Of a DNA stretch of 64,000 nucleotides, positions 1 through 64,000 are shown one piece after another. A model generated the notes under the pieces. That model was not told the DNA's origin and ran no database searches. It worked only from the letters and a program-made list of their open reading frames with translations. How positions within the stretch are numbered: position 1 is the stretch's first letter; each line of letters begins with the position of its first letter. The stretch is from assembly GCA_024742355.1 (NCBI GenBank), contig JANSYM010000006.1:1-64000 (forward strand), given 5' to 3'. The position numbers and the translations under genes were made by a program. The DNA is from Hyphomonadaceae bacterium. GTDB lineage: Bacteria; Pseudomonadota; Alphaproteobacteria; Caulobacterales; Hyphomonadaceae.

Positions 1-108
1 GGCACGTTTCCACGCGTTACTCACCCGTCTGCCACTATATCGTTCGACTTGCATGTGTTAAGCCTGCCGCCAGCGTTCGTTCTGAGCCAGAATCAAACTC
101 TCAGGTTG
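1..108 (-). rRNA. rrs: 16S ribosomal RNA, 5' end only
   Basis: On the minus strand the universal 27F site AGAGTTTGATTCTGGCTCAG reads from 101 down to 82, followed by the conserved GAACGAACGCTGGCGGCAGGC block. Placing 27F at E. coli position 8 puts the mature 5' end near 108. Only about the first 108 nucleotides of the gene are inside the window; the rest of the rRNA operon lies to the left. The exact mature end is inferred from homology. Confidence 0.97.
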
Positions 109-127
109 AGAATTGACTTCTGACGAT

Positions 128-159
128 GCGTCATATGCTCCAGGAAAATGGAGCGACGC
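128..159 (-). other. rRNA leader hairpin just upstream of 16S
   Basis: Just 5' of the 16S gene the minus strand can fold into a two-part hairpin: GCGTC/GACGC outside (155-159 with 128-132) and CTCCA/TGGAG inside (149-153 with 138-142). Its place between the promoters and 16S suggests a leader or pre-rRNA processing structure. The RNase III partner 3' of 16S is outside the window, so this role is inference. Confidence 0.35.
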
Positions 160-410
160 CTAGCTGTAAAGCTTGTTTACGTTTTGACGAGAAACCCTTG
201 CACAAATCACTATCGACCGAAGCCGATATTTTTTGTGAAGGTATTTCTTATTTGAAACGCAAATCGTCATAGTCATATGTGGTCCTAAAAGGACCGCAAG
301 TCGCCTATGCCGCCTGCGTTTCTCTTCCTAATTCCTGCGATGTCAAACAGCTGGGCCGGAGCCCGTTTTCGGCGTCTGGAGCATGGCGCCCCGTCGACCG
401 GAAGTGGCGG

Positions 411-438
411 CTTATACAGCCGCCGAATTTTGCGTCAA
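411..438 (-). promoter_or_regulatory. rRNA operon promoter P1 (16S-proximal)
   Basis: Minus strand -35 TTGACG (433-438), 16-bp spacer and -10 TATAAG (411-416). It points into the 16S gene about 300 bp downstream. The DNA between it and 16S has no gene and is read as the rRNA leader. Confidence 0.7.
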
Positions 439-513
439 CACCTTTTTTTCGACTTTCTGCAGAGCAATTTCAGCGAACTGAAAAACCCCTGATTTTGAGC
501 CGAAAAGTCACCC

Positions 514-558
514 TGAGCCGTTTGACCGGCCCCGCTTGGTGAGGCATTTCCGTGAAGC
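514..558 (-). repeat. Duplicated rRNA leader block, copy A
   Basis: This block (TGAGCCGTTTGACCGGCCCC, then a GAGGCATT..GTGAAGC element) recurs at 666-710 with 19 of 20 identical bases in its first part. Each copy begins about 24-30 bp downstream of a promoter -10 (P2 here), so promoter plus early leader appear to have been duplicated as one unit of about 150 bp. The function of the block is unknown. Confidence 0.75.
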
Positions 559-563
559 GCCGG

Positions 564-592
564 TCTCTACAGACCCGCCTTCACCCCGTCAA
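564..592 (-). promoter_or_regulatory. rRNA operon promoter P2
   Basis: Minus strand -35 TTGACG (587-592), 17-bp spacer and -10 TAGAGA (564-569). It sits upstream of leader block copy A. The GGTGTTGACG context at the -35 is shared with P1. Confidence 0.6.
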
Positions 593-665
593 CACCGTTT
601 TTCACCAAAACTGCAGAAAGGTTGCAATTACAACTTTCTTGCTTTTTTGGCGAAGCAAAACCCGT

Positions 666-710
666 TGAGCCGTTTAACCGGCCCCACAAATTTGAGGCAT
701 TCACGAAGCA
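666..710 (-). repeat. Duplicated rRNA leader block, copy B
   Basis: Second copy of the leader block, TGAGCCGTTTAACCGGCCCC followed by GAGGCATTCACGAAGC. It lies about 25 bp downstream of the P3 -10, the same relation that copy A has to P2. The 152-bp offset between copies matches the P2 to P3 distance (about 153 bp), which supports duplication of a promoter-leader cassette. Confidence 0.75.
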
Positions 711-716
711 AGCCCC

Positions 717-746
717 CATATAGAATCTGTTCGGGGGTTTTGGCAA
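717..746 (-). promoter_or_regulatory. rRNA operon promoter P3 (distal)
   Basis: Minus strand -35 TTGCCA (741-746), 18-bp spacer and -10 TATATG (717-722). It is the most upstream of three promoters and lies just after the stop of the CBS-domain gene, whose transcript could also read into the rRNA operon. Confidence 0.55.
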
Positions 747-832
747 GGAAAAAATTCGCCTGTTACGCACATTTTTGCAGGCGCGGCGTTAACCTTCAGG
801 ACACCTATTCCGGCAGCAGTTGCGGCAGGCCT

Positions 833-1264
833 TTAGCCACTGCGGATATAGGCCTCCATGGCCTCCGCTTCGGCCAGGACAGAATCGATTTTATACTTCA
901 CCAGATCGCCAATCGAGATGATGCCGATCAGCTTACCGCCATCGACGATCGGCAAGTGGCGAATCCGCCGGTCTGTCATCCGGCCCAGGCAGGTATCAAC
1001 ATCTTCGGCCGGGTCAGCGGTAATCACACCGCGGGTCATCGCCTGCGACACGGTCATGTCCACGGTCTTCTCGCCATTGCGGGCAAAGCGCCGGACGATG
1101 TCGCGCTCCGACAACACGCCGCACAGCTCACCGCTGGCATCTACAGCCACAATCGCGCCGATTCTCTTTTGATCCAACATTTTGGCGGCTTCCAGCAGTG
1201 TCATCGAATCGGAGATCGTCTCCACCGTGTTGCCTTTGTCTTTGAGAATCGTGTCGATGAGCAT
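833..1264 (-). CDS. Two-CBS-domain protein
   Basis: This 143-residue cytosolic protein is made only of a tandem CBS pair (about residues 8-60 and 73-127). The second repeat ends in the typical stretch RHLPIVDGGKLIGIISIGDL. Such Bateman modules bind adenosine nucleotides and act as energy or redox sensors; stand-alone versions usually regulate a partner that cannot be guessed here. The start at 1264 is chosen because GGAGG lies 7 bases before the ATG; a longer reading frame upstream has no ribosome site. It is transcribed toward the rRNA promoters, with P3 about 90 bp beyond its stop. Confidence 0.9.
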   Translation of the reverse strand: MLIDTILKDKGNTVETISDSMTLLEAAKMLDQKRIGAIVAVDASGELCGVLSERDIVRRFARNGEKTVDMTVSQAMTRGVITADPAEDVDTCLGRMTDRRIRHLPIVDGGKLIGIISIGDLVKYKIDSVLAEAEAMEAYIRSG

Positions 1265-1402
1265 TAGCCACCTCCCTGCTATTGGTGCTTCAGGATATGA
1301 CCATAGCACAGCTTTTCGCGTTTTTGGGAATCGCCGTCGATTGTTTCGAATCAAAACAACGCGTCCGCACCCACCGAGTCGGCGCGTCGGCCTCCCCAGC
1401 AA

Positions 1403-1419
1403 TTCGCCTGTCAGGCGAA
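1403..1419. promoter_or_regulatory. Perfect palindrome upstream of the sigma-54 promoter
   Basis: TTCGCCTGTCAGGCGAA is an 8-1-8 perfect inverted repeat centred about 58 bp before the predicted sigma-54 start site. A dimeric activator or enhancer-binding protein could sit here. It is somewhat closer than most enhancer sites, so the role is tentative. Confidence 0.4.
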
Positions 1420-1441
1420 CGCCAAGCAAGTGATTCGAGCG

Positions 1442-1459
1442 CTGGCACGGGCGTTGCAG
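1442..1459 (+). promoter_or_regulatory. Sigma-54 (RpoN) promoter
   Basis: CTGGCACGGGCGTTGCAG matches the RpoN consensus YTGGCACGRNNNTTGCW at every constrained base. The invariant GG (1444-1445) and GC (1456-1457) are exactly 12 bp apart. Transcription should begin near 1469, about 29 bp before the ATG of the small peptide at 1498. Confidence 0.75.
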
Positions 1460-1497
1460 TTCTCTCAGGCATCAAGACTCAATCGAGGGGATGTCCG

Positions 1498-1596
1498 ATG
1501 AAAGCGCCGAAATATACAAGATCATTCTGCATTGGCGGCATGGGCCTGCTGGCCGCCGCGTCTCTGATCGCTGCCGCTTTGCCGGTGATTGCTTAA
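1498..1596 (+). CDS. Small 32-residue membrane peptide
   Basis: This short frame encodes 32 residues: a basic N-terminus (MKAPKYTRSF) and then one hydrophobic run of about 22 residues rich in Ala, Leu, Gly and Ile, ending almost at the stop. It could be a single-span membrane peptide or a signal-like sequence. GAGGGG (1485-1490) lies 7 bases before the ATG, a sigma-54 promoter lies upstream, and a hairpin terminator follows at 1650-1681, so it has all the parts of a transcription unit. I recognise no family. The alternative is that the transcript is a small RNA and the frame is incidental. Confidence 0.45.
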   Translation: MKAPKYTRSFCIGGMGLLAAASLIAAALPVIA

Positions 1597-1649
1597 AAAC
1601 AGCCGACCGCGTGGTCCCGCCACACGGATGGTTCCAGCCCAATAAAAAG

Positions 1650-1681
1650 AAGCCCCCCGCATGCGACCATGCGAGGGGCTT
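1650..1681. terminator. Bidirectional intrinsic terminator
   Basis: AAGCCCC-CCGCATG pairs with CATGCG-AGGGGCTT around a 4-base loop. On the minus strand the stem is followed by CTTTTTATT, ending dodecin transcription; on the plus strand it closes the sigma-54 small-peptide unit. Confidence 0.8.
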
Positions 1682-1704
1682 CCTGATTCTGCGTGGTGTC
1701 GTCC

Positions 1705-1905
1705 CTATTTCAGAATGAAGGTCACCTTCATCACCACGCGGTATTCCTTGATCTCGCCCTTGTCGAGAATGATGGACTGGTCTTTGACCCAGGCCCCTTC
1801 GACATTCTTGAGCGTCTTGTTGGCGCGGGCGATGCCTTTCTCAACGGCATCCTGAAAACTCTTTTTCGACCCAGCAATAATTTCGGTAACGCGTGCAACA
1901 GCCAT
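1705..1905 (-). CDS. Dodecin family flavin-binding protein
   Basis: The 66-residue protein starts MAVARVTEIIAGSKKSF and has the dodecin layout: one amphipathic helix (about 14-32), then strands with the conserved W39 and a closing VVMKVTFIL strand. Dodecins form hollow dodecamers that store or buffer flavin (or CoA) in the cytosol. Length and motif spacing match the family. The start is fixed by GGAGG five bases upstream. It lies alone between divL and the sigma-54 unit, with a strong terminator 25 bp after its stop. Confidence 0.92.
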   Translation of the reverse strand: MAVARVTEIIAGSKKSFQDAVEKGIARANKTLKNVEGAWVKDQSIILDKGEIKEYRVVMKVTFILK

Positions 1906-2009
1906 TCTGGCCTCCCTTTGTGTACTCAGGCAAACTTGCCTGAAACGCAAAGTGCCCGCACCGCGAGGTGCTGGCAAGCATTTGCGCGCAATGGTTGAAC
2001 CGGGTCGGT

Positions 2010-4445
2010 TTAGGCCGCGAGTTTTTCTGGCCTGGTCGACCCGCCTTGCGGGGTCGCCTCAACCGGAATCCAGCAGACGACTTCCGTGCCGCCGCCAGGC
2101 CGGGACTTGATACCGACATTGCCGCCATGCAGTTGCACGAAGTGTTTGACCAGGGACAAGCCCAGGCCAGCACCGCGGCGATCGCTGGAGGTAAAGCTGT
2201 CAAACCGCGTGGCCTGATCCTCTGCCGGGATGCCGCGGCCATTATCCTTCACCGTGAGCTTGGCCGTATCACCCATGCGCTCGGCAGAGATGGTGACCTT
2301 GCCGCCAGGGTCGGTAAAGCGCAGAGCATTCGACATGAGATTGAACAGGATTTGGCGAATGCGGGTTTCATCCGCTTCAATCCGGCCAAGATCAGGCGCG
2401 ATATCGGCAATCACTTCGACCTCTGTATCAGCCGCATTGGTGACACCAATCGACACCGCTTCATCGATCAGGGCCTTCAGGTCGACTTCACTGATATCGA
2501 GATCCATGCGTCCGGCTTCGATCATGGCGAGATCGAGAATATTGCCGATCAGGTCATTGAGGTGATTGGACGCTTCGCAAATCGCATCCACCTTGTCGCG
2601 CTGAGCATCGTTCAGGTCGCCAATGCGCTCCATCTGCAGGAACTCGCCATAGCCAAGTATAGTCTGAAGCGGTGAGCGCAGCTGATAGCTGACATTCTTC
2701 ACGAACTCGGTCTTCAGCCGATCGGCAGTTTCGAACGCCTCTGCGCGATCGCGCAAGGCGGTCTCGACAGAGCGCTGCGCCGACACGTCGGCATATCCGA
2801 TCAGGGTATTGCCGTCAGGAAGCGGCTTGGTGACATAAGTCAGGATGGAGCCATCCGAGCGGCGCATCTCACCAGTCGTCTCCTGACGCGCGCCAGGATC
2901 GGTGATGTGCGCCTTGATCGCATTCCAGGTATCGCGGTCATGGAAGAGCGGCACGCAGAAATCGGCGATGTCATCATAATCCGGCTCATCCTTGAGCAGC
3001 TCTTCTTCCACGCCCCAAAGTTCGGCAAAGGCGCTATTGGAGAGTTTCAGACGCCCATCCGAGCCGAACACCACAACGGCCTCATGCAGGCTGTCCAGGG
3101 TTTTGCTCTGCGTCTTGATCATCGCATTATACTTGGTGCGCAGATCGAGCTCGCTGGTAATGTCCTTGAACAGGATCAGCAGGCCGCCCATCGGGTGGCG
3201 CTGGCGGGTGACCTTTAGCGTCCGATTATCCGGCAAGTGCCACTCGTCTTCCTCGATGCCGCTAATGTCGAGATAATAAGAGAGTTCCTCGGCCCGCCAT
3301 TTCGCATATTCGGCCTGCGCTGGCAGTTTGCGGCGCTCGCGCAAGCGGTCGAGCAATTGGCCATGGCTCGGCATGTCGAGCAGGAAGCCTTCATCCATGT
3401 CCCACATCTTGGCAAAGGCCCGGTTGTGGAAGGTGAGCTTGCGTTCGGAGCTGAAGATCGCGACGGCATCGGCGACATGGTTGAGGGTCTCGTCATGCGC
3501 CTGGACATGCTTGTCGAGTTCGTCGCGCGCGCGCTCCTGCTCAGTGACATCAAACGCCATGGCGCCCACACCGCCAGACAGCGGGAAGGACAGCACGCGC
3601 ATGGCGCGGCGCTCGCCCTTGATTGCGATGTGACGCGTCTCGTCAATTTCCTTGCCGTCGGTCAGCGTCTTGCGAATCTGTTCCACCGCCTTTTCGTCCA
3701 GCATGACCTGGCGCTCGAGCACGCGGTCGAGATTGTCGCCATCGACAACATCGACATAAGCCGGGTTCGCCCATTGCAGACGTCCGACGCCAGAAATACG
3801 CCAGGCCGGGAATGGGGCTTTGCCAAGCATGTCGAGAAATGCGGTCGGGTCGCGGGCAATCACCTGACGCGCTTCTTCCAGACGGCCACGGGCAGAACTT
3901 TCTTCCAGACCCTTGATGGTCGAGTCGGTTATCCAGACCACAACCCGCGCACCGGCCGTACGGCCATCGGCCTCAAGGAAACGGCCATTCTGTCCGATAA
4001 TGGTCAGCGAGAATGGCTGACCCTGTTCAGCCAGCTCTCGCAGGCGAATGCGCAAAGTTGAATCAATACCGCTGGCATCGCGCGCTTCGAGATCGGCGAG
4101 GCCTTCAATGATCCGCACCGCCGGATCGACTGAGACCGCATCATCGGTAAATCGCAACAGGCTGGCGAGCGCCACTGGCGAGCCGTGAATGTCTGGAGGC
4201 GTGATGTCTTCTGCATCGACATCTATATCGTCGCCCTGCCAGACCAGGATGACGCCGGGATGTGCGCCAAGAACGGATTTCATTTCAGCCACCGAGGACT
4301 CAGCCTCATTGGCTTTTTCCTTGTAACGCTTGGCCGCTCCGCGCGCGCCGTCTGATGTGCGCAAGGCCCACAGAATGAACGCCAATCCGAGCGCCAGCGC
4401 GCCCACCGCTATGATCAATGGCACCTGATCGGCTGTGACCTGCAT
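2010..4445 (-). CDS. divL: DivL-type cell-cycle histidine kinase with Tyr phospho-acceptor
   Basis: This 811-residue sensor kinase homologue has one N-terminal membrane span (about 9-28), a long central region with several PAS-like repeats (for example around 310-420 and 435-540), a DHp helix, and a C-terminal HATPase domain with N-box NLMSNALRF, DNGRGIP and GAGLGLSLV. The phospho-acceptor motif reads VSYQLRSPL with Tyr587 where other kinases have His, the hallmark of DivL. In Caulobacter, DivL binds DivK and controls the CckA-ChpT-CtrA relay at the new pole rather than acting as an ordinary kinase. A CtrA box lies 78-93 bp before the ATG. CGGAG precedes the ATG by 6 bases. Confidence 0.95.
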   Translation of the reverse strand: MQVTADQVPLIIAVGALALGLAFILWALRTSDGARGAAKRYKEKANEAESSVAEMKSVLGAHPGVILVWQGDDIDVDAEDITPPDIHGSPVALASLLRFTDDAVSVDPAVRIIEGLADLEARDASGIDSTLRIRLRELAEQGQPFSLTIIGQNGRFLEADGRTAGARVVVWITDSTIKGLEESSARGRLEEARQVIARDPTAFLDMLGKAPFPAWRISGVGRLQWANPAYVDVVDGDNLDRVLERQVMLDEKAVEQIRKTLTDGKEIDETRHIAIKGERRAMRVLSFPLSGGVGAMAFDVTEQERARDELDKHVQAHDETLNHVADAVAIFSSERKLTFHNRAFAKMWDMDEGFLLDMPSHGQLLDRLRERRKLPAQAEYAKWRAEELSYYLDISGIEEDEWHLPDNRTLKVTRQRHPMGGLLILFKDITSELDLRTKYNAMIKTQSKTLDSLHEAVVVFGSDGRLKLSNSAFAELWGVEEELLKDEPDYDDIADFCVPLFHDRDTWNAIKAHITDPGARQETTGEMRRSDGSILTYVTKPLPDGNTLIGYADVSAQRSVETALRDRAEAFETADRLKTEFVKNVSYQLRSPLQTILGYGEFLQMERIGDLNDAQRDKVDAICEASNHLNDLIGNILDLAMIEAGRMDLDISEVDLKALIDEAVSIGVTNAADTEVEVIADIAPDLGRIEADETRIRQILFNLMSNALRFTDPGGKVTISAERMGDTAKLTVKDNGRGIPAEDQATRFDSFTSSDRRGAGLGLSLVKHFVQLHGGNVGIKSRPGGGTEVVCWIPVEATPQGGSTRPEKLAA

Positions 4446-4522
4446 CGCAAACTCCGTTCCCGCTTCGGCGAATCACTCGCCAAACCGCACTATGCACTGG
4501 TTAACCGAATGCTGCGTTTGCG

Positions 4523-4538
4523 TTAAGTCCGGGTTAAC
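4523..4538. promoter_or_regulatory. CtrA binding box upstream of divL
   Basis: TTAAGTCCGGGTTAAC is a perfect TTAA-N7-TTAAC full site and reads as a full site on both strands. A further TTAAC half-site lies at 4501-4505 and a GANTC methylation site (GAATC) at 4470-4474. The position, 78-93 bp upstream of divL, suggests feedback of CtrA on divL transcription. Confidence 0.75.
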
Positions 4539-4576
4539 GATCTGCCTCTCGGCGTTAAGATTTCTACCTTAAACGA

Positions 4577-4606
4577 GAAGAGGCCGGGATCGCTCCCAGC
4601 CTCTTC
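4577..4606 (-). terminator. Intrinsic terminator after the DUF2853 gene
   Basis: On the minus strand GAAGAGGCTGGGA pairs with TCCCGGCCTCTTC around a 4-base loop and is followed by TCGTTT. It separates the DUF2853 gene from divL, so divL has its own promoter region. Confidence 0.75.
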
Positions 4607-4630
4607 CAATTCATCTGCAAGCGCGATGTC

Positions 4631-4972
4631 TTACTTGAACATGCTGGCTTTGCGGAAATGCTTGACCAGCAGATAGTAGACGACGGCGCGATACTTCTTG
4701 CGAACCGAGCGACCATATGTGTCCATCGCGGCGGCGAGGCCCTCATCAAGCTTCGGCGTGTCTTTCAGACCGAGCTTCTTGATCAGGAAACTCTTCTTAA
4801 CGGTTTCGAGCTCAGCCTTCTGCGTCGCAGATACGGTCGACGCATCGTTGCGGTAAATCGATGGACCGCAAGCAATGGTGACAGCCGTCAGAAGTTTCAT
4901 GTCCGGCTTCATGCCGCATTTCTCTTCCAGGTCCTTGGCGTATTTTGCGATCAGATCGTCACGTTTTCCCAT
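4631..4972 (-). CDS. DUF2853 family protein
   Basis: The 113-residue protein begins MGKRDDLIAKYAKDLEEKCG and ends with KYRAVVYYLLVKHFRKASMF, both typical of the small all-helical DUF2853 family, whose function is not established. The central VTIACGPSIY and FLIKKLGL segments also match. Two ATG codons stand in tandem (4975 and 4972); the second is chosen because it leaves 6 bases after the GGAGG. It is cytosolic and monocistronic, with its own terminator 25 bp downstream. Confidence 0.88.
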   Translation of the reverse strand: MGKRDDLIAKYAKDLEEKCGMKPDMKLLTAVTIACGPSIYRNDASTVSATQKAELETVKKSFLIKKLGLKDTPKLDEGLAAAMDTYGRSVRKKYRAVVYYLLVKHFRKASMFK

Positions 4973-5235
4973 CATATTCCTCCGTGGGATCAGACCGCGC
5001 AAAGAAGGCGGTCATTGAGGTTGTAAAAGCTACTCAACTGCTTGGAACGCTAGAACGAACCGGACTCGACAGCGCGGTCAAGAGTAAGCGTCAGCTGTTA
5101 CGCAGTTTCAATCAAGCGCCTGCCTCCACTTTTTAAGCAAGCAGCCACATTCTCGACGCAAGCCTGACGGAAACGTCATGTGGCGTTCATGTCGCGAATG
5201 ATTATATAGTACACCAGACCAAGCGTGGAGTTGTC

Positions 5236-5811
5236 ATGATCAGATCCATCACATTGGCTGCCTTGTCGGCCGCCTGTTTGACTGTCTCGGCCCACGCCCA
5301 GGCGGAAGAAGATGAGCTCGTCAGGTTGCCCGGACAAGGTGAATTGCGGGATGACGTCCTGCGCCAACGCACTCAGGCAGATCGGCTGAAGCCCGGCGCC
5401 GGACTGTTCATCACGTTCGATTCCGACAGCAATGGGCGCATCAGCCAGGCCGAAATCGACGCCGGCATTCCCGCTGCCTTCGAACAGGCTGACAATAATG
5501 ATGATGGCTATCTGACCGCGCTCGAACAACAGGACTGGGCGCGCAGCCTGCCGACTCGCGATGACAGTCTCGCCAATCCGTTCCGGTTTGATCCCAATCT
5601 CGACCGGCGCGTCGACCTGGATGAGTTCACCCTGGTGATCAACAATCTCGGTCTGGATTACGCTGACGAAGCGAGCGGCGATATCATCATTGCCGATCTG
5701 AAAGCGCCGCGCCCGGCCCGAGAAGGCCGCGCCGGCGGACGTGATGGTGCCCGACCAGCTGGCCAGGATCGCCCACGGCAAGGCGGGGAGAGCCGGTCCG
5801 TCCGACAGTAA
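5236..5811 (+). CDS. Secreted EF-hand calcium-binding protein
   Basis: The 191-residue product has a signal peptide (about 1-22, ending AHAQA), then three EF-hand loops: DSDSNGRISQAE (62-73), DNNDDGYLTALE (86-97) and a weaker DPNLDRRVDLDE (119-130). It should be periplasmic and bind Ca2+. The last 35 residues form a low-complexity tail rich in Arg, Gly, Pro and Gln, an oddity compared with simple EF-hand proteins. No enzyme domain is present. The gene stands alone; its stop is 10 bp from the convergent DUF4287 gene. Confidence 0.85.
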   Translation: MIRSITLAALSAACLTVSAHAQAEEDELVRLPGQGELRDDVLRQRTQADRLKPGAGLFITFDSDSNGRISQAEIDAGIPAAFEQADNNDDGYLTALEQQDWARSLPTRDDSLANPFRFDPNLDRRVDLDEFTLVINNLGLDYADEASGDIIIADLKAPRPAREGRAGGRDGARPAGQDRPRQGGESRSVRQ

Positions 5812-5821
5812 GGCCCCAAAC

Positions 5822-6370
5822 TCACCCGGCGCGATCGAAGGCGGCCTTCACCCAGGCCCGCACTTCGTCATCAAACTCATCGACATTGCTGAGCCGAACC
5901 TTGTGCGTGCACATGCCGCTCATGGCTTCCAGGCGACCTTGCGGTGGCTCGCCCTTGAGATTGATGCCGAGATCTATGCGGGTCTTGGTCGAGGGCTGGA
6001 TCAGGGCAAACTGCTTCTTGCGCCGTAAGCTGACGCTCGTTTTCTTCGGCGCAATCTCGAGTTCAGACCCAAAGGTCTGGACGAATTCGACAATCTCGTC
6101 GTGAATCGGTTTCAGCGCCTCTTTGCCCTTATACTGATTGGTGACCAGATCTTCCGCACTCACATCCAGGTTGCCGATACATTTCTGAGCGATCAGGTTC
6201 GCAAATCCATGCGTGACCCCATGCTCGCTTTTCAAGAGCTTGACGATCTCGCCATGCTTGGCGGCGCCACTGGCCGCCACCACTTTCTGCCACTCATCAA
6301 GCGCCTTTCCGGTTTTCTCCGGCATATTGTCGATCATGGCCTGCGCCATCTGTTCCGGTGATTTCGCCAT
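5822..6370 (-). CDS. DUF4287/DUF5655 domain protein
   Basis: The N-terminal half (MAKSPEQMAQAMIDNMPEKTGKALDEW..) matches DUF4287 and the C-terminal half (FVQTFGSELEIAPKKTSVSLRRKKQFALI) matches DUF5655, a pairing common in small soluble bacterial proteins of unknown function. The family often sits beside ArsR and SRPBCC genes, as here. It begins 3 bp after the SRPBCC gene ends and is the last gene of that operon. Confidence 0.85.
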   Translation of the reverse strand: MAKSPEQMAQAMIDNMPEKTGKALDEWQKVVAASGAAKHGEIVKLLKSEHGVTHGFANLIAQKCIGNLDVSAEDLVTNQYKGKEALKPIHDEIVEFVQTFGSELEIAPKKTSVSLRRKKQFALIQPSTKTRIDLGINLKGEPPQGRLEAMSGMCTHKVRLSNVDEFDDEVRAWVKAAFDRAG

Positions 6371-6373
6371 GTC

Positions 6374-6940
6374 TCAAGCCTCCTTCACGAGTTTGACCGG
6401 CGGGGCATCCGCCTCCAGCGGCCAGTGTTCGATACGTTGTTCTTTCTTGGCCATCATCGCGACCATGGGTGAGAGCAGCGTCACCATGGTGCCGCTGAAT
6501 GCAGGTTTGCCGGTCTCCGAAATTTTCTTGAGATTCTTGGCGATGAAGTCCTGCGCACCGATCATCTGCTTGTGCAGATCGCTGCCTTCGATGGCGTTCT
6601 CGATGATGAGATCGAATTCAGTCCCGCCATCCTTCTCCCGCAGCTCGTATGTCACCTTGCACGGATCGTCCTTGAGGTTGGTCATCTTGAATGTGTGGCT
6701 GTAAAGGTGTGGCGGCTCGAATGCGAGCACCTCGCCGACCACCATGGCGATCTTGCGGTTGGGGTGCACCATGCGCATCCGGGCGCCGGGCTTCAGGCCA
6801 TCCCTGGTGTCGCATATGCTGCCAAAGAAGAAAGGCAGCGGCTTGTCCGTGGCGACCAGAACCGACCATACGGTTTCAATGGGCGCCGCGATAAATGTCC
6901 GATGGACGGTTTTTTCTGCATAGTTCGGGTGATCAGTCAT
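6374..6940 (-). CDS. SRPBCC / AHSA1-like protein
   Basis: A 188-residue cytosolic protein of the Bet v1-like fold. It starts with the usual VHRTFIAAPIETVWSVL helix-loop and carries the AHSA1-type strands (GEVLAFEPPHLYSHTF, KVTYELREKDGGTEFDLI). Members bind hydrophobic ligands or assist chaperones; the ligand is unknown. It overlaps the upstream ArsR gene by 8 bp, so the two are translationally coupled, a standard arrangement in which the repressor controls the SRPBCC gene. The last 50 residues are longer than in minimal family members. Confidence 0.88.
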   Translation of the reverse strand: MTDHPNYAEKTVHRTFIAAPIETVWSVLVATDKPLPFFFGSICDTRDGLKPGARMRMVHPNRKIAMVVGEVLAFEPPHLYSHTFKMTNLKDDPCKVTYELREKDGGTEFDLIIENAIEGSDLHKQMIGAQDFIAKNLKKISETGKPAFSGTMVTLLSPMVAMMAKKEQRIEHWPLEADAPPVKLVKEA

Positions 6941-7301
6941 CGCTCCCCTCCTCCTTGCGTTTTGAAATCTCGTGCGCGACCCCCTCGGCCGCGTGTTTGA
7001 TGAAACTCAGACGATCCGCCCAAAACCCGCTATAGGCATCGATCCAGCGTTCATGGATGGCCTGGATCGGCATTGCGTTCAGATACAGCCGGCGCGAGCG
7101 CCCATCCTTTTGGCTGACCAATAGGCCGGCGTCTTCCAGAACCTTGAGATGGTTCATGATCGCAATGCGGCTGACATCGAACGCCTTTGCGAGTTCCCCG
7201 ACGCCCTGGCCGGGTTGATCCCGCACCAGATCGAGGATGCGCCGCCGCGTCTGATGCGCCAGTGCGTGAAAGACCGCGTCCATGTCGTCATTAGTAATCA
7301 T
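6933..7301 (-). CDS. ArsR-family repressor
   Basis: A 122-residue winged-helix protein: ALAHQTRRRILDLVRDQPGQ then the recognition helix VSRIAIMNHLKVLEDAGLL and the wing SQKDGRSRRLYLN. No Cys pair for metal sensing is visible, so it belongs to the metal-independent group paired with SRPBCC genes. The ATG at 7301 lies inside a perfect palindrome that looks like its own operator, and no ribosome site precedes it. A start at the next ATG (codon 6) is possible. Confidence 0.88.
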   Translation of the reverse strand: MITNDDMDAVFHALAHQTRRRILDLVRDQPGQGVGELAKAFDVSRIAIMNHLKVLEDAGLLVSQKDGRSRRLYLNAMPIQAIHERWIDAYSGFWADRLSFIKHAAEGVAHEISKRKEEGSDD

Positions 7302-7319
7302 GTAATTACTTAATTACAT
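7300..7319. promoter_or_regulatory. ArsR operator palindrome over the start codon
   Basis: TGTAATTACTTAATTACA (7301-7318) is a perfect 8-2-8 inverted repeat; one further pair on each side makes it 9-2-9. It overlaps both the ArsR start codon and the predicted -10, a classic layout for autorepression. Confidence 0.75.
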
Positions 7320-7336
7320 TTATTCGCATGAGTCAA
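7308..7336 (-). promoter_or_regulatory. Candidate promoter of the arsR operon, possibly leaderless
   Basis: Minus strand -35 TTGACT (7331-7336), a 17-bp spacer and a weak -10 TTAAGT (7308-7313). The ATG follows the -10 by only 6 bases, so transcription would start at or next to the start codon. That fits the absence of a ribosome site. Confidence 0.45.
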
Positions 7337-7398
7337 CGGTCCTGGAAATTATTTCTCCGACTCGGGATCTAGAATGCGATGTGACGTGCTCTCGCGTG

Positions 7399-7602
7399 CT
7401 AGAAATCGACCGCCCGGCCAGCTTTCTCCCAATCACCGTAACGAACGCGTTCTTCGCTCGGACCACCCTTTTCACCTGAGCGTTTTGACTCAAGCTCTTG
7501 TTCTTTCAGCTCTTGTTGAGCGCGGCGCTCAGCGGCTTCCTCAAGCGCGCGTTTTGCGGCAGGCGACAAATCCGGTTTTGTGACGTTTTTTTCATCTGAC
7601 AT
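7399..7602 (-). CDS. SDHAF4-like succinate dehydrogenase assembly factor (DUF1674)
   Basis: The 67-residue product has a charged, helical Ala/Glu/Lys-rich first half and ends in the family signature RYGDWEKAGRAVDF. Mitochondrial SDHAF4 binds flavinylated SdhA and protects it before complex assembly; alphaproteobacterial DUF1674 proteins are its relatives. The start at 7602 is preferred over an upstream ATG because GGGAG precedes it. The sdhCDAB operon lies in the same window at 41.6-45.0 kb but is not linked. It is divergent from htpX with 90 bp between. Confidence 0.85.
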   Translation of the reverse strand: MSDEKNVTKPDLSPAAKRALEEAAERRAQQELKEQELESKRSGEKGGPSEERVRYGDWEKAGRAVDF

Positions 7603-7692
7603 GAACAAGACTCCCGGTTTTGTTAACCAATCCATATATCTTCTGAGAGAAGACGTAGGCCCTCAACTTTAGCGCGCAAGGACCCCTGACAC

Positions 7693-8589
7693 ATGGGCAC
7701 AGCAAAGACTTTCATGCTCCTGGCCGCCCTCACCGCGCTGTTTATGGCGGTAGGGTATCTTGTCGGCGGCATGATGGGAATGGGCATCGCATTTGTCATT
7801 GCCGGTGGGATGAATCTGTTTTCATATTGGAATGCCGACAAAATCGTCCTGCGCATGCAAGGCGCGCGACAAGTCGATGAGACTGAGCGCAGCCCGATTC
7901 TGCGTACGTTCGTACAGGACACAAAAGCCCTGGCGCAGGCCGCGGGCATGCCCGAACCGAAAATCTACATCATCGACACGCAGCAGCCGAATGCGTTCGC
8001 CACCGGTCGCAACCCGCAGAACGCCGCCGTCGCAGCGACCACGGGCCTGCTCAGTATCCTGTCACGCGAAGAGGCCGCCGGCGTCATGGCGCACGAACTC
8101 GCACATGTGCAAAACCGCGACACGCTGACCATGACCGTGACGGCGACGATTGCCGGCGCGATCGGCATGCTCGCCAATTTTGCCCTGTTCTTCACCAGCC
8201 GCGAGCGCGGCGGGATGATTTCAGGCCTTCTAATCATGATCTTCGCGCCGATGGCGGCGGCCCTCGTCCAGATGGCGATCAGCCGCTCGCGCGAATATGA
8301 AGCCGACAAACGCGGCGCCGAGATTTGCGGTAATCCGCTCTGGCTGGCCTCTGCTCTCGCCAAGATTGATCGCGGCGCGCGTGCTACGATCAATCGCCGC
8401 GCTGAAGCCAATCCGGCCATGGCTCACATGTATATCATGAATCCGCTGGCTGGCCGGCGCGGTGACAATCTGTTCTCAACCCACCCGGCAACCCAGAACC
8501 GGATCGAAGCGCTGAACCGGCTTGCCGCCGAAATGGGTGTGCAACCGGAAAGCGTGCAGCCGCGCCGCGCTGCGGGCCCCTGGGGCTAA
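7693..8589 (+). CDS. htpX: HtpX membrane metalloprotease
   Basis: A 298-residue M48B protease. Two N-terminal spans (about 5-25 and 28-47) precede the zinc motif HELAH (134-138); two further spans lie near 148-170 and 175-195; the third zinc ligand is in [12 protein letters not shown] (Glu203). HtpX degrades misfolded inner-membrane proteins together with FtsH. Length and all catalytic residues are normal. It is followed 114 bp later by rsmB, a common alphaproteobacterial order. Confidence 0.97.
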
Positions 8590-8703
8590 ACCACCGCTCG
8601 TTTTGCTTGACCTGAACGCCGTCGCTGATCAAACAGCGCAGCAATGCTGCCTGCGGGTGGCGGCCACAGCAGAGCACAGTTTCATGACCAGAGATCTATT
8701 CAT

Positions 8704-9984
8704 ATGAGCGGCGCGTTCGCCCGACTGGCTGCAGCCCAATTGCTAATGACGGTGCTCGAAGAAGGCCGCACATTGGACGAGGCGCTAGGTTCCACGGACC
8801 GGTTCGACCGATTGAAAGGCCCCGATCGCGGTTTCGCGCGGGCCATGGCGAGCGCCGCCCTGCGCAATCTCGGTCGCATCGATATCGGCCTTGCACCATT
8901 CCTGGATCGTCCGCTTGAGACCGCGCCGCCGCCGTCGCGCGCCTTGCTGCGGATTGGCGCCGCCCAGGCCTGGATTCTCGAAACGCCCGATCATGCGGTG
9001 GTGGGCGAAACCGTTGATGCCGCCAAGCGCTGGCCACGTGCGCAACGCGCCGCTGGCTTCCTGAATGCGGTCCTGCGCAAAGTCGTCGCGGACCGTTCGG
9101 CGTTCGATGCTGCGCCGGTGCAAGCGATCTGGCCGGACTGGTTTCAGACCGCCGTGAAACAAGGCCTTGGTGACACAGCCGCACAAAGCCTGGCCGAAGC
9201 ACAACTCCACACGCCAGACACTTATCTCTCACCAAAATCGGGGAATGCCGAGGCGCTCGCCGATCAGGTCTCCGGTGAGGTCGTGGCCGGGTTTTCGGTG
9301 CGGGTCGAAACATCCGACTTTGAAGCCTTGCCAGGATACGAAGCCGGCGACTGGTGGGTGCAGGACGTGGCGGCGACATTGCCGGCCAGGTTGCTTGCGC
9401 CAGCCGCTGACGAAACGATCCTCGACATCTGCGCGGCACCGGGCGGAAAGACCTTGCAATTGGCTGCGGCAGGTGCCCGCGTGACGGCAATCGATCGCTC
9501 CAAGCCAAGACTGAAACGGCTGAAGCAGAATCTGTGGCGCACGGGCTTCAAGGGCGACGTAGACGTCGTTCAAGCCGACGCGACAACGTGGCGCCCGGAA
9601 GCGCCGGTCGACAAGATCCTGCTGGATGCGCCCTGTTCGGCATTAGGGACTTTGCGCCGCCATCCCGAAGGACCATGGATAAAGTCTGAGGCAGACGTGC
9701 AGCGCTTCCCAGACATCCAGGAGCGCCTTTTGCGCGCCGCTGCCGAAATGCTCAAACCAGGCGGGACATTGATCTATTGCGTCTGTTCGCCATTGCCGCA
9801 CGAAGGTGTGCAGCTGGTCGACCGCGTTTTGAGCGATATCGGCTTGTCTCGCGTCGCGATCGCCCCCAGCGAAGTGCCCGGATTTGAAGACGGCATCCAG
9901 GCCAATGGTGACCTGTTAACCCTGCCCAATGGTAAATTTCAGCACGACGCTTTCTACATTTCTCGCCTGCAGCGCGAGATATGA
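8704..9984 (+). CDS. rsmB: 16S rRNA m5C967 methyltransferase RsmB
   Basis: The 426-residue protein has an N-terminal NusB-like RNA-binding domain (about 1-135) and a C-terminal Rossmann methyltransferase. SAM is bound by DICAAPGGKT (241-250); the two catalytic cysteines are Cys311 in DAPCSALGT and Cys361 in YCVCS. It methylates C967 of 16S rRNA. The start at 8704 is taken from the first Met with family alignment; an upstream extension of 20 residues is unlikely. No strong ribosome site is visible. Confidence 0.95.
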   Translation: MSGAFARLAAAQLLMTVLEEGRTLDEALGSTDRFDRLKGPDRGFARAMASAALRNLGRIDIGLAPFLDRPLETAPPPSRALLRIGAAQAWILETPDHAVVGETVDAAKRWPRAQRAAGFLNAVLRKVVADRSAFDAAPVQAIWPDWFQTAVKQGLGDTAAQSLAEAQLHTPDTYLSPKSGNAEALADQVSGEVVAGFSVRVETSDFEALPGYEAGDWWVQDVAATLPARLLAPAADETILDICAAPGGKTLQLAAAGARVTAIDRSKPRLKRLKQNLWRTGFKGDVDVVQADATTWRPEAPVDKILLDAPCSALGTLRRHPEGPWIKSEADVQRFPDIQERLLRAAAEMLKPGGTLIYCVCSPLPHEGVQLVDRVLSDIGLSRVAIAPSEVPGFEDGIQANGDLLTLPNGKFQHDAFYISRLQREI

Positions 9985-10104
9985 CGAAAATGTCATGAAT
10001 TCAGGCGCTTTTGCCACAAATGGGCCTTTTCAGGTTCATAGAGAGTTCACCTGACTTCCTCCAAAACAAGCGCAGTCAAACACGTGCATAAGGAGCACAA
10101 TACG

Positions 10105-10611
10105 ATGACGACTGATATGATTGCCATGAACGCACCGAAAAAACTTCTCGCCGGCGCACTGGTCGCCATGTCCATGGCCGTCACTGGCTGCCAAAGCACC
10201 TACGGCGCGAACACCGTCAATTCGAGCTCGGTTGGCTATGCCATGACCGTGAAGCCCGGCGTGGTTACCAATGTCCGCGCGGTGACGATCAAGCCGGATC
10301 GCTCAATTATCGGCACAGCAACGGGTGCGGTTCTCGGCGGAATTGCCGGGTCTGAACTCGGCGGCGGCGACAAAGCCCAGACTGCGGGTGCCATTGGCGG
10401 CGCAGTCCTCGGCGGCATTGCCGGTAACATGATCGGAACGGCTGCCGGCACCAAGCAGGGCATCGCGGTCACGGTTGAGTTCAATGACGGCAATGTCAAA
10501 GCCTTCGTTCAACCGGCGGACACGAACATTCAGCCCGGTCAACGCGTGAACGTCGAGTTCCGTGAAGACGGCGCCTATGTCGTCCCCGTTCAGTATGCGC
10601 CCGGTTATTAA
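10105..10611 (+). CDS. Glycine-zipper outer-membrane lipoprotein
   Basis: This 168-residue protein has a lipoprotein signal with Cys29 (lipobox VTGC), then two glycine-zipper segments rich in G-x-x-x-G (ATGAVLGGIAGSELGGG and AIGGAVLGGIAGNMIG) and a C-terminal beta domain. It resembles the SlyB/17-kDa surface antigen family, which stabilises the outer membrane. AAGGAG ten bases before the ATG at 10105 decides the start over an ATG 21 bases upstream. A strong terminator follows, so the gene is probably monocistronic. Confidence 0.88.
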   Translation: MTTDMIAMNAPKKLLAGALVAMSMAVTGCQSTYGANTVNSSSVGYAMTVKPGVVTNVRAVTIKPDRSIIGTATGAVLGGIAGSELGGGDKAQTAGAIGGAVLGGIAGNMIGTAAGTKQGIAVTVEFNDGNVKAFVQPADTNIQPGQRVNVEFREDGAYVVPVQYAPGY

Positions 10612-10640
10612 TCAGCCGCACTGAATCACTGATTTGAAAG

Positions 10641-10676
10641 CCGCCGTCAGCCTTGTGCTGACGGCGGTTCCGTTTT
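10641..10676 (+). terminator. Intrinsic terminator after the glycine-zipper lipoprotein
   Basis: CCGCCGTCAGC (10641-10651) pairs with GCTGACGGCGG (10657-10667) around a 5-base loop, followed by TTCCGTTTT. The rpe gene starts 12 bp later and so must have a promoter inside or beyond this region. Confidence 0.85.
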
Positions 10677-10687
10677 AGGCGTTCAGC

Positions 10688-11356
10688 ATGAGTGGTGTGC
10701 TAATTTCACCGTCGATTCTCTCGGCGGACTTCGCAGAGCTCGGCGCAGAAATTCGCCGAATCGATGAGGCCGGGGCCGACATGATCCATGTCGACGTAAT
10801 GGACGGCCATTTTGTTCCGAACCTGACCTTTGGACCGCCGGTCATCGAGAAGCTCAGGCGACACTCGGACAAGCCATTCGATGTGCATCTGATGATTTCT
10901 CCGGTCGACCCCTTCATTGATGCCTTCGCCAAGGCCGGGGCCGATATACTGACCGTACACCCCGAGGCTGGCCCGCATTTGCACCGCACGCTTCAAGCCA
11001 TCCGCGCGGCAGGCATGAAGCCGGGCGTTGCGCTGAACCCAGGGACCCCGGCGGAGGTGGTTGATCCAGTGCTCGACGATGTCGACCTGATCCTGGTCAT
11101 GTCCGTCAATCCAGGCTTTGGCGGGCAAAGCTTCATCGAGAGCCAGCTCCGCAAGATTGAGACGCTACGACAAAAGATTGATGCGACCGGGCGTGATATC
11201 ATCCTGGAAGTAGATGGCGGACTTAATCCTGACACCGCGCCCCGCGCCATTGCCGCCGGGGTTACGGCGATCGTCGCCGGCTCGGCAGCCTTCAAGGGCG
11301 GGCCAGAGCATTACGCATCCAACATTTCCGCCCTGCGGGCGGGGGCAACGATTTAA
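10688..11356 (+). CDS. rpe: Ribulose-phosphate 3-epimerase
   Basis: The 222-residue TIM barrel interconverts ribulose-5-phosphate and xylulose-5-phosphate in the pentose phosphate pathway. The metal and catalytic motifs are intact: SPSILSADF at the N-terminus, [12 protein letters not shown] (34-45), [15 protein letters not shown] and EVDGGLN near the C-terminus. Length is normal. It is followed after 16 bp by the heparinase-like gene, an order seen in other alphaproteobacteria. Confidence 0.97.
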
Positions 11357-11372
11357 AGGTTCTGAGTTCGCC

Positions 11373-13100
11373 ATGAGCGACGCGAAGTCTTCTCAAACGC
11401 TCAAAGCCAAGCGTACCGACGCGGAAGACGCGGCGATCTGGGATCGCTTTGCCGGCCGCCCCGGCGAGGATGCGCGCGTATCGGCGGTTCAGCGCCTGAG
11501 GATCGCAGGCGCCGCGCCGGATGGCTTTGGGCTGCACATGCGCCAGATCGTGCCGCCCGACGAGTTGCGCGGTGAAATGTTGATGCGCGGTGTCTGGCGC
11601 ATCGGTATGGACCGGATCGAACTGACCGACGGCACCGCACCCTGGTCCGTGGCGATGCCATCCCGGCATTACGCCAATCGCCTGCACCGGTTTGACTGGC
11701 TGGCCGACCTGTTCACACAAGGCGAAGCGGGCGCCGACCGGGCCCGGTTCGTGGTCGACGACTGGATCGAGAATTATGGCCGGTTTGACGGGTTTTCCTG
11801 GCGCATGGGCTGTGCTGGAGACCGGGTCTGGAACTGGATGCGCTGCGGCGCCGCCTTGTTCGAGCATGGCGATCCTGATGCCTGTGAGCAGCGCCTTGAT
11901 GCGCTCGGACGACAAGCCCGTCATGTCCTCTCTCTGGTCGACTCAGAGCTTGAACCGCAAGCCCGCTGGCGCGGTTGTACTCTGGCTGTCGCGCATGAAG
12001 TCTGTCTCGGGCGCGGTAAAGGACTGGACGACGCTGAGATGCGGTTGGAGAGCGAGTGCACCGCGCAGTTTTTCCCGGATGGGGGCCATGTCTCACGCTC
12101 GCCAGCGCGCGCCTTGCGGTGCCTGGCAGACCTGATCACGATCCATGACTTACTCACCCGCTCTGAGCGCGAGATTCCGGAGTTCATTCCGCGCTGGATC
12201 TCTCGCATTGGCGGTATGGTTTCCTTCTTCAAAGCGGCCGATGGCGGGCTGATGCCCTTTCATGATGGTGATGAACGTTGGCCTGAAGCCGTGGACGCCG
12301 TGCTGTCCCATATGGACACGCCGCCACGCAAATTCTCGGTCGCGCCGAAATCCGGTTTTCACAAACTGCAGAAAGACAAGACAGTACTCGTCCTTGATGC
12401 TGGCGCTGCCCCGGAACCGCCTTTCGGCGACAAAGCCCATTCCGGCGCGCTCGGGTTCGAGCTGCATGATGGACCCGCACGATTGGTGACGTCTTGTGCG
12501 TGTAGTCCGGAAATCGACATCGCATTCCGCGCCGCGGTGCGACGCACGTCGGCTCATTCGACATTGATCTTGGCAGAGACTGACTCTTCCAGGTTCAAGA
12601 CCAATGAAGATACGCGCCTCCTGTACCCGGTTGGACCAGACGGTATTTCGGCGAAGCGGCTGGAAGAAGATGATGAGATCTGGCTAGACGCCCAGCATGG
12701 CGGTTACAAGCAATCACATGGCTTGCTACACCGGCGGCGACTGTTCATGGCCGGAGATGGTTCACGCCTGACGGGCGAGGATTCCCTCGCCCGGCCCGTG
12801 TCGGCCGGAGCGACGGAAGACCATGCGCCAATCGTTTATTCTCTAAGGTTTCATTTGCACCCGACTGTGACCGCGGTCATGGCTGGGGACTCGATCGTAT
12901 TGCATAGCGACCTTGGGGCGAAGTGGCGTTTCAAGACCAGCCATGCCAAAGCTCAATTGGAGGAGACGATCTATCTTGGGAGAGGCATCATTGAACGCAG
13001 CGAACAAATCGTTCTTAGCGGCAAGGCGCTTCCAGACAGCGATGGTTCGACTCCGCCCAATTGCATCCGCTGGGCGTTTTTGAAGGTGGACGGCAAATGA
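11373..13100 (+). CDS. Heparinase II/III family protein
   Basis: A 575-residue protein with an N-terminal all-helical toroid (about 60-320) and a C-terminal beta domain (about 340-570) characteristic of heparinase II/III-like polysaccharide lyases. Typical stretches are RHYANRLHRFDWLADLF, NGYGRF-like ENYGRFDGFSW, FFPDGGHVSRSPA, HNTLIL-like AHSTLIL and HDGYKQSHG-like HGGYKQSHGLLHRR. No signal peptide is seen, so it is probably cytosolic and may not be an extracellular lyase. It overlaps the next gene by ATGA, indicating coupling with a sugar-nucleotide enzyme. Confidence 0.88.
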   Translation: MSDAKSSQTLKAKRTDAEDAAIWDRFAGRPGEDARVSAVQRLRIAGAAPDGFGLHMRQIVPPDELRGEMLMRGVWRIGMDRIELTDGTAPWSVAMPSRHYANRLHRFDWLADLFTQGEAGADRARFVVDDWIENYGRFDGFSWRMGCAGDRVWNWMRCGAALFEHGDPDACEQRLDALGRQARHVLSLVDSELEPQARWRGCTLAVAHEVCLGRGKGLDDAEMRLESECTAQFFPDGGHVSRSPARALRCLADLITIHDLLTRSEREIPEFIPRWISRIGGMVSFFKAADGGLMPFHDGDERWPEAVDAVLSHMDTPPRKFSVAPKSGFHKLQKDKTVLVLDAGAAPEPPFGDKAHSGALGFELHDGPARLVTSCACSPEIDIAFRAAVRRTSAHSTLILAETDSSRFKTNEDTRLLYPVGPDGISAKRLEEDDEIWLDAQHGGYKQSHGLLHRRRLFMAGDGSRLTGEDSLARPVSAGATEDHAPIVYSLRFHLHPTVTAVMAGDSIVLHSDLGAKWRFKTSHAKAQLEETIYLGRGIIERSEQIVLSGKALPDSDGSTPPNCIRWAFLKVDGK

Positions 13101-14977
13101 GACCACAGTTCGAGGCCCGTCGCGCCATGGCGCTCACGCTCGGATTTGATGCCGTGGCCGCGTTCGTTTCGATGGCGGCCGCAGTCTATTATCGATGGTC
13201 CACCACGGACGGCGCGCCGCCCGATCAGATTACCCAGGGACTGATCGCATCAAGCGCCTTTGCCTTTGCGGCTCTGGCAGCATTTTTCATCATGCGCGTT
13301 CACAGGCAGGTCTGGCGCCATTCGGGCTGGCCTGACGCGATGCGGATCATGCAGGCCGTCGCGCTCACAGCACTGATTTTCCTGCCACTTATGTTCTTAT
13401 GGAACCGATTGATCGGATTTCCGCGTTCAAGTCTTCCAGTCGCGCTCGGCATCTGGGTGTCGCTGATATTCCTGGCCCGCATGATCGCACTTTCGCGGTC
13501 AACGCGCCGGCCGTTTCAGATCTTTCGCTCCATCCGCGCCGACGCCCCACCAGCGATCCTGGTCGCAAATGCGATTGAAGCCGCTGACGTTTTGCGAGAC
13601 CTACAGTCAACCAAGGGCGGCGCGCCGGTGCGCATGCTCGGCCTGATCGAAGCCGATGGCGCCGAACCGGGCCGCGCGATTCGCGGGGTCCCGGTTCTCG
13701 GCGGCCTCAAAGAGTTGCCAAAGATGCTCGACTTGCTGGCGGTGCGTTATGGAGCCACACCTTGGGTCGCGGTTGCCGGCGCCGTTCGCGAACGCGAAAC
13801 CATGAATGCCATCCTCGAAACAGCGACACAGCACGGCTCACGCGTGATGGCACTGGGCCTGGATCGCGAAGGCCTGCATTTGCAACGCGTGCGTCCAGCC
13901 GACTTGCTGGCGCGCCCTGTGCGCAAGCTGGATACCGATCCGGTTCGAAATCTGTTGGAGGGCAAGCGCGTTTTCGTGACCGGGGCTGGCGGGACAATCG
14001 GTTCGCAGCTCGCACATCAGTGTGCCGCCATGGGCGTTGGTCAGCTGACCCTGTATGACGCCTCGGAATTCAATCTGTATGAAATCGACCTGACTCTTCG
14101 CGAAGCCTATCCAGACCTCGATGTGCACACACATATTGGCGATGTCCGTGACAAGACCCGCCTGCGGCAGACGGTTCAACAGACCCGCCCGGACGTCATG
14201 ATCCATGCGGCGGCGCTGAAACATGTGCCGCTAATGGAGCTCAACGCCTGCGAAGCGATTCTGACCAATGTTGGCGGCGCCGTGAACGCCGTCGATGCGG
14301 CGATCGAGTTCGGGTTGGAGCGTTTCGTGTTCATCTCAACGGACAAGGCGGTTGACCCTGACAACGTCATGGGCGCGACCAAGCGCCTGGCTGAACTCTC
14401 GCTCGCCTATCGCGCCAAGGGGACACAGCTGGCCGTATCCATGGTGCGGTTCGGCAATGTGCTCGGCTCATCCGGGTCTGTGGTGCCGCTATTCGAACGC
14501 CAGATTGCAGCTGGCGGCCCCGTGACGCTGACTGATGACGAAGTATCCCGCTATTTCATGACCGTTGAAGAAGCTTCGTCGCTCGTGCTCCAGGGCACGG
14601 CGCACAATGGTCAGCCGGGCGAATCCTCGCTCTATGTTCTGGACATGGGCGATCCGATCCGCATCCGCACCCTGGCCGAGGCGATGATCCGGATGAAGGG
14701 CATGGTTCCCTATCTCGATATCAAGATCAAAACCACCGGTCTGCGCCCGGGTGAGAAATTGCACGAAGAACTGACCTATGCTGACGAGCGCCTGATCAGC
14801 ACCGGCATAGACGGCCTGAACAAGGTGACGCCCGAAAGTCGCAAAAGCGAACCGGATGGATTCCACGCGCAGCTCGACCATTTGCTGAGCGTCGCCGGAG
14901 ACCGACATCAGGCAAAGGCTTTGCTCGCGCTCGCAGACATGGTGCCGGCCTATAATCCACCTTGTCGCGAAGGCTAG
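13097..14977 (+). CDS. FlaA1/CapD-type nucleotide-sugar 4,6-dehydratase, membrane-bound
   Basis: The 626-residue protein has four predicted membrane spans in the first 135 residues, a linker Rossmann domain, then an extended SDR domain with TGAGGTIGS (295-303), STDKA (414-418) and the M425-x3-K429 pair that replaces the usual Tyr-x3-Lys. Such WbpM/CapD enzymes dehydrate UDP-GlcNAc-type sugars for surface polysaccharide. The ATG at 13097 overlaps the heparinase stop (ATGA), and a longer start upstream is less likely. The exact sugar cannot be told. Confidence 0.9.
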   Translation: MRPQFEARRAMALTLGFDAVAAFVSMAAAVYYRWSTTDGAPPDQITQGLIASSAFAFAALAAFFIMRVHRQVWRHSGWPDAMRIMQAVALTALIFLPLMFLWNRLIGFPRSSLPVALGIWVSLIFLARMIALSRSTRRPFQIFRSIRADAPPAILVANAIEAADVLRDLQSTKGGAPVRMLGLIEADGAEPGRAIRGVPVLGGLKELPKMLDLLAVRYGATPWVAVAGAVRERETMNAILETATQHGSRVMALGLDREGLHLQRVRPADLLARPVRKLDTDPVRNLLEGKRVFVTGAGGTIGSQLAHQCAAMGVGQLTLYDASEFNLYEIDLTLREAYPDLDVHTHIGDVRDKTRLRQTVQQTRPDVMIHAAALKHVPLMELNACEAILTNVGGAVNAVDAAIEFGLERFVFISTDKAVDPDNVMGATKRLAELSLAYRAKGTQLAVSMVRFGNVLGSSGSVVPLFERQIAAGGPVTLTDDEVSRYFMTVEEASSLVLQGTAHNGQPGESSLYVLDMGDPIRIRTLAEAMIRMKGMVPYLDIKIKTTGLRPGEKLHEELTYADERLISTGIDGLNKVTPESRKSEPDGFHAQLDHLLSVAGDRHQAKALLALADMVPAYNPPCREG

Positions 14978-15056
14978 ATGCGGCAAAGCTGTTGACGCGT
15001 CGGGGACTCATGATAGGCGGGCGAGCGAGTTCAGAGTCTAGCCTGAAAGCCGCTTC

Positions 15057-16643
15057 ATGACCCAATCCACAAAAATTCGCCGCGCCCTGATTTCTGTATC
15101 CGACAAGGAGGGGCTCGTCGAACGTGCCAAGGCTCTGGTCGGGTTTGGGGTGGAACTTGTCTCCACCGGGGGGACGTCACGCACGCTCAAAGAAGCAGGG
15201 CTTGAAGTGAAGGATGTCGCCGATCTGACCGGCTACCCGGAAATGATGGATGGCCGCGTAAAAACGCTGCACCCTGCAGTGCATGGCGGCCTGCTCTATT
15301 TGCGCGACAATGACAGTCACAAAGCTGATGCCGACAAGCACGGCATCGAGGCCATCGATCTCGTTTACATCAATCTCTACCCGTTCGAGGCGACGGTCGC
15401 CTCAGGTGCAGGATTTGAGGATTGTATCGAGAATATCGACATTGGCGGCCCGGCCATGTTGCGCGCTGCCGCCAAGAATGGCGACTCTGTCTCGGTCTGC
15501 ACCGATGGCGGAGACCTCGATGCAGTGCTCGCTGAAATGGCCAGCACTGGCGGCCGCATCAGCCGCGACAGCAGCCGCAAACTCGCGGCCAAGACTTATG
15601 CGCGAACGGCGGCTTATGATGCTGCGATTTCGGGTTGGTACGCCCGGCAATTGGACGAAAGCGCGCCGGACTGGGTCGGCTTTGGTGGCAAGCTGAACGA
15701 AGCGCTGCGTTATGGCGAGAATCCGCATCAGAACGCCGCCTTCTATGTCACCGGAGAAGCGCGCCCCGGCGTCGCCACGGCACAGCAAGTTCAGGGCAAG
15801 GCGCTGTCTTACAACAATATCAACGACACCGACGCCGCGTATGAACTGATCGGTGAGCTTGGCGACGAGATCCCGGCTGTCGCGATCATCAAGCACGCCA
15901 ATCCTTGCGGCGTGGCTTTAGGCAACACCATCATCGATGCGTATCGCGAGGCTCTGGCCTGCGATTCGACCTCTGCCTTTGGTGGCATCGTCGCGTTGAA
16001 CCGACCGCTCGATGAAGCGACGGCGAAAGAAATCACGTCAATCTTCACCGAAGTGGTGATTGCGCCGGGTGCCGACGAAGCAGCAATCGAAGTGTTCAAG
16101 AAAAAGAAAAACCTGCGCCTGTTGCTCACCGACGGCCTGCCAGACCCTGCCGCGCCGGGTACATTCGTCAAGACGGTGGCTGGCGGCTTGCTGGTTCAGG
16201 ATCGCGATTTCGGCCGCATCAGTCGCAACGACCTGAAAGTCGTTACCAAGATTGCCCCGACCGAGGCCCAGCTTGACGATTTGCTGTTCGCCTGGCGTGT
16301 CGCCAAGCACGTCAAATCCAATACCATTGTATATGCCAAGGATCGCGCCACAGTCGGAATTGGCGCCGGACAGATGAGCCGGATCGATTCTGCGCGCATC
16401 GCGGCACGCAAGGCTGTGGATGCGAAAGAGAAGGAAGGATTTGCCGAGCTGCGCACAACCGGCTGCGTCGCCGCGTCTGATGCCTTTTTCCCATTTCCGG
16501 ATGGCATGCTGGCAGCTGCGGCGGCTGGCGCAAGCGCAATCATTCAACCGGGCGGCTCGATCCGCGACGATGATGTGATCGCGGCAGCGGATGAGGCGGG
16601 TCTCGCCATGGTCCTCACCGGGATGCGTCACTTCCGTCACTAG
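15057..16643 (+). CDS. purH: Bifunctional AICAR transformylase / IMP cyclohydrolase
   Basis: The 528-residue enzyme performs the last two steps of IMP synthesis. The N-terminal cyclohydrolase domain (about 1-150) shows [20 protein letters not shown] and GRVKTLHP; the C-terminal transformylase domain carries the catalytic Lys279-His280 in KHANPCG and RYGENPHQ earlier. Length is standard. A TTGACG stands 60 bp upstream but the -10 is unclear. It is followed by ybgC after 33 bp. Confidence 0.97.
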
Positions 16644-16676
16644 CGACGGTCAGCAATCCCCTGCTAGCTAGCCAGC

Positions 16677-17126
16677 ATGAGCAAGCTTCCGCCGCCCTTT
16701 GACGAGCATGGCCAGCACTGGCTGAACATCCGCGTCTATTACGAAGACACCGATTTCACCGGCATGGTCTATCACGCCAATTATCTGCGCTTTTTCGAGC
16801 GCGGGCGATCAGACTTTCTGCGCGATGCGGGGGTCAGCCATCAGAGCCTCTTGGCGCGCGACGAACCAGCTGCTTTCACGCTGACCAACGTTGAGGTCGA
16901 TTACAAGCGCGCGGCCAAGGTCGACGATTTGCTCGCCATTCGCACGCGAAGCCTCGGCGTCAAAGGCGTGCGCATGTATTTCAATCAGACCTGCCTGCGC
17001 GGCGACGACGTGATCGCGGAAGGCCGGATAACTGCGGTCATGATTCATGCCGATGGCCGGCCGATGCGGCCGATCAAGGACGTGGTCGCTCAGCTCAAAC
17101 CGTTCGAATATTCCGGTGATGCCTAG
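16677..17126 (+). CDS. ybgC: YbgC-type acyl-CoA thioesterase
   Basis: A 149-residue hot-dog fold thioesterase with the family signature YYEDTDFTGMVYHANYLRFFERGR (Asp26, Gly29 and His33 form the active D-x2-G-x-V-x-H motif). YbgC hydrolyses acyl-CoA and in many proteobacteria heads the tolQRAB-pal operon. Here it follows purH and no tol gene is nearby. Its stop overlaps the convergent lipoprotein gene by 4 bp. Confidence 0.92.
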   Translation: MSKLPPPFDEHGQHWLNIRVYYEDTDFTGMVYHANYLRFFERGRSDFLRDAGVSHQSLLARDEPAAFTLTNVEVDYKRAAKVDDLLAIRTRSLGVKGVRMYFNQTCLRGDDVIAEGRITAVMIHADGRPMRPIKDVVAQLKPFEYSGDA

Positions 17127-17545
17127 AGCGGGCAGACGCCGCCTGCGGCGCGCATCTCTTCGCTGACGAGCTGATAATCGTCACCGGTGGAATCGAGTTG
17201 CTCGGCCGTGAATGTGTCGATCTCGCCAGATTCAATCTGGCTCTCAACATGTTGCGCAGCAGCTTCAACGCCGCGCTCGCCATCATTGCGCGCCGCGACC
17301 ATGGCATTGATCGCGTCCTTGTGCAGCGCTGTTTTTGCCGTATCTGCGACGATGGTCTTGGCATAGCAGGCGCAGAAACCGTTCAGATCGGTACCGGCTT
17401 CAACTGCAATGTCTTCCAAAATTCTGGTATCGCCGGAGATCAAATCGACGCAGAGGCCATTCAAGATCTTCTCATCTGGCGGTGCGCCCCAACAAGCCGT
17501 TAGCGTGCCTGCTGCAGCCAGAATTGCGAGCTGTTTGATCATCAT
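17123..17545 (-). CDS. Small lipoprotein of unknown function
   Basis: The 140-residue product begins MMIKQLAILAAAGTLTACWG, a lipoprotein signal with Cys18. The mature part contains several cysteines (in NGLCVDL, GFCACYAKT and GGVCPL) that could form disulfides in the periplasm. I recognise no family. GGGAG precedes the ATG at 17545 by 4 bases, preferred to an upstream in-frame start that would destroy the signal sequence. Monocistronic. Confidence 0.75.
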   Translation of the reverse strand: MMIKQLAILAAAGTLTACWGAPPDEKILNGLCVDLISGDTRILEDIAVEAGTDLNGFCACYAKTIVADTAKTALHKDAINAMVAARNDGERGVEAAAQHVESQIESGEIDTFTAEQLDSTGDDYQLVSEEMRAAGGVCPL

Positions 17546-17664
17546 GTTTCTCCCTCTCTTGCGCAGGGTCTGAGAAAATCGGACAAAAGGCAAGCGTATC
17601 AAGCGCGCGCCTGCTGACATGATTTGACAGGGCGCGCTGGCTATTCTGTTCGCAGGAGGATTCC

Positions 17665-18072
17665 ATGGCCAAGAAAACCGCACGTGAGAAACTCGCCACC
17701 GAAAAAAAGCTCAAGAAAGTGGTCATGGACAAGGCCTGGGGTGGTATTCGGGTCGGCGAAACCATGCTGGTTGTAACTCCGCTCATGGTCGATGCCTACA
17801 TTCGTGACATTCCGCATGGCGCCACACAGACCATCCCGGACATGCGCGACGCGCTTGCGGCTCAACAAGGCTGTGCCGGGACGTGTCCAATGTCGACATC
17901 GATCTTCGTCCGCATGGTTGCAGAGGCCGCCCTGGAGGACCTGGCGGAGGGCAAGCCTGTTTCAGAGGTCAGTCCTTTTTGGCGTATGATTACAAGCCAG
18001 GACAAGATGGCGAAGAAGCTGAATGTGGACCCGGCCTGGATCGACAAGCAACGGGCACTGGAAGCGAGCTGA
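17665..18072 (+). CDS. Conserved protein resembling the MGMT-like family
   Basis: A 135-residue soluble protein with a basic start (MAKKTAREKLATEKKLKK), then a winged-helix-like core: LVVTPLMVDAYIRDIPHGATQTIPDMRDALA and GCAGTCPMSTSIFVRMVAEAALEDLAEGK, ending FWRMITSQDKMAKK. This order (V-P-G-K-type loop, C-P-M-T, then a W-R helix) recalls small proteins annotated as MGMT family, although the canonical PCHR active site is absent. A DNA-repair role is therefore only a guess. AGGAGG precedes the ATG by 5 bases. Confidence 0.7.
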   Translation: MAKKTAREKLATEKKLKKVVMDKAWGGIRVGETMLVVTPLMVDAYIRDIPHGATQTIPDMRDALAAQQGCAGTCPMSTSIFVRMVAEAALEDLAEGKPVSEVSPFWRMITSQDKMAKKLNVDPAWIDKQRALEAS

Positions 18073-18097
18073 ACCCGTGACAGCTATTCGGGCTTCT

Positions 18098-19222
18098 CTA
18101 TTTTTCGCGATGAGATGCGATCAGGGACTCGTAGGATTCGAGAATACGCGTGTGAACCGATTCAGGGTCAAATCGATCTTCGCCGCTGCGTTCGAGTGCG
18201 CCCCGGCTTTTCTCTTCACGCAAGTCCGGCCGTTCGATGAAATCAAGTACGGCTTGCGTTAGCCCATCGACGTCTTCCACGGCGCAGAGCCGCCCGACCT
18301 GATCATCGACCAGTTCAGATACGCCGCCGCAATCGGTCGCAATCACCGGGCGCGAAGCACGAAACGCTTCAACAATCGAGATTGGCAGTGCTTCCCAGCG
18401 CGAGGTGAGCAAGAAAATGTCCGCCACTGAGAGATGCTCTGCAACGGTACTGATCGGTCCAAGAAAATGGATCTTGTCCTGAATACCCGCGGCCTCGGCC
18501 CAGCCATCGACATGGTCAGCCAGGTCCCCGCCGCCGGCGACCACGAACGCTGTGTCGGGATGCTTTTCAAGCACGCGTTTCGCAACATCGATCATCACGT
18601 CTATGCCTTTTTGACGTGCTAGGCGCGACGGGCTGAAGATCAAAGTCCCGCGACCGTCTTCGAGATAAGTCTGGCGCAAGTTCGCTTTCGTATCTTCGGA
18701 GATATCAGGTTGCGGCTTGATGCCGAGACCGAACACCTGGGTCTTGTCGCGGTCCACGCCATGCTCGATCAGCTCATCCAGAACCAGGCGGCTCGGCGAT
18801 GCCACTAGGTCGGCGCACCGGCGCGCGGTCCCGGCGGCACTCGGAATGCGGTTCGGCTCTGACCCGTGAAATGTCATGACGATAGGAATTTTCATGCCAA
18901 TCGCGGCGAGTTTTGCAACGAGTGCGGGCGCCGTCTCGTGAACATGAATCAGATCAAACCTACGCTGAGATAGCTGGCGGCGCAGCGCTAAAGCGTTCTT
19001 GAACAGCGAGAATGTGCGCGTAAACAAGTTCCCGTCAGTGTTTGAGACATTCTGCATGGAAAGAGGGATAAAGCGGTCGTGCGACGTTTCAATAAAGGCA
19101 CGTCGTGGCTCAGCCGCAAACACAACCTCATGCCCCTGATCGACCAGCCATTCGGACAGTTCGAGGACATGGATCTGGATGCCGCCCTTTCGGAAGTCGG
19201 TGCAGAATTGAAGGATATTCAC
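18098..19222 (-). CDS. Family 4 glycosyltransferase
   Basis: A 374-residue GT-B enzyme. The acceptor domain starts with LQFCTDFRKGGIQIHVLELSEWL; the donor domain shows the GT4 hallmark SPSRLARQKGIDVMIDVAKRVLE and the E-x7-E region EAFRASRPVIATDCGGVSELV. It should be cytosolic or membrane-associated and transfer a nucleotide-activated sugar to a surface glycan or lipid. It lies 23 bp downstream of asparagine synthase, in one operon. The substrate is unknown. Confidence 0.92.
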   Translation of the reverse strand: MNILQFCTDFRKGGIQIHVLELSEWLVDQGHEVVFAAEPRRAFIETSHDRFIPLSMQNVSNTDGNLFTRTFSLFKNALALRRQLSQRRFDLIHVHETAPALVAKLAAIGMKIPIVMTFHGSEPNRIPSAAGTARRCADLVASPSRLVLDELIEHGVDRDKTQVFGLGIKPQPDISEDTKANLRQTYLEDGRGTLIFSPSRLARQKGIDVMIDVAKRVLEKHPDTAFVVAGGGDLADHVDGWAEAAGIQDKIHFLGPISTVAEHLSVADIFLLTSRWEALPISIVEAFRASRPVIATDCGGVSELVDDQVGRLCAVEDVDGLTQAVLDFIERPDLREEKSRGALERSGEDRFDPESVHTRILESYESLIASHREK

Positions 19223-19245
19223 TGCGAGAAGTCTCCTGCCAAGCG

Positions 19246-21183
19246 CTAGGTGGGCGCCGATGGATAAGCGAGCGCGGGCTTTTTCCGCGTGCGGGCTTTC
19301 GGCACGCCATCTTCGCGAATACGCACATGCTCCATGAGGCGCGAGACGGACACATCATCTGCTTCATCGTCGAGGCAGACACGGCTCCAGACATCGAGAT
19401 GCAGCAGCCGCAGTTTCAGATCATCGCTTGCTTCTGCTCCAAGCCGGCGCAGCTGTGGACGGGACAGGCACAGCAAATCGCCCAGGCGAGATGTCTCGAA
19501 GAAAGCATCCGCAATCTCCAGGCGCTGAAACACTGTTGTCCAGAACCCGACCTTGATGCGTTGGCTCAGCTTTTTCGGCACATAGCGGTCCGCGACCGCC
19601 CGCACGACCCATTTGTCGCGGATGAAAGGATGCGCTTTTTCGAACACGAACGGTGAGGTCTTGAGCTTGTGGTGACCGGGCACGTTCACGCCGAACCGCG
19701 TCACGTCATTCCCCAGGAATGGGAACCGCGCTTCAATACTTGCCGCCATCCCCATTGTGTCATTGCGCAGCAACAAGGTGCGCAAATGGTAGTTCATGTA
19801 GTCCAGGGTCCAGCGGATTTTTGGGTCCTTGCTGGCATGCGCATGCTGAGCGATCGCTTCGCTGACATCATTCAGGTCATCGAGGATTTCCCGGCCGTTC
19901 ATGATATCGCGCACGGCAAAACTGTTTCCGGTCTGATCCGGATTTAGGATCGGGCCGATGCCAGGCAGGCTCCGCACGCCATTGCCAAGCGTGCGCTTGA
20001 TCGCATTATACGCATCGGTGATCTGCCGACGCCCGAGCCAGGGATAGCCGAGGAAGAGTTCATCTGATCCCTCTCCTGAAAGCAGGCCTTTCACACCGCG
20101 ATCGCGGGCAAGCTGCGCGATCATCATCAAGGGCGCGCAATTTGGGTGATAGGTGAACGGATACTCGTAATGCCGCATGACCTTCGGAATCGAGGTCACA
20201 AAATCCTGTTCTTCAATGTCAATCGCATGCAGGTCGAGGCCGAGATGATTGGCGAGGGCGCGCGCGGGTTCCGCTTCGCTCCAGCGCCCCTTCACATTGG
20301 CATGAAACAACTGGATATCAGATTGCTGACGTGCCGCCATCGAGACGATCAGCGAACTGTCGACACCGCCGCTGCAAAAGGCGCCAACCTTGGCGTCGGC
20401 AAACGCATGGTCGGCGACAGATTGCAGCATCAGCTCTTCGAACCGATCCGCCACCTGGTTCGCTGACAGGCCTTGCAGCTCGGCATTCATATCCGGGTCG
20501 ATCAGGTCTGATACCCGGAAGAATTTCCGCACCCTCGCCCGTTCACCCCGCTTGACCTGAAGCATGTCGCCCGGCGCAAGACTGATCACATTCTGGTAGA
20601 AAGTTCGGCCCTTCGTCGGCCCACCAAACTTCATCAGGTAGGCATGCACGGATGAGCCATCTGGCTGCAACGCCATCCACGGTCGAAACGCCTTGATCTC
20701 TGATGCGAACAGGAAGCGCGCTTGGTCCTCGACATAGAAAAGCGGCTTCATGCCCATCCGGTCACGTGCCAGTGTCAGGAGCCCGGATTGTCGATCATAG
20801 AATCCAAACGCGAACATCCCGTTCAGGCGCGGCAGCGCTTTCTCGGGGCCGACGGCGATCAGCAATTGCAGCAGAACTTCCGTATCTGACGTCGTCACGA
20901 ACGTGCGACCCGAAGATTCCAGTTCGGCTTTCAGGGCCCGGAAATTGTAGATTTCGCCGTTAAAGACGATGCAATAGCGCCCGGTTTCGTCCCAGAAGGG
21001 CTGGTTGGAGCGGGCGTGTGTGTCGACCAGCGACAGGCGCGTATGGGCGAGTCCCAGTCCAGGTTCAGTATGCGTGACGCTGGCATCAGGGCCACGATGT
21101 GAAATACTGGCAGCGCTTTGTCTGAGTTTTTGCTCTTCTGGAGCGCCGTTCGATGTTTCGAGCACGCCAAAAATGCCACACAT
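19246..21183 (-). CDS. asnB: Asparagine synthase (glutamine-hydrolysing)
   Basis: The 645-residue protein starts MCGIFGV, so Cys2 is the N-terminal glutaminase nucleophile after Met removal; this sets the start at 21183 with GAGGGG upstream. The first 210 residues form the Ntn glutaminase domain (SHRGPDA, FNGEIYNF); the synthetase domain carries the PP-loop SGGVDSS (271-277). The canonical product is asparagine, but homologues in glycosyltransferase operons often amidate sugars, and this one is followed by a GT4 gene. Both roles remain open. Confidence 0.93.
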   Translation of the reverse strand: MCGIFGVLETSNGAPEEQKLRQSAASISHRGPDASVTHTEPGLGLAHTRLSLVDTHARSNQPFWDETGRYCIVFNGEIYNFRALKAELESSGRTFVTTSDTEVLLQLLIAVGPEKALPRLNGMFAFGFYDRQSGLLTLARDRMGMKPLFYVEDQARFLFASEIKAFRPWMALQPDGSSVHAYLMKFGGPTKGRTFYQNVISLAPGDMLQVKRGERARVRKFFRVSDLIDPDMNAELQGLSANQVADRFEELMLQSVADHAFADAKVGAFCSGGVDSSLIVSMAARQQSDIQLFHANVKGRWSEAEPARALANHLGLDLHAIDIEEQDFVTSIPKVMRHYEYPFTYHPNCAPLMMIAQLARDRGVKGLLSGEGSDELFLGYPWLGRRQITDAYNAIKRTLGNGVRSLPGIGPILNPDQTGNSFAVRDIMNGREILDDLNDVSEAIAQHAHASKDPKIRWTLDYMNYHLRTLLLRNDTMGMAASIEARFPFLGNDVTRFGVNVPGHHKLKTSPFVFEKAHPFIRDKWVVRAVADRYVPKKLSQRIKVGFWTTVFQRLEIADAFFETSRLGDLLCLSRPQLRRLGAEASDDLKLRLLHLDVWSRVCLDDEADDVSVSRLMEHVRIREDGVPKARTRKKPALAYPSAPT

Positions 21184-21430
21184 AACAGTCCCCTCAAACA
21201 CTCACGTTTGGCCGTGAATCGCACAGCAGCCGCTACAATCAGCTCTTGCAACAGGCATTATTCAATAAGCATGCATGTCGTGTGCCAGTAAACACTGGGC
21301 CAAACAGGGCTCAAAAACAAGAATAATGCATCAGCGAACACCTCGTGCACTGGTATTGAGAAAGTGTCCTGTTTTGCGTGTCGATTTACTGCGCGCGCCC
21401 CGCCGTCCAGCGGGTCGGGTCGCGCGCAGA
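21184..21430. other. Gene-free spacer upstream of asnB
   Basis: About 250 bp between asnB (reading left) and the hsp20 terminator. It is more AT-rich than its surroundings and should carry the asnB promoter on the minus strand, but I could not find a convincing -35/-10 pair. I see no RNA gene or repeat in it. Confidence 0.5.
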
Positions 21431-21464
21431 AAAAAGGCCCCGGAACCGAACGGTCCGGGGCCTT
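21431..21464 (-). terminator. Intrinsic terminator of hsp20
   Basis: AAGGCCCCGGA (21434-21444) pairs with TCCGGGGCCTT (21454-21464). On the minus strand the stem is followed by TTTCT, ending hsp20 transcription 27 bp after its stop. Confidence 0.85.
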
Positions 21465-21490
21465 GCTTTTCTGGCAATCAAACGCCGCGC

Positions 21491-21970
21491 CTAAGCGGCG
21501 TCAGCGCTGCCTTCGATCAATTTCGGTTTGCCGCCTTTTTTCGGGGCACCAATCTCGATCTTGCGGGGTTTCTTGGCTTCGGGCAGCTCGCGTACGAGCT
21601 CGACGCGAAGCAGCCCATTGCGCAATTCGGCGCCGGTCACGACAACGTGATCGGCGAGCTGGAAGCGGCGCAGGAAGCCACGCTCAGCAATGCCGCGATG
21701 CAGGAACTGGCGCTCTTCTTCGCCATCTTCTGGCGGTGTCTTGCGGCCGGCGACGGTCAACAGGCCGTCCTTGGTTTCAATGTCGAGATCGTCTTCGCCA
21801 AAGCCGGCAACGGCGATCTCAATGGCAAACTCGTCATCGGCCACACGTTCGATGTTATAAGGCGGATAGCCTTGTGCGCCGTCCAGGCGGGCGGCGCTGT
21901 CAATCATGTTGGCCATGCGGTCAAAGCCAACCATTGTGCGATAAAGGGGGGTCAGATCAATCGTACTCAT
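21491..21970 (-). CDS. Small heat-shock protein, Hsp20 family
   Basis: The 159-residue chaperone starts MSTIDLTPLYRTMVGFDRM, as in alphaproteobacterial class A IbpA-like proteins, with the alpha-crystallin domain at about 38-130 (YNIERVADDEFAIEIAVAGF, then GIAERGFLRRFQLAD and the LRNGLLRVEL strand). The C-terminal anchoring I-x-I motif is present as KIEIG. It holds unfolding proteins for refolding by DnaK. The 5' UTR contains a ROSE-like hairpin masking the AAGGA site, and a heat-shock promoter lies about 150 bp upstream, so induction should be both transcriptional and translational. Confidence 0.95.
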   Translation of the reverse strand: MSTIDLTPLYRTMVGFDRMANMIDSAARLDGAQGYPPYNIERVADDEFAIEIAVAGFGEDDLDIETKDGLLTVAGRKTPPEDGEEERQFLHRGIAERGFLRRFQLADHVVVTGAELRNGLLRVELVRELPEAKKPRKIEIGAPKKGGKPKLIEGSADAA

Positions 21971-21975
21971 TGTAA

Positions 21976-22024
21976 CAGTCCTTTCACGAGCAACTGTGAT
22001 CCGCGGCGATCTTGCAAAGCCGCG
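21976..22024 (-). ncRNA. ROSE-like RNA thermometer in the hsp20 5' UTR
   Basis: In the minus-strand leader, CAGUUGCU (21989-21996) folds on AGGACUG (21976-21982) with a 6-base loop, one bulged U and a G-G mismatch. This is the ROSE signature, UUGCU opposite the AGGA ribosome site. A second stem, CGCGGC/GCCGCG (22019-22024 with 22002-22007), stands just upstream, as in multi-hairpin ROSE elements. The ATG is 8 bases after AAGGA. ROSE elements are known in hsp20 leaders of rhizobia; the assignment here is by eye. Confidence 0.65.
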
Positions 22025-22118
22025 AAAATTGAGGTTCGAAACTCTCTGTTGATCCAGCCCGACCATCGGCGCTGGCAGAAAATTCCGTCGCAACCTGCTT
22101 GGCAGCGTCGCGACACAA

Positions 22119-22150
22119 GCTATGTGGAAACGCCACAGACGTGATTCAAG
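22119..22150 (-). promoter_or_regulatory. RpoH-type heat-shock promoter for hsp20
   Basis: Minus strand CTTGAA (22145-22150), 17-bp spacer, then CCACATAGC (22119-22127), close to the sigma-32 pattern CTTGAAA-N-CCCCATNT. The start site would be near 22112, giving a leader of about 140 nucleotides that includes the ROSE-like element. Confidence 0.5.
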
Positions 22151-22167
22151 CCCTTTTCAGGAGTCAG

Positions 22168-23097
22168 ATGATGAAGACCCAATTTTTCCTCGGTGCCGCA
22201 GTGTTCGCGATTGCAGCCTGTTCCGGAAGCAGCGACGCGCCCGCAGCGACGATCGAGGCGGAAACACCACCCGTTGTTGAAGAAGTCGAGACCGGTCCGC
22301 TGTCGCTGGCAGATGCCGTCGGTGGCGACTGGCGCAGCGATGAGGAAAAAGCCCGCGATGCCTGGCGCAACCCCGCTGAAACCCTCGAATTCTTCGAAAT
22401 TGAACCGAGCGAGACCGTCATCGAAATCTGGCCGGGTGGCGGGTGGTACACAAATGTCCTCGCCCCATACCTGGCGTCAGGCGACGGCACGCTGGTCGCG
22501 GCGGTCTGGGACACGAATGTCTTCGAAGGCGATCGCCTGGCGCGGATTGAACAGCGCATTGCCGACTTCAAGGCCGTTTACGAAGCCGATGCCGAATTGT
22601 TCGGTGAGCTGGAATATTCCGCTTTCTCAGCCCAGTCCGGACCTCTGGCAGCTGAAGACAGCATCGACACCATTCTGACCTTCCGCAATGTCCACAACTG
22701 GATGGGCGGCGATTATACCGCGAAGTTCTTCACCGACGCATACGCGGCCCTGAAACCAGGCGGCGTGCTCGGCGTGGTTGAGCACCGGCTTCCGTCAAGC
22801 GCGGAGCAAAATCCGCGCGCGGCAACGGGTTATGTGCATGAAGATTTCGTCAAAGCTCTGGCCGCATCGGCTGGCTTTGAGTTTGTTGAGGCGAGCGAAA
22901 TCAACGCCAATCCCATGGACACTGCCGATCACCCGTTTGGCGTCTGGACGTTGCCGCCGGTCAGCCGCACGTCCGATCGCGACGGCAATACACCCGACGG
23001 ATTCGATGCTGCAATCTATGCCGAGATCGGTGAGTCGGATCGCATGACCCTGAAATTCGTGAAGCCGGAACCTGCGTCCTCAGAACCGGTCGAGTAA
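22168..23097 (+). CDS. Lipoprotein with a SAM-methyltransferase-like domain
   Basis: A 309-residue protein. The N-terminus MMKTQFFLGAAVFAIAACSGS is a lipoprotein signal with Cys18. The rest is a class I methyltransferase-like fold of the COG4798 type: VIEIWPGGGWYTNVLAPYLA corresponds to the SAM motif, followed by DTILTFRNVHNWMG and LKPGGVLGVVEHR. SAM is not expected in the periplasm, so either the domain has another ligand or the lipoprotein call is wrong. AGGAG precedes two tandem ATGs (22168 and 22171). It ends 18 bp inside the convergent TIGR02302 gene. Confidence 0.85.
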   Translation: MMKTQFFLGAAVFAIAACSGSSDAPAATIEAETPPVVEEVETGPLSLADAVGGDWRSDEEKARDAWRNPAETLEFFEIEPSETVIEIWPGGGWYTNVLAPYLASGDGTLVAAVWDTNVFEGDRLARIEQRIADFKAVYEADAELFGELEYSAFSAQSGPLAAEDSIDTILTFRNVHNWMGGDYTAKFFTDAYAALKPGGVLGVVEHRLPSSAEQNPRAATGYVHEDFVKALAASAGFEFVEASEINANPMDTADHPFGVWTLPPVSRTSDRDGNTPDGFDAAIYAEIGESDRMTLKFVKPEPASSEPVE

Positions 23098-25725
23098 GCG
23101 CCGCAAATATTCACGTTCTTCTTCGTCGACCGCTTCATCATAGCGGCGACGAAGTTCGTCCAGGATGTCCTTGGCGCGCTGGCGCTCGGCTTCGTCCGGG
23201 ATGTCGACACTGTTGCTGTCATCGACGGCGCCATTGATGGCATTCCCGAACGGGTCGGCTGAACCGGCTCCCTGGGCATTCTGATCACCCAGGCGGTCGG
23301 CGCGGGCCTCATCCAGGTCTTCGGCCAATCCTTCTGCGAGTTCACGCAATTGACGGGTGGCCTGCTCCTGGTTGCGAATGGCCAGGCGTTCATTGCCATC
23401 GTCGAGCGCATTGCCCGCGCGGCGCTGCGAGCGTTCGATCGCTTCCAGGGTGTCTTCGTCAAGCAATCCACCTGCGCCCTCACCTTCGCCATCTTCGCCG
23501 GTGCCAATCTGAGTCTCAGCGAGTTCCTCGATGCGATCGGCCAGTTCGTCCTGACGGTCAGCCAGGGAACCACCATCTTCCCCGTCTTCGCCATCAGGGA
23601 TCTGGCCTTCGCCCTCCTGAAACTCACCATTTGCTCCCGGCTGATTTTCTCCGAAGGGTTGGTCACCGAATTCACCGCGCTCACCGCGCTGCTCAGCCAG
23701 GGTCTCATCGTTCAGCTCACGTTGTTCGCGCAGCAGGTCGGAGAGCTCCCGCATGGTTTCGGTCATCTCCCGCTCTTCTTCGGGGAGGTCTTCATCATTC
23801 TCGTTCTCGCCCTGCTCACCCGGCAATCCCGGGAAGCCGTCGCTGCCGCCGCCCTGCCCCTGCTGGAATTCGAGATTCTCGAGCATGTTGGTGATATCCG
23901 CCAGCAATTGCCGCGCCTGATCGCTGGCACCGGTCTCTGTCAGGTCTTCGAGCGCATCCAGCATGTCAGAGAAGCCCTGACCACCAAGCCCGGACCCACT
24001 CGGTCCTTCTGCGCTGTCTTCACTGCTTGGTGGCGCTTCCAGCCCATTGGCCAGGGCCTCTGCCATCTTCGCGGCAATATAGCGTTGAGCGGCGTCCTTG
24101 AAGGCCTCCACCAGACGCGCAATCTCTTCTTCACTGGCGCCGTCACGCAAAGCGTCTTCAAGCGCTTTCTTGGCCGCCATCAAAGCCGCATAGGCGTCTG
24201 CGGCTGACCCATACTCCGCCCGCAGCGCGAGCGACCAGAGCAAAGGCTCGGTCGCCTTGGCTTCGTCGGTCGTGGTCGAGGCTTCCAGGGCGTATCGCGC
24301 CGTGGTCAGCCCGGAATAGACCAGCACATCCTTGAAATAACGCGGCGCTTCATAGGTCACCGCTTCAAGCATCACTGCCCCGCGCTGCACACCTTGCGGC
24401 GCATGGGTCAGGCGCTGCGTGGCAGACAGATAGTAGGCGCCCGCTTGCGTGGAATCCGGAACGTAGTCAGCCTCAACATAAGGCGCATCTTCGCGCAGCA
24501 CCGTCACCCGGACATCCTGAATGGCCTTGGCGAGCGGTTGTAGCAGGAGTTTTTCCGGCAGCTTGAAGACGTGCGGCTCGCTATAGCCGACCTGTCCTGC
24601 CCCATCCGTCGCCTTCAGGCGAATCTCAACCCGCGCACCGGCCCAGCGGTTTCGCGTGAGGTCAATCTTGGACTCGTCTTCAAGCTCGCGCGGATTGATG
24701 GCACCAAGTTCCATCGCCACCAGGTCGGGCTCGCGGTCGCTGCCTTCGGGCTTGATAGCAAGCTCGAGCTTGGCGATGCCGTAATCATCGCTGGCAGTCC
24801 AGCTGAACTCCGTGCGGTCACCGGCGCCGAGCACAGGCAGTTCGACAAATTGTGCGACCGGCGGCGTATCCGGCGAGGTCTGCACGCGCCAGGCCTTGCG
24901 CTCGCCCCACCAGCGCACGGAGATATGGCTGTCGGCAGAAATCTCGGCGGTCGCTTCGAAGGCATTGTCCGGCGTCGCCTCGAATTTTGTCGTGCGACGT
25001 CCGTCATTTGAGATGACACGAAGCTTGGGCGTCGACGGCGCCTGCACGCGCAGCGTTATGACAGAGCCCTGCGGCACGCGGACCTGGCTCTGATCGTCTT
25101 TCAGGAAGATCGGTGCGCGTCCGGTGTGCTCCGGCGGCGTGATCCAGGCTTCGATGCGGATATTCTCGCCCCCGAACAGACTGCCATAATCCGGGTCCAG
25201 GGCACTTGAGAGGCGCTGATAATTGTTGCCCCAGCCGAGTGCGAACAAGGCGACGATCATGGCCGGCAGCACGTAACGCAGGCGTAGCGGATCGATCTGC
25301 TCCCAGATGGCTGAGAAGCCTGGCACCGTCAGCCGCCGCGCTTCGTCCGTCAGGCGGTTTTCATGCGCGCGCCACAATTGCACGCCGACGGTTTCGGGGC
25401 GTGCCGGACGATCCATCAATGATGCCAGCGGTCGCATCTCCGATTGGCGGTCCAGCGCATCAATGGCTTCGCGCCGGTCCGGGCGGCGATACCGGCGGAT
25501 CCCGCGCAGCAGGGCGATCAGCGATCCGACCAGGAAGATCAGAGTGGCCAGGGCGCCGAGCCGCGCCGGCGTCTGTTCGAACACACCAAACAAGGCGGCG
25601 CTGACAAACACGCTCAGCAGAACAATAAACGGCCACCAGGCTTTCCACAGCGCAATGTCCCGAAGCCGCCGGAAGGTCCGGCCGATCAGGCTGGTTGTGC
25701 CAGGAATGCGGTTCAGGTCAGCCAA
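23080..25725 (-). CDS. TIGR02302 / DUF4175 family membrane protein
   Basis: The 881-residue protein has two N-terminal spans (about 33-50 and 56-74), a third near 150-165, an Ig-like periplasmic region (about 180-420) and a very long Gln/Glu/Gly-rich, partly coiled C-terminal half (about 500-850) with many acidic runs. Length and order match the alphaproteobacterial TIGR02302 family, whose function is not known. It begins with TTG inside the end of lysA (13-bp overlap, GGAG 11 bases upstream); the next Met would remove the first spans. Its place after argH-lptM-lysA is conserved. Confidence 0.9.
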   Translation of the reverse strand: MADLNRIPGTTSLIGRTFRRLRDIALWKAWWPFIVLLSVFVSAALFGVFEQTPARLGALATLIFLVGSLIALLRGIRRYRRPDRREAIDALDRQSEMRPLASLMDRPARPETVGVQLWRAHENRLTDEARRLTVPGFSAIWEQIDPLRLRYVLPAMIVALFALGWGNNYQRLSSALDPDYGSLFGGENIRIEAWITPPEHTGRAPIFLKDDQSQVRVPQGSVITLRVQAPSTPKLRVISNDGRRTTKFEATPDNAFEATAEISADSHISVRWWGERKAWRVQTSPDTPPVAQFVELPVLGAGDRTEFSWTASDDYGIAKLELAIKPEGSDREPDLVAMELGAINPRELEDESKIDLTRNRWAGARVEIRLKATDGAGQVGYSEPHVFKLPEKLLLQPLAKAIQDVRVTVLREDAPYVEADYVPDSTQAGAYYLSATQRLTHAPQGVQRGAVMLEAVTYEAPRYFKDVLVYSGLTTARYALEASTTTDEAKATEPLLWSLALRAEYGSAADAYAALMAAKKALEDALRDGASEEEIARLVEAFKDAAQRYIAAKMAEALANGLEAPPSSEDSAEGPSGSGLGGQGFSDMLDALEDLTETGASDQARQLLADITNMLENLEFQQGQGGGSDGFPGLPGEQGENENDEDLPEEEREMTETMRELSDLLREQRELNDETLAEQRGERGEFGDQPFGENQPGANGEFQEGEGQIPDGEDGEDGGSLADRQDELADRIEELAETQIGTGEDGEGEGAGGLLDEDTLEAIERSQRRAGNALDDGNERLAIRNQEQATRQLRELAEGLAEDLDEARADRLGDQNAQGAGSADPFGNAINGAVDDSNSVDIPDEAERQRAKDILDELRRRYDEAVDEEEREYLRRLLDRF

Positions 25726-26978
25726 TCGGGCATTTGCTCCAGTTGTATCATTTCATCAAAGCTCGGTCGTCGGCGCACCAGCGCAAATTGATCCCCGTCG
25801 ACCAGGACTTCCGCCACAAGCGGCCTTGCATTGTACTGACTTGAGAGCACAGCGCCATAGGCCCCGGATGACATGAATGCAATCCGCTCTCCGGCGGCGA
25901 CTTCCGGCATCTGGCGCTGGGCGGCGAATTTGTCGGTCGACTCACAGATCGGACCGACAATGTCATAGGTCGTTCGCGCTGTGTCAGCGGTCGGTTCGGC
26001 CAACGGCACGATATCGTGATGCGCCTGATACAGCGCCGGCCGCATGAGGTCGTTCATGCCTGCATCGATGATCAGGAAAGTGCGGTCGGGGGCAGGCTTG
26101 TGATAGAGCACCTCGCTGACCATCACACCAGCATTCCCGGCAATCACGCGACCAGGCTCGAGAATGACCTGCAGACCGAGCCCTTCCGTCACTTCCCGGA
26201 TCATCTGCGCATAATCGGATGGCGGCGCTGGAGAATCGCTCGCCTGATACGGGATGCCGAGCCCGCCGCCGAGATCGATGCGTTTCAGATCGTGACCGGA
26301 CTCGCGCAGGAACTTTACCAGTCCGATGGTTTTTTCAAACGCCGCCCGCATTGGACCAAGCTCGCCAATCTGGGAGCCAATATGTACATCTACTCCAACC
26401 GCTTCCACGCCCGGCAGGGCTTTCATCTGGTGATACAGCTCCGGCGCGTCCGCCCATGGCACGCCAAACTTGTCGCCGGCCTTGCCGGTCGAGATATTCG
26501 GGTGTCCGCCTGCCGCCACATCCGGATTCACGCGGACAGCCACCGGGGCCACCTTGCCAAGACCCATGGCCACTTCGGAGAGCTCGATCAGTTCTGCGCC
26601 GCTTTCGACATTGAACTGGTGAATGCCGGTTTCGAGACCGAGCGCCATTTCCGCGCGCGTCTTGCCGACGCCGGAGAAGACGATACGCTCAGCCGGAATG
26701 CCGGCCGCCAGCGCCCGCTTCAGCTCGCCGCCGCTGACCACATCCGCGCCGCAGCCTTCGCTCGCCAGGGTCTTGAGCACGGCGAGATTGCCATTCGCTT
26801 TCACGGAATAAGCGATCAGGCAATCCATGCCGTCAAAGGCCGCAGCAATCACTTGCGCATGCCGACGCAACGTCGCTGTCGAATAGACATAGACCGGTGT
26901 ACCGACCTGATCCGCAATCGCGTTCAGATCGACGCCTTCGCAGTGAAGACGGCCATCTTCATAGTTAAAATGATGCAC
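25713..26978 (-). CDS. lysA: Diaminopimelate decarboxylase
   Basis: The 421-residue PLP enzyme makes lysine from meso-diaminopimelate. The PLP lysine is Lys60 in AYSVKAN; HIGSQIGEL and the glycine-rich LGGGLGIPY bind phosphate, and the C-terminal CESTDKFA carries the active-site Cys. Length is normal. Translation starts at a GTG codon (GTGCATCATTTT); no in-frame ATG fits. It lies 9 bp after the lptM-like gene and overlaps TIGR02302 by 13 bp. Confidence 0.96.
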   Translation of the reverse strand: MHHFNYEDGRLHCEGVDLNAIADQVGTPVYVYSTATLRRHAQVIAAAFDGMDCLIAYSVKANGNLAVLKTLASEGCGADVVSGGELKRALAAGIPAERIVFSGVGKTRAEMALGLETGIHQFNVESGAELIELSEVAMGLGKVAPVAVRVNPDVAAGGHPNISTGKAGDKFGVPWADAPELYHQMKALPGVEAVGVDVHIGSQIGELGPMRAAFEKTIGLVKFLRESGHDLKRIDLGGGLGIPYQASDSPAPPSDYAQMIREVTEGLGLQVILEPGRVIAGNAGVMVSEVLYHKPAPDRTFLIIDAGMNDLMRPALYQAHHDIVPLAEPTADTARTTYDIVGPICESTDKFAAQRQMPEVAAGERIAFMSSGAYGAVLSSQYNARPLVAEVLVDGDQFALVRRRPSFDEMIQLEQMPDWLT

Positions 26979-26987
26979 GCGCGATCA

Positions 26988-27260
26988 TCAGCCGGGGCTG
27001 ACCTCCCCCATGCTTTCTTCCTCGATATCGACCGTTGGGGCCGGTTTCGGGATCTCACCGCCGAGCGAGTTGTAATAGGTGGTGCCATCATTGATGTCAT
27101 TGCCGGCAAACAAGACCGCAGCGTCGACCGGCTTGGACGTTTCTTCGGTCGGCGGCTCGGTCAGGATTGGTGGCGGGCGTTCAAGATCGCCGCGAAGCCC
27201 GCAAGCGGTGAGGCTGGCAAGCGCGGAAAAGGCGAGCGCGGTTTTGATCTTATGTTTCAT
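26988..27260 (-). CDS. lptM: LptM-like small lipoprotein
   Basis: A 90-residue lipoprotein: signal MKHKIKTALAFSALASLTAC with Cys20, followed at once by the LptM/YifL core GLRGDLERPPP. In E. coli LptM stabilises the LptDE LPS translocon and promotes its oxidative maturation. The C-terminal 60 residues, acidic and proline-rich, are a family-variable extension. GGAGCG precedes the ATG. It lies between argH and lysA, 12 and 9 bp from each, so the three form one operon; E. coli yifL also sits next to a lysine gene (dapF). Confidence 0.85.
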   Translation of the reverse strand: MKHKIKTALAFSALASLTACGLRGDLERPPPILTEPPTEETSKPVDAAVLFAGNDINDGTTYYNSLGGEIPKPAPTVDIEEESMGEVSPG

Positions 27261-27272
27261 AGTGCAGCGCTC

Positions 27273-28670
27273 CTATCCGAGGCGTTGTGTCCATTGCTCG
27301 ACCTGTTCGGCAACCCGAACCGGCGAGGTTCCGCCATAGCTTTGCCTGCTCATCGCTGAGGCTTCAACAGTCAGCACCGAAAATACGTCATTTGTTAGTC
27401 GCGGTTCGACCGCCTGCAGATCCTCGAGACTGAGCTCAGGGAGGTCACAGCCTTTCTCTTCCGCTTTCGCAACCAGCGCTCCGGTCACGTGGTGGGCGTC
27501 TCGGAATGGCATTTTCAGCTCCCGTACCAGCCAATCCGCCAGGTCGGTCGCTGTCGAGAAGCCTTTTGCGGCCGCGGCGCGCATGTTCTCGCGATTAAAC
27601 GTGATGGTCTCCATCATGCCGGCCATGGAGGCTGCGCACAGGCCGAACGTATCGAAAGCCGAAAATGTCAGCTGCTTGTCGTCCTGGAGATCCTTGGCAT
27701 AGGCCAGCGGCAGGGCTTTCACAGCGCCTTGCAAGGCAGCGAACTGTCCAGTGATCAGGCTCGCCTTGGCGCGCACCAGTTCGGCTGCATCCGGGTTGCG
27801 TTTCTGCGGCATGATCGAAGATCCCGTTGACCAGGCATCCGACAATTTCGCGAAGGCAAATTGCGCGCTGGTCCACAGCACGATCTCTTCGGCAAGGCGC
27901 GACAGGTGCGTCGCCGCAATCGAAAGGGCGGACAGTGCTTCCAGCGCGAAATCACGCGCCGACACGGCATCGAGAGAGTTCGCCATGGGGCGATAGAAGC
28001 CCAGGGCTTCCGCCGTGGCGTCGCGGTCAATCGTGAACCCGGTACCGGCGAGCGCCGCCGACCCCAGAGGACTTTCATTCAGACGACGCGCGCAATCATC
28101 CATACGGGCACGATCGCGTTCAATCATCTCGACATAAGCCAGCATGTGGTGGCCGAGGGTCACCGGCTGCGCTGTCTGCAAGTGGGTGAAACCGGGCATC
28201 ACGGCATCAGCATGGTCACCCGCGAGCTTGACCAGGGCGCGCTGCAAACTCTTCAGGCCGCGCCGCGCTTCGGTCAGAGCGCCGCGCGTCCATAGGCGAA
28301 AATCTGTGACCACCTGATCATTGCGCGAGCGCGCAGTGTGCAGGCGCCCGGCGGGTTCGCCAATCAGTTCCTTCAGCCGCGCCTCAACATTCATGTGAAT
28401 GTCTTCAAGCTCGGCCCGATACGGGAAACTGCCATCCAGTACTTCGGCAACAATCTGATCCAGGCCGTCCTGGATTGCGACATTATCTTCATCGGAGATG
28501 ATTCCCTGCTCTGCCAGCATGTCGGCATGAGCCCGTGATCCGGCAATATCCTCGCGCACCATACGGCGGTCGACATCGATCGAGGCATTGATCGATTGCA
28601 TGATGTCGCTCGGCTGTGCGGCGAAGCGTCCACCCCACATTTGCTGGCCTTTTTTGCTGTCACTCGCCAT
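27273..28670 (-). CDS. argH: Argininosuccinate lyase
   Basis: The 465-residue homotetramer cleaves argininosuccinate to arginine and fumarate. The fumarase/aspartase signature is complete ([12 protein letters not shown]), as are TARSRNDQV and the [11 protein letters not shown] catalytic region. First gene of the minus-strand argH-lptM-lysA-TIGR02302 operon. Only 43 bp separate its ATG from the divergent tlpA start, so the two promoters must overlap. Confidence 0.97.
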
Positions 28671-28713
28671 ATCGCTATCTCGTCCTTGTCATCATCTGGA
28701 GGGCCAGAGCCCC

Positions 28714-29316
28714 ATGGATCGTTTCTTGCGCATCGCCATCCCGACCATGTTCGCCGGAATCGCCTTGGCGCTGCTTTACTGGCTCTTTAGCGCCAGTTCA
28801 AAGGGAAGTAACCGCGACCCTGTGGCAAGACTCGCCGTTGGCACACTGTCTGATCTGGACGTCAGTGATCGAGGCACGCCCGCGCCAGCGACGCCCTTTC
28901 TCAACGCAAGTGGAAATCCCGTGACTTATCAGGACTTTGCGGGGCAAGCGATCCTGGTGAATTTCTGGGCAACCTGGTGCGGTCCGTGTGAACGGGAGAT
29001 GCCATCCCTCGCCGCGCTGCAAACATCACGAGGCGGTGATGCATTCAAGGTCATCGCGATCAGCGTCGATGCGCCGGACGATCGCGACTATGCGAAACAG
29101 AGATTGAGTGAGCTCTCAGGCGGCGTGCTCGACTTCTACACACTCACCGAGGGGCCGGAAGGCTGGAACATAGTCTATGATAGCGGTGCCGGTGGCGGGT
29201 TTCCGACGACAATCCTCTATGACCGAGACGGCAACAAGATCGCCAAGCTTGAAGGCGATGCGGATTGGGCGAGCTATGAAGCCGTGGCGTTGATCGATTT
29301 GGTCAGTGAGGACTAG
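28714..29316 (+). CDS. TlpA-type thiol-disulfide oxidoreductase
   Basis: A 200-residue membrane-anchored thioredoxin. One N-terminal span (about 7-26) places the thioredoxin domain (about 55-200) in the periplasm. The active site is WCGPC (Cys89, Cys92), and the cis-Pro is in GFPTT. Such proteins reduce cytochrome c apoproteins or CuA ligands. GGAGG precedes the ATG by 11 bases. It is divergent from argH, a conserved pairing in alphaproteobacteria, and overlaps the convergent TauE gene by 4 bp. Confidence 0.92.
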   Translation: MDRFLRIAIPTMFAGIALALLYWLFSASSKGSNRDPVARLAVGTLSDLDVSDRGTPAPATPFLNASGNPVTYQDFAGQAILVNFWATWCGPCEREMPSLAALQTSRGGDAFKVIAISVDAPDDRDYAKQRLSELSGGVLDFYTLTEGPEGWNIVYDSGAGGGFPTTILYDRDGNKIAKLEGDADWASYEAVALIDLVSED

Positions 29317-30056
29317 ACCAATCCGTCCCAAAGCAGTTTCAGGCCGACGGCGAAGATCAAACCATACAGAATGCGATAGAACAGCTGTTGATCGATACGT
29401 TTGACCAGCCACGCGCCGAACAGGACACCGAACGGCGCGATCGGGATCAGGATAAGCGACGTCGTCAGATTGGTCTGGTCGAACTGTCCAAGCATCGCAT
29501 AGGGCAGGACCTTCACAAAATTGACCACGAAAAAGAACATCACCGCCGTGCCGGCATAGATCTGCTTGTCGAGGTTTTGCGGAATCGCATAGGCTTGGTA
29601 GGGCGGTCCGCCGGCATGTGCGATGAAGCTGGTAAATCCCGCCACGATCCCGGAAACAATCCCAAGCGGGCGATTATTCTTGATGAAAGCATCGCCGCCA
29701 CGCGGCTTGAAAATGGCGTAAAGCGGGAACAGGACGGCGATCACTCCGACAAAAATCCGGACGATCTGGTCATCGACATAGCCTGCCAATAGCCCACCAG
29801 CCGCAATGCCCAGAATTGCCCCCGGGAGGAGGAGAAGCAGCAGCTTGCGATCCCAGTGTTTGCGATAGGTCCAGACCCCGACCCAATCCATGACGATAAG
29901 GATGGGCAACATGATACCTGCGGCCTGAACGGGGGAAATCACCAGCGCCATCAATGGCACGGCGAGCAAGGCCAGGCCACCAAATCCGCCCTTTGATACA
30001 CCGGTGATCAGGACGGAAAATACCGCCACGGCCCAGAAGATCGGATCATGCCCCAT
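29313..30056 (-). CDS. TauE/SafE family permease
   Basis: A 247-residue inner-membrane protein with about eight spans and the family motifs GVSKGGFGGLALLAVPLM near the N-terminus and GIVAGFTSFIAHAGGPPYQAY in the repeat. TauE/SafE proteins are thought to export sulfite, sulfoacetate or other organic anions. Nothing nearby points to the substrate. The start is an ATG at 30056; the phytase-like gene ends 17 bp upstream and may share its transcript. Confidence 0.9.
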   Translation of the reverse strand: MGHDPIFWAVAVFSVLITGVSKGGFGGLALLAVPLMALVISPVQAAGIMLPILIVMDWVGVWTYRKHWDRKLLLLLLPGAILGIAAGGLLAGYVDDQIVRIFVGVIAVLFPLYAIFKPRGGDAFIKNNRPLGIVSGIVAGFTSFIAHAGGPPYQAYAIPQNLDKQIYAGTAVMFFFVVNFVKVLPYAMLGQFDQTNLTTSLILIPIAPFGVLFGAWLVKRIDQQLFYRILYGLIFAVGLKLLWDGLV

Positions 30057-30073
30057 GCCGCTCTATGGCAGGG

Positions 30074-31120
30074 CTATTGTTCGAGATCCAGCGCCAGCAG
30101 CAAGGTGCGCTGATTGGCGCTGAAATTGTCGTCTGAGACCAACCAGAGGCGCGGGGCACCAGACGGCGCTGTTGCAATCGCGACCCCCTCGAAATTGTCG
30201 ACCGGAAGCGGCTGCTTGAATTGGCCTTCACCGATCTGCGTGCCGTCTTGTTCGACGTTCAGGATCACACGGGCGCCGCGGATTGGGTCATAGGCGCGAA
30301 ATATACGGGCCGCGAGACCGTCGCGGGCATCCATTCCGGTCATCAGGAAGAATGCCGGTTGTTCGGTATATTCAAGCCCGGACAACGTGCCGTCGACATT
30401 GACGGTCCCGATAGGGGACCCGCCCGCATGCCGCATCTCGAATCCAACCGAGAGCGTCTCCCCTGCGAATGTGAAGGCTTCGGCACCGCGATTGTCCTGC
30501 AACAATTTGCCGTCGACGACCGGCGCGAGGCTCACCACCGGCGCTGCACGCGCCGCCGCACCACAAGATTCCAGATCGAATGCGGATATCCGGTGGTCCT
30601 GCTCAAAGCTGACAAAAGCCAGGCCTTCACGCACGCTGAGGCCTTCAGAATCGCCATCGCGTTTATTGGCAAACTCATTGCCGTTGAGATCACGCATATA
30701 AGCGATCGCACCGATCCCGTCCGGCGTGCCGGTCTCAGGATCAATCCCGATCCAGATAAAGGCGCCGGAATCGGTAATCGCCAGAAGCGAACCAGACGGC
30801 ATGGTCGCAAGGCCCGACAAACCACCAAAATCAGACTCGTTGGATTTCAGTTGCCAGGCGCCCGCGAGCGTCATGCCCGTCAATTGTTGCGCCCGCGCAT
30901 TTGCATTGCCGCGTTCAGCTTCGATGACACGAAGATCGATCGACTCCGCGCGCGAGTAGGTTTCACCTTCCGGACAAGATACAGCACGCAGATCATCGCC
31001 ATGGTCAGCGAAGGACCAGATCCCGGTGTCTGGTGCCTCGTCGATTGTCGCTGGCGGCTGAACGTCCGCCGCCGCACAGGCTGACAGAGCTGCTAAGATC
31101 AGGCTTGCGATGATGCGCAT
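30074..31120 (-). CDS. Phytase-like (esterase-like) lipoprotein
   Basis: The 348-residue product starts with a lipoprotein signal (MRIIASLILAALSAC, Cys15) and contains a beta-propeller-like phytase-like domain from about 95 to the end (SDFGGLSGLATMPSGSLLAITDSGAF, KRDGDSEGLSVREGLAFVSFEQDHRI, NFEGVAIA..RLWLVSDDNF). The family is annotated as esterase-like activity of phytase; true substrates are unknown. GAGGA nine bases before the ATG at 31120 sets the start. Probably anchored in the envelope. Confidence 0.88.
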   Translation of the reverse strand: MRIIASLILAALSACAAADVQPPATIDEAPDTGIWSFADHGDDLRAVSCPEGETYSRAESIDLRVIEAERGNANARAQQLTGMTLAGAWQLKSNESDFGGLSGLATMPSGSLLAITDSGAFIWIGIDPETGTPDGIGAIAYMRDLNGNEFANKRDGDSEGLSVREGLAFVSFEQDHRISAFDLESCGAAARAAPVVSLAPVVDGKLLQDNRGAEAFTFAGETLSVGFEMRHAGGSPIGTVNVDGTLSGLEYTEQPAFFLMTGMDARDGLAARIFRAYDPIRGARVILNVEQDGTQIGEGQFKQPLPVDNFEGVAIATAPSGAPRLWLVSDDNFSANQRTLLLALDLEQ

Positions 31121-31180
31121 GTGAAACGTCCTCTTCAACGCTCGATTAAGCGCCTGAATACGGCATGATCGTGAAGAAAA

Positions 31181-33169
31181 TTACATCCTTGTGCGGCGAA
31201 CATCGCGTCCGGAACCGACTTTGGGTCCGCCATATCGCGGCGCGCCGGATCCTGCGCCAGAGGTTGCACTGCCGGGTTTGACCGTTTCGCGGGTCAGCGG
31301 CGGCACCGCCATCGCCTCAGGCTTTGGCGCTTCGCCATTCTCGTCGAACAGGCTGGCCAATTGCTCGGTCATGGCACCACCAAGTTGTTCCGCATCCACA
31401 ATCGTCACCGCGCGCTTGTAATAGCGCGTCACATCGTGGCCGATGCCAATGGCGATGAGTTCAATTGGGCTACGTGTCTCCAGCTCTTCGATGACCTGGC
31501 GCAGGTGACGCTCCAGGTAATTGCCGACATTCACCGACAGCGTGGAATCATCCACCGGCGCGCCGTCCGAGATCACCATCATGATCTTGCGCTGTTCAGG
31601 GCGCGCCAGGAGGCGGTCATGGGCCCAAAGCAGCGCCTCACCGTCAATATTCTCCTTGAGCAGGCCCTCGCGCATCATCAGGCCGAGATTCTTGCGCGCC
31701 CGTCGCCACGGTGCATCGGCTGATTTGTAGACAATGTGACGTAGGTCATTGAGGCGGCCCGGCCCTGCCGGTTTACCCGCCTTGACCCAATCCTCTCGGC
31801 TGAGACCGCCTTTCCAGGCCTTTGTCGTGAAGCCAAGGATCTCAACCTTCACGCCGCACCGCTCCAGCGTGCGGGCGAGAATGTCCGCGCACAAAGCCGC
31901 GACCATGATCGGCCGTCCGCGCATCGAACCGGAATTATCCAGCAGCAGCGTGACGACGGTGTCGCGGAAATTGCTGTCATCTTCCTGTTTGAAGCTCAGC
32001 GGTGCGGTCGGATCGGTGATCACGCGGGTCAGGCGCGCCGTGTCGAGCACGCCTTCTTCCAGATCGAATGACCAGGACCGGTTCTGCTGCGCCATCAGAC
32101 GACGTTGCAACTTGTTGGCGAGCTTGGACACTGCGCCTTGCAGGCTTTCGAGCTGGTGATCGAGATAGGCCCGCAGCCGCGCCAGTTCTTCCGGATCGCA
32201 CAGATCAGGCGCCTGCGCGACTTCGTCATTGGCGGATGTGAAGGCCTTGTACTGGAAACGATCCTTATCGTCGCCATCGCGGAAATTGGGACGCAGCGGC
32301 TTGGTGCCGTCATCGCTGTCTTCAGGATTGTCCTCGGCGTCCATATCGACATCGGTGTCGACGGAGACATTGGTCTCTTCGCCTTCCATGTCTTCGGTAT
32401 CGCCGGCATCCATCTCTTCCATCGTGGCGCCCTGGGTTTCTTCCCCGGATTCGCCATCTTCGGCCGAGTTTTCCTGATTGTTCTGATCCGACTCTTCGTC
32501 CGATTCCTGATCCTGCTCGCCCTGATCCTCACCGATTTCATCACCTTTGGTGAGGTTGCGAATGAGGTCCTGGATGGTTTTGGCGAACTGTTCCTGATCG
32601 TGCAGCTGGTCAATCAGCTTATCCAGCGTATCAGCGCCGCGCTTATTGACCTCGTCGCGCCAGAGCGAGGCGATACCTTCGGCTTCCTGTGGCAGCGGAC
32701 GCCCGGTCAGGCGCTCGCGCAACAGGAATTCGACCGCAGGCGCCAGAGGCGCGTCCTGGCGGTCTTCCATGCGCGAATAGCCTGCCTTCTCACAGCGCGA
32801 GGCCAGGGCCGCATCAAGATTATCTGCCGTGCCATCCATCGCCCGGGCACCAATGCTCTCAATCCGGGCGCGTTCGGCCGCCTCATAGACCTGACGCCCG
32901 ACTTCGCCATCCGGTCGCGACTTGGCGTGCGCGACAGGGTCGTGGTGCGCCATGCGCAGGGCGGTCGCATCCGCTTCGCCGCGCACCCGCGCCGCGACTT
33001 CCGGCGCGAGGTCGCGCGGCGGCGGCACCAGCACCAGGCGCTCTTCTTCCGCGCGCGGGCCGTCGCCCGAGAAATTCACCTCGACGTCGCGCGTCTGGCT
33101 CATCGCCTTGGCGGTGGTCGCCAGCGCCTGCTTGAACAGCTCGTAAGGGGCGTCGTCGGTTTTGCTCAT
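31181..33169 (-). CDS. cobT: Cobaltochelatase subunit CobT
   Basis: A 662-residue protein with the CobT layout: N-terminal domain (1-200), a very acidic Glu/Asp/Gln linker (about 210-290), and a C-terminal von Willebrand A domain with the MIDAS motif DNSGS (411-415). CobT with the AAA+ subunit CobS and the large CobN inserts cobalt into hydrogenobyrinic acid diamide in aerobic B12 synthesis. CobN is not in the window. A GT87 gene separates it from cobS. A GTG nine bases upstream is an alternative start. Confidence 0.94.
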
Positions 33170-33257
33170 GCGGCTCACTTAGCGCGGGCAGATGGTTTTG
33201 CGAAGAGGCATTTGGACACCTGCCGTGAGGTCACGCTGCAAGTGTGATGCGGGCGCT

Positions 33258-34427
33258 CTAGTTTGGCGATACCTGAACGTCCGCTCGCAAGCGCCGATAC
33301 AGGACCATGGCGACGAGCGCCGCTGCAAGAAAGCCCAGCGATATACCGACCTGTGTTGTCGGACCGGGGAGAAACAGGGTCAGCCCGACCAGTACGGCGA
33401 GGCTCTCGCGTTCCCAGGCCAGCCACCCGGCCTGATGGGCGCGGTGGGCCACAAACCAGATCGCTGGCACGACCAGGACCAGTTCGTAATACATCGAATA
33501 GGGCGCGGTCAGCAGCGTCGCAGCCGCGAGCACGCCGTAGCGCCATTTCGGGTCAGTCGTTCTGCGGCACGTCCAGACCACGGCTGCGATCGCGATCAGA
33601 TAGCTCAACCCGGCCACGGCGACCGCCAGCCCGTTCGGCAGCCAGGCGAGGCGTGCAGCGGCATAGACATTCACCATCTTGTAAAGCGGCATGACCCCAT
33701 CTGTGACCGAACCAGAGATCACGGTGAGAAACTCAAAGAAGGCAGCCCAGGTGTCAGCGCCGAGTGCAAGCGCCGATCCGCCCCAGATCATCAGGCTGGC
33801 AATCGCCGCGGTCGCAAACGCGCGCCAGTGGCCGCCCGCGAGGAACAGAAGCGGCAGCAGAATGCCGAGCTGCGGTTTGAGCGTCAGCAAGGCCGCTGCG
33901 AGGCCGGCAATGATCGGTTTCGGCTTCGCGTTGAATACAGCCAGCAGCATCAGGCTCGCCGTGAACAAGGCGTTTTGGCCTGTGTTGAGAACGATCAGGA
34001 CCGGAATGCTGGCCATCACCGCGATCAGAGCGCGTCCGCGCACGCCAATCGTGTTCAGCGTCCAGGCAAAACAGGCCAGGCCGAGTCCGCACCAGAGCGC
34101 ATAGGCCGCTTCAAAGGGCAAAAAGCCAATCGGCGCAAAAATCGCGCTGGCATGCGGCGGGTACTGCCAGGTCAGGCCGTCGACGCCCGCACCCGGCCGG
34201 TGCGCCTCAATCGCAGTGGCGAGACCATCTGGCGCATACAGACCAGCCATATTGCCGCTCAGGGTCTCTCGCGCGGCCGACCAGAAAGCGACAAAATCGC
34301 CGCCAAAGACGAAGCCGGGACCGCCGCCGAACAGGTAGATCGCGAACATCGCATATTGCAGCGTCGCGAGCGTCAGGATCACGGCAAAGGCGAAATTCGG
34401 CTGGAAATAGCGTTCAAGACTGGACAT
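33258..34427 (-). CDS. GT87 family polyprenyl-linked mannosyltransferase-like membrane protein
   Basis: The 389-residue protein has about ten hydrophobic spans and, after the first span, the periplasmic segment GGDFVAFWSAARETLSGNMAGLYAP and TWQYPPHASAIFAPIGFLPF, hallmarks of the DUF2029/GT87 family (GT-C fold). These enzymes move mannose or arabinose from lipid carriers onto envelope glycans. It lies between cobS and cobT on the same strand (63 and 88 bp gaps), although no link to B12 is known. Confidence 0.9.
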   Translation of the reverse strand: MSSLERYFQPNFAFAVILTLATLQYAMFAIYLFGGGPGFVFGGDFVAFWSAARETLSGNMAGLYAPDGLATAIEAHRPGAGVDGLTWQYPPHASAIFAPIGFLPFEAAYALWCGLGLACFAWTLNTIGVRGRALIAVMASIPVLIVLNTGQNALFTASLMLLAVFNAKPKPIIAGLAAALLTLKPQLGILLPLLFLAGGHWRAFATAAIASLMIWGGSALALGADTWAAFFEFLTVISGSVTDGVMPLYKMVNVYAAARLAWLPNGLAVAVAGLSYLIAIAAVVWTCRRTTDPKWRYGVLAAATLLTAPYSMYYELVLVVPAIWFVAHRAHQAGWLAWERESLAVLVGLTLFLPGPTTQVGISLGFLAAALVAMVLYRRLRADVQVSPN

Positions 34428-34490
34428 GGACCGACCTGCTTCAAGCGGCCTGTCCTAATCGCAAGCGGATAAAATTTGATGAAAAGCGGC

Positions 34491-35474
34491 TTAGGCCACT
34501 TTCACCATCAGGGCGCTTTCCGGCAATTCCTCGGCAAAGCAACGCTGATACATTTCAGCCACCAGAGGGCGTTCCAGCTCGTCGCATTTGTTGAGGAAGG
34601 TCATGCGGAAGGCATGTCCAAGATCGCCGAAAATCGCGAAATTCTCCGCCCAGGTAATCACTGTCCGCGGGCTCATCACCGTTGAGAGGTCACCGTTCAT
34701 GAAGGCGTTGCGGGTGAGATCGGCAAGCGTCACCATGCGGCTCAGCGTTTCCGTGTCGACATCGCCAGCTTTGGTCGCGACGATTTCAACTTCGGCGTCA
34801 TGCTCGAGATAGTTCAGCGTTGTGACAATGCTCCAGCGGTCCATCTGGCCCTGGTTCAATTGCTGGGTGCCGTGATAAAGGCCCGTCGTGTCGCCAAGGC
34901 CGACCGTATTGGTCGTCGCGAACAGGCGGAAATACGGGTTCGGCTCGATCACGCGGTTCTGGTCCAGCAGGGTCAGTTTCCCGCTGGCTTCCAGGACGCG
35001 CTGGATGACGAACATCACATCCGGACGGCCGGCATCATATTCGTCAAAGGCAATCGCAACCGGACGCTGCAGTGCCCATGGCAGAATGCCTTCTCGGAAT
35101 TCCGTGACCTGGGCGCCCTCTTTCAGAACGATGGCATCCTTACCGACCATATCGATCCGCGACACATGGCTGTCCAGATTGACCCGGATGGTCGGCCAGT
35201 TGAGGCGCGCCGCGATCTGCTCGATATGCGTCGATTTCCCGGTGCCGTGATAGCCCTGCACCATGACCCGGCGATTGTGCTCAAAGCCAGCCAGCAACGC
35301 GATCGTGGTTTGCGGATCGAAGCGATAGGCATCATCGATCGCGGGAACGTATTCCGTCCGGTCCTTGAACCCATGCACGATCAGATCCGTATCGAGGCCA
35401 AACACCTCGCGAACATTGATCTTTTCCGTCGGTTCCAGGCCCTGCAGGGCGTCATTATCGCTCATCACAGTCAT
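34491..35474 (-). CDS. cobS: Cobaltochelatase AAA+ subunit CobS
   Basis: The 327-residue AAA+ ATPase has Walker [10 protein letters not shown] (74-82), Walker [12 protein letters not shown] and the sensor region [21 protein letters not shown]. It forms the hexameric motor that with CobT drives cobalt insertion by CobN. Length is normal. The ATG at 35474 lacks a clear ribosome site; a second Met three codons on is possible. It is the first gene of the cobS-GT87-cobT set. Confidence 0.95.
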
Positions 35475-35641
35475 GCGAATGGTCTTTCATCGAGTCTTAT
35501 CAAGGCTCACCTATCACAACCGACGCGCGCGCCAAGTGTGACATTGGGGGAAGCGGTGCGATTGTTTGCACAGCACTGGCATTGTGAACACACTCGCCCT
35601 AAGTCGGTTGAGAACGAGAATCTGCGCGAAAGACCCGATCC

Positions 35642-36541
35642 ATGCCTCACGTGACTGCCAACAATATCCAGATCGCCTATGAAGAGTTCGGCAATCCGGA
35701 GCACCCGGCGGCGCTCTTGATCATGGGTTTGGGCGGACAATTGACCATGTGGTCGGACGAACTGGTCGAAGACCTGGTTGCAGGCGGCTATCGCGTCATC
35801 TTGTTCGACAATCGCGACATCGGCCTGTCGCATCATCACACCGGAGAAAAATCCCCTGGAATCCTGCGCCAGATCCTGCTGCGCCGGATCGGCGTTCGGC
35901 TGAAAACGCCCTACGCGCTGCAGGATATGGCGCATGACACGATCGGCCTGATGGACGCGCTGAACCTGGCATCCGCTCACCTGGTCGGCATTTCCATGGG
36001 CGGCATGATTGCCCAGCATGTCGCGTCGCTCACCCCGGACCGGGTGACCAGCCTGACAGCAATCATGACCACAACCGGCAATCCGAAACTGCCGCGCCCG
36101 TCTGGCGACATCATGAAGGCGATGATCCGCCGGGGTCCGCAGCCAACGACGCGCGACGCGATCATCGATCAGTCCGTGGCGACCTTTGGCGTCATCGGCA
36201 CACCAGGCGAGAACCAGAACACAAATGGCATGCGCGATCGCATCACACGTTCCTACGATCGCAGTTATCACCCCGCCGGACTGCTGCGGCAAATGTCGGC
36301 GATTGTCGCGTCCGGGGATTTCCGCAAGCACACGCGCAGCATCAAGGCCCCGACGCTGGTTCTGCACGGCACCGCTGATCCGCTCGTGCCGATTGAGGGT
36401 GGGCGAGACATCGCCAAGCTGGTCAAAGGCGCGCGCATGGTCGAGCTGGACGGTATGGGCCATGACGTCCCGCCGCGCTTCCTGCCGGAGATTACGCGCC
36501 ACATGCTGGATCATTTCGCATCAACGAAAGTCTACGCGTAA
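35642..36541 (+). CDS. Alpha/beta hydrolase
   Basis: A 299-residue cytosolic hydrolase with the nucleophile elbow GISMGG (Ser118), the acid in LHGTADPLVP and the catalytic His in GMGHDVPP. The oxyanion region MGLGGQLTMW and the FDNRDIGLS loop resemble the EstB/aclacinomycin methylesterase-like subgroup. The substrate is unknown. It is divergent from cobS with 167 bp between, and 100 bp upstream of the crotonase gene. Confidence 0.9.
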   Translation: MPHVTANNIQIAYEEFGNPEHPAALLIMGLGGQLTMWSDELVEDLVAGGYRVILFDNRDIGLSHHHTGEKSPGILRQILLRRIGVRLKTPYALQDMAHDTIGLMDALNLASAHLVGISMGGMIAQHVASLTPDRVTSLTAIMTTTGNPKLPRPSGDIMKAMIRRGPQPTTRDAIIDQSVATFGVIGTPGENQNTNGMRDRITRSYDRSYHPAGLLRQMSAIVASGDFRKHTRSIKAPTLVLHGTADPLVPIEGGRDIAKLVKGARMVELDGMGHDVPPRFLPEITRHMLDHFASTKVYA

Positions 36542-36641
36542 AAGCGACTTTCCCGGCGGCACCTAGTTACGTGGCCGCATTCTTCTGCTTTTATCGGATG
36601 AACGCGCTTAGACGCGACCGAAACAGCAGGAGGAAATCACG

Positions 36642-37478
36642 ATGGCGACCTATCAGGACATTCTCACCGATCTCGAAGACGGAATTCTGACCATCACGCT
36701 GAACCGGCCGGATCGGCTGAATGCCTGGACCGGTGTGATGGAGGACGAATGCCGGGATGTCATCACCAAGGCTGGTAGCGATGACGCCGTTCGCTGCATC
36801 ATCGTGACGGGCGCTGGACGGGGATTTTGCGCTGGCGCCGACATGGGCGGACTTCAGGAGATCGGCGATGAGGCGGACGAGAGTGGCGCTGCGACCGCCC
36901 CGCCGACTCGTTCGGCTGAAACCGAGACGGAGGACCTCGAGGCGCTTTACCCAGGCCGATTTGGCTATCTCTATCGCTGCCCGAAACCGATCATCGCTGC
37001 GATTAACGGACCGTGCGCAGGGATCGGTCTGATCTTCACGTTGTACGCCGATATGCGCTTTGCCAATCAGGACGCCAAGTTCACCACGGCTTTCGCCCAG
37101 CGCGGCCTGATCGCCGAGCACGGCATTGCCTGGCTCCTGCCACGATTGGTCGGAGAGGCGCACGCGCTCGACCTCTTGTTCACCGCACGTGTTTTCAAAG
37201 GCGCCGAAGCCGAGCGTGTTGGCCTGGTCAATCGCGCCTTGCCCGCCAACGAGCTCATGCCGCACGCGCTCGAGACTGCGAAACACCTGGCCACACAGGT
37301 CTCGCCGCGATCGCTGGCCATCATGAAACGTCAGATTCGCGAGAGTTACGTGCAGAGCTTCGCGCGCTCGCTGGACGTCGCCAATTACGAAATGGAGCAG
37401 AGCTTTGCGAGCTTCGACTTCAAGGAGGGCGTCGACAGTTTCGTCGAGAAGCGCCCGCCTGCCTTCAAAAGGCGTTGA
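36642..37478 (+). CDS. Enoyl-CoA hydratase/isomerase (crotonase) family protein
   Basis: The 278-residue protein has the crotonase core: oxyanion-hole loops RGFCAGADMGG and INGPCAGIGL, and the helix AQRGLIAEHGIAWLLPRLVG that carries the acidic catalytic residue. A 30-residue acidic and Thr/Pro-rich insertion (about 75-105) follows the first oxyanion loop and is longer than in classical FadB-like hydratases. It likely acts in fatty-acid or aromatic acyl-CoA breakdown. AGGAGG lies 7 bases before the ATG. Confidence 0.9.
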   Translation: MATYQDILTDLEDGILTITLNRPDRLNAWTGVMEDECRDVITKAGSDDAVRCIIVTGAGRGFCAGADMGGLQEIGDEADESGAATAPPTRSAETETEDLEALYPGRFGYLYRCPKPIIAAINGPCAGIGLIFTLYADMRFANQDAKFTTAFAQRGLIAEHGIAWLLPRLVGEAHALDLLFTARVFKGAEAERVGLVNRALPANELMPHALETAKHLATQVSPRSLAIMKRQIRESYVQSFARSLDVANYEMEQSFASFDFKEGVDSFVEKRPPAFKRR

Positions 37479-37480
37479 GC

Positions 37481-39145
37481 TTAGTCGCGCGCGAAGACGA
37501 TCTCGCCGTGCACCACGGTCATCACGGTCTCGGCTTGCAGTATTTCAGCCTCCGGGATGGTCATGAGATCGCGGTCGAACACGGTAAAGTCCGCAAGCTT
37601 GCCAACTTCTATGGTCCCGAGCTCATCTTCCATGAAGGCCGCATAGGCTGGCGCGGACGTGAACAGGGCGAGCGCCTGCTGGCGCGTGAGCGCCTGTTCC
37701 GGGTGCCAGTCGTCGGTGCTGAAGCCTTCGAGATCCTTGCGCGCGACGGCGGCATAGAACTCGATCTGCGGCGTTCCCACTTCAACCGGTGCATCTGAGC
37801 CGCCGACAATCACCGCGCCTGTATCGAGCAGGCTCTGCCAGGCATAAGCCCCGGACAGACGGTTAGGACCGAGGCGGTCTGGCGCGAACTTGAGGTCCCC
37901 AATGGCATGACTTGGCTGCATCGAAGCGATGAGGCCGAGCGCACCGACACGCGCGATATCGTCCGGATGCAGGATTTGCGTGTGCTCAATGCGCCAGCGA
38001 TTGCCGGCATCGTGTTCACCGGCCTCAAACGTCTCGAGAATGCGCCGATTGGCGAGATCACCAATCGCATGCATGGCGAGTTGCACATCAGCATCCTCTG
38101 CGCGTGCCATCAGGGTCGTGAGCGCGTCTGGCTCCATCAGAGACAGCCCGCTAGTGTCCGGGCGATCTGAATAGGGTTCGATCAGCAAGGCCCCACGCGA
38201 TCCCAGCGCGCCGTCCATATACACCTTCACGGATCGATTGGTGATGGTGTCGGTTTCGTGCGCACGGCTTGCCGCAATCTCGAATCCGGCCTCATCATAG
38301 GCATTGTGCAGGCGCAGCGGCATCTGCCCTGCCACGTCAAGCTGTTCCAGGGACGCTGCGTGGTCTGGTTGGACGCTCATATTGTGAATTCCGGTCCAGC
38401 CGCGAGAAACATAAGCCTCTCCGCCGACCAGAAGCATGCGATTGATGTCGTCCGGGCTTGGTGCTGCCATCAGTGCAAAGGCCTGCCCCATCGCGTTATC
38501 GATCAGGATGCCCGTGGCTTTACCGGCGGCGTCCCGTTCAATCTTGCCGCCATCGACATCAGGCGTGTCATCGGTGATCCCAGCCGCGGTCAACGCGGCT
38601 GTGTTCGCGACCAGCGCATGGCCATCGGCGCGTGTGAGAATGACAGGATGATCCGGACTGACCGCATCAAGATCCGCAGCAGTGGGCATACGTCCTTCGG
38701 GCCAGCCGGTTTCGATCCAGCCGCGGCCGAACACAACCTGACCTGCTGGAGCTCCGTGCACCTCTGCCTCGATCCGCGTAATCAGCTCCCCGATAGAAGC
38801 GGTGCTCTCAAGATTTAGGGTCAGTTCGCGCTGACCGATGCCGAGGAGATGCGCGTGGCCATCGACAAAACCAGGGAACATCACGGCGCCGTCGAGGTCG
38901 ATCAGCGTCACTTCGCTCTCGTCCCAATCCATGGAGGTCGGTGGGCTGACCGCAACGATGCGGCCGTTCGCATCGATCGTGACGGCCTCTGCGGTCTCTG
39001 CGCCAATGCCGGTATAGATGGTTCCGCCGGTGAAGACGGTGAGGCCAGATTCTGTCGCGGTTTCGGGCGGTGCAGGCGTTTCGTCCTGCGCAGCCTGACA
39101 TCCAAACAGCGTTACCGCCAGCAAGGCCCCGACAATCACCCGCAT
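37481..39145 (-). CDS. Amidohydrolase lipoprotein (YtcJ-like)
   Basis: The 554-residue product has a lipoprotein signal (MRVIVGALLAVTLFGC, Cys16) and an amidohydrolase family 3 barrel: metal site GFVDGHAHLLG, then KVYMDGALGSRGALL, the LAMHAIGD and RIEHTQI histidines, and SDAPVEVGTP near the end. Members hydrolyse N-acyl or cyclic amides. GGAGA precedes the ATG at 39145. Probably envelope-anchored. It ends 2 bp from the convergent crotonase gene. Confidence 0.9.
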   Translation of the reverse strand: MRVIVGALLAVTLFGCQAAQDETPAPPETATESGLTVFTGGTIYTGIGAETAEAVTIDANGRIVAVSPPTSMDWDESEVTLIDLDGAVMFPGFVDGHAHLLGIGQRELTLNLESTASIGELITRIEAEVHGAPAGQVVFGRGWIETGWPEGRMPTAADLDAVSPDHPVILTRADGHALVANTAALTAAGITDDTPDVDGGKIERDAAGKATGILIDNAMGQAFALMAAPSPDDINRMLLVGGEAYVSRGWTGIHNMSVQPDHAASLEQLDVAGQMPLRLHNAYDEAGFEIAASRAHETDTITNRSVKVYMDGALGSRGALLIEPYSDRPDTSGLSLMEPDALTTLMARAEDADVQLAMHAIGDLANRRILETFEAGEHDAGNRWRIEHTQILHPDDIARVGALGLIASMQPSHAIGDLKFAPDRLGPNRLSGAYAWQSLLDTGAVIVGGSDAPVEVGTPQIEFYAAVARKDLEGFSTDDWHPEQALTRQQALALFTSAPAYAAFMEDELGTIEVGKLADFTVFDRDLMTIPEAEILQAETVMTVVHGEIVFARD

Positions 39146-39211
39146 ATGTACTCTCCATCCTGTCTCGAGCTCTGGTCTAGCCCGCGTCTTCAGCCCGCGC
39201 AAATCGACAAG

Positions 39212-39245
39212 AAAAAACGCGCCCCGGTCTCGGAGCGCGTTTTTG
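39212..39245 (-). terminator. Intrinsic terminator of rpmB
   Basis: On the minus strand AAACGCGCTCCG pairs with CGGGGCGCGTTT around AGAC and is followed by TTTTTCTTG. It lies 24 bp after the rpmB stop. Confidence 0.85.
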
Positions 39246-39267
39246 TGTTCAGATCGAAGATACAGAC

Positions 39268-39558
39268 TTAAGCGTCTTCTTCTGCCTTCTTGGCAATGTT
39301 CTTTTTGATTTTCAGCGCTTTGGCCGACAGGACGTCATCCTTGGCCTTGGCGAGATAGGCGTCGAGGCCGCCCAGTTTGTCGACCGTGCGCAGGGCCTTG
39401 GCCGCAACGCGCATGGAGAAACGCTGGTCCAGCGCTTCAGAATGCAGCGTGACATTTACCAGATTTGGCATAAACCGACGCTTGGTCTTGATATTCGAGT
39501 GGCTGACATTGTGTCCGACCATAGGGCCTGTGCCAGTAAGTTCACATACGCGGGACAT
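39268..39558 (-). CDS. rpmB: 50S ribosomal protein L28
   Basis: The 96-residue protein starts [33 protein letters not shown], the L28 signature. It is the zinc-free form, with one cysteine instead of CXXC pairs. The start at 39558 follows family length; an ATG five codons upstream is less likely. A strong promoter and a terminator flank it, so it is a single-gene unit. The divergent DUF3108 gene is a frequent neighbour. Confidence 0.96.
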
Positions 39559-39598
39559 GGGTCGCTCGCTCATTGTCTAGATTGAAACCGAAGCGCGG

Positions 39599-39627
39599 CT
39601 ATTACGCCGCAAGACCGGGCACGTCAA
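39599..39627 (-). promoter_or_regulatory. Promoter of rpmB
   Basis: Minus strand -35 TTGACG (39622-39627), 17-bp spacer and -10 TAATAG (39599-39604), about 40 bp before the rpmB start codon. The rest of the 216-bp intergenic region must hold the promoter of the divergent DUF3108 gene; a TTGACA at 39722 has no well-placed -10. Confidence 0.7.
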
Positions 39628-39774
39628 GCGCTCAGATGAGTCGAAATGCAAGCATCTGAAATCGGTGCATAAAACAGATTTAATCGAGGCAAAACAGTGA
39701 CAGCCTCGTTCAGCCTAGCTTTTGACACAGACATATATATCTAGTGGAAACTCCTATCAGATGAGGCGCCCGCC

Positions 39775-40629
39775 ATGATCAAAAAACTGCTCGCTTCTGC
39801 CGCTCTTGCTTCGTTGACCGTTGCCAGCGTCTCCGGCGCGGACACAGCCCTGGTCGAGCCGCATATCCTTGCCCAGATTGAAGCCGGTCAGCCCATGCAA
39901 ATGGATTATACGATCAAGGCCAGTGCCTGGGTGCTGATCATTCCGATCACCGGGAAAGCCAATTTCCAGGTGCAGATGAACAAAGACACCTATTCAATCA
40001 AAAGCCAGGTCAAGACGACCGGGCTGGCCGATATTCTCGTCAATTATGACATGGAGCTGGCCGCGTCCGGCTACACCACGCCGGACGGGCTCAACACCTA
40101 TGCCTATATTTCGCAGAACAAGGACGGGAAGAAGAATCGCCGCGTCGACCTGAAATATCTCGGCGACACGTTCGAAATGGTGGCCCAGCCCGCTTTCGGG
40201 AACCTTGGCGATCCCGCAGCCACCGCGCCGCAGGTGCTCGAAGCCAAAGACCCGATTACAGCCCTGATCTCATTCGCGCTGGAACCTCGTGCAGAAGGCG
40301 AAGACCCGTGCGGCGGTCCGCTGAAGATTTTTGACGGGCGCCAGCTCACGCATCTGCACCTGACAAATCACGGCCTGACGGATGTGCGCTCTGAAGCCTG
40401 GCGCGGCGAGGCCTATGAATGCCATATCGAGATGGACAAGGTCGCCGGCTACAAGCCGGGGGAAGCCAACAAGGACACGCTGACGGGCATTGATGGTCCG
40501 CTCCGCATGTGGCTGGCCCCATTGCCAAACGGCGCGCATGTGCCGGTTCGCATCGAAGCGGAAACCGACGATATCGGCACCGTGACCTTGCAGGCCTCAC
40601 AGCTCAGATTCACGCCGCTGGAAGACTGA
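39775..40629 (+). CDS. Periplasmic DUF3108 protein
   Basis: The 284-residue protein has a signal peptide (about 1-21) and a single DUF3108 beta-barrel-like domain (GQPMQMDYTIKASAWVLIIPITGKANFQVQM, then VDLKYLGDTFEMVAQPAF and VPVRIEAETDDIGTVTLQASQ). Two Cys (in DPCGGPLKIFDGRQ and YECHIEM) may form a disulfide. Function unknown; the family is wide-spread in proteobacteria. Followed by xth after 90 bp, a common alphaproteobacterial order. Confidence 0.88.
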   Translation: MIKKLLASAALASLTVASVSGADTALVEPHILAQIEAGQPMQMDYTIKASAWVLIIPITGKANFQVQMNKDTYSIKSQVKTTGLADILVNYDMELAASGYTTPDGLNTYAYISQNKDGKKNRRVDLKYLGDTFEMVAQPAFGNLGDPAATAPQVLEAKDPITALISFALEPRAEGEDPCGGPLKIFDGRQLTHLHLTNHGLTDVRSEAWRGEAYECHIEMDKVAGYKPGEANKDTLTGIDGPLRMWLAPLPNGAHVPVRIEAETDDIGTVTLQASQLRFTPLED

Positions 40630-40719
40630 TCCGCCCTATCCACAGCTATTGCGCGCTCGCGGCATCCCGTGCCTGCGAGCGCGTTGACGTGCGTCCACGT
40701 GCTGCGTAAGCGGGACATT

Positions 40720-41535
40720 ATGACAAAAAAGCCCCTGAAACTCGTCAGCTGGAACATCAATTCGGTGCGGCTGCGCCTGCCCAATATTGAAGCCTTCGTC
40801 GAAGCCGAACAGCCCGACATTATCTGCTTTCAGGAAATCAAGTGCCAGAATGCCGAGTTTCCGGAAAAAGCGTTCAAGCAAATGGGCCTGCCGCATCTCG
40901 CGATTAACGGGCAGCGCGGCGGTCATCATGGCGTTGCGATCGCCAGCGCGGCGCCAATTGAGGTCCTGGACACACCGCCTCTGTGCCGGGAAGGACATGC
41001 GCGTGTGAACGCCGTCAGCGTCGAGGGGATTGAACTGCACAATATTTACCTGCCCGCTGGCGGCGACGTGCCCAACCCGGACGAAAATCCGAAATTCGCG
41101 CACAAGCTGGATTTCGTGAAACGCCTCGGGCGCCATTACGGCAAGTCGGCCAAGGATGGTGCGCCCCGCGTGCTGGCCGGCGATCTCAATATCGCGCCTC
41201 ACCCGAATGATGTCTGGTCGCACAAACAGCTCCTGAAAATCGTCTCGCACACGCCGGTCGAGACCGAGAGTCTGGAAAAGGCGCGCAAGAAAGGCGGCTT
41301 CACGGATCTGGCGCGTCACATTCATGACGAGGACCAGCGCCTATATTCCTGGTGGAGCTATCGCGCGCGCGACTGGGCCGCCTCGAATAAGGGGCGAAGA
41401 CTGGATCATATCTGGACAAGCGATGCCGCGACGGCGCTCACCGATATGGAGAGCTACCGGGTTCACCTGGGTTGGCGGGGCGGTTGGAAGCCGTCAGACC
41501 ACGCTCCGATCAGTGTTCAGATCGCACGTCCATAA
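40720..41535 (+). CDS. xth: Exodeoxyribonuclease III
   Basis: A 271-residue AP endonuclease/3'-exonuclease for base-excision repair. All catalytic motifs are present: SWNINSVRLR, CFQEIKCQ (metal-binding Glu), LAGDLNIAP (Asp/Asn), and the C-terminal SDHAPI with the active His. The start at 40720 keeps normal length. Ends just before a terminator shared with sdhB. Confidence 0.95.
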   Translation: MTKKPLKLVSWNINSVRLRLPNIEAFVEAEQPDIICFQEIKCQNAEFPEKAFKQMGLPHLAINGQRGGHHGVAIASAAPIEVLDTPPLCREGHARVNAVSVEGIELHNIYLPAGGDVPNPDENPKFAHKLDFVKRLGRHYGKSAKDGAPRVLAGDLNIAPHPNDVWSHKQLLKIVSHTPVETESLEKARKKGGFTDLARHIHDEDQRLYSWWSYRARDWAASNKGRRLDHIWTSDAATALTDMESYRVHLGWRGGWKPSDHAPISVQIARP

Positions 41536-41560
41536 GCGTGTCATGTGGCGAATAGACAAA

Positions 41561-41587
41561 GGGCGGCGACGCAGGTCACCGCCCTTT
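41561..41587. terminator. Bidirectional terminator between xth and sdhB
   Basis: GGGCGGCGAC (41561-41570) pairs with GTCACCGCCC (41575-41584), one mismatch, and is flanked by AAA on one side and TTTT on the other, so it can stop both convergent units. Confidence 0.8.
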
Positions 41588-41608
41588 TAAACTTCGATCA
41601 GCGCGCAA

Positions 41609-42391
41609 TCAGACGACGCGTTCGACCATCATATGCTTGATCTTGGCAATCGCCTTGGCCGGGTTCAGGCCTTTCGGGCAAACCTGAGCACAGTTCATGA
41701 TCGTGTGGCAACGATACAGCTTGAACGGATCTTCGAGATCATCGAGGCGCTCGCCAGTCGCCTCATCGCGGCTGTCAATCAGCCAGCGATAGGCCTGCAG
41801 CAATGCGGCTGGCCCGAGATATTTGTCGCCATTCCACCAGTAAGACGGGCACGAGGTCGAGCAGGAGGCGCAGAGGATGCACTCATACAGGCCGTCGAGA
41901 TGCTCACGCTCTTCTTCGGTCTGGTTCCACTCTCTCTCAGGCTCCGGCGTATCGGTCTTGAGAAAAGGCTGCACATAGGCGTGCTGAGCATAGAAATTTG
42001 TCAGATCCGGGATCAGGTCCTTGACCACAGCCTGATGTGGCAGCGGCGCAATCGTGATGTGCGGACCGGCAATCTCTTCCCAGCCCTGCGTACAGGCAAT
42101 CGTATTGTGACCACCAATATTCATCGCGCAGGACCCGCACACGCCTTCGCGGCACGAGCGGCGGAAAGCCAGCGTCGAATCGACATGGTTCTTGATATAG
42201 ATCAGGACGTCCAGGATCATCGGGCCGCATTTGTCCATGTCGACAAAATAGGTGTCCCAGCGCGGATTACCGCCCTCTTCCGGGCTATAGCGATAGATCT
42301 TGAACTTCTTGATATTCTTGGCGCGCTCCGGCTTCGGCCAGGTCTTGCCTTTCTTTGGCGCGGAGCCTTTGGGAAGTGTCAGCTGTACCAT
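41609..42391 (-). CDS. sdhB: Succinate dehydrogenase iron-sulfur subunit
   Basis: The 260-residue subunit carries three Fe-S clusters. [14 protein letters not shown] holds the [2Fe-2S] ligands, [12 protein letters not shown] the [4Fe-4S] ligands, and [17 protein letters not shown] the [3Fe-4S] site. It links SdhA to the quinone site. GGAGCGAGC precedes the ATG; it starts 8 bp after sdhA and closes the sdhCDAB operon. Confidence 0.98.
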
Positions 42392-42399
42392 GCTCGCTC

Positions 42400-44190
42400 C
42401 TAGTAAACCCGCTCTTTGGGTTTGATATATTCGATCTCGTTCGACATCGTGTAATTGTGCACCGGACGGTAATCGATAGTCACTTCGCCGGCATCATTGG
42501 CCCAGGCGAGCGTGTGCTTCATCCAGTTTTCATCATCGCGCTTGTCGAAATCCTCACGCGCATGGGCGCCGCGGCTTTCCTTGCGATTGGCTGCAGAGTT
42601 CACGGTCACGGCGGCCTGTCCGATCAGATTGTCGAACTCCAGCGCTTCCATCAGATCGGTGTTCCAGATCATGCCGCGATCATCGACCCGCATGCCAGAC
42701 GCTTTCTTCTGCACGGCGTCAATCTTCTCGACGCCTTCGTCGAGCACTTCACCGGTGCGGAATACGGCGCAGTTTTCCTGCATCGCGCGTTGCATTTCGA
42801 GGCGCAGGTCAGCAATCGAGTGGTCGCCATCCGCGTTTCGAATGCGATCAAAGCGGGCAATATGCGCCTCGGTCTGCGCTTCCGCGATGCTTGGCTGGCT
42901 GGCGCCCGCTTCCAGCGTGTCGCCGCAGCGCAGGCCGGCTGCGCGGCCAAACACCACCAGATCGATCAGCGAGTTGGAGCCGAGGCGGTTGGCCCCGTGT
43001 ACCGACACACAGGCCGCTTCACCAACAGCCATCAAGCCGGGCACGACCGCGTCCGGGTCACCATCCTTCTTGGTCAGAACCTCGCCATGATAATTGGTCG
43101 GGATGCCGCCCATATTATAATGCACGGTAGGCAGAACCGGGATCGGCTCGCGGGTCACATCAACGCCGGAGAAGACTTTCGCCGTCTCCGAGATACCCGG
43201 CAAACGCGCCGCCAGGGTCTCTGCCGGCAAGTGTTCCAGGTGCAGGAAGATGTGGTCCTTGTTCTCGCCGACACCGCGGCCTTCACGAATCTCGATGGTC
43301 ATCGAGCGCGACACCATATCCCGCGGGGCAAGGTCCTTCACGCTCGGTGCATAGCGCTCCATGAAGCGCTCGCCTTCTGAATTGGTGAGATAGCCGCCTT
43401 CGCCGCGGGCGCCTTCGGTAATCAGGCAGCCAGCGCCGTAAATGCCAGTCGGATGGAACTGGATGAATTCCATATCCTGGAGCGGCAGGCCTGCGCGCAG
43501 CACCATGGCATTGCCGTCGCCTGTACATGTGTGGGCTGAGGTACAACTGAAGAAGGCGCGTCCATAGCCGCCAGTGGCAAGAATGACTTTCTGGGCGCGG
43601 AAGCGATGCAGCGTGCCATCATCGAGCTTCCAGGCCGTCACACCGCGACAAACACCTTCATCATCCATGATCAGGTCGAGCGCGAAATACTCGATGAAGA
43701 ACTCGGTATCGTTCTTCACACACTGGCCATACAGCGTGTGCAGCATGGCGTGGCCGGTCCGGTCCGCCGCGGCGCAGGTGCGCTGAACCGGCGGGCCCTG
43801 GCCCATCTCGGTGGTGTGGCCGCCAAACGGACGCTGATAGATCTTGCCGTCTTCGTTTCGGCTGAATGGCATGCCCCAGTGCTCGAGCTCATAAACCGCC
43901 TGTGGGGCTTCGCGAGCAAGGTACTCAATGGCGTCCTGGTCGCCGAGCCAGTCAGACCCTTTGACCGTGTCATACATGTGCCATTGCCAGCTGTCCGGGC
44001 CCATATTGCCCAGCGAGGCGGCGATCCCGCCTTGCGCGGCGACCGTGTGCGAACGGGTCGGGAAGACTTTGGTGATACAGGCAGTCTTGAGACCCGCTTG
44101 CGCTGCGCCGAGGGCGGCTCGCAAGCCCGATCCACCGGCGCCAACCACGACAACGTCATACGTATGATCGATGAATTTATAGTCGCTCAT
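42400..44190 (-). CDS. sdhA: Succinate dehydrogenase flavoprotein subunit
   Basis: The 596-residue subunit oxidises succinate. FAD is bound by [16 protein letters not shown] (14-29) and attached to His48 in [11 protein letters not shown]. Active-site segments [24 protein letters not shown] and [18 protein letters not shown] are intact. An unlinked SDHAF4-like gene at 7399-7602 probably serves its maturation. The ATG follows GAGG; sdhD ends 24 bp upstream. Confidence 0.98.
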
Positions 44191-44214
44191 CTCTTATCCT
44201 CTTCGGGCCGCGCT

Positions 44215-44595
44215 TTACGCGCCCGCCGTAAACCAGATTTTCAGCACAGACAGGATTGTCGCTGTCGCCAGTGCGAACACCGCAAACGTGTTCAGAATGA
44301 GCAACGCCTGACGGGTTCCGCTTCTTGCGATGTAGTCCTCAATGACGACCTGCATACCCAGGCGCATGTGATAGAGCGCCGCACTCAGCGTCAGTATCAG
44401 CAGGATCGCATTCACCGGTTGCGCGACCCAGGTCAGCGCGCCCTCATAGCCTGCCTTGCAGGCATGTACGATCGAATACATGAACCACGGCACCAGGAAT
44501 AACAGGGCCAGAGCGGTTACGCGTTGGCGGATGTGATGCTGGGTACCGGTTCCGGCAGAGCCGAGGCCACGAACGTTTTTTGCACTCGTTGTCAT
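44215..44595 (-). CDS. sdhD: Succinate dehydrogenase membrane anchor subunit
   Basis: A 126-residue protein with three membrane spans (about 28-48, 58-80, 98-122). The first span region has HHIRQRVTALALLFLVPWF and the second AALYHMRLGMQVVIEDYI, which contains the heme and quinone-site His and Asp-Tyr. Together with SdhC it binds heme b and quinone. It starts 9 bp after sdhC. Confidence 0.94.
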   Translation of the reverse strand: MTTSAKNVRGLGSAGTGTQHHIRQRVTALALLFLVPWFMYSIVHACKAGYEGALTWVAQPVNAILLILTLSAALYHMRLGMQVVIEDYIARSGTRQALLILNTFAVFALATATILSVLKIWFTAGA

Positions 44596-44604
44596 ACCCG
44601 CCTC

Positions 44605-45003
44605 CTAGTAGAATGAGGCCAGCGACCAGATGATCGCGGCACCAATAATCGCAAAAGCGAAGTTGAACATGGACCAGAGGCTGGCGAGGCCCGGATTGAA
44701 CCCGACCATCGGGCCATCCCAGATCAGGTGACGCAGCCCATTGGCGAAGTGATAGAGCACCGCCATCGACCACAGGAAGAGCAGGATTTGGCCCGGCAAG
44801 CTGAACGCAATGCTCTCGACCATGGCGTAAGCTTCAGGGCCGGTCGCGAGCCCAATCAGCCAGGCGCCGATCAAGAACGCGCCGCCATAAAGGCCAGCAC
44901 CCGTAGCGCGATGAAAAATTGAGCCGGCCATGGTCCAATGCCATTTCCAGACCTGCACGTGCGGCGATAGGGGGCGATTATCAGCCCGTCCCTGTCCAGC
45001 CAT
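44605..45003 (-). CDS. sdhC: Succinate dehydrogenase cytochrome b556 subunit
   Basis: A 132-residue protein with three membrane spans. RPLSPHVQVWKWHWTMAGSIFHRATG is the SdhC N-terminal signature, with the quinone-site Ser and Arg; the heme histidine is in LYHFANGLRHLIWD. GGAG seven bases before the ATG sets the start. First gene of the operon. Confidence 0.95.
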   Translation of the reverse strand: MAGQGRADNRPLSPHVQVWKWHWTMAGSIFHRATGAGLYGGAFLIGAWLIGLATGPEAYAMVESIAFSLPGQILLFLWSMAVLYHFANGLRHLIWDGPMVGFNPGLASLWSMFNFAFAIIGAAIIWSLASFY

Positions 45004-45041
45004 ATAGTCACTCCAATGCAAATGCACTTTCGATGCGGCAT

Positions 45042-45069
45042 CTCTTAAGCGCGTCGAATAGCCTGTCAA
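45042..45069 (-). promoter_or_regulatory. Candidate promoter of sdhCDAB
   Basis: Minus strand TTGACA (45064-45069) followed after 16 bases by TAAGAG (45042-45047). The -35 is perfect and the -10 weak. It lies 39-66 bp before the sdhC ATG. Confidence 0.45.
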
Positions 45070-45194
45070 CGCGTCGGAGCGCGGCGAATCAGTCACTTTC
45101 AGGCTACCGCAGCGTGAACGTGTGGCCGCCATATCGGCCTTTTCAGAGCGCCCACATCGGCCTAGCGTGCAAGAAAATTGATCCAGGGTGTTCC

Positions 45195-46949
45195 ATGTCA
45201 CTAGTTTCTGTCCGCAGCGCCGCGATCGGTATCGCGCTCCTTCTCGCCTCACCTGTCGCCATGACCCAGAGCCTCGCCGAGCTGATTGATCAGTACGAAA
45301 CGTTCAATCGTGAAGGCGATCCTGACGAAGCCGCGCGAGCAGCGGGTGTCGAGGCGCGCACCTGGGCCACCGTCACCCCGGACTATGTTGAAGAGCGCGC
45401 GGAGCAAGCGGCTGAGATGCTCGCCGCGTTGAACGCGCTGGAAACTGCGGAAGCCGGGCCGGAGACAGCAATCCTCAACCATCTACTGCAAGCCAGCGTC
45501 GACGCGCATCGCTATGACACTGCCCGCATTCCGTTTACCGGCGACTGGGGCTTCTTCGCGGCGCCGGCATACACGGCCATGCGCACACGGCTGACCACAC
45601 GCGCGGATGCTGAAGCCTGGACCGCGCGGGTCAATGACCTGCCCCGCTTCTTTGACGAGCAGATCGAAAACATGCAGCGCGGGATTGATACGGGCTGGAC
45701 CCAGCACGGCGATCCACTGGCAACCTCGATCGCACAGATCCGGGCGCAGCTGGTCGAGGACCCAACCGATAGCACCCTGTTCCTGCCATTCGAGTCACTC
45801 GATGCGTCAGAGCTCACCGAGCTTGAGATTCTGACACTGAAGAACAAAGGCAAGACGGCGGTTCAGCGCGCCATCAATGCCTATGCTGATCTGCTGCAAT
45901 TCATGGAAGAGGATTACTCCCCCGCCGCGCGCGCTGCACCTGGACTGGCGACGCTACAAGGCGGACAGGAAGCCTACGCTGTCGCGGTTGGTTTTCACAC
46001 TGCCGGGGCTGGTTACTCGCCAGAAGAGATCCACCAGCTGGGCCAGTCGGAAGTCGCGCGCATCCGTGCCGAAATGGACGAGATCATTGCCGAAGTGGCG
46101 TTTGAAGGCAGCTTTGAAGAGTTCATCGCCTTTCTCCGCACCGATCCGCAATTCTATGCCGAAAGCCCGGAAGAGCTGCTGGAAAAGGCCTCGGAAATGA
46201 GCAAACGCCTGGATGCCATACTGCCGCGCTATTTCGGTACGTTGCCGCGTCTGCCATACGGGGTTGAAGCTGTTCCAGCGTCAATCGCGCCAGGATATAC
46301 AACCGGGCGCTATTCAGGCGGCGATGCTGAGAAAGGCATTGCGGGAACTTACCTGGTCAACACCTATGCGCTCGACCAGCGTCCCCTGTACGAGCTACCG
46401 GCGCTGTCCGCGCATGAAGCCGTGCCAGGCCACCATTTGCAGATCGCGCTGGCTCAGGAACTCGAAGACGTGCCGGAGTTTCGCAAATCCTACTACGCCA
46501 CCGCGTTTGGCGAAGGCTGGGGTCTTTATGCAGAGAAGCTCGCCGGCGAGGCTGATTTCTACCGCACGCCATATGAGCGCTTCGGTCAGCTCTCTTATGA
46601 AATGTGGCGCGCGTGTCGCCTGGTCGCAGATACCGGCCTGCATCATTATGGCTGGAGCCGCGCCGACGCCGAAGCCTGTTTCATTGAAAACACTGCGCTC
46701 GCACCGCTGAATATCCAGACGGAAGTCACGCGCTATATTGGCTGGCCGGGTCAAGCCACAGCTTACAAAGTCGGCGAGCTGAAAATCCTCGAACTGCGCG
46801 CCAAGGCCAAAGCGGCGCTCGGTGAGCAGTTTGATATTCGCGCCTATCATGATGTCGTGCTTGGGGCCGGCGCCATGCCTCTGGATGCGCTGGAACGACG
46901 GGTCGATGATTGGATCGCGTCGGAGCAGGCTGACATCTCGGGCGAGTAG
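45195..46949 (+). CDS. DUF885 family secreted peptidase-like protein
   Basis: The 584-residue protein has a signal peptide (about 1-26, ending AMTQS) and a DUF885 domain with the zinc-type motif SAHEAVPGHHLQ and downstream FGEGWGLYAEKLAGE, both expected of this metallopeptidase-like family. It is likely periplasmic. The substrate is unknown. The ATG at 45195 is 192 bp from the divergent sdhC start; longer upstream starts lack the signal peptide. Confidence 0.9.
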   Translation: MSLVSVRSAAIGIALLLASPVAMTQSLAELIDQYETFNREGDPDEAARAAGVEARTWATVTPDYVEERAEQAAEMLAALNALETAEAGPETAILNHLLQASVDAHRYDTARIPFTGDWGFFAAPAYTAMRTRLTTRADAEAWTARVNDLPRFFDEQIENMQRGIDTGWTQHGDPLATSIAQIRAQLVEDPTDSTLFLPFESLDASELTELEILTLKNKGKTAVQRAINAYADLLQFMEEDYSPAARAAPGLATLQGGQEAYAVAVGFHTAGAGYSPEEIHQLGQSEVARIRAEMDEIIAEVAFEGSFEEFIAFLRTDPQFYAESPEELLEKASEMSKRLDAILPRYFGTLPRLPYGVEAVPASIAPGYTTGRYSGGDAEKGIAGTYLVNTYALDQRPLYELPALSAHEAVPGHHLQIALAQELEDVPEFRKSYYATAFGEGWGLYAEKLAGEADFYRTPYERFGQLSYEMWRACRLVADTGLHHYGWSRADAEACFIENTALAPLNIQTEVTRYIGWPGQATAYKVGELKILELRAKAKAALGEQFDIRAYHDVVLGAGAMPLDALERRVDDWIASEQADISGE

Positions 46950-47039
46950 CAGCAGTTCCTTCCACACTGATTCATTCGTTCCACGATTGGCGTCGCGTCA
47001 GGCTTTTCACGCGGTAAGTGACGGCCCTAGACTGTCCGT

Positions 47040-48260
47040 GTGCCGCAAGACGATCCCGACAGTTTGACCACAGACCCCGCTCCGCGACGGATGAGCCGAC
47101 GCCAGGTTTGGGCATTGACGCTCGCTGCCTCCGTGGTCACAGCAAACGCCTATTATGTGCACCCGATCATCGCCCGCGTGGCGGAGGATTTCGACGTCAG
47201 CGCCTCGATGATCGGGATTGTGCCAGGCTTTAATCAGATCGCACTGGCGCTCGGGATTTTCCTGCTTCTGCCGCTCGGCGATCGCTACTCCAATCGGACA
47301 TTGTCGACCGTGTTTGTCTGGGGCCAGTTTCTGGCCATCACCCTGATGGCGTTCTCGCGTGATTTCACCTTGTTCGTGACCGGCTCGACCTTGCTCGGCT
47401 TCGCCACCATCGTGCCCTACCTGCTGCCGACCTATGTTTCCAAACGCGTCGACGCTCAGGAGCTGGGGCGAGTCACCGCGATGCTGACGACAGGGATCAT
47501 TGCCGGGATCCTGATCGCGCGCGCGGGTGCTGGCGTGGTTGCTGAGCACCTGGGGTGGCGCACCGTCTATTATATCGCGTCGTCATTGATGCTGGTGGTT
47601 GCGATCCTGCTGCCCCTGTCCATGGACCGACGCGAGCCGAGCTCAACAGCAGCAAAACCGACATCCTACCTGGCGCTGATTGGGTCGATGTTGCCTCTGA
47701 CCAGCCGATATCCGGAAGTGTTGCTGTCCGGCAGCATTCAGGCCCTGAGTTTCGGCATTTTCATCTCGATCTGGATGGGGCTCGGCCTGCACCTGACCAG
47801 CGCTGAAATGGGATATGGCGTAGATACGGTCGGCTATCTGGCGCTGCTGGCCATCGTCAATGTCGTGACGACGCCGAGATTCGGCGCGCTGGCGGATCGA
47901 ATGGGGCCGCGCAAGACGCGCCTGGTCGCGTCTGGTTTTCGCCTGGTCGGTATCTCTCTATTCCTGGTTTTCGGGCACAGCCTGTGGCTGCTCATCATTC
48001 CGATCCTGATCGCCAATATTTTCGGCCCGGTCATGGATGTCACCGGACGCATGACCATCCTGAAGGAATCTCCCGAGATCCGCACCCGGCTGATGACGGT
48101 CTATATCGTCTTCATGTTTCTCGGCGGCGGCATCGCGAGCTGGGCCGGGACAACCGTTTACGATCTATGGGGCTGGTCCGGCAACGCGACCCTTGCTGTC
48201 TCGCTTTCGGTGATTGTCAGCGCTTTGAGCGCCTTAGCGTATTTGCGGTATGAACGCTGA
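47040..48260 (+). CDS. MFS transporter
   Basis: A 406-residue permease with about 12 spans. Between spans 2 and 3 is the MFS motif LLLPLGDRYSNRTL, and its repeat FGALADRMGPRKTR lies between spans 8 and 9. It resembles the YgaY/NreB-like drug and metabolite exporters. The frame opens with GTG at 47040; an ATG at 47091 (MSRRQVW) is equally possible and neither has a clear ribosome site. No regulator is adjacent. Confidence 0.88.
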   Translation: MPQDDPDSLTTDPAPRRMSRRQVWALTLAASVVTANAYYVHPIIARVAEDFDVSASMIGIVPGFNQIALALGIFLLLPLGDRYSNRTLSTVFVWGQFLAITLMAFSRDFTLFVTGSTLLGFATIVPYLLPTYVSKRVDAQELGRVTAMLTTGIIAGILIARAGAGVVAEHLGWRTVYYIASSLMLVVAILLPLSMDRREPSSTAAKPTSYLALIGSMLPLTSRYPEVLLSGSIQALSFGIFISIWMGLGLHLTSAEMGYGVDTVGYLALLAIVNVVTTPRFGALADRMGPRKTRLVASGFRLVGISLFLVFGHSLWLLIIPILIANIFGPVMDVTGRMTILKESPEIRTRLMTVYIVFMFLGGGIASWAGTTVYDLWGWSGNATLAVSLSVIVSALSALAYLRYER

Positions 48261-48381
48261 CGGCACGCGGCTGATTTTTATTCTGTATTTGATAGTAAAC
48301 AACAAACACCAATTGGCTTGCATATTGCGTTACAGTCTGCACAACGCCCCTGTTGGGGAAATTCTGAACTAGGACGTAACA

Positions 48382-49899
48382 ATGCTGCCAAAACCGCTGG
48401 CCAAAATCGCACCAAACACACTCGAATTTGAAATCCTGCCTTTGGTCAAACCGACCGGTTTTCGGGAGTATGATGCCCGCTGGTGGTTCAACGGCATCGG
48501 CCATGAAAAAGACCCGGAACTCAATCTGACAGGCGTGCAGGCGCTTGGCCTCGGCATGGCGACGCTGTTCCACGAGCTTGGCGTCGAGCCGAAAGTGGTC
48601 ACGGGGCACGACTATCGCTCGATCAGCCAGCCGATCAAGAACGCGCTCATCCTCGGCATGGTCCAGGGCGGATGCGAGGTGCTAGATATCGGGCTTGCCT
48701 TGTCGCCCATGGTCTATTGGAGCCAGTTCGAGCTGGATTGCGCCTGCTGCGCCATGGTCACGGCCTCACACAATGAGAATGGCTGGACCGGCGTGAAGAT
48801 GGGCGCCAATCGGCCGCTGACCTTCGGTCCGGATGAGATGGGGCGCCTGAAAGAAATCGTGCTGAACGGCGACTTCCAGCCCCGCGCAGGTGGTGGTCAT
48901 TTCCGCGTGGATGACATGCGCGAGCGATACATTGAGAGCGTCTCTGAAGGCGTCTCAATCAAACGCCCACTGAAAGTCATTGCCGCTTGCGGAAACGGCA
49001 CGGCGGGCGCGTTCGCCCCGGATGCGCTGCGCAAAATGGGCGTTGAGGTGATCGAGATGGACTGTAATCTCGACATGACCTTCCCGAAATACAATCCCAA
49101 CCCGGAAGACAGCGCCATGCTCCACGCTATGGCGGAAGCGGTGAAAGAGCACGGCGCAGACATCGCGCTCGGCTTTGACGGCGACGGCGACCGGTGCGGC
49201 GTCATCGACAATACTGGCGACGAAATCTTCGCAGACAAGATCGGCCTGATGCTGGCCCGCGACCTGTCAAAGGAATATCCGGGGGCCAAATTCGTTGTCG
49301 ATGTGAAATCGACGGGCCTCTACAAGACCGATCCGGTCCTGGAAGCGAATGGCTCGACGGTTGATTATTACAAGACCGGTCACTCCTACATCAAGCGCCG
49401 CACCACTGACCTCGATGCGCTCGCGGGTTTCGAGAAATCCGGCCACTTCTTTTTTCGGCCGCCCATCGGCCTTGGCTATGATGACGGTCTGATCGCCGCC
49501 AAAGCCATTCTGGAAATGCTTGATCGCAACCCGGACAAGACCATGGCTGACCTGAAAAGCGAACTCGGTGTTGCCTTCACGTCGCTGACCATGTCGCCGC
49601 ATTGCGCTGACGAAGTGAAGTATGAGGTCATCGACCGTATCGTCGAAGAGTATAAAGGCCTGCTCGGCACGGAGATCCTCGGCCGCAAAGTGGTTGATGT
49701 GAACACCGTGAATGGGGCGCGCGTGACCCTGGAAGACGGTTCCTGGGTGCTGGCCCGTGCGAGTTCGAACAAGCCTGAACTCGCAGTCGTCGTGGAGAGT
49801 ATGCGGTCCGACGACGACATGGTCGCCCTGTTCCGCGAAGAGGTGAAGCCGCGACTGGCCAAATATGAGGAAATCGGGGCTTACAATCAGGAAATCTGA
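48382..49899 (+). CDS. Phosphomannomutase/phosphoglucomutase
   Basis: The 505-residue four-domain phosphohexomutase has the phosphoserine loop TASHNENGW (Ser129), the Mg2+ loop GFDGDGDRCG, the sugar-binding loop FEKSGHFFF and the C-terminal phosphate loop RASSNKPEL. It converts mannose-6-P or glucose-6-P to the 1-phosphate for nucleotide sugars and so supports the surface-glycan genes elsewhere in the window. About 40 residues longer than AlgC, with an unusual N-terminus. It stands alone. Confidence 0.93.
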   Translation: MLPKPLAKIAPNTLEFEILPLVKPTGFREYDARWWFNGIGHEKDPELNLTGVQALGLGMATLFHELGVEPKVVTGHDYRSISQPIKNALILGMVQGGCEVLDIGLALSPMVYWSQFELDCACCAMVTASHNENGWTGVKMGANRPLTFGPDEMGRLKEIVLNGDFQPRAGGGHFRVDDMRERYIESVSEGVSIKRPLKVIAACGNGTAGAFAPDALRKMGVEVIEMDCNLDMTFPKYNPNPEDSAMLHAMAEAVKEHGADIALGFDGDGDRCGVIDNTGDEIFADKIGLMLARDLSKEYPGAKFVVDVKSTGLYKTDPVLEANGSTVDYYKTGHSYIKRRTTDLDALAGFEKSGHFFFRPPIGLGYDDGLIAAKAILEMLDRNPDKTMADLKSELGVAFTSLTMSPHCADEVKYEVIDRIVEEYKGLLGTEILGRKVVDVNTVNGARVTLEDGSWVLARASSNKPELAVVVESMRSDDDMVALFREEVKPRLAKYEEIGAYNQEI

Positions 49900-50008
49900 T
49901 TTCCGTCACGTCTGACAAAAAGTTCATAAAAATCAGCGACGGAGACGCGCTCTCTGCGCGTTTCACCCGCGTGCGCGGCGTGGCGCTGTGCAGAGGGAGA
50001 ATTGCATT

Positions 50009-51478
50009 ATGAACTTTCGATCGAGCCTGCTGGCGACGACATTCATTCTGGCTGCGTGCGGCGGCGGTGGCGGCGGCAGCACGACCACGCCAACCACGGT
50101 CACCACCACCAATTCCGCGCCGGTCGTATCTTCGGCTGTCGCAGATCAGGGCGCGAATGTTGGCTACGGTTTTTCGCTCGATCTCGCCGGAACCTTTTCA
50201 GATCCGGACAATGACACGCTGACGGTCACCGCCGATTTCGGCGCGGACGCAAAAGGCCTCAGCCTGTCCGGCACGGTGATTTCAGGCGTGCCAGACTCGA
50301 CCGGCGATGTCACCATCACCTGCACCGCCACCGATCCGGACGGCGAAAGCGTCAGTGACACATTCACAATCACGGTCAGCATCGACCAGAGCGCCATCGC
50401 AACCGTCTTTTCCGGGACGATCGACCTCGACAATCTCGACGATTATGCCGGGCAGACGGTGCCGAATTACATCACCAAGCTGAACGATGGCGGCAATCCG
50501 ATCAGCAATGCTGGCGCGACTCTGGGGCGGGTCCTGTTCTATGACACATCACTGTCGACCACAGGCACCGTTTCATGCGCTTCTTGTCACGCACAATCTC
50601 TGGGGTTCAGCGATTCCGGCGTCGTCAGTACGGGCGTCGAAGGCGGCCAGACGGGGCGCCACTCGATGCGCCTGATCAATACCATGTTCGCGGACGAGGA
50701 GGATTTCTTCTGGGACGAACGCGCACCGAGCCACGAAGCTCAGGAAAGCCAACCGATCCAGGATCACAATGAAATGGGGTTCAGCGGGCAAAGCGGCCGG
50801 CCGGACTTGAACGACCTGATCGTTCAGATGGAGGCGACCGAATATTACGAAGAGCTGTTCCGCTTCGTCTATCTCGACCCCAACATCACCGAGCAGCGGA
50901 TACAGCTGGCGCTGGCGCAATTCACCAAGTCGATCCAGTCCTTTGATTCCCGCTATGATACGGGCCGAGCTCAGGTGAACAATAATGGCGCGCCGTTTCC
51001 GAATTTCACTGCAGACGAAAATGCCGGGAAGACCCTGTTCATGCAGACCCCGAATGATGGCGGCGCAGGCTGCAATCGATGCCACCGGGCGCCCGAGTTC
51101 GATATCGCCCCAAACTCGGACCAGAACGGGATTTTCCGTGTGGCCAATTCAACCACAGAGTTCGACCTGACCAATACAAGATCGCCATCACTGCGCGATA
51201 TGGTTGGCCCGGGCGGAAGCTCGAATGGTCCGTTCATGCATGATGGTTCACTGGCGACGATCCGGGATGTCATTGACCATTATGACAATATCCAGGCGCC
51301 GACGACCGAACCGCCGCTGACGGAATTCCTGGCGACCCTGGACAATCGCCTGACCCAGGGCGGTAACCCGCAAAACCTGAACCTCACGGATGCGGAGAAG
51401 GACCAGCTTGAGGCCTTCCTGCTAACGCTGACCGGGGTCAGCATCTATACAGACGAAAAGCTGTCTGATCCGTTTTAG
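50009..51478 (+). CDS. Di-heme cytochrome c peroxidase family lipoprotein with Ig-like domain
   Basis: The 489-residue product has a lipoprotein signal (Cys17), a Gly/Thr-rich linker, a cadherin/He_PIG-like Ig domain (about 36-126: PDNDTLTVTADFGADAKGLSLSGTVISGVP), then a MauG/CcpA-type peroxidase with two heme sites, CASCH (190-194) and CNRCH (355-359). MauG-type motifs FFWDERAP and LNTRSPSLRD-like LTNTRSPSLRD are present. It probably reduces peroxide or oxidises a protein or polymer at the outer surface. The start follows GAGGGAG. Confidence 0.92.
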   Translation: MNFRSSLLATTFILAACGGGGGGSTTTPTTVTTTNSAPVVSSAVADQGANVGYGFSLDLAGTFSDPDNDTLTVTADFGADAKGLSLSGTVISGVPDSTGDVTITCTATDPDGESVSDTFTITVSIDQSAIATVFSGTIDLDNLDDYAGQTVPNYITKLNDGGNPISNAGATLGRVLFYDTSLSTTGTVSCASCHAQSLGFSDSGVVSTGVEGGQTGRHSMRLINTMFADEEDFFWDERAPSHEAQESQPIQDHNEMGFSGQSGRPDLNDLIVQMEATEYYEELFRFVYLDPNITEQRIQLALAQFTKSIQSFDSRYDTGRAQVNNNGAPFPNFTADENAGKTLFMQTPNDGGAGCNRCHRAPEFDIAPNSDQNGIFRVANSTTEFDLTNTRSPSLRDMVGPGGSSNGPFMHDGSLATIRDVIDHYDNIQAPTTEPPLTEFLATLDNRLTQGGNPQNLNLTDAEKDQLEAFLLTLTGVSIYTDEKLSDPF

Positions 51479-51485
51479 GGTACCA

Positions 51486-51517
51486 GGCCGGGGCGTGCCT
51501 GAGCGCTTGTCCCGGCC
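51486..51517. terminator. Hairpin between convergent genes
   Basis: GGCCGGG (51486-51492) pairs with CCCGGCC (51511-51517) around an 18-base loop. No T-run follows, so it may only be a weak terminator for the peroxidase gene and the convergent GT2 gene. Confidence 0.35.
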
Positions 51518-52252
51518 CTAACGCACATCCTCATAATGTTTGGAAAGGCGCGCAGAGCTGGCTCCAAAGCCCCACATCAGACCAACATACAGATAGGTCA
51601 GGTTGGCCCGCCAGAAGCCCCATTCTGCCACCCGGCGATCCGATGACCAGACTTTGCGCGGAACCTGACGCACACGCCCGCGCCCACCGCGCACCATACG
51701 CAGGCATAGATCGGCCTCCTCCATGATCGCCTGGTCCGGGTCCCAGCCGCCGATGTCTTCGAAGTCGGCGCGGCGACAGATCATGACCTGATCACCGAAC
51801 AGAAGTCTGCACCCCCGAAAAAACGAGATCGGCCGAAACAGCAGCGGCGCGTACCAGGTCTTGATGAAATTGTGCGCCGTCGTCACGCGGCGAACTCCGG
51901 ACGGACCCCGCATGACTGACACAAACCCGGCAAGGGCCGTGCGCTCATCGCGGAGGACTTGCTCTGCCAGCGTCACAAAATCATCCGGGACGATCGTGTC
52001 AGCGTGCAGGAAGCACAGAACATCGCCCTTCGCTGCGGCGGCGCCAGCATTCATCTGTCCGGCGCGCCCTTTCGGCAAATCAGACAGCAGGGTCACACCG
52101 GCATCGCGGGCCAGCGCGGGCGTCGCGTCGACGCTGCCGGCATCGGCGACAACCACATCCAGAGGTGCTGGCGATAATCGCTGCATGTTCTCCAGCGTCT
52201 GCGGCAATGCTTCGGCCTCGTTCAACGTCGGAATGATGATCGAGACCGCCAT
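51518..52252 (-). CDS. GT2 glycosyltransferase (TIGR04283 type)
   Basis: A 244-residue GT-A enzyme with SIIIPTLNEAEALPQTL, the VVADAGSVDAT loop, the metal motif FLHADT and the GDQVMICRRADFEDIGGWD acceptor region. The C-terminal hydrophobic end (LTYLYVGLMWGFG) could anchor it at the membrane. TIGR04283 enzymes often pair with a TIGR04282 partner, which is not seen here. The acceptor is unknown. Confidence 0.88.
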   Translation of the reverse strand: MAVSIIIPTLNEAEALPQTLENMQRLSPAPLDVVVADAGSVDATPALARDAGVTLLSDLPKGRAGQMNAGAAAAKGDVLCFLHADTIVPDDFVTLAEQVLRDERTALAGFVSVMRGPSGVRRVTTAHNFIKTWYAPLLFRPISFFRGCRLLFGDQVMICRRADFEDIGGWDPDQAIMEEADLCLRMVRGGRGRVRQVPRKVWSSDRRVAEWGFWRANLTYLYVGLMWGFGASSARLSKHYEDVR

Positions 52253-52370
52253 GCGATAGGCTTACCGCACTTGGACAAGAGGTGAAATCACGATCGTATT
52301 ACGTATCAGCAAGCGCTCTCTTACGGAAAATTAAGAGCGACCGCGCGGGTTTTGCGCTTAAGCCCTTCAT

Positions 52371-53117
52371 ATGACAGCGTTTGCGGGGGACACGCTCAAG
52401 GCGAAATCCGGTATCGTGGCGGGTGTAACGCTCGCGCACGCAGTCATTCTTGCCTTTGTCGCGACAATGCCCCTGTCATCGATAAAAACCGAAAAAGTGG
52501 CAGTTTTGAATGTTGAATTGGTCGAACGACCTTCTGCTCCTGCACCGGAGGTTGCGGCGATTGACCCACCGCCGGCCAAGCCCGATCCACAATCTCAGGC
52601 GCCCCTGCAAATCACAGCGCCTGAGCCCGTTCAACCCGAAACGGACGTCGAGCATCCGGATTCAAATGCCGACGGATTAGATATTCTGACCAGCCTGGAG
52701 CCCGGCATGGACGACCAACCCGTGCCGTCGGCATCAACGGGCACCGGCACAAGCGATTCCAAAACCATTGATGAGCGCCAGATCGCGCAAGCCCTTCGCC
52801 TCTTCTCGTGCCAGAGGCTCACCCGCGCGCGTGACGAAGACTGCCCAAAGCCGGACCCATTTGCGGTCGCGGAAGCTCTGGACGCCCGCCAACAAGCGGC
52901 GCTCGACCCTCAACAGATCCCGGTCTTCAATCAGGAAAACGCGGCCGAACAATTTTTCTCGCGGCAAAAACAGGCGCGCCACATGTTCCCGGGTATGGAT
53001 GCCGACATGTTCGGCGATACGCTTCCCTCAGGCGCCTATACGGCCAGTCGAATTCGCGAAGGTAGAGAGCCGCTCTGGTCGGAAGACATGAAGCGTGGCT
53101 TTACCAAGTCGGATTAA
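52371..53117 (+). CDS. TonB-like N-terminal anchor protein without a TonB C-terminal domain
   Basis: A 248-residue protein with one N-terminal span (about 14-34) after a short cytosolic start, then a proline-rich, low-complexity periplasmic stretch (about 50-130: ERPSAPAPEVAAIDPPPAKPDP..), as in TonB/TolA linkers. The C-terminal part (about 135-248) has two Cys (LFSCQRLTRARDEDCPKP) but no recognisable TonB fold. I do not recognise the family. Divergent from the GT2 gene; no ExbB/ExbD genes nearby. Stop overlaps ggt by 4 bp. Confidence 0.75.
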   Translation: MTAFAGDTLKAKSGIVAGVTLAHAVILAFVATMPLSSIKTEKVAVLNVELVERPSAPAPEVAAIDPPPAKPDPQSQAPLQITAPEPVQPETDVEHPDSNADGLDILTSLEPGMDDQPVPSASTGTGTSDSKTIDERQIAQALRLFSCQRLTRARDEDCPKPDPFAVAEALDARQQAALDPQQIPVFNQENAAEQFFSRQKQARHMFPGMDADMFGDTLPSGAYTASRIREGREPLWSEDMKRGFTKSD

Positions 53118-54919
53118 GGTGTCGCCTCGCTTGGTGCGTCTTCCGCAGGTGCCTCTTCCAACGCCAGGGCAACCCCTTCGCGGCGCGGATCGGCGCCGCC
53201 ATCCAGGCCGTCCTCGGTCACCACGATAACGTGCAGGCCGCTATTTTCGCCGCGCCGTTCCTGGACGTTATAACCAAGGCTGTTCAGTTCGTCGGCTATT
53301 TCCTGGCCGCCGGGCACATCCACCTCGACACCAACCGTCTCGCCTCGGGCGATGATATTGGGCTCCGCCACAGCTTCTTGGGCCGTGTCCCCCCAATCGA
53401 GCACCGCCAGGACGGTCTTCGACACATAAGCAACGATCGAATTGCCACCAGGCGATCCGGTCACCATTTTCAGATCGCCATCCGTGTCAAAAATAATCGT
53501 CGGCGACATTGAGCTGCGCGGACGCTTGCCTGGTCCCGGCGCATTCGCCACAGGAAGGTTCGACTTGCGCGGCTGGCGCGCGAAATCGGTCAGTTCATTG
53601 TTCAGAAGGTAGCCATTGACCATGCGCGAGTTGCCGAAGGCGGCTTCCACGGTTGCGGTCATCGAGACAACATTGCCCTCCTGGTCGACGATCGAGAAAT
53701 GCGTGGTTCCCGGCGCATCTTCGGTCGGGTCCTGTCCCCACAGGCCAATCATTGGATTGCCGCCGAGGGCAAGGCCAGGATCGCCGGGTGTTGGTGTTTC
53801 ACCTGGCTCGAAGACTTCGGTAGCACGGACATCGAGATAAGCCGGATTGATCAGATCCATGGCCGGCACCTGCACAAAGTCGGCATCGGCGACATAATGA
53901 TCGCGGTCGGCATAGGCGAGGCGCTGCGCATCGACAAAGGTGCGTACGCGCGCAAATGGTTGCGTAGCATCCTCCGGCAGGAGACGATCATAGAGTCCCG
54001 GAATGGCGTTCTGTGTGACCCCGCCCGAGCTTGGCGGCGGCGCCGAGCAGATCCGGTAGTCGCGCCAATTGCCGCAAAGCGGTGGGCGGACTTTGACTTC
54101 GTAACCCGCAATATCCTCGACAGTGATCGCAGATGGCCGCGGCGCCTCAGTCAGCGTTGCAACGATCGCTTCAGCATTCTCGCCTGTGTAAAACGTCTCA
54201 ATACCGTCCGTGGCGACGCGGCGCAGGGTTTCGGCATAGTCCGGATTGTCACGCACGGCGCCTTCGGCCAGGGACTCCCCGTCCGGGAAGAAATAGGCTG
54301 CGCTGACAGGGTGGTCATCCAAGCGCGTAAACTGCCGGATGCGGGCATCGGCGAGCGTTCCGGCGAGCCGTGGGCTGACCACAAAGCCTTCATCCGCCAG
54401 CTCAATCGCAGCGTCGAAATTGCTCGCCCACTCATTGTGGCCATGCACGTCATGGGCTGTCTTATAGAGCGCGATCGCGCCGGGTACGCCGGATGACTTG
54501 CCGGATTGCCAGGCATCCAGGAATCCCAGCACTTCGCCGTCTTCGACGAACAGGTTCTCGTCAATGGCCATGGGCGCGGTCTCGCGACCGTCATAGACGA
54601 CTGTTTCACCGCTTTCCCGGTCATAGACGACCATGAAGGCGCCGCCACCAATCCCCGACGATTGCGGCTCAACCAGACCGAGTACAGTGTGTACAGCAAT
54701 CGCCGCATCGACCGCATGTCCGCCGTTGCGCAAGGCCTCCAGACCCGCTTCGACCGCCCGCGGATCCGCGGCCGCGACCATCGCACCATGGGACCACGTG
54801 TCAGCCTCAACCACTGGCGGGGCATCGTCGACTTCGATTTCAGAACTGTTATTGGCTTGTTGGCAGGCCGCGATAAACAGCGCTGAGACTCCAACAAGAA
54901 CACGTGATTTAACTGACAT
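53114..54919 (-). CDS. ggt: Gamma-glutamyltransferase lipoprotein
   Basis: The 601-residue Ntn hydrolase precursor has a lipoprotein signal (ALFIAAC, Cys19) and ggt motifs: SGIGGGAFMVVYD, YDGRETAP, and the self-cleavage site DAPGTTHFSIVD, where the first Thr of TTHFS becomes the nucleophile of the small subunit; GSPGGNSIVAYV lies near the end. It cleaves glutathione and gamma-glutamyl amides in the periplasm. Length is typical. Confidence 0.94.
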   Translation of the reverse strand: MSVKSRVLVGVSALFIAACQQANNSSEIEVDDAPPVVEADTWSHGAMVAAADPRAVEAGLEALRNGGHAVDAAIAVHTVLGLVEPQSSGIGGGAFMVVYDRESGETVVYDGRETAPMAIDENLFVEDGEVLGFLDAWQSGKSSGVPGAIALYKTAHDVHGHNEWASNFDAAIELADEGFVVSPRLAGTLADARIRQFTRLDDHPVSAAYFFPDGESLAEGAVRDNPDYAETLRRVATDGIETFYTGENAEAIVATLTEAPRPSAITVEDIAGYEVKVRPPLCGNWRDYRICSAPPPSSGGVTQNAIPGLYDRLLPEDATQPFARVRTFVDAQRLAYADRDHYVADADFVQVPAMDLINPAYLDVRATEVFEPGETPTPGDPGLALGGNPMIGLWGQDPTEDAPGTTHFSIVDQEGNVVSMTATVEAAFGNSRMVNGYLLNNELTDFARQPRKSNLPVANAPGPGKRPRSSMSPTIIFDTDGDLKMVTGSPGGNSIVAYVSKTVLAVLDWGDTAQEAVAEPNIIARGETVGVEVDVPGGQEIADELNSLGYNVQERRGENSGLHVIVVTEDGLDGGADPRREGVALALEEAPAEDAPSEATP

Positions 54920-54991
54920 TCGATGGCGCTCCGACTTGGCGAATTCTTTGCGGCACCGTAGAGCGGTTATCGAATGCAGGAAAGGCTATGA

Positions 54992-55969
54992 ATGTCTCAG
55001 CCAGGGCAAAAAAATCTGATCACGGATATTCCCGGATTGCGGGTCGGGAATGCGCATGACGAGGCCGCGCTGACGGGCGCGACCGTAATTGCCTGCGAGA
55101 CGCCATGCGTCGCCGGCGTTGCTGTCGCCGGAGGCGGCCCGGGCACGCGCGAGACCGATCTGCTGAGCGCAGACAAACTGGTCGACGCGGTCAACGCCAT
55201 CGTCCTGTCCGGCGGTAGCGCCTATGGTCTCGCTGCGGCCGATGGGGTCGCCGCGCTGCTCGGCGCGCGAGGACAGGGCTTTGCCATGGTTGACCGGCCG
55301 GACGTGCCGAAGACGCCGATCGTCCCCGCCGCCATACTCTATGATCTCGCCAATGGCGGCGACAAGGCGTGGCAGGAGACACCCCCTTACCAGGCCCTTG
55401 GTCGCGCGGCGCTGGACGCGGCAGGACCAGACTTCAAGCTCGGCCGCGCGGGGGCTGGCTTTGGCGCCCGCGCCGGACAGCATCGCGGCGGCCTCGGCTC
55501 GGCCTCGATCGTCACCGGGGACGGGCTCAGCATTGGCGCAATCACCGCGGTCAACAGTTTCGGCTCGGTCTACATGCCGGGCACGGACGCATTCTGGGCC
55601 TGGCCTTTTGAGATTGATCAGGAATTTGGCGGCACAAGACCACCCGCAAACTATGCGGCGGATGCCGAGGATTGGGGCGCAGCCAAGCAAAATCCACAAT
55701 TGCGCGAAAACACCACGATCGCCTGTGTCGCCACTGATGTCGCGCTGACACCAGGCCAGGCGAGCCGTGTCGCCCAGATGGCCTTGTCCGGTTTTGCCCG
55801 CGCCATCCGACCAGTATTCGCACCGTTTGATGGCGATGTCGTCTTCGTCCTCTCGACCGCGCAACAACCCCTGCCGGAACCGACGCCATTGGCGCTCGCC
55901 CGGATCGGTGAACTTGCTGCCGGCACGCTCGCCCGCGCGATCGCGCGCGGTGTCCATGAAGCGCAGTAA
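54992..55969 (+). CDS. P1 family peptidase (DmpA/BapA-like)
   Basis: A 325-residue self-processing aminopeptidase. ITDIPGLRVGNAHDEAALTGATVI opens the fold; GGPGTRETDLLS and VLSGGSAYGLAAADGV are conserved, and ENTTIACVATDVALT carries the probable processing Thr. No signal peptide, so cytosolic, unlike the neighbouring ggt. Such enzymes release N-terminal D-amino acids or beta-alanyl residues. AGGAAAGG precedes the start. Confidence 0.9.
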   Translation: MSQPGQKNLITDIPGLRVGNAHDEAALTGATVIACETPCVAGVAVAGGGPGTRETDLLSADKLVDAVNAIVLSGGSAYGLAAADGVAALLGARGQGFAMVDRPDVPKTPIVPAAILYDLANGGDKAWQETPPYQALGRAALDAAGPDFKLGRAGAGFGARAGQHRGGLGSASIVTGDGLSIGAITAVNSFGSVYMPGTDAFWAWPFEIDQEFGGTRPPANYAADAEDWGAAKQNPQLRENTTIACVATDVALTPGQASRVAQMALSGFARAIRPVFAPFDGDVVFVLSTAQQPLPEPTPLALARIGELAAGTLARAIARGVHEAQ

Positions 55970-56026
55970 TTTCCTGAATTCAGGTGTTGCTTTCCCCGAA
56001 ACCCAAGAGTATGTGACCTCTTCCGC

Positions 56027-56103
56027 GCTTCGGTAGCTCAGTTGGATAGAGTACTTGGCTACGAACCAAGGGGTCGGGGGTTCGAATCCTCCCCGAAGCG
56101 CCA
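56027..56103 (+). tRNA. tRNA-Arg(ACG)
   Basis: A 77-nucleotide tRNA folds well: acceptor GCTTCGG/CCGAAGC, D-arm GCTC..GAGT, anticodon stem CTTGG/CCAAG with loop CTACGAA (anticodon ACG at 56061-56063), T-arm with TTCGAAT, discriminator G and encoded CCA. The ACG wobble base is edited to inosine by TadA in bacteria. tRNA-Arg genes are frequent integration sites, but no integrase is near. Confidence 0.97.
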
Positions 56104-56137
56104 CTCACCAGACACAATGGATACCCCCAATCGGTCG

Positions 56138-56161
56138 CGGACCGCATCGATTGCAGGTCCG
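56138..56161. other. Hairpin downstream of tRNA-Arg
   Basis: CGGACCGCA can pair with TGCAGGTCCG (one bulge) around TCGAT. It lies 35 bp after the tRNA and has no T-run, so it could be a processing structure or a weak terminator. Confidence 0.3.
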
Positions 56162-56191
56162 TTCGTTGCACACCCCCAACAGGCATCAGAA

Positions 56192-56214
56192 AATGTGATG
56201 CTAGCCATCACATT
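56192..56214. promoter_or_regulatory. Operator-like palindrome 1 upstream of the cupin gene
   Basis: AATGTGATG and CATCACATT form a perfect 9-5-9 inverted repeat. It resembles a CRP half-site pair, but the half-sites are 9 bases apart instead of 6, so another regulator is more likely. Confidence 0.5.
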
Positions 56215-56237
56215 ATCATATTATGCAATCGAGCAGA

Positions 56238-56255
56238 TAGTTGCAATTGCAACTA
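56238..56255. promoter_or_regulatory. Operator-like palindrome 2 upstream of the cupin gene
   Basis: TAGTTGCAATTGCAACTA is a perfect 18-bp palindrome without spacer, the size and shape of MarR-family operators. It ends 26 bp before the cupin ATG. A smaller AGGTG-G-CACCT repeat follows it directly (56255-56265). Confidence 0.6.
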
Positions 56256-56281
56256 GGTGGCACCTCACCTGAGATATCTGC

Positions 56282-56686
56282 ATGGCCAGCCGAAAAGACA
56301 ATGACATCGAAACCGAGCTGCATGACGTATTTCACGTCAAGCAGATCACGCGCGATACGCCCATCGAAGAGATGGTCGGCGCTGATCTGGTGACCATGGA
56401 ACCGGGTGTCTGCTCAAAACCGCATCGCCACAATCGCTCCGAAACAGTGCTGTACTTCACCGAAGGCAAAGCCACCGTGCATGTGAACTTCAAGCCCATT
56501 GATGTGGTCGCTGGCGACCGACTGCTCGTTCATAAGGGCGAGTTTCACAGCGTCGACACGCCCGCTGATAGCGGCTGTGCGTTCCTGTCAGTACAGACGC
56601 CGCCCATCCTGTCAAAAGCCACCGGCTTTCGCGACTTTGAAACGCACGAAGATGCGGTTGCGGCTGGAACCGAGGACAAGGCGTAG
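56282..56686 (+). CDS. Single-domain cupin protein
   Basis: A 134-residue beta-barrel of the cupin 2 type. The metal-binding motif 1 reads PHRHNRSETVLYFTEGKATVHV, and motif 2 is GDRLLVHKGEFHSVDTP. It likely binds Fe or Mn and a small ligand; enzyme or sensor roles are both possible. The upstream region has two perfect palindromes, pointing to strong specific repression. It is monocistronic. Confidence 0.88.
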   Translation: MASRKDNDIETELHDVFHVKQITRDTPIEEMVGADLVTMEPGVCSKPHRHNRSETVLYFTEGKATVHVNFKPIDVVAGDRLLVHKGEFHSVDTPADSGCAFLSVQTPPILSKATGFRDFETHEDAVAAGTEDKA

Positions 56687-56728
56687 AACGCTTTGCTTGA
56701 AACGTTGGGCGCCCGCTTTGGGCCGCCC

Positions 56729-57385
56729 CTATTCCGGCGGGTCGGTCTTCAATCGGATCGGCGGACAGGCCTTGCGGGCCGCGAAGATCTTGCTTGAATC
56801 GATGGCGATGTTCGCATCACTCAACATATTGCGACCCACGAGCAATGGATAATTGAATCCCGAGCGGTCAGCGAGATTGACCTCACCATTCACGCGAATG
56901 CCGCCAATGCACAGGTCCATATTGACCACCGGACGGACAATCGTGCCGCCGCCGCGCCGACGGATCGAAACCCAGCGCACCACCGGCTCGGTGAAGATCA
57001 CTTCCCGGCCGCGTCGGCTGGTCAGTTTGAATGTGATCATTTCCGGCATCGGATCTTCCATCGACGTGTCGAAGATCGGTGCGATTTCCGCGCCGGGTGG
57101 ATCATCCGGTGTTTCACCGCCGCCCATATCCTCGCCATCGAGCTCCGCATCGCCGATCAGATCCGCCATCTCCTCGTCCGGCGACGTGTTGACCGCAAAT
57201 TCGGGCGGCAGGATTTCGGCATGTATCGAGGTGGTCTTGGCGCCGCTGTCCAGCTTGGCCCGCATCAACAGGCCATTTGGCATGACCCGGGCATGCTCCA
57301 GCCACCCGCGGGTGTGGAGAACCGGCGCGTCAGACACGCTGGTCAGGCTCAGGGCCAGGGAAACAAGAATCGTTTGTCCAAACAT
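56729..57385 (-). CDS. Secreted retropepsin-like protease (PF05618 type)
   Basis: The 218-residue product has a signal peptide (about 1-19), then RGWLEHARVMPNGLLMRAKLDSGAKTTSIHAEIL, whose DSGA is the aspartic-protease-like active site, and the family ending DRSGFNYPLLVGRNMLS. Between them is an acidic insertion of about 50 residues (PDEEMADLIGDAELDGEDMGGG..). PF05618 proteins, once called ATP-dependent zinc proteases, are now seen as retropepsin-like. The role is unknown. Confidence 0.85.
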   Translation of the reverse strand: MFGQTILVSLALSLTSVSDAPVLHTRGWLEHARVMPNGLLMRAKLDSGAKTTSIHAEILPPEFAVNTSPDEEMADLIGDAELDGEDMGGGETPDDPPGAEIAPIFDTSMEDPMPEMITFKLTSRRGREVIFTEPVVRWVSIRRRGGGTIVRPVVNMDLCIGGIRVNGEVNLADRSGFNYPLLVGRNMLSDANIAIDSSKIFAARKACPPIRLKTDPPE

Positions 57386-57419
57386 TGGCGCCCCTAATTC
57401 TCGATTTATGCGGCATTAT

Positions 57420-58304
57420 TTAGGCAGGCATGGCAATCCGGCGATAAACCAGATCGGCATAATCATTGACCAGCGCCTCTGATGTCGCGCCCGGCGTGTA
57501 GTTAAACTCGCCAATTTCAGACACGGGTGTGATTTCAGCGGCCGATCCGGTGATGAAACATTCGTCAAACGTGCCAAGCTCATCCGGCATGATGGCGCGT
57601 TCGATCACTTCAATCTGACGCGCCTTGGCAAGCTTGATCGCCGTCTGGCGTGTAATCCCGTTCAGGAAACAATCTGGCGTCGGCGTGTGCAGAGCACCAT
57701 CGCGCATGAAGAAAATATTCGCGCCGGTCGCCTCGGCAACTTGCCCGCGATAGTCGAGCATCAGGGCGTCGGCATAACCGTCATTCTCGGCCGCATGTTT
57801 GGACAGGGTGCAGATCATGTACAATCCCGCCGCCTTGGCATGGCATGGCGCGGTGAGCGGATCGGGACGACGATAAATCGCGTGCGTCATCCGGATGCCT
57901 TTCATCTTGTCGGCGAAATAATCGCCCCAGGCCCAGACGGCCACGGCCAGGTGAATCGTGTTGCTTTGCGCCGAAACACCCATCATTTCGCTGCCGCGCC
58001 AGGCGAAGGCCCGCACATAAGCGTTTTCAAGACCGGATTTGGCGAGTGCCCCTTCCTTGATCTTTTCAAGCTCATCCACGGAAACCGGAAGTTCAAAGCC
58101 CATGATCCGGGCCGAATTGGCCAGCCGCTCGGAATGCCGGCGGGAGGCGTAGATCACGCCGCCATAGGCCCGCTCGCCTTCGAACACGCACGAGGCATAG
58201 TGCATGGCGTGGGTGAGCACATGAACTTTCGTATCCCGCCACGGGACGAATTCACCATCCATCCAGATATAGCCATCACGATCATCATAGGCTTGGTCTG
58301 CCAT
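57420..58304 (-). CDS. ilvE: Branched-chain amino acid aminotransferase
   Basis: The 294-residue class IV PLP enzyme transaminates Leu, Ile and Val. Recognisable parts are WMDGEFVPWRDTKVHVLTHAMHYASCVFEG, CHAKAAGLYM with the PLP lysine, EATGANIFF and the C-terminal ECFITGSAAEITPV. AGGAAAC before the ATG at 58304 fixes the start. Divergent from the MarR gene 54 bp away, an arrangement common in alphaproteobacteria. Confidence 0.95.
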   Translation of the reverse strand: MADQAYDDRDGYIWMDGEFVPWRDTKVHVLTHAMHYASCVFEGERAYGGVIYASRRHSERLANSARIMGFELPVSVDELEKIKEGALAKSGLENAYVRAFAWRGSEMMGVSAQSNTIHLAVAVWAWGDYFADKMKGIRMTHAIYRRPDPLTAPCHAKAAGLYMICTLSKHAAENDGYADALMLDYRGQVAEATGANIFFMRDGALHTPTPDCFLNGITRQTAIKLAKARQIEVIERAIMPDELGTFDECFITGSAAEITPVSEIGEFNYTPGATSEALVNDYADLVYRRIAMPA

Positions 58305-58358
58305 TGGCTGTTTCCTGTCTTGCACTTTTACTCAATTCACGGGCATTCTCAGATCACT

Positions 58359-58832
58359 ATGGTGAATGTCAACCAAATACGGGCAAATGCGCCTGGCTTC
58401 GATCCGCGTCTGTTTCTCCGTGATGAGGAATTGGATTACGGAATAGCGCTGCTTCTAGCCGGAGAACGGGCATTGATGAAGGCCGCAAGTGAAATCTCGC
58501 GCGATTTTGACCTGCCACAACTCGCCGCACGCGTGTTGATCACAATCCGGTTTCAGCCGGGGCAGACGGTGACGGGCCTGCGCGACCAATTGGACACGAC
58601 CACGCCGACCCTGGCCCGGATTCTTGGCGATCTCGACCAGCGCGGTCTCATCGAGCGTCGCCAGAGCGATCACGGCGATCGCCGCACACGCTGCTTGTTC
58701 CTCAGCCATGAAGGCAAGCGCGTCACCGATCCCGCCACGCTGGCCATGCGCGACAGTTTGAGAAGCGCCTATCGCGCGGCGGGTTCAGGCGCTGTCAGCG
58801 GCGTGCGGGCTGTGCTAGAGGCGCTGATATGA
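58359..58832 (+). CDS. MarR-family transcriptional regulator (PetP-like)
   Basis: A 157-residue winged-helix protein: QTVTGLRDQLDTTTPTLARILGDLDQRGLIERRQSDHGDRRTRCLFLSHEGK is the DNA-binding region with the wing Arg-Arg. It overlaps the response-regulator gene by ATGA, as the PetP-PetR pair does in Rhodobacter and its relatives. In that pair the MarR protein regulates respiratory genes; this role is only inferred here. Confidence 0.88.
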   Translation: MVNVNQIRANAPGFDPRLFLRDEELDYGIALLLAGERALMKAASEISRDFDLPQLAARVLITIRFQPGQTVTGLRDQLDTTTPTLARILGDLDQRGLIERRQSDHGDRRTRCLFLSHEGKRVTDPATLAMRDSLRSAYRAAGSGAVSGVRAVLEALI

Positions 58833-59506
58833 GTGCTGAAACACATCTTTTGATCGTCGATGACGATGATCGGATCCGGGAATTGCTAAAGCAGTACCTC
58901 ACCCGTGAGGGGCACAGCGTCACCACGGCGCCGGATGCCGCCGCTGCGCGCAAACTCTTCCAGACGTTCAGTTTCGATCTCGCCGTGTTCGACATCATGA
59001 TGCCTGGCGAGGATGGCCTCAGCCTGCTCAAGGCCTTGCGCGAAGATGGAAACGAAACGCCTGTGATGTTGCTGACCGCGCGGGGTCAGGCTGATGATCG
59101 CATAGAAGGCTTGCGGCTCGGCGCGGACGATTATTTGCCTAAGCCGTTTGAGCCGGAAGAGCTCGCCTTGCGCGCGGCCGCGATCCTGAAGCGCAGTCAT
59201 GTGCCGCCGCCACCGGAAGAGATTGAAATGTCCGGCCTGGTCTTCGAACCGGCAAAGGGCCTCTTGCACGGTCCCGATGGCCACATCCGCCTGACCGACA
59301 GCGAGCTGCAATTGCTAAGTCTGCTGGCGCAAAAGCCGGGCGAACCAATCTCGCGGGAGGATCTCGCAGCGCAGGCCTCGAACGGCACTGAACGCAGCAT
59401 TGACGTACAGGTGACGCGACTGCGCAAGAAAATCGAACCTGACCCGAGGAACCCCATTCACATCCAGACGGTGCGCGGTATCGGATACCGACTGATGCCG
59501 GACTGA
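58829..59506 (+). CDS. OmpR-family response regulator (PetR-like)
   Basis: The 225-residue regulator has a receiver domain with the acidic pocket DDDD (11-14), phospho-acceptor Asp55 in VFDIMMPG and Lys105 in LPKPFEP, and an OmpR winged helix (about 130-224; ERSIDVQVTRLRKKIE, TVRGIGYRL). It is coupled to the MarR gene by a 4-bp overlap. Its partner kinase is probably the one at 60225-61523, separated by a GST gene. Confidence 0.94.
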   Translation: MSAETHLLIVDDDDRIRELLKQYLTREGHSVTTAPDAAAARKLFQTFSFDLAVFDIMMPGEDGLSLLKALREDGNETPVMLLTARGQADDRIEGLRLGADDYLPKPFEPEELALRAAAILKRSHVPPPPEEIEMSGLVFEPAKGLLHGPDGHIRLTDSELQLLSLLAQKPGEPISREDLAAQASNGTERSIDVQVTRLRKKIEPDPRNPIHIQTVRGIGYRLMPD

Positions 59507-59522
59507 GAAAAGGGCCAAACCC

Positions 59523-60134
59523 ATGTTGAAACTGCACCACCTGCGCGTCGGGCGCTCGATCTTTACCGTCTGGCTGCTGGAAGAGCTCGGCGCCGAATAC
59601 GAGATGGATTTCTACGATCGCAACGAGATGGGCCGCGCGCCGCCGGAGCTTCGCACCGCCCATCCGCTCGGCAAGTCTCCAGTTATCGAGGATGATGGTT
59701 TTGTCCTCGCCGAATCCGGCGCGATCGCGCTGTATTTGCTGGAGAAATTCGACCCTGACAACACGCTCGGCCCGCCCGACGACGCCAAAGCTCGCGCAGA
59801 ATGGATGCAGTGGCTGATGTATACAGAGGCGTCGGCTTTCGCGCCCATGCTGATGAAATTGCTGCTCAGCCGAATGGACGACAAACCGCCTGTGTTTGAG
59901 ATGTTCGCAACCGGCGAAGTCGCGCTTCAGCTTGGATATATCGAAGCGCGACTGTCCGATCGGGACTATGTCATGGGCGACACATTCTCGGCGCCCGATA
60001 TCGGCATGACCTATATTGCCGAAATGGCCGAGCGCCTCGGCGAACTGGCACCCTACCCGAAGCTTTCAGCCTATCTGGCACGCAATAAGGCGAGACCTGC
60101 GTTTCAGCGGGCGCTGGAGAAGGCCGGCGGCTGA
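59523..60134 (+). CDS. Glutathione S-transferase
   Basis: A 203-residue GST. The thioredoxin-like N-domain has LRVGRSIFTVWLLEELG, the cis-Pro in GKSPVIED and the glutathione-binding LAESGAIALYLLEKF; the C-domain is all-helical with DRDYVMGDTFSAPDIGMTYI. It resembles the beta/theta-like GSTs that detoxify electrophiles. It sits between a response regulator and its probable kinase, 16 bp after the former. Confidence 0.92.
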   Translation: MLKLHHLRVGRSIFTVWLLEELGAEYEMDFYDRNEMGRAPPELRTAHPLGKSPVIEDDGFVLAESGAIALYLLEKFDPDNTLGPPDDAKARAEWMQWLMYTEASAFAPMLMKLLLSRMDDKPPVFEMFATGEVALQLGYIEARLSDRDYVMGDTFSAPDIGMTYIAEMAERLGELAPYPKLSAYLARNKARPAFQRALEKAGG

Positions 60135-60224
60135 CCACCGGCCTGCCCCGCCCTCTACCCAAGCCTGCCGGGTCTGCTTATAGATTCATCCTTGTAGCGG
60201 TCGCGGCAATGGGATGTTGATTAG

Positions 60225-61523
60225 ATGAGCAGTTTTCGTCTGCGAGATTATACGCCCAAGAGCCTGTACGGGCGTTTGGCGGCGCTGGTGGCGCTGCCGG
60301 TGATCGCCATCTTCGCGATTTTCGCCCTCTATTATTACCAGGAACACATTCGCGATGTGAACGAAAAGCTGTCGCAATCGATCGCCCGCGAAGTGGGCCT
60401 GATTGTAGACATTTGCGACCGGTCCGATCTCGCATCAGAGGCCGAAATGCGGATCGAGAGCCAGTTGGGACTGCGGTTTGATTGTGCGCATGAGACTGGC
60501 CTGGAGTGGCCTGAGGGCGCGCGTCAAAAATTCGGGTATGACGACGTGCTGCGCGGGCAACTTTCAGTCGTGACTGAACACCCGTTCCGGGTTCGGGTGA
60601 TCGAATCCGGACGCGTGCTCGATTTTCGGCACCAGACCGGCGACGACACGATCCGTGTTGTGGTTGATCGCAAGCGCGCCCTGGCCGCGAACACCCACTT
60701 CACCATTGTCTGGGTGCTGCTTGGCGCTTTGTTCATGCTCACCCTCGCCTTCGCGTTCCTGCGTAATCAGGTGCGGTCTATCCTGCGCCTGACCGAAGCC
60801 GCCAAAGCCTTTGGCCGCGGCCGCGATCTGCCAGGCTTTCGCCCGAGCGGCGCTACCGAGATTCGCGATGCAGCGCGCGCGGTGACGGATATGCGGGCCC
60901 GTCTGACCGCGTTTACGGACCAGCGCACTGCGATGCTGGCGGGCGTCAGTCATGACCTGCGCACACCACTGACCCGCCTCAAACTACAGCTCGCCATGAT
61001 GGAGCAAAGCGAAGAGATTACCGGGGCGCGCACGGATCTCGATGACATGTCGAAGATGCTGGATGAGTATCTCGCCTTTGCCAGCGGCGAGGAAGGCGAG
61101 CGCGCCGAAGATCTGCGTCTCGACCATATCGCCCGCACGGTGAGCGAACGGATCGATGGTGCACGCGTCGAAGAGGCTCCGGAGATCAGCGTCACCGCCC
61201 GCCCAATGGCTCTGACGCGCACGCTGTCCAATCTAATTTCGAACGGGGTCGGATACGGTGATCGTTGCGAAGTGCGGCTGCTCAAGGGGCCACGGATGGC
61301 TGAGATCCTGATCGATGATGATGGGCCCGGCATCCCCGAAGACAAGCGTGAAGATGCCTTCCGGCCGTTTCATCGTCTCGATGATGGCCGTTCGCAAAAT
61401 GTCGCCGGCACGGGCCTGGGTCTGACCCTGGCACGCGATTTTGCGCGCAGCCATGGCGGAGACATTCGCCTTGAGGATAGCCCGCTCGGCGGTCTCCGGG
61501 TCCGCTTGCGCCTGCCTTATTAG
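60225..61523 (+). CDS. EnvZ-like sensor histidine kinase
   Basis: The 432-residue kinase has two spans (about 19-38 and 157-178) flanking a short periplasmic sensor, then HAMP, a HisKA domain with His243 in VSHDLRTPLTR, and an HATPase domain (NLISNGVGY N-box, DDDGPGIPED, GTGLGLTLAR). The sensor domain is small and non-PAS, as in EnvZ. It likely phosphorylates the OmpR-type regulator at 58829-59506. The gene ends 4 bp inside the convergent TetR/COQ9-like gene. Confidence 0.93.
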   Translation: MSSFRLRDYTPKSLYGRLAALVALPVIAIFAIFALYYYQEHIRDVNEKLSQSIAREVGLIVDICDRSDLASEAEMRIESQLGLRFDCAHETGLEWPEGARQKFGYDDVLRGQLSVVTEHPFRVRVIESGRVLDFRHQTGDDTIRVVVDRKRALAANTHFTIVWVLLGALFMLTLAFAFLRNQVRSILRLTEAAKAFGRGRDLPGFRPSGATEIRDAARAVTDMRARLTAFTDQRTAMLAGVSHDLRTPLTRLKLQLAMMEQSEEITGARTDLDDMSKMLDEYLAFASGEEGERAEDLRLDHIARTVSERIDGARVEEAPEISVTARPMALTRTLSNLISNGVGYGDRCEVRLLKGPRMAEILIDDDGPGIPEDKREDAFRPFHRLDDGRSQNVAGTGLGLTLARDFARSHGGDIRLEDSPLGGLRVRLRLPY

Positions 61524-62122
61524 GCGTCGACTTCGGGATCGGCTTTTTTCTTGCCACGCCGGGCGCTGATCCATTCGAGCCGCTCCTCGATCTTGATCAA
61601 TTCCGCATCCAGCGCCGCCATCGTACGGCTGAGATCCGGGCTGGTTTCCTGGCGCCAGGCCCGTTCGGCTTGTGCGATCGCCCAGGCCAGCGCGGTGATC
61701 TGAACGCCGCGCGGCAGCTTTCTCGCCCCGTCCAGTCCCGCGCAGGCAAGCGCCCATTTCGCGGTCGCGGCCCGCGCCTTGAACCGTAGCGCAAGGCCAT
61801 CAAACGATCGGTCGCGCCAGCGCAGATAGGACATGGCGCCATCACGCGCATCTTCCATCGCTTCGAACCGCATCATGATGACATCGAACAGCCGCGTGCG
61901 GGCTGTCTCGTCGGCGTCTACCGAGCCCTCGCTCATCGCGGCGTCGAATAGCGGCTCAACGGCTTCGGTGAGATCCTGTTTGTCGGCGGTGCCGTGCAAA
62001 TCCTTGAGTCCAAGCCCGGCCTCTTCAGCAATATCGGCCAGGGCCAGCGCGCTCCACTTTTCGGTTTCGGCCAGTTTCAGCGCGGCGCGAACGCCTTTCT
62101 CGATGATCTTGCTGGCCTTCAT
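61520..62122 (-). CDS. TetR/COQ9-like helical protein
   Basis: A 200-residue all-helical protein. The N-terminus (RAALKLAETEKWSALALADIAEEAGLGLKDLHGTADKQDL) resembles the TetR helix-turn-helix, while the middle (RTRLFDVIMMRFEAMEDARDGAMSYLRW) matches COQ9, a TetR-fold lipid-binding protein of ubiquinone biosynthesis. The C-terminal 30 residues are basic. Both readings are possible; the HTH is weak, favouring a COQ9-like role. It overlaps proC by 4 bp. Confidence 0.8.
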   Translation of the reverse strand: MKASKIIEKGVRAALKLAETEKWSALALADIAEEAGLGLKDLHGTADKQDLTEAVEPLFDAAMSEGSVDADETARTRLFDVIMMRFEAMEDARDGAMSYLRWRDRSFDGLALRFKARAATAKWALACAGLDGARKLPRGVQITALAWAIAQAERAWRQETSPDLSRTMAALDAELIKIEERLEWISARRGKKKADPEVDA

Positions 62123-62922
62123 TCTGTCTCCCTGGACAGCGCATTGTCACGCGCGATCGCTGCGGCGATGGCGTCTCTGAATACAGATGGCATCGCCGCG
62201 TCGGACATCAAGACCTCGAGTGCCGCCTGCGTCACCCCGTTCGGCGAGGTCACGTTCTGGCGCAGCGTTGCGGCATCTTCTTCAGACGCCTCCATCAGAG
62301 CGCCGGCGCCCTCCACAGTCTTGCGCGCCAGTCGCATCGCGAGCGCAGGATCAAGACCATGCGCCGCACCCGCCGCCGCCATCACTTCCGCAAGCAGGAA
62401 GCCATAGGCCGGACCGCATCCGGAGACAGCAGTGGCCGCCGGTAACAGGTCTTCGCCGATTGGGCCTTCGACAGCGCCGAGCGGGGCAAGCAGGTTTTTC
62501 AGCGATGCGATCGTCTCAGGCGTGGTTTCCGGCTTGGTGCAAAGAATGGTGACGCCCTTGCCGACAAGGCCCGGCGTGTTCGGCATTGCCCGGGCGACGC
62601 GCGCCGTTCCGAGCTTGGCTTCGAGAGTTGCCAGTGACACACCGGCCATGACTGAGAGAACCTGCGTCTGAGGCCCGACGCGCGCGGCAATGCTCGGCGC
62701 CAGGTCGCCGAAGACCTGCGGCTTCACGGCGATGACCAGCATATCAGCGGTCGCAGTTTCCGGATTGAGGCGCACATCACTGCGATCGGCCCAGGCCTGT
62801 ACGGTTTCGGATGCATGCGGGTCGACAATATTGATCGCCCCGGCGAATCCCGCCTTCAGCCATCCCCCGGCCAAAGCCGAACCCATCCGGCCTGCGCCGA
62901 TCAGTGTCATCTTCTGTGTCAT
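62119..62922 (-). CDS. proC: Pyrroline-5-carboxylate reductase
   Basis: The 267-residue NAD(P)H enzyme makes proline. The N-terminal Rossmann loop is LIGAGRMGSALAGG, and the C-terminal signature AVSGCGPAYGFLLAEVM with the following helix is intact. Length is normal. It follows the membrane protein by 7 bp and the TetR/COQ9-like gene overlaps its end, so the four genes to 63954 form one operon. Confidence 0.96.
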   Translation of the reverse strand: MTQKMTLIGAGRMGSALAGGWLKAGFAGAINIVDPHASETVQAWADRSDVRLNPETATADMLVIAVKPQVFGDLAPSIAARVGPQTQVLSVMAGVSLATLEAKLGTARVARAMPNTPGLVGKGVTILCTKPETTPETIASLKNLLAPLGAVEGPIGEDLLPAATAVSGCGPAYGFLLAEVMAAAGAAHGLDPALAMRLARKTVEGAGALMEASEEDAATLRQNVTSPNGVTQAALEVLMSDAAMPSVFRDAIAAAIARDNALSRETE

Positions 62923-62929
62923 GGTTTCG

Positions 62930-63436
62930 CTACGTCCTGCGATATGTCTTGAGGTCTCTTGCCATTTGCGACGGCCTTAGCCCGTTTCCGCTCAGGAGTC
63001 GCTTGAAATCAGGACCATGGTCAAAATGCTGCAGCTGGCGATGATAATAGTTCACGTATTCCAGCAGTGCGAGCAACGCGGCAAAAGTCGCCACGCCCTG
63101 ATCCCATCCGCTATTGAAAATATCGGGTCGCGTCCATGCATAAAGCACGGCGCCCCCTGCGACCAAAGTCAGGATTAGCGCGAGGCCCTGGCTGACCGAG
63201 ATCACGCGCATCGCACCCGAAAGGTCGTATGACCGGTCTTCGAGCTGTTTGAGTTTGGCGCGCCAATAATATGCGCCGATGAGCAAAAGCAGCATCATCG
63301 GAATGAAGCTGACCAACGTCACCCAGCTCGGAGTCCAGCGGGCCACCATGAGCAGGATGACCGGCAATAACACGACATTGCCCGCTTCCATTTTCCAATA
63401 GCCAGAGAGGCGTCGTTTCAGACTGGCCGCAGCCAT
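62930..63436 (-). CDS. Small inner-membrane protein
   Basis: A 168-residue protein with about four hydrophobic spans (about 18-31, 38-55, 78-100, 110-126) and basic loops. The C-terminal part (EYVNYYHRQLQHFDHGPDFKRLLSGNGLRPSQMARDLKTYRR) is soluble and basic. It recurs next to proC in related genomes as far as I recall, but no function is known to me. Confidence 0.75.
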   Translation of the reverse strand: MAAASLKRRLSGYWKMEAGNVVLLPVILLMVARWTPSWVTLVSFIPMMLLLLIGAYYWRAKLKQLEDRSYDLSGAMRVISVSQGLALILTLVAGGAVLYAWTRPDIFNSGWDQGVATFAALLALLEYVNYYHRQLQHFDHGPDFKRLLSGNGLRPSQMARDLKTYRRT

Positions 63437-63447
63437 GGCGACAGGCC

Positions 63448-63954
63448 TTACGCTTCGCCTGCCGTTTCGAACAAGGCCGCTTCCAGCGCTTCGCGTGGGG
63501 TCTTGCCGGCCCAGATGACGAAATTGAAGGCCGGAACGAACATGTTCACAGCATCCAGCCCAGCGGCCAGAACCGCACGAATTTCGCCCACTTCCGGTTC
63601 AACCCGGTCCAGCATTGGCAAGGCATGGCGGAAGATGATCACGGCTTCGTCGGCCCAATAATCGAAGTGTCCGAGCCACAGGCGCTCATTCGCCATCATC
63701 ACCAGTTCGGCAATTGCGGCGCGGCGCGAGTCGGTTGGTTTGACGTCGAGCGTGATCGAAAAGTGCATGGCAGGTGGTTCGTTACGGTGCGCAAACATGC
63801 CGCCCATATCGCCCCATTTTGACGCGGTGATGCACTGAATCGTGTCATCTTCTTCGTCACGCTGAAAATCCCACCCCGCCTCAGTCAGGCAGCTTTCGAC
63901 AAGCTCAAGCGCGTCGCTCTCAATTGTCTGGGAACGGTCTAAGGATAGGCTCAT
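63448..63954 (-). CDS. YbjN domain protein
   Basis: A 168-residue protein with a single YbjN-type sensory-transduction-regulator domain (about 20-150; WDFQRDEEDDTIQCI, MHFSITLDVKPTDSRRAAIAELVMMANERLWLGHFDYW). YbjN in E. coli acts as a multicopy suppressor linked to envelope stress; its mode of action is unclear. GGGGGAG before the ATG at 63954 decides the start over one seven codons upstream. First gene of the operon running to the TetR/COQ9-like gene. Confidence 0.88.
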   Translation of the reverse strand: MSLSLDRSQTIESDALELVESCLTEAGWDFQRDEEDDTIQCITASKWGDMGGMFAHRNEPPAMHFSITLDVKPTDSRRAAIAELVMMANERLWLGHFDYWADEAVIIFRHALPMLDRVEPEVGEIRAVLAAGLDAVNMFVPAFNFVIWAGKTPREALEAALFETAGEA

Positions 63955-64000
63955 GGGCTCCCCCTTCCGAATCATTCAGGCCTTCTTGCCTTGGGGTCAG

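Follow-up and report, generated by a model that had tools for sequence, protein, structure and literature searches.

The short unit around positions 1498-1596 of the window (the whole 64-kb stretch of DNA analysed here) is likely to be the 5' end of a former hfaA-hfaB-hfaD operon, the operon for the holdfast anchor, because its synteny, promoter, upstream repeat and first ~32 codons match hfaABD of related genomes. There is a good chance that, in one group of marine bacteria, loss of this operon left behind the signal peptide of HfaA, which would now be a free-standing inner-membrane peptide, and this peptide is probably still driven by sigma-54. On sequence grounds, the region is best read as a gene for a peptide that has a sigma-54 promoter to itself. 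A preliminary description of the window had proposed an undescribed peptide regulator or a stress peptide under such a promoter. The conservation of the peptide and the selection acting on it agree with a peptide under such a promoter. The unit derives from the start of a known operon, and the stress role found no support.

Composition of the unit

The sigma-54 (RpoN) promoter core TGGCACGGGCGTTGCA is located at 1443-1458 on the plus strand, with the -24 and -12 elements correctly spaced. It was previously called a flawless RpoN promoter, and it is indeed an exact match to the consensus. In the 64-kb window it is the sole match to TGGCACG-N4-TTGCW with no mismatch, and the other 12 of the 13 matches listed have two mismatches. 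A lone match to the core is weak evidence, since TGGCAY-N5-TTGC has 25 matches in the window's own genome (G000) compared with 10 for the reversed control pattern. It is the conservation of the core, kept in all four genomes of the clade described below, that makes the site at 1443-1458 convincing.

An inverted repeat of 17 bases, TTCGCCTG-T-CAGGCGAA, was found at 1403-1419, 40 bases before the -24 element, and it is not assigned to either strand. Its centre lies about 58 bases before the transcription start expected near 1469, and the 8-1-8 palindrome of the preliminary description is exact. We predict it to be the enhancer-binding-protein site of the hfa promoter. The repeat pattern by itself is unspecific and does not convince, because TTCSCC-N5-SGCGAA alone gave 12 strand matches at 10 places in the window's genome and the control gave 5.

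The ribosome-binding site GAGGGG at 1485-1490 on the plus strand ends 7 bases before the ATG at 1498, as had been claimed, and a GGG-rich tract is present at about the same place in three related genomes (G028, G008 and G024). The 32-codon frame MKAPKYTRSFCIGGMGLLAAASLIAAALPVIA that follows (1498-1596, plus strand) contains the hydrophobic stretch attributed to it, with a best 19-residue Kyte-Doolittle mean of 2.12. Comparison with HfaA of relatives identifies it as the HfaA signal peptide, with mature HfaA absent. Promoter, repeat, ribosome site and frame together are a real unit.

The unit had also been described as isolated. This is true today, with a divergent CBS-domain gene (833-1264) and a convergent dodecin gene (1705-1905) as neighbours, both on the minus strand, and a histidine kinase gene after the dodecin gene; in its history, however, the unit was the beginning of an operon. 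The strong terminator ascribed to it is a GC-rich hairpin at 1649-1682, evaluated by folding and a terminator scan and not assigned to one strand in our feature list. Folding energies are strong for either strand (-25.6 kcal/mol on the plus strand and -32.8 kcal/mol on the minus strand), but the scan of 1200-2000 reported the hairpin for the minus strand alone, with one terminator found and 1.2 expected in shuffles. Since the T-run follows on the minus strand only, the hairpin looks mainly like a terminator for the dodecin gene, which is convergent, and this fits better than a terminator of the peptide unit. A plus-strand transcript may also end there, in which case the hairpin would be shared.

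Two further observations concern the surroundings. A block GACCATAGCACAGCTTT at 1299-1315, ahead of the CBS gene, is shared without change by G000, G028 and G001. It differs at one base in G008, G024 and G003 and at three bases in G015, and it is probably the promoter of the CBS gene itself. Positions 1-108 of the window are the 5' end of a 16S rRNA gene on the minus strand, so that the window starts inside this gene. The contigs G003:C4, G015:C214 and G024:C22 also start within 2 kb of the unit, which may reflect breaks of the assemblies at the rRNA operon.

Correspondence to hfaABD in relatives

The unit DNA was compared with 61 genomes, 29 of them of the same genus. Matches with E <1e-6 were confined to the genus and to seven genomes with the window's own counted (G000, G028, G008, G024, G003, G015 and G001), while all genomes match weakly at a loose cut-off. 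In G003, G001 and G015, this promoter and these codons for the signal peptide run on into a full gene, and the gene order is CBS < > hfaA-hfaB-hfaD < dodecin < histidine kinase. The window has the same order minus the body of the operon. HfaA (NF037934) was above the curated cut-off in the proteins scanned from G003 and G001, as was HfaB (NF037935) in the next protein scanned from G003, and HfaB and HfaD were over their cut-offs in all three genomes.

The peptide of the window aligns with residues 1-35 of HfaA (E 6.4e-7), and its genome matches HfaA over these residues only. The NF037934 profile covers residues 32-133 and 30-133 of HfaA in two relatives, which is the part absent here, and no mature HfaA domain (NF037934) was found in the window's genome. 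The unit thus agrees with the 5' end of hfaA in its place, its promoter and its signal peptide. Judged by eye, the charged start and hydrophobic stretch of a Sec signal peptide are present and the mature part is absent, so the frame was not scored as a complete Sec signal peptide. In the relatives with full-length HfaA, the signal-peptidase site expected by eye is A-x-A before QE. The frames of the four genomes with the peptide only (G000, G028, G008 and G024) end in VIA, VIS, VIA and MVA followed by a stop, all at this site or within a residue of it.

Distribution across the genus

HfaB was over the cut-off in 18 of the 29 genus genomes, and G007 had a single weak HfaB match of 23.7 bits, far below the cut-off. 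HfaD was found in 19 of the 29, the extra one being G026, a fragmentary assembly. In all 18 HfaB-bearing genomes of the genus the CBS gene adjoins hfaA divergently, and the arrangement of CBS with hfaABD is therefore taken as the older state. The dodecin and kinase genes follow hfaABD only in G003, G001 and G015 (the kinase gene also in G026), and they were not found within ~1.5 kb of hfaD in the other 15 operon-bearing genomes of the genus; this restricted distribution counts against our explanation.

In G000, G028, G008 and G024, neither HfaB nor HfaD gave any match at E 0.001, and only the signal-peptide part of HfaA is retained. The assembly of G028 is a single contig, and hfaB and hfaD are absent there. 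This peptide-only form is represented by four genomes, at least two of them metagenome-assembled. They form one clade with 99/98 support in a histidine kinase tree of eight genomes, in which the root was placed for drawing only and G013 is the most distant row, and this grouping is consistent with a single loss of the operon.

The CBS locus also occurs in other forms. In G013, the CBS, dodecin and kinase genes lie side by side, and in G007 the CBS and kinase genes share a 3.2-kb locus without dodecin between them. Both genomes are without an HfaA match, and no promoter core lies upstream of CBS in either. At E 1e-35, a CBS gene was missing from the matches in G006, G011, G023, G026 and G027, where the locus was thus unseen. 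The G007 assembly (L160) is 90% complete and is without an rpoN match, HfaD or the promoter unit. G016 has, at C49:551237-553309 (L095, L122), an additional set that resembles hfaA-hfaB-hfaD but is diverged and scores under the cut-offs for HfaB and HfaD, with no CBS match in the loci looked at.

Selection on the 32-codon frame

A lack of conservation of promoter and peptide alike in close relatives had been named as one of the findings that would refute the proposal, and the core and the frame are kept in all four genomes of the clade. Synonymous and nonsynonymous differences number 9 and 0 between G000 and G008, 13 and 2 between G000 and G028, and 18 and 2 between G028 and G008. The neutral binomial probabilities are 7.8e-6, 2.7e-6 and 7e-9, respectively, and these values are approximate since the binomial takes no account of mutation bias and the pairwise counts are interdependent. 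Identity of the frame is 80-91% among these three genomes and 67-75% with G024; that of the flanks is 41-55% upstream and 32-48% downstream. The comparisons with G024 gave 14.5 and 9.5 differences for G000, 19.5 and 9.5 for G008, and 19.5 and 12.5 for G028. The peptide of G024 is thus less conserved, and its 9.5 nonsynonymous changes from G000 are a point against our explanation.

In a neutral simulation at the distances of the neighbouring gene, which covered G000, G028 and G008 with G024 left out, start, stop and frame were kept in the three genomes in 1 of 20,000 runs, and one or fewer variable residues were seen in none of the 20,000. At half these distances the frame was kept in 91 of 20,000 runs, and again no run had one or fewer variable residues. 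The excess of synonymous changes and the retention of start and stop are those of a conserved small coding gene, and the frame is under purifying selection.

These results bear on the possibility that the unit is a decaying, functionless leftover of hfaABD that is conserved only through the short time elapsed. The mature operon is gone in four genomes, the repeat has decayed in three of the four, and G013 and G007 carry the CBS locus with neither a core match nor an HfaA match, all as decay would have it. However, the synonymous distances of the histidine kinase are about 1 or more, the flanks are only 32-55% identical, the changes in the frame are mostly synonymous and the neutral simulation does not reproduce its retention. 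Decay is already strongly disfavoured, and we assign it a low probability.

A small regulatory RNA in which the frame is incidental has a very slim chance of being correct. Conservation follows the codons, with nine of the nine differences between G000 and G008 at third codon positions. The leader and the downstream sequence are poorly conserved, and 1469-1530 folds no better than shuffled sequences (z +1.28). In its favour, the transcript unit is short, has a promoter to itself and is followed by a hairpin.

For the 32 codons, dN is 0.18-0.21 in G003, G001 and G015, the closest genomes that bear the operon, compared with 0-0.03 among G000, G028 and G008, and the synonymous distances of the histidine kinase are 1.5-2.1 among the three operon-bearing genomes and 1.0-1.2 among the latter three. 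On the basis of these values, constraint appears to be stronger on the orphan peptide than on the HfaA signal peptide from which it derives. The dN with G024, 0.15-0.20, is an intermediate case.

A special form of our explanation, not exclusive of it, is that the cleaved signal peptide of HfaA already had its own role in operon-bearing ancestors and that this role was kept after the loss. The four frames end at or within a residue of the expected cleavage site, as would be expected if the mature part alone could be spared, the motifs MKxPK and C-[IV]-GG are common to all seven genomes compared, and regulatory signal peptides exist (PMC12671168, in excerpt). The signal peptide of HfaA is nevertheless clearly different in sequence in the other 15 operon-bearing genomes of the genus, and the contrast in dN means that a role gained after truncation fits better. 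We regard an early role of this kind as unlikely.

The hfa promoter in relatives

HfaA matches at E 0.01 were obtained in 37 genomes, and 30 loci, one per genome, were examined for promoters. The genomes left out were the four with the signal peptide only and G045, G023 and G046, whose matches are weak (E 0.001-0.0054); the second, diverged hfaA copy of G016 was also set aside. TGGCAY-N5-TTGC was present within 280 bases upstream of hfaA in 25 of the 30 loci. In 19 of the 25 core-bearing loci, TTC[CG]CC-N5-[GC]GCGAA was found at -41/-42 of the sigma-54 site in a search that allowed up to three mismatches, and the 18 cases within the genus have none or one. Both core and repeat are thus upstream of hfaA in all 18 genus loci with HfaB over the cut-off, whereas outside the genus the core was found in 7 and the repeat in 1 of 12 hfaA loci. 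The exact combined pattern at fixed spacing occurred in 18 of the 61 genomes, once in each, with no match for the reversed controls. Seventeen of these sites are just before hfaA and one is before the peptide of the window. By this sequence correspondence, the promoter at 1443-1458 is identified as the hfa promoter.

In G028, G008 and G024, the core is kept and a repeat of the 1403-1419 type is not, with matches at chance level at best (the chance of a match at up to three mismatches is 0.0026 per position). The palindrome, which had been counted as part of the unit, is perfect in the window's genome and missing from the three relatives. Of all the results, this one speaks most strongly against full conservation of the control circuit, and the restriction of the intact repeat to the window's genome also weighs against our explanation. 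Since the repeat is intact in one of four genomes of the clade, activation may have changed or weakened.

Proposed origin and action of the peptide

In the explanation that we favour, a common ancestor of the window's genome and its three relatives would have lost hfaA from roughly codon 33 onwards, together with all of hfaB and hfaD, in one or more deletions, and the promoter, the ribosome site and the signal-peptide codons would have been left in place. Both synteny and phylogeny support such a loss of the operon body with retention of its 5' end. Selection would then have held the remaining frame as a stand-alone peptide of 32 residues, which is supported by the codon statistics. Sigma-54 polymerase at 1443-1458 and a GAFTGA-type enhancer-binding protein at 1403-1419 would produce a short mRNA starting at ~1469, and the peptide would insert in the inner membrane with its positive N-terminus in the cytoplasm and its hydrophobic segment spanning the bilayer. 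Because there is no cargo behind the cleavage site, the peptide cannot export anything, and it therefore most likely acts by contact with a membrane partner. We propose side-to-side contact with an inner-membrane protein in the course of the attachment or polar-development programme.

Enterococcal pheromones derive from lipoprotein signal peptides. The SpA signal peptide acts on PepV, a role beyond export (PMC12671168, in excerpt). In both systems, as proposed here, a signal peptide acts as a molecule of its own, but there it is cut from a full precursor, whereas in the present case no precursor is left and the gene product consists of the signal peptide alone.

Small single-span membrane proteins and type I toxins have about 30 residues, a positive N-terminus and one hydrophobic segment. 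The peptide is like a type I toxin in size, charge pattern and hydrophobicity, but it originated as a signal peptide with traceable descent from HfaA, and the unit is present only once in the genome. A consensus scan of 1200-2000, which is a weak test, gave no minus-strand promoter of the sigma-70 type, and no antisense regulator was seen in this simple scan. The chance that it is a toxin-like peptide of this class is slimmer still than that of a small RNA.

Compared with hfaABD (NF037934, NF037935, NF037936), the unit has the same place, the divergent CBS gene, the sigma-54 core and homologous first 32 codons, and in the window's genome also the upstream repeat. It differs in the absence of mature HfaA, HfaB and HfaD and in a frame that stops at or beside the cleavage site expected by eye. 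In Caulobacter, a complex of HfaA, HfaB and HfaD anchors the holdfast, and two of its members, HfaA and HfaD, are located at the cell surface (PMC6707917, in excerpt). Loss of holdfast genes has been reported in the same family for Hyphomonas neptunium, which is a similar case, but the accessible text mentions hfsAB alone as remaining and no retained signal-peptide gene (PMC3368421). The region upstream of Caulobacter hfaA has been used as an insertion site, and sigma-54 is not mentioned in the accessible parts of these reports (PMC6703425, PMC4489657). In the literature searched, mostly without subscription journals, we found no prior report of control of hfaABD by sigma-54 and the repeat, which may well be published, nor of a retained hfaA signal peptide.

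If the proposal is true, a secretion signal became a gene after losing its cargo and the whole anchor operon. This would be a traceable route to a small membrane-protein gene, in which all that was behind the signal peptide is lost and the regulated promoter is kept. The genus includes genomes with the full precursor, with the signal peptide only and with neither, so that the question of whether cleaved signal peptides act can be tested within it. We consider it possible, at somewhat below even odds, that the HfaA signal peptide persists after this loss as a sigma-54-controlled membrane peptide of 32 residues whose function is sequence-specific, maybe because it was already active when cleaved in operon-bearing cells. 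For hfaABD of this genus, the survey also brings to light a conserved sigma-54 promoter that has an upstream repeat at fixed spacing.

Candidate activators

The rpoN gene was found in 28 of the 29 genus genomes, including all four peptide-only ones, and no rpoN match was found in G007. Of the eight Sigma54_activat matches in the window's genome, five are strong, with E values of at most 1.8e-28, and the others are weak. The GAFTGA motif is needed for work with sigma-54. Among the five strong matches it was read in L032, L033 and L031, the last of which (contig C16) we take to be a TacA-like response regulator, and it is absent in L034 and L035, presumably NtrX- and NtrC-like from their neighbourhood. 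The genome thus contains both rpoN and GAFTGA-type activators. A missing GAFTGA in NtrX/NtrC-like regulators has also been reported for Caulobacter (PMC10274813, in excerpt). The TacA model was absent among the 25 of 112 matches listed. Since TacA governs sigma-54-dependent stalk genes in Caulobacter (PMC10274813, in excerpt), L031 is our first candidate for the activator at 1403-1419. The presence or absence of a TacA-like regulator was uninformative in identifying it, as 27 of the 29 genus genomes have one.

L033 (G000:C4 9492-12980) comprises pspF divergent from pspA, with a near-consensus sigma-54 site, TGGCACGGTCCTTGA, before pspA. PspF was rejected as the activator: this candidate site differs at one core base, and no hfa-type repeat was seen in the 105 bases before it. 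L032 (1036-2544, minus strand) is a LuxO-like sigma-54 activator whose first ~110 residues are unlike a receiver domain, the receiver profile being matched only from profile position 68; its start is shortened, frame-shifted or wrongly called.

A scan of the 25 core sites of the window's genome for an activator site in common showed the repeat near -40 at none of the others, and the single near-match, located at -19 before L133, is probably due to chance. Several other sigma-54-like sites (L129/L130, L143-L146 and L141) precede genes that we take, by eye, to be glycosyltransferase-like and Tad-type pilus-like, which suggests a surface or attachment regulon.
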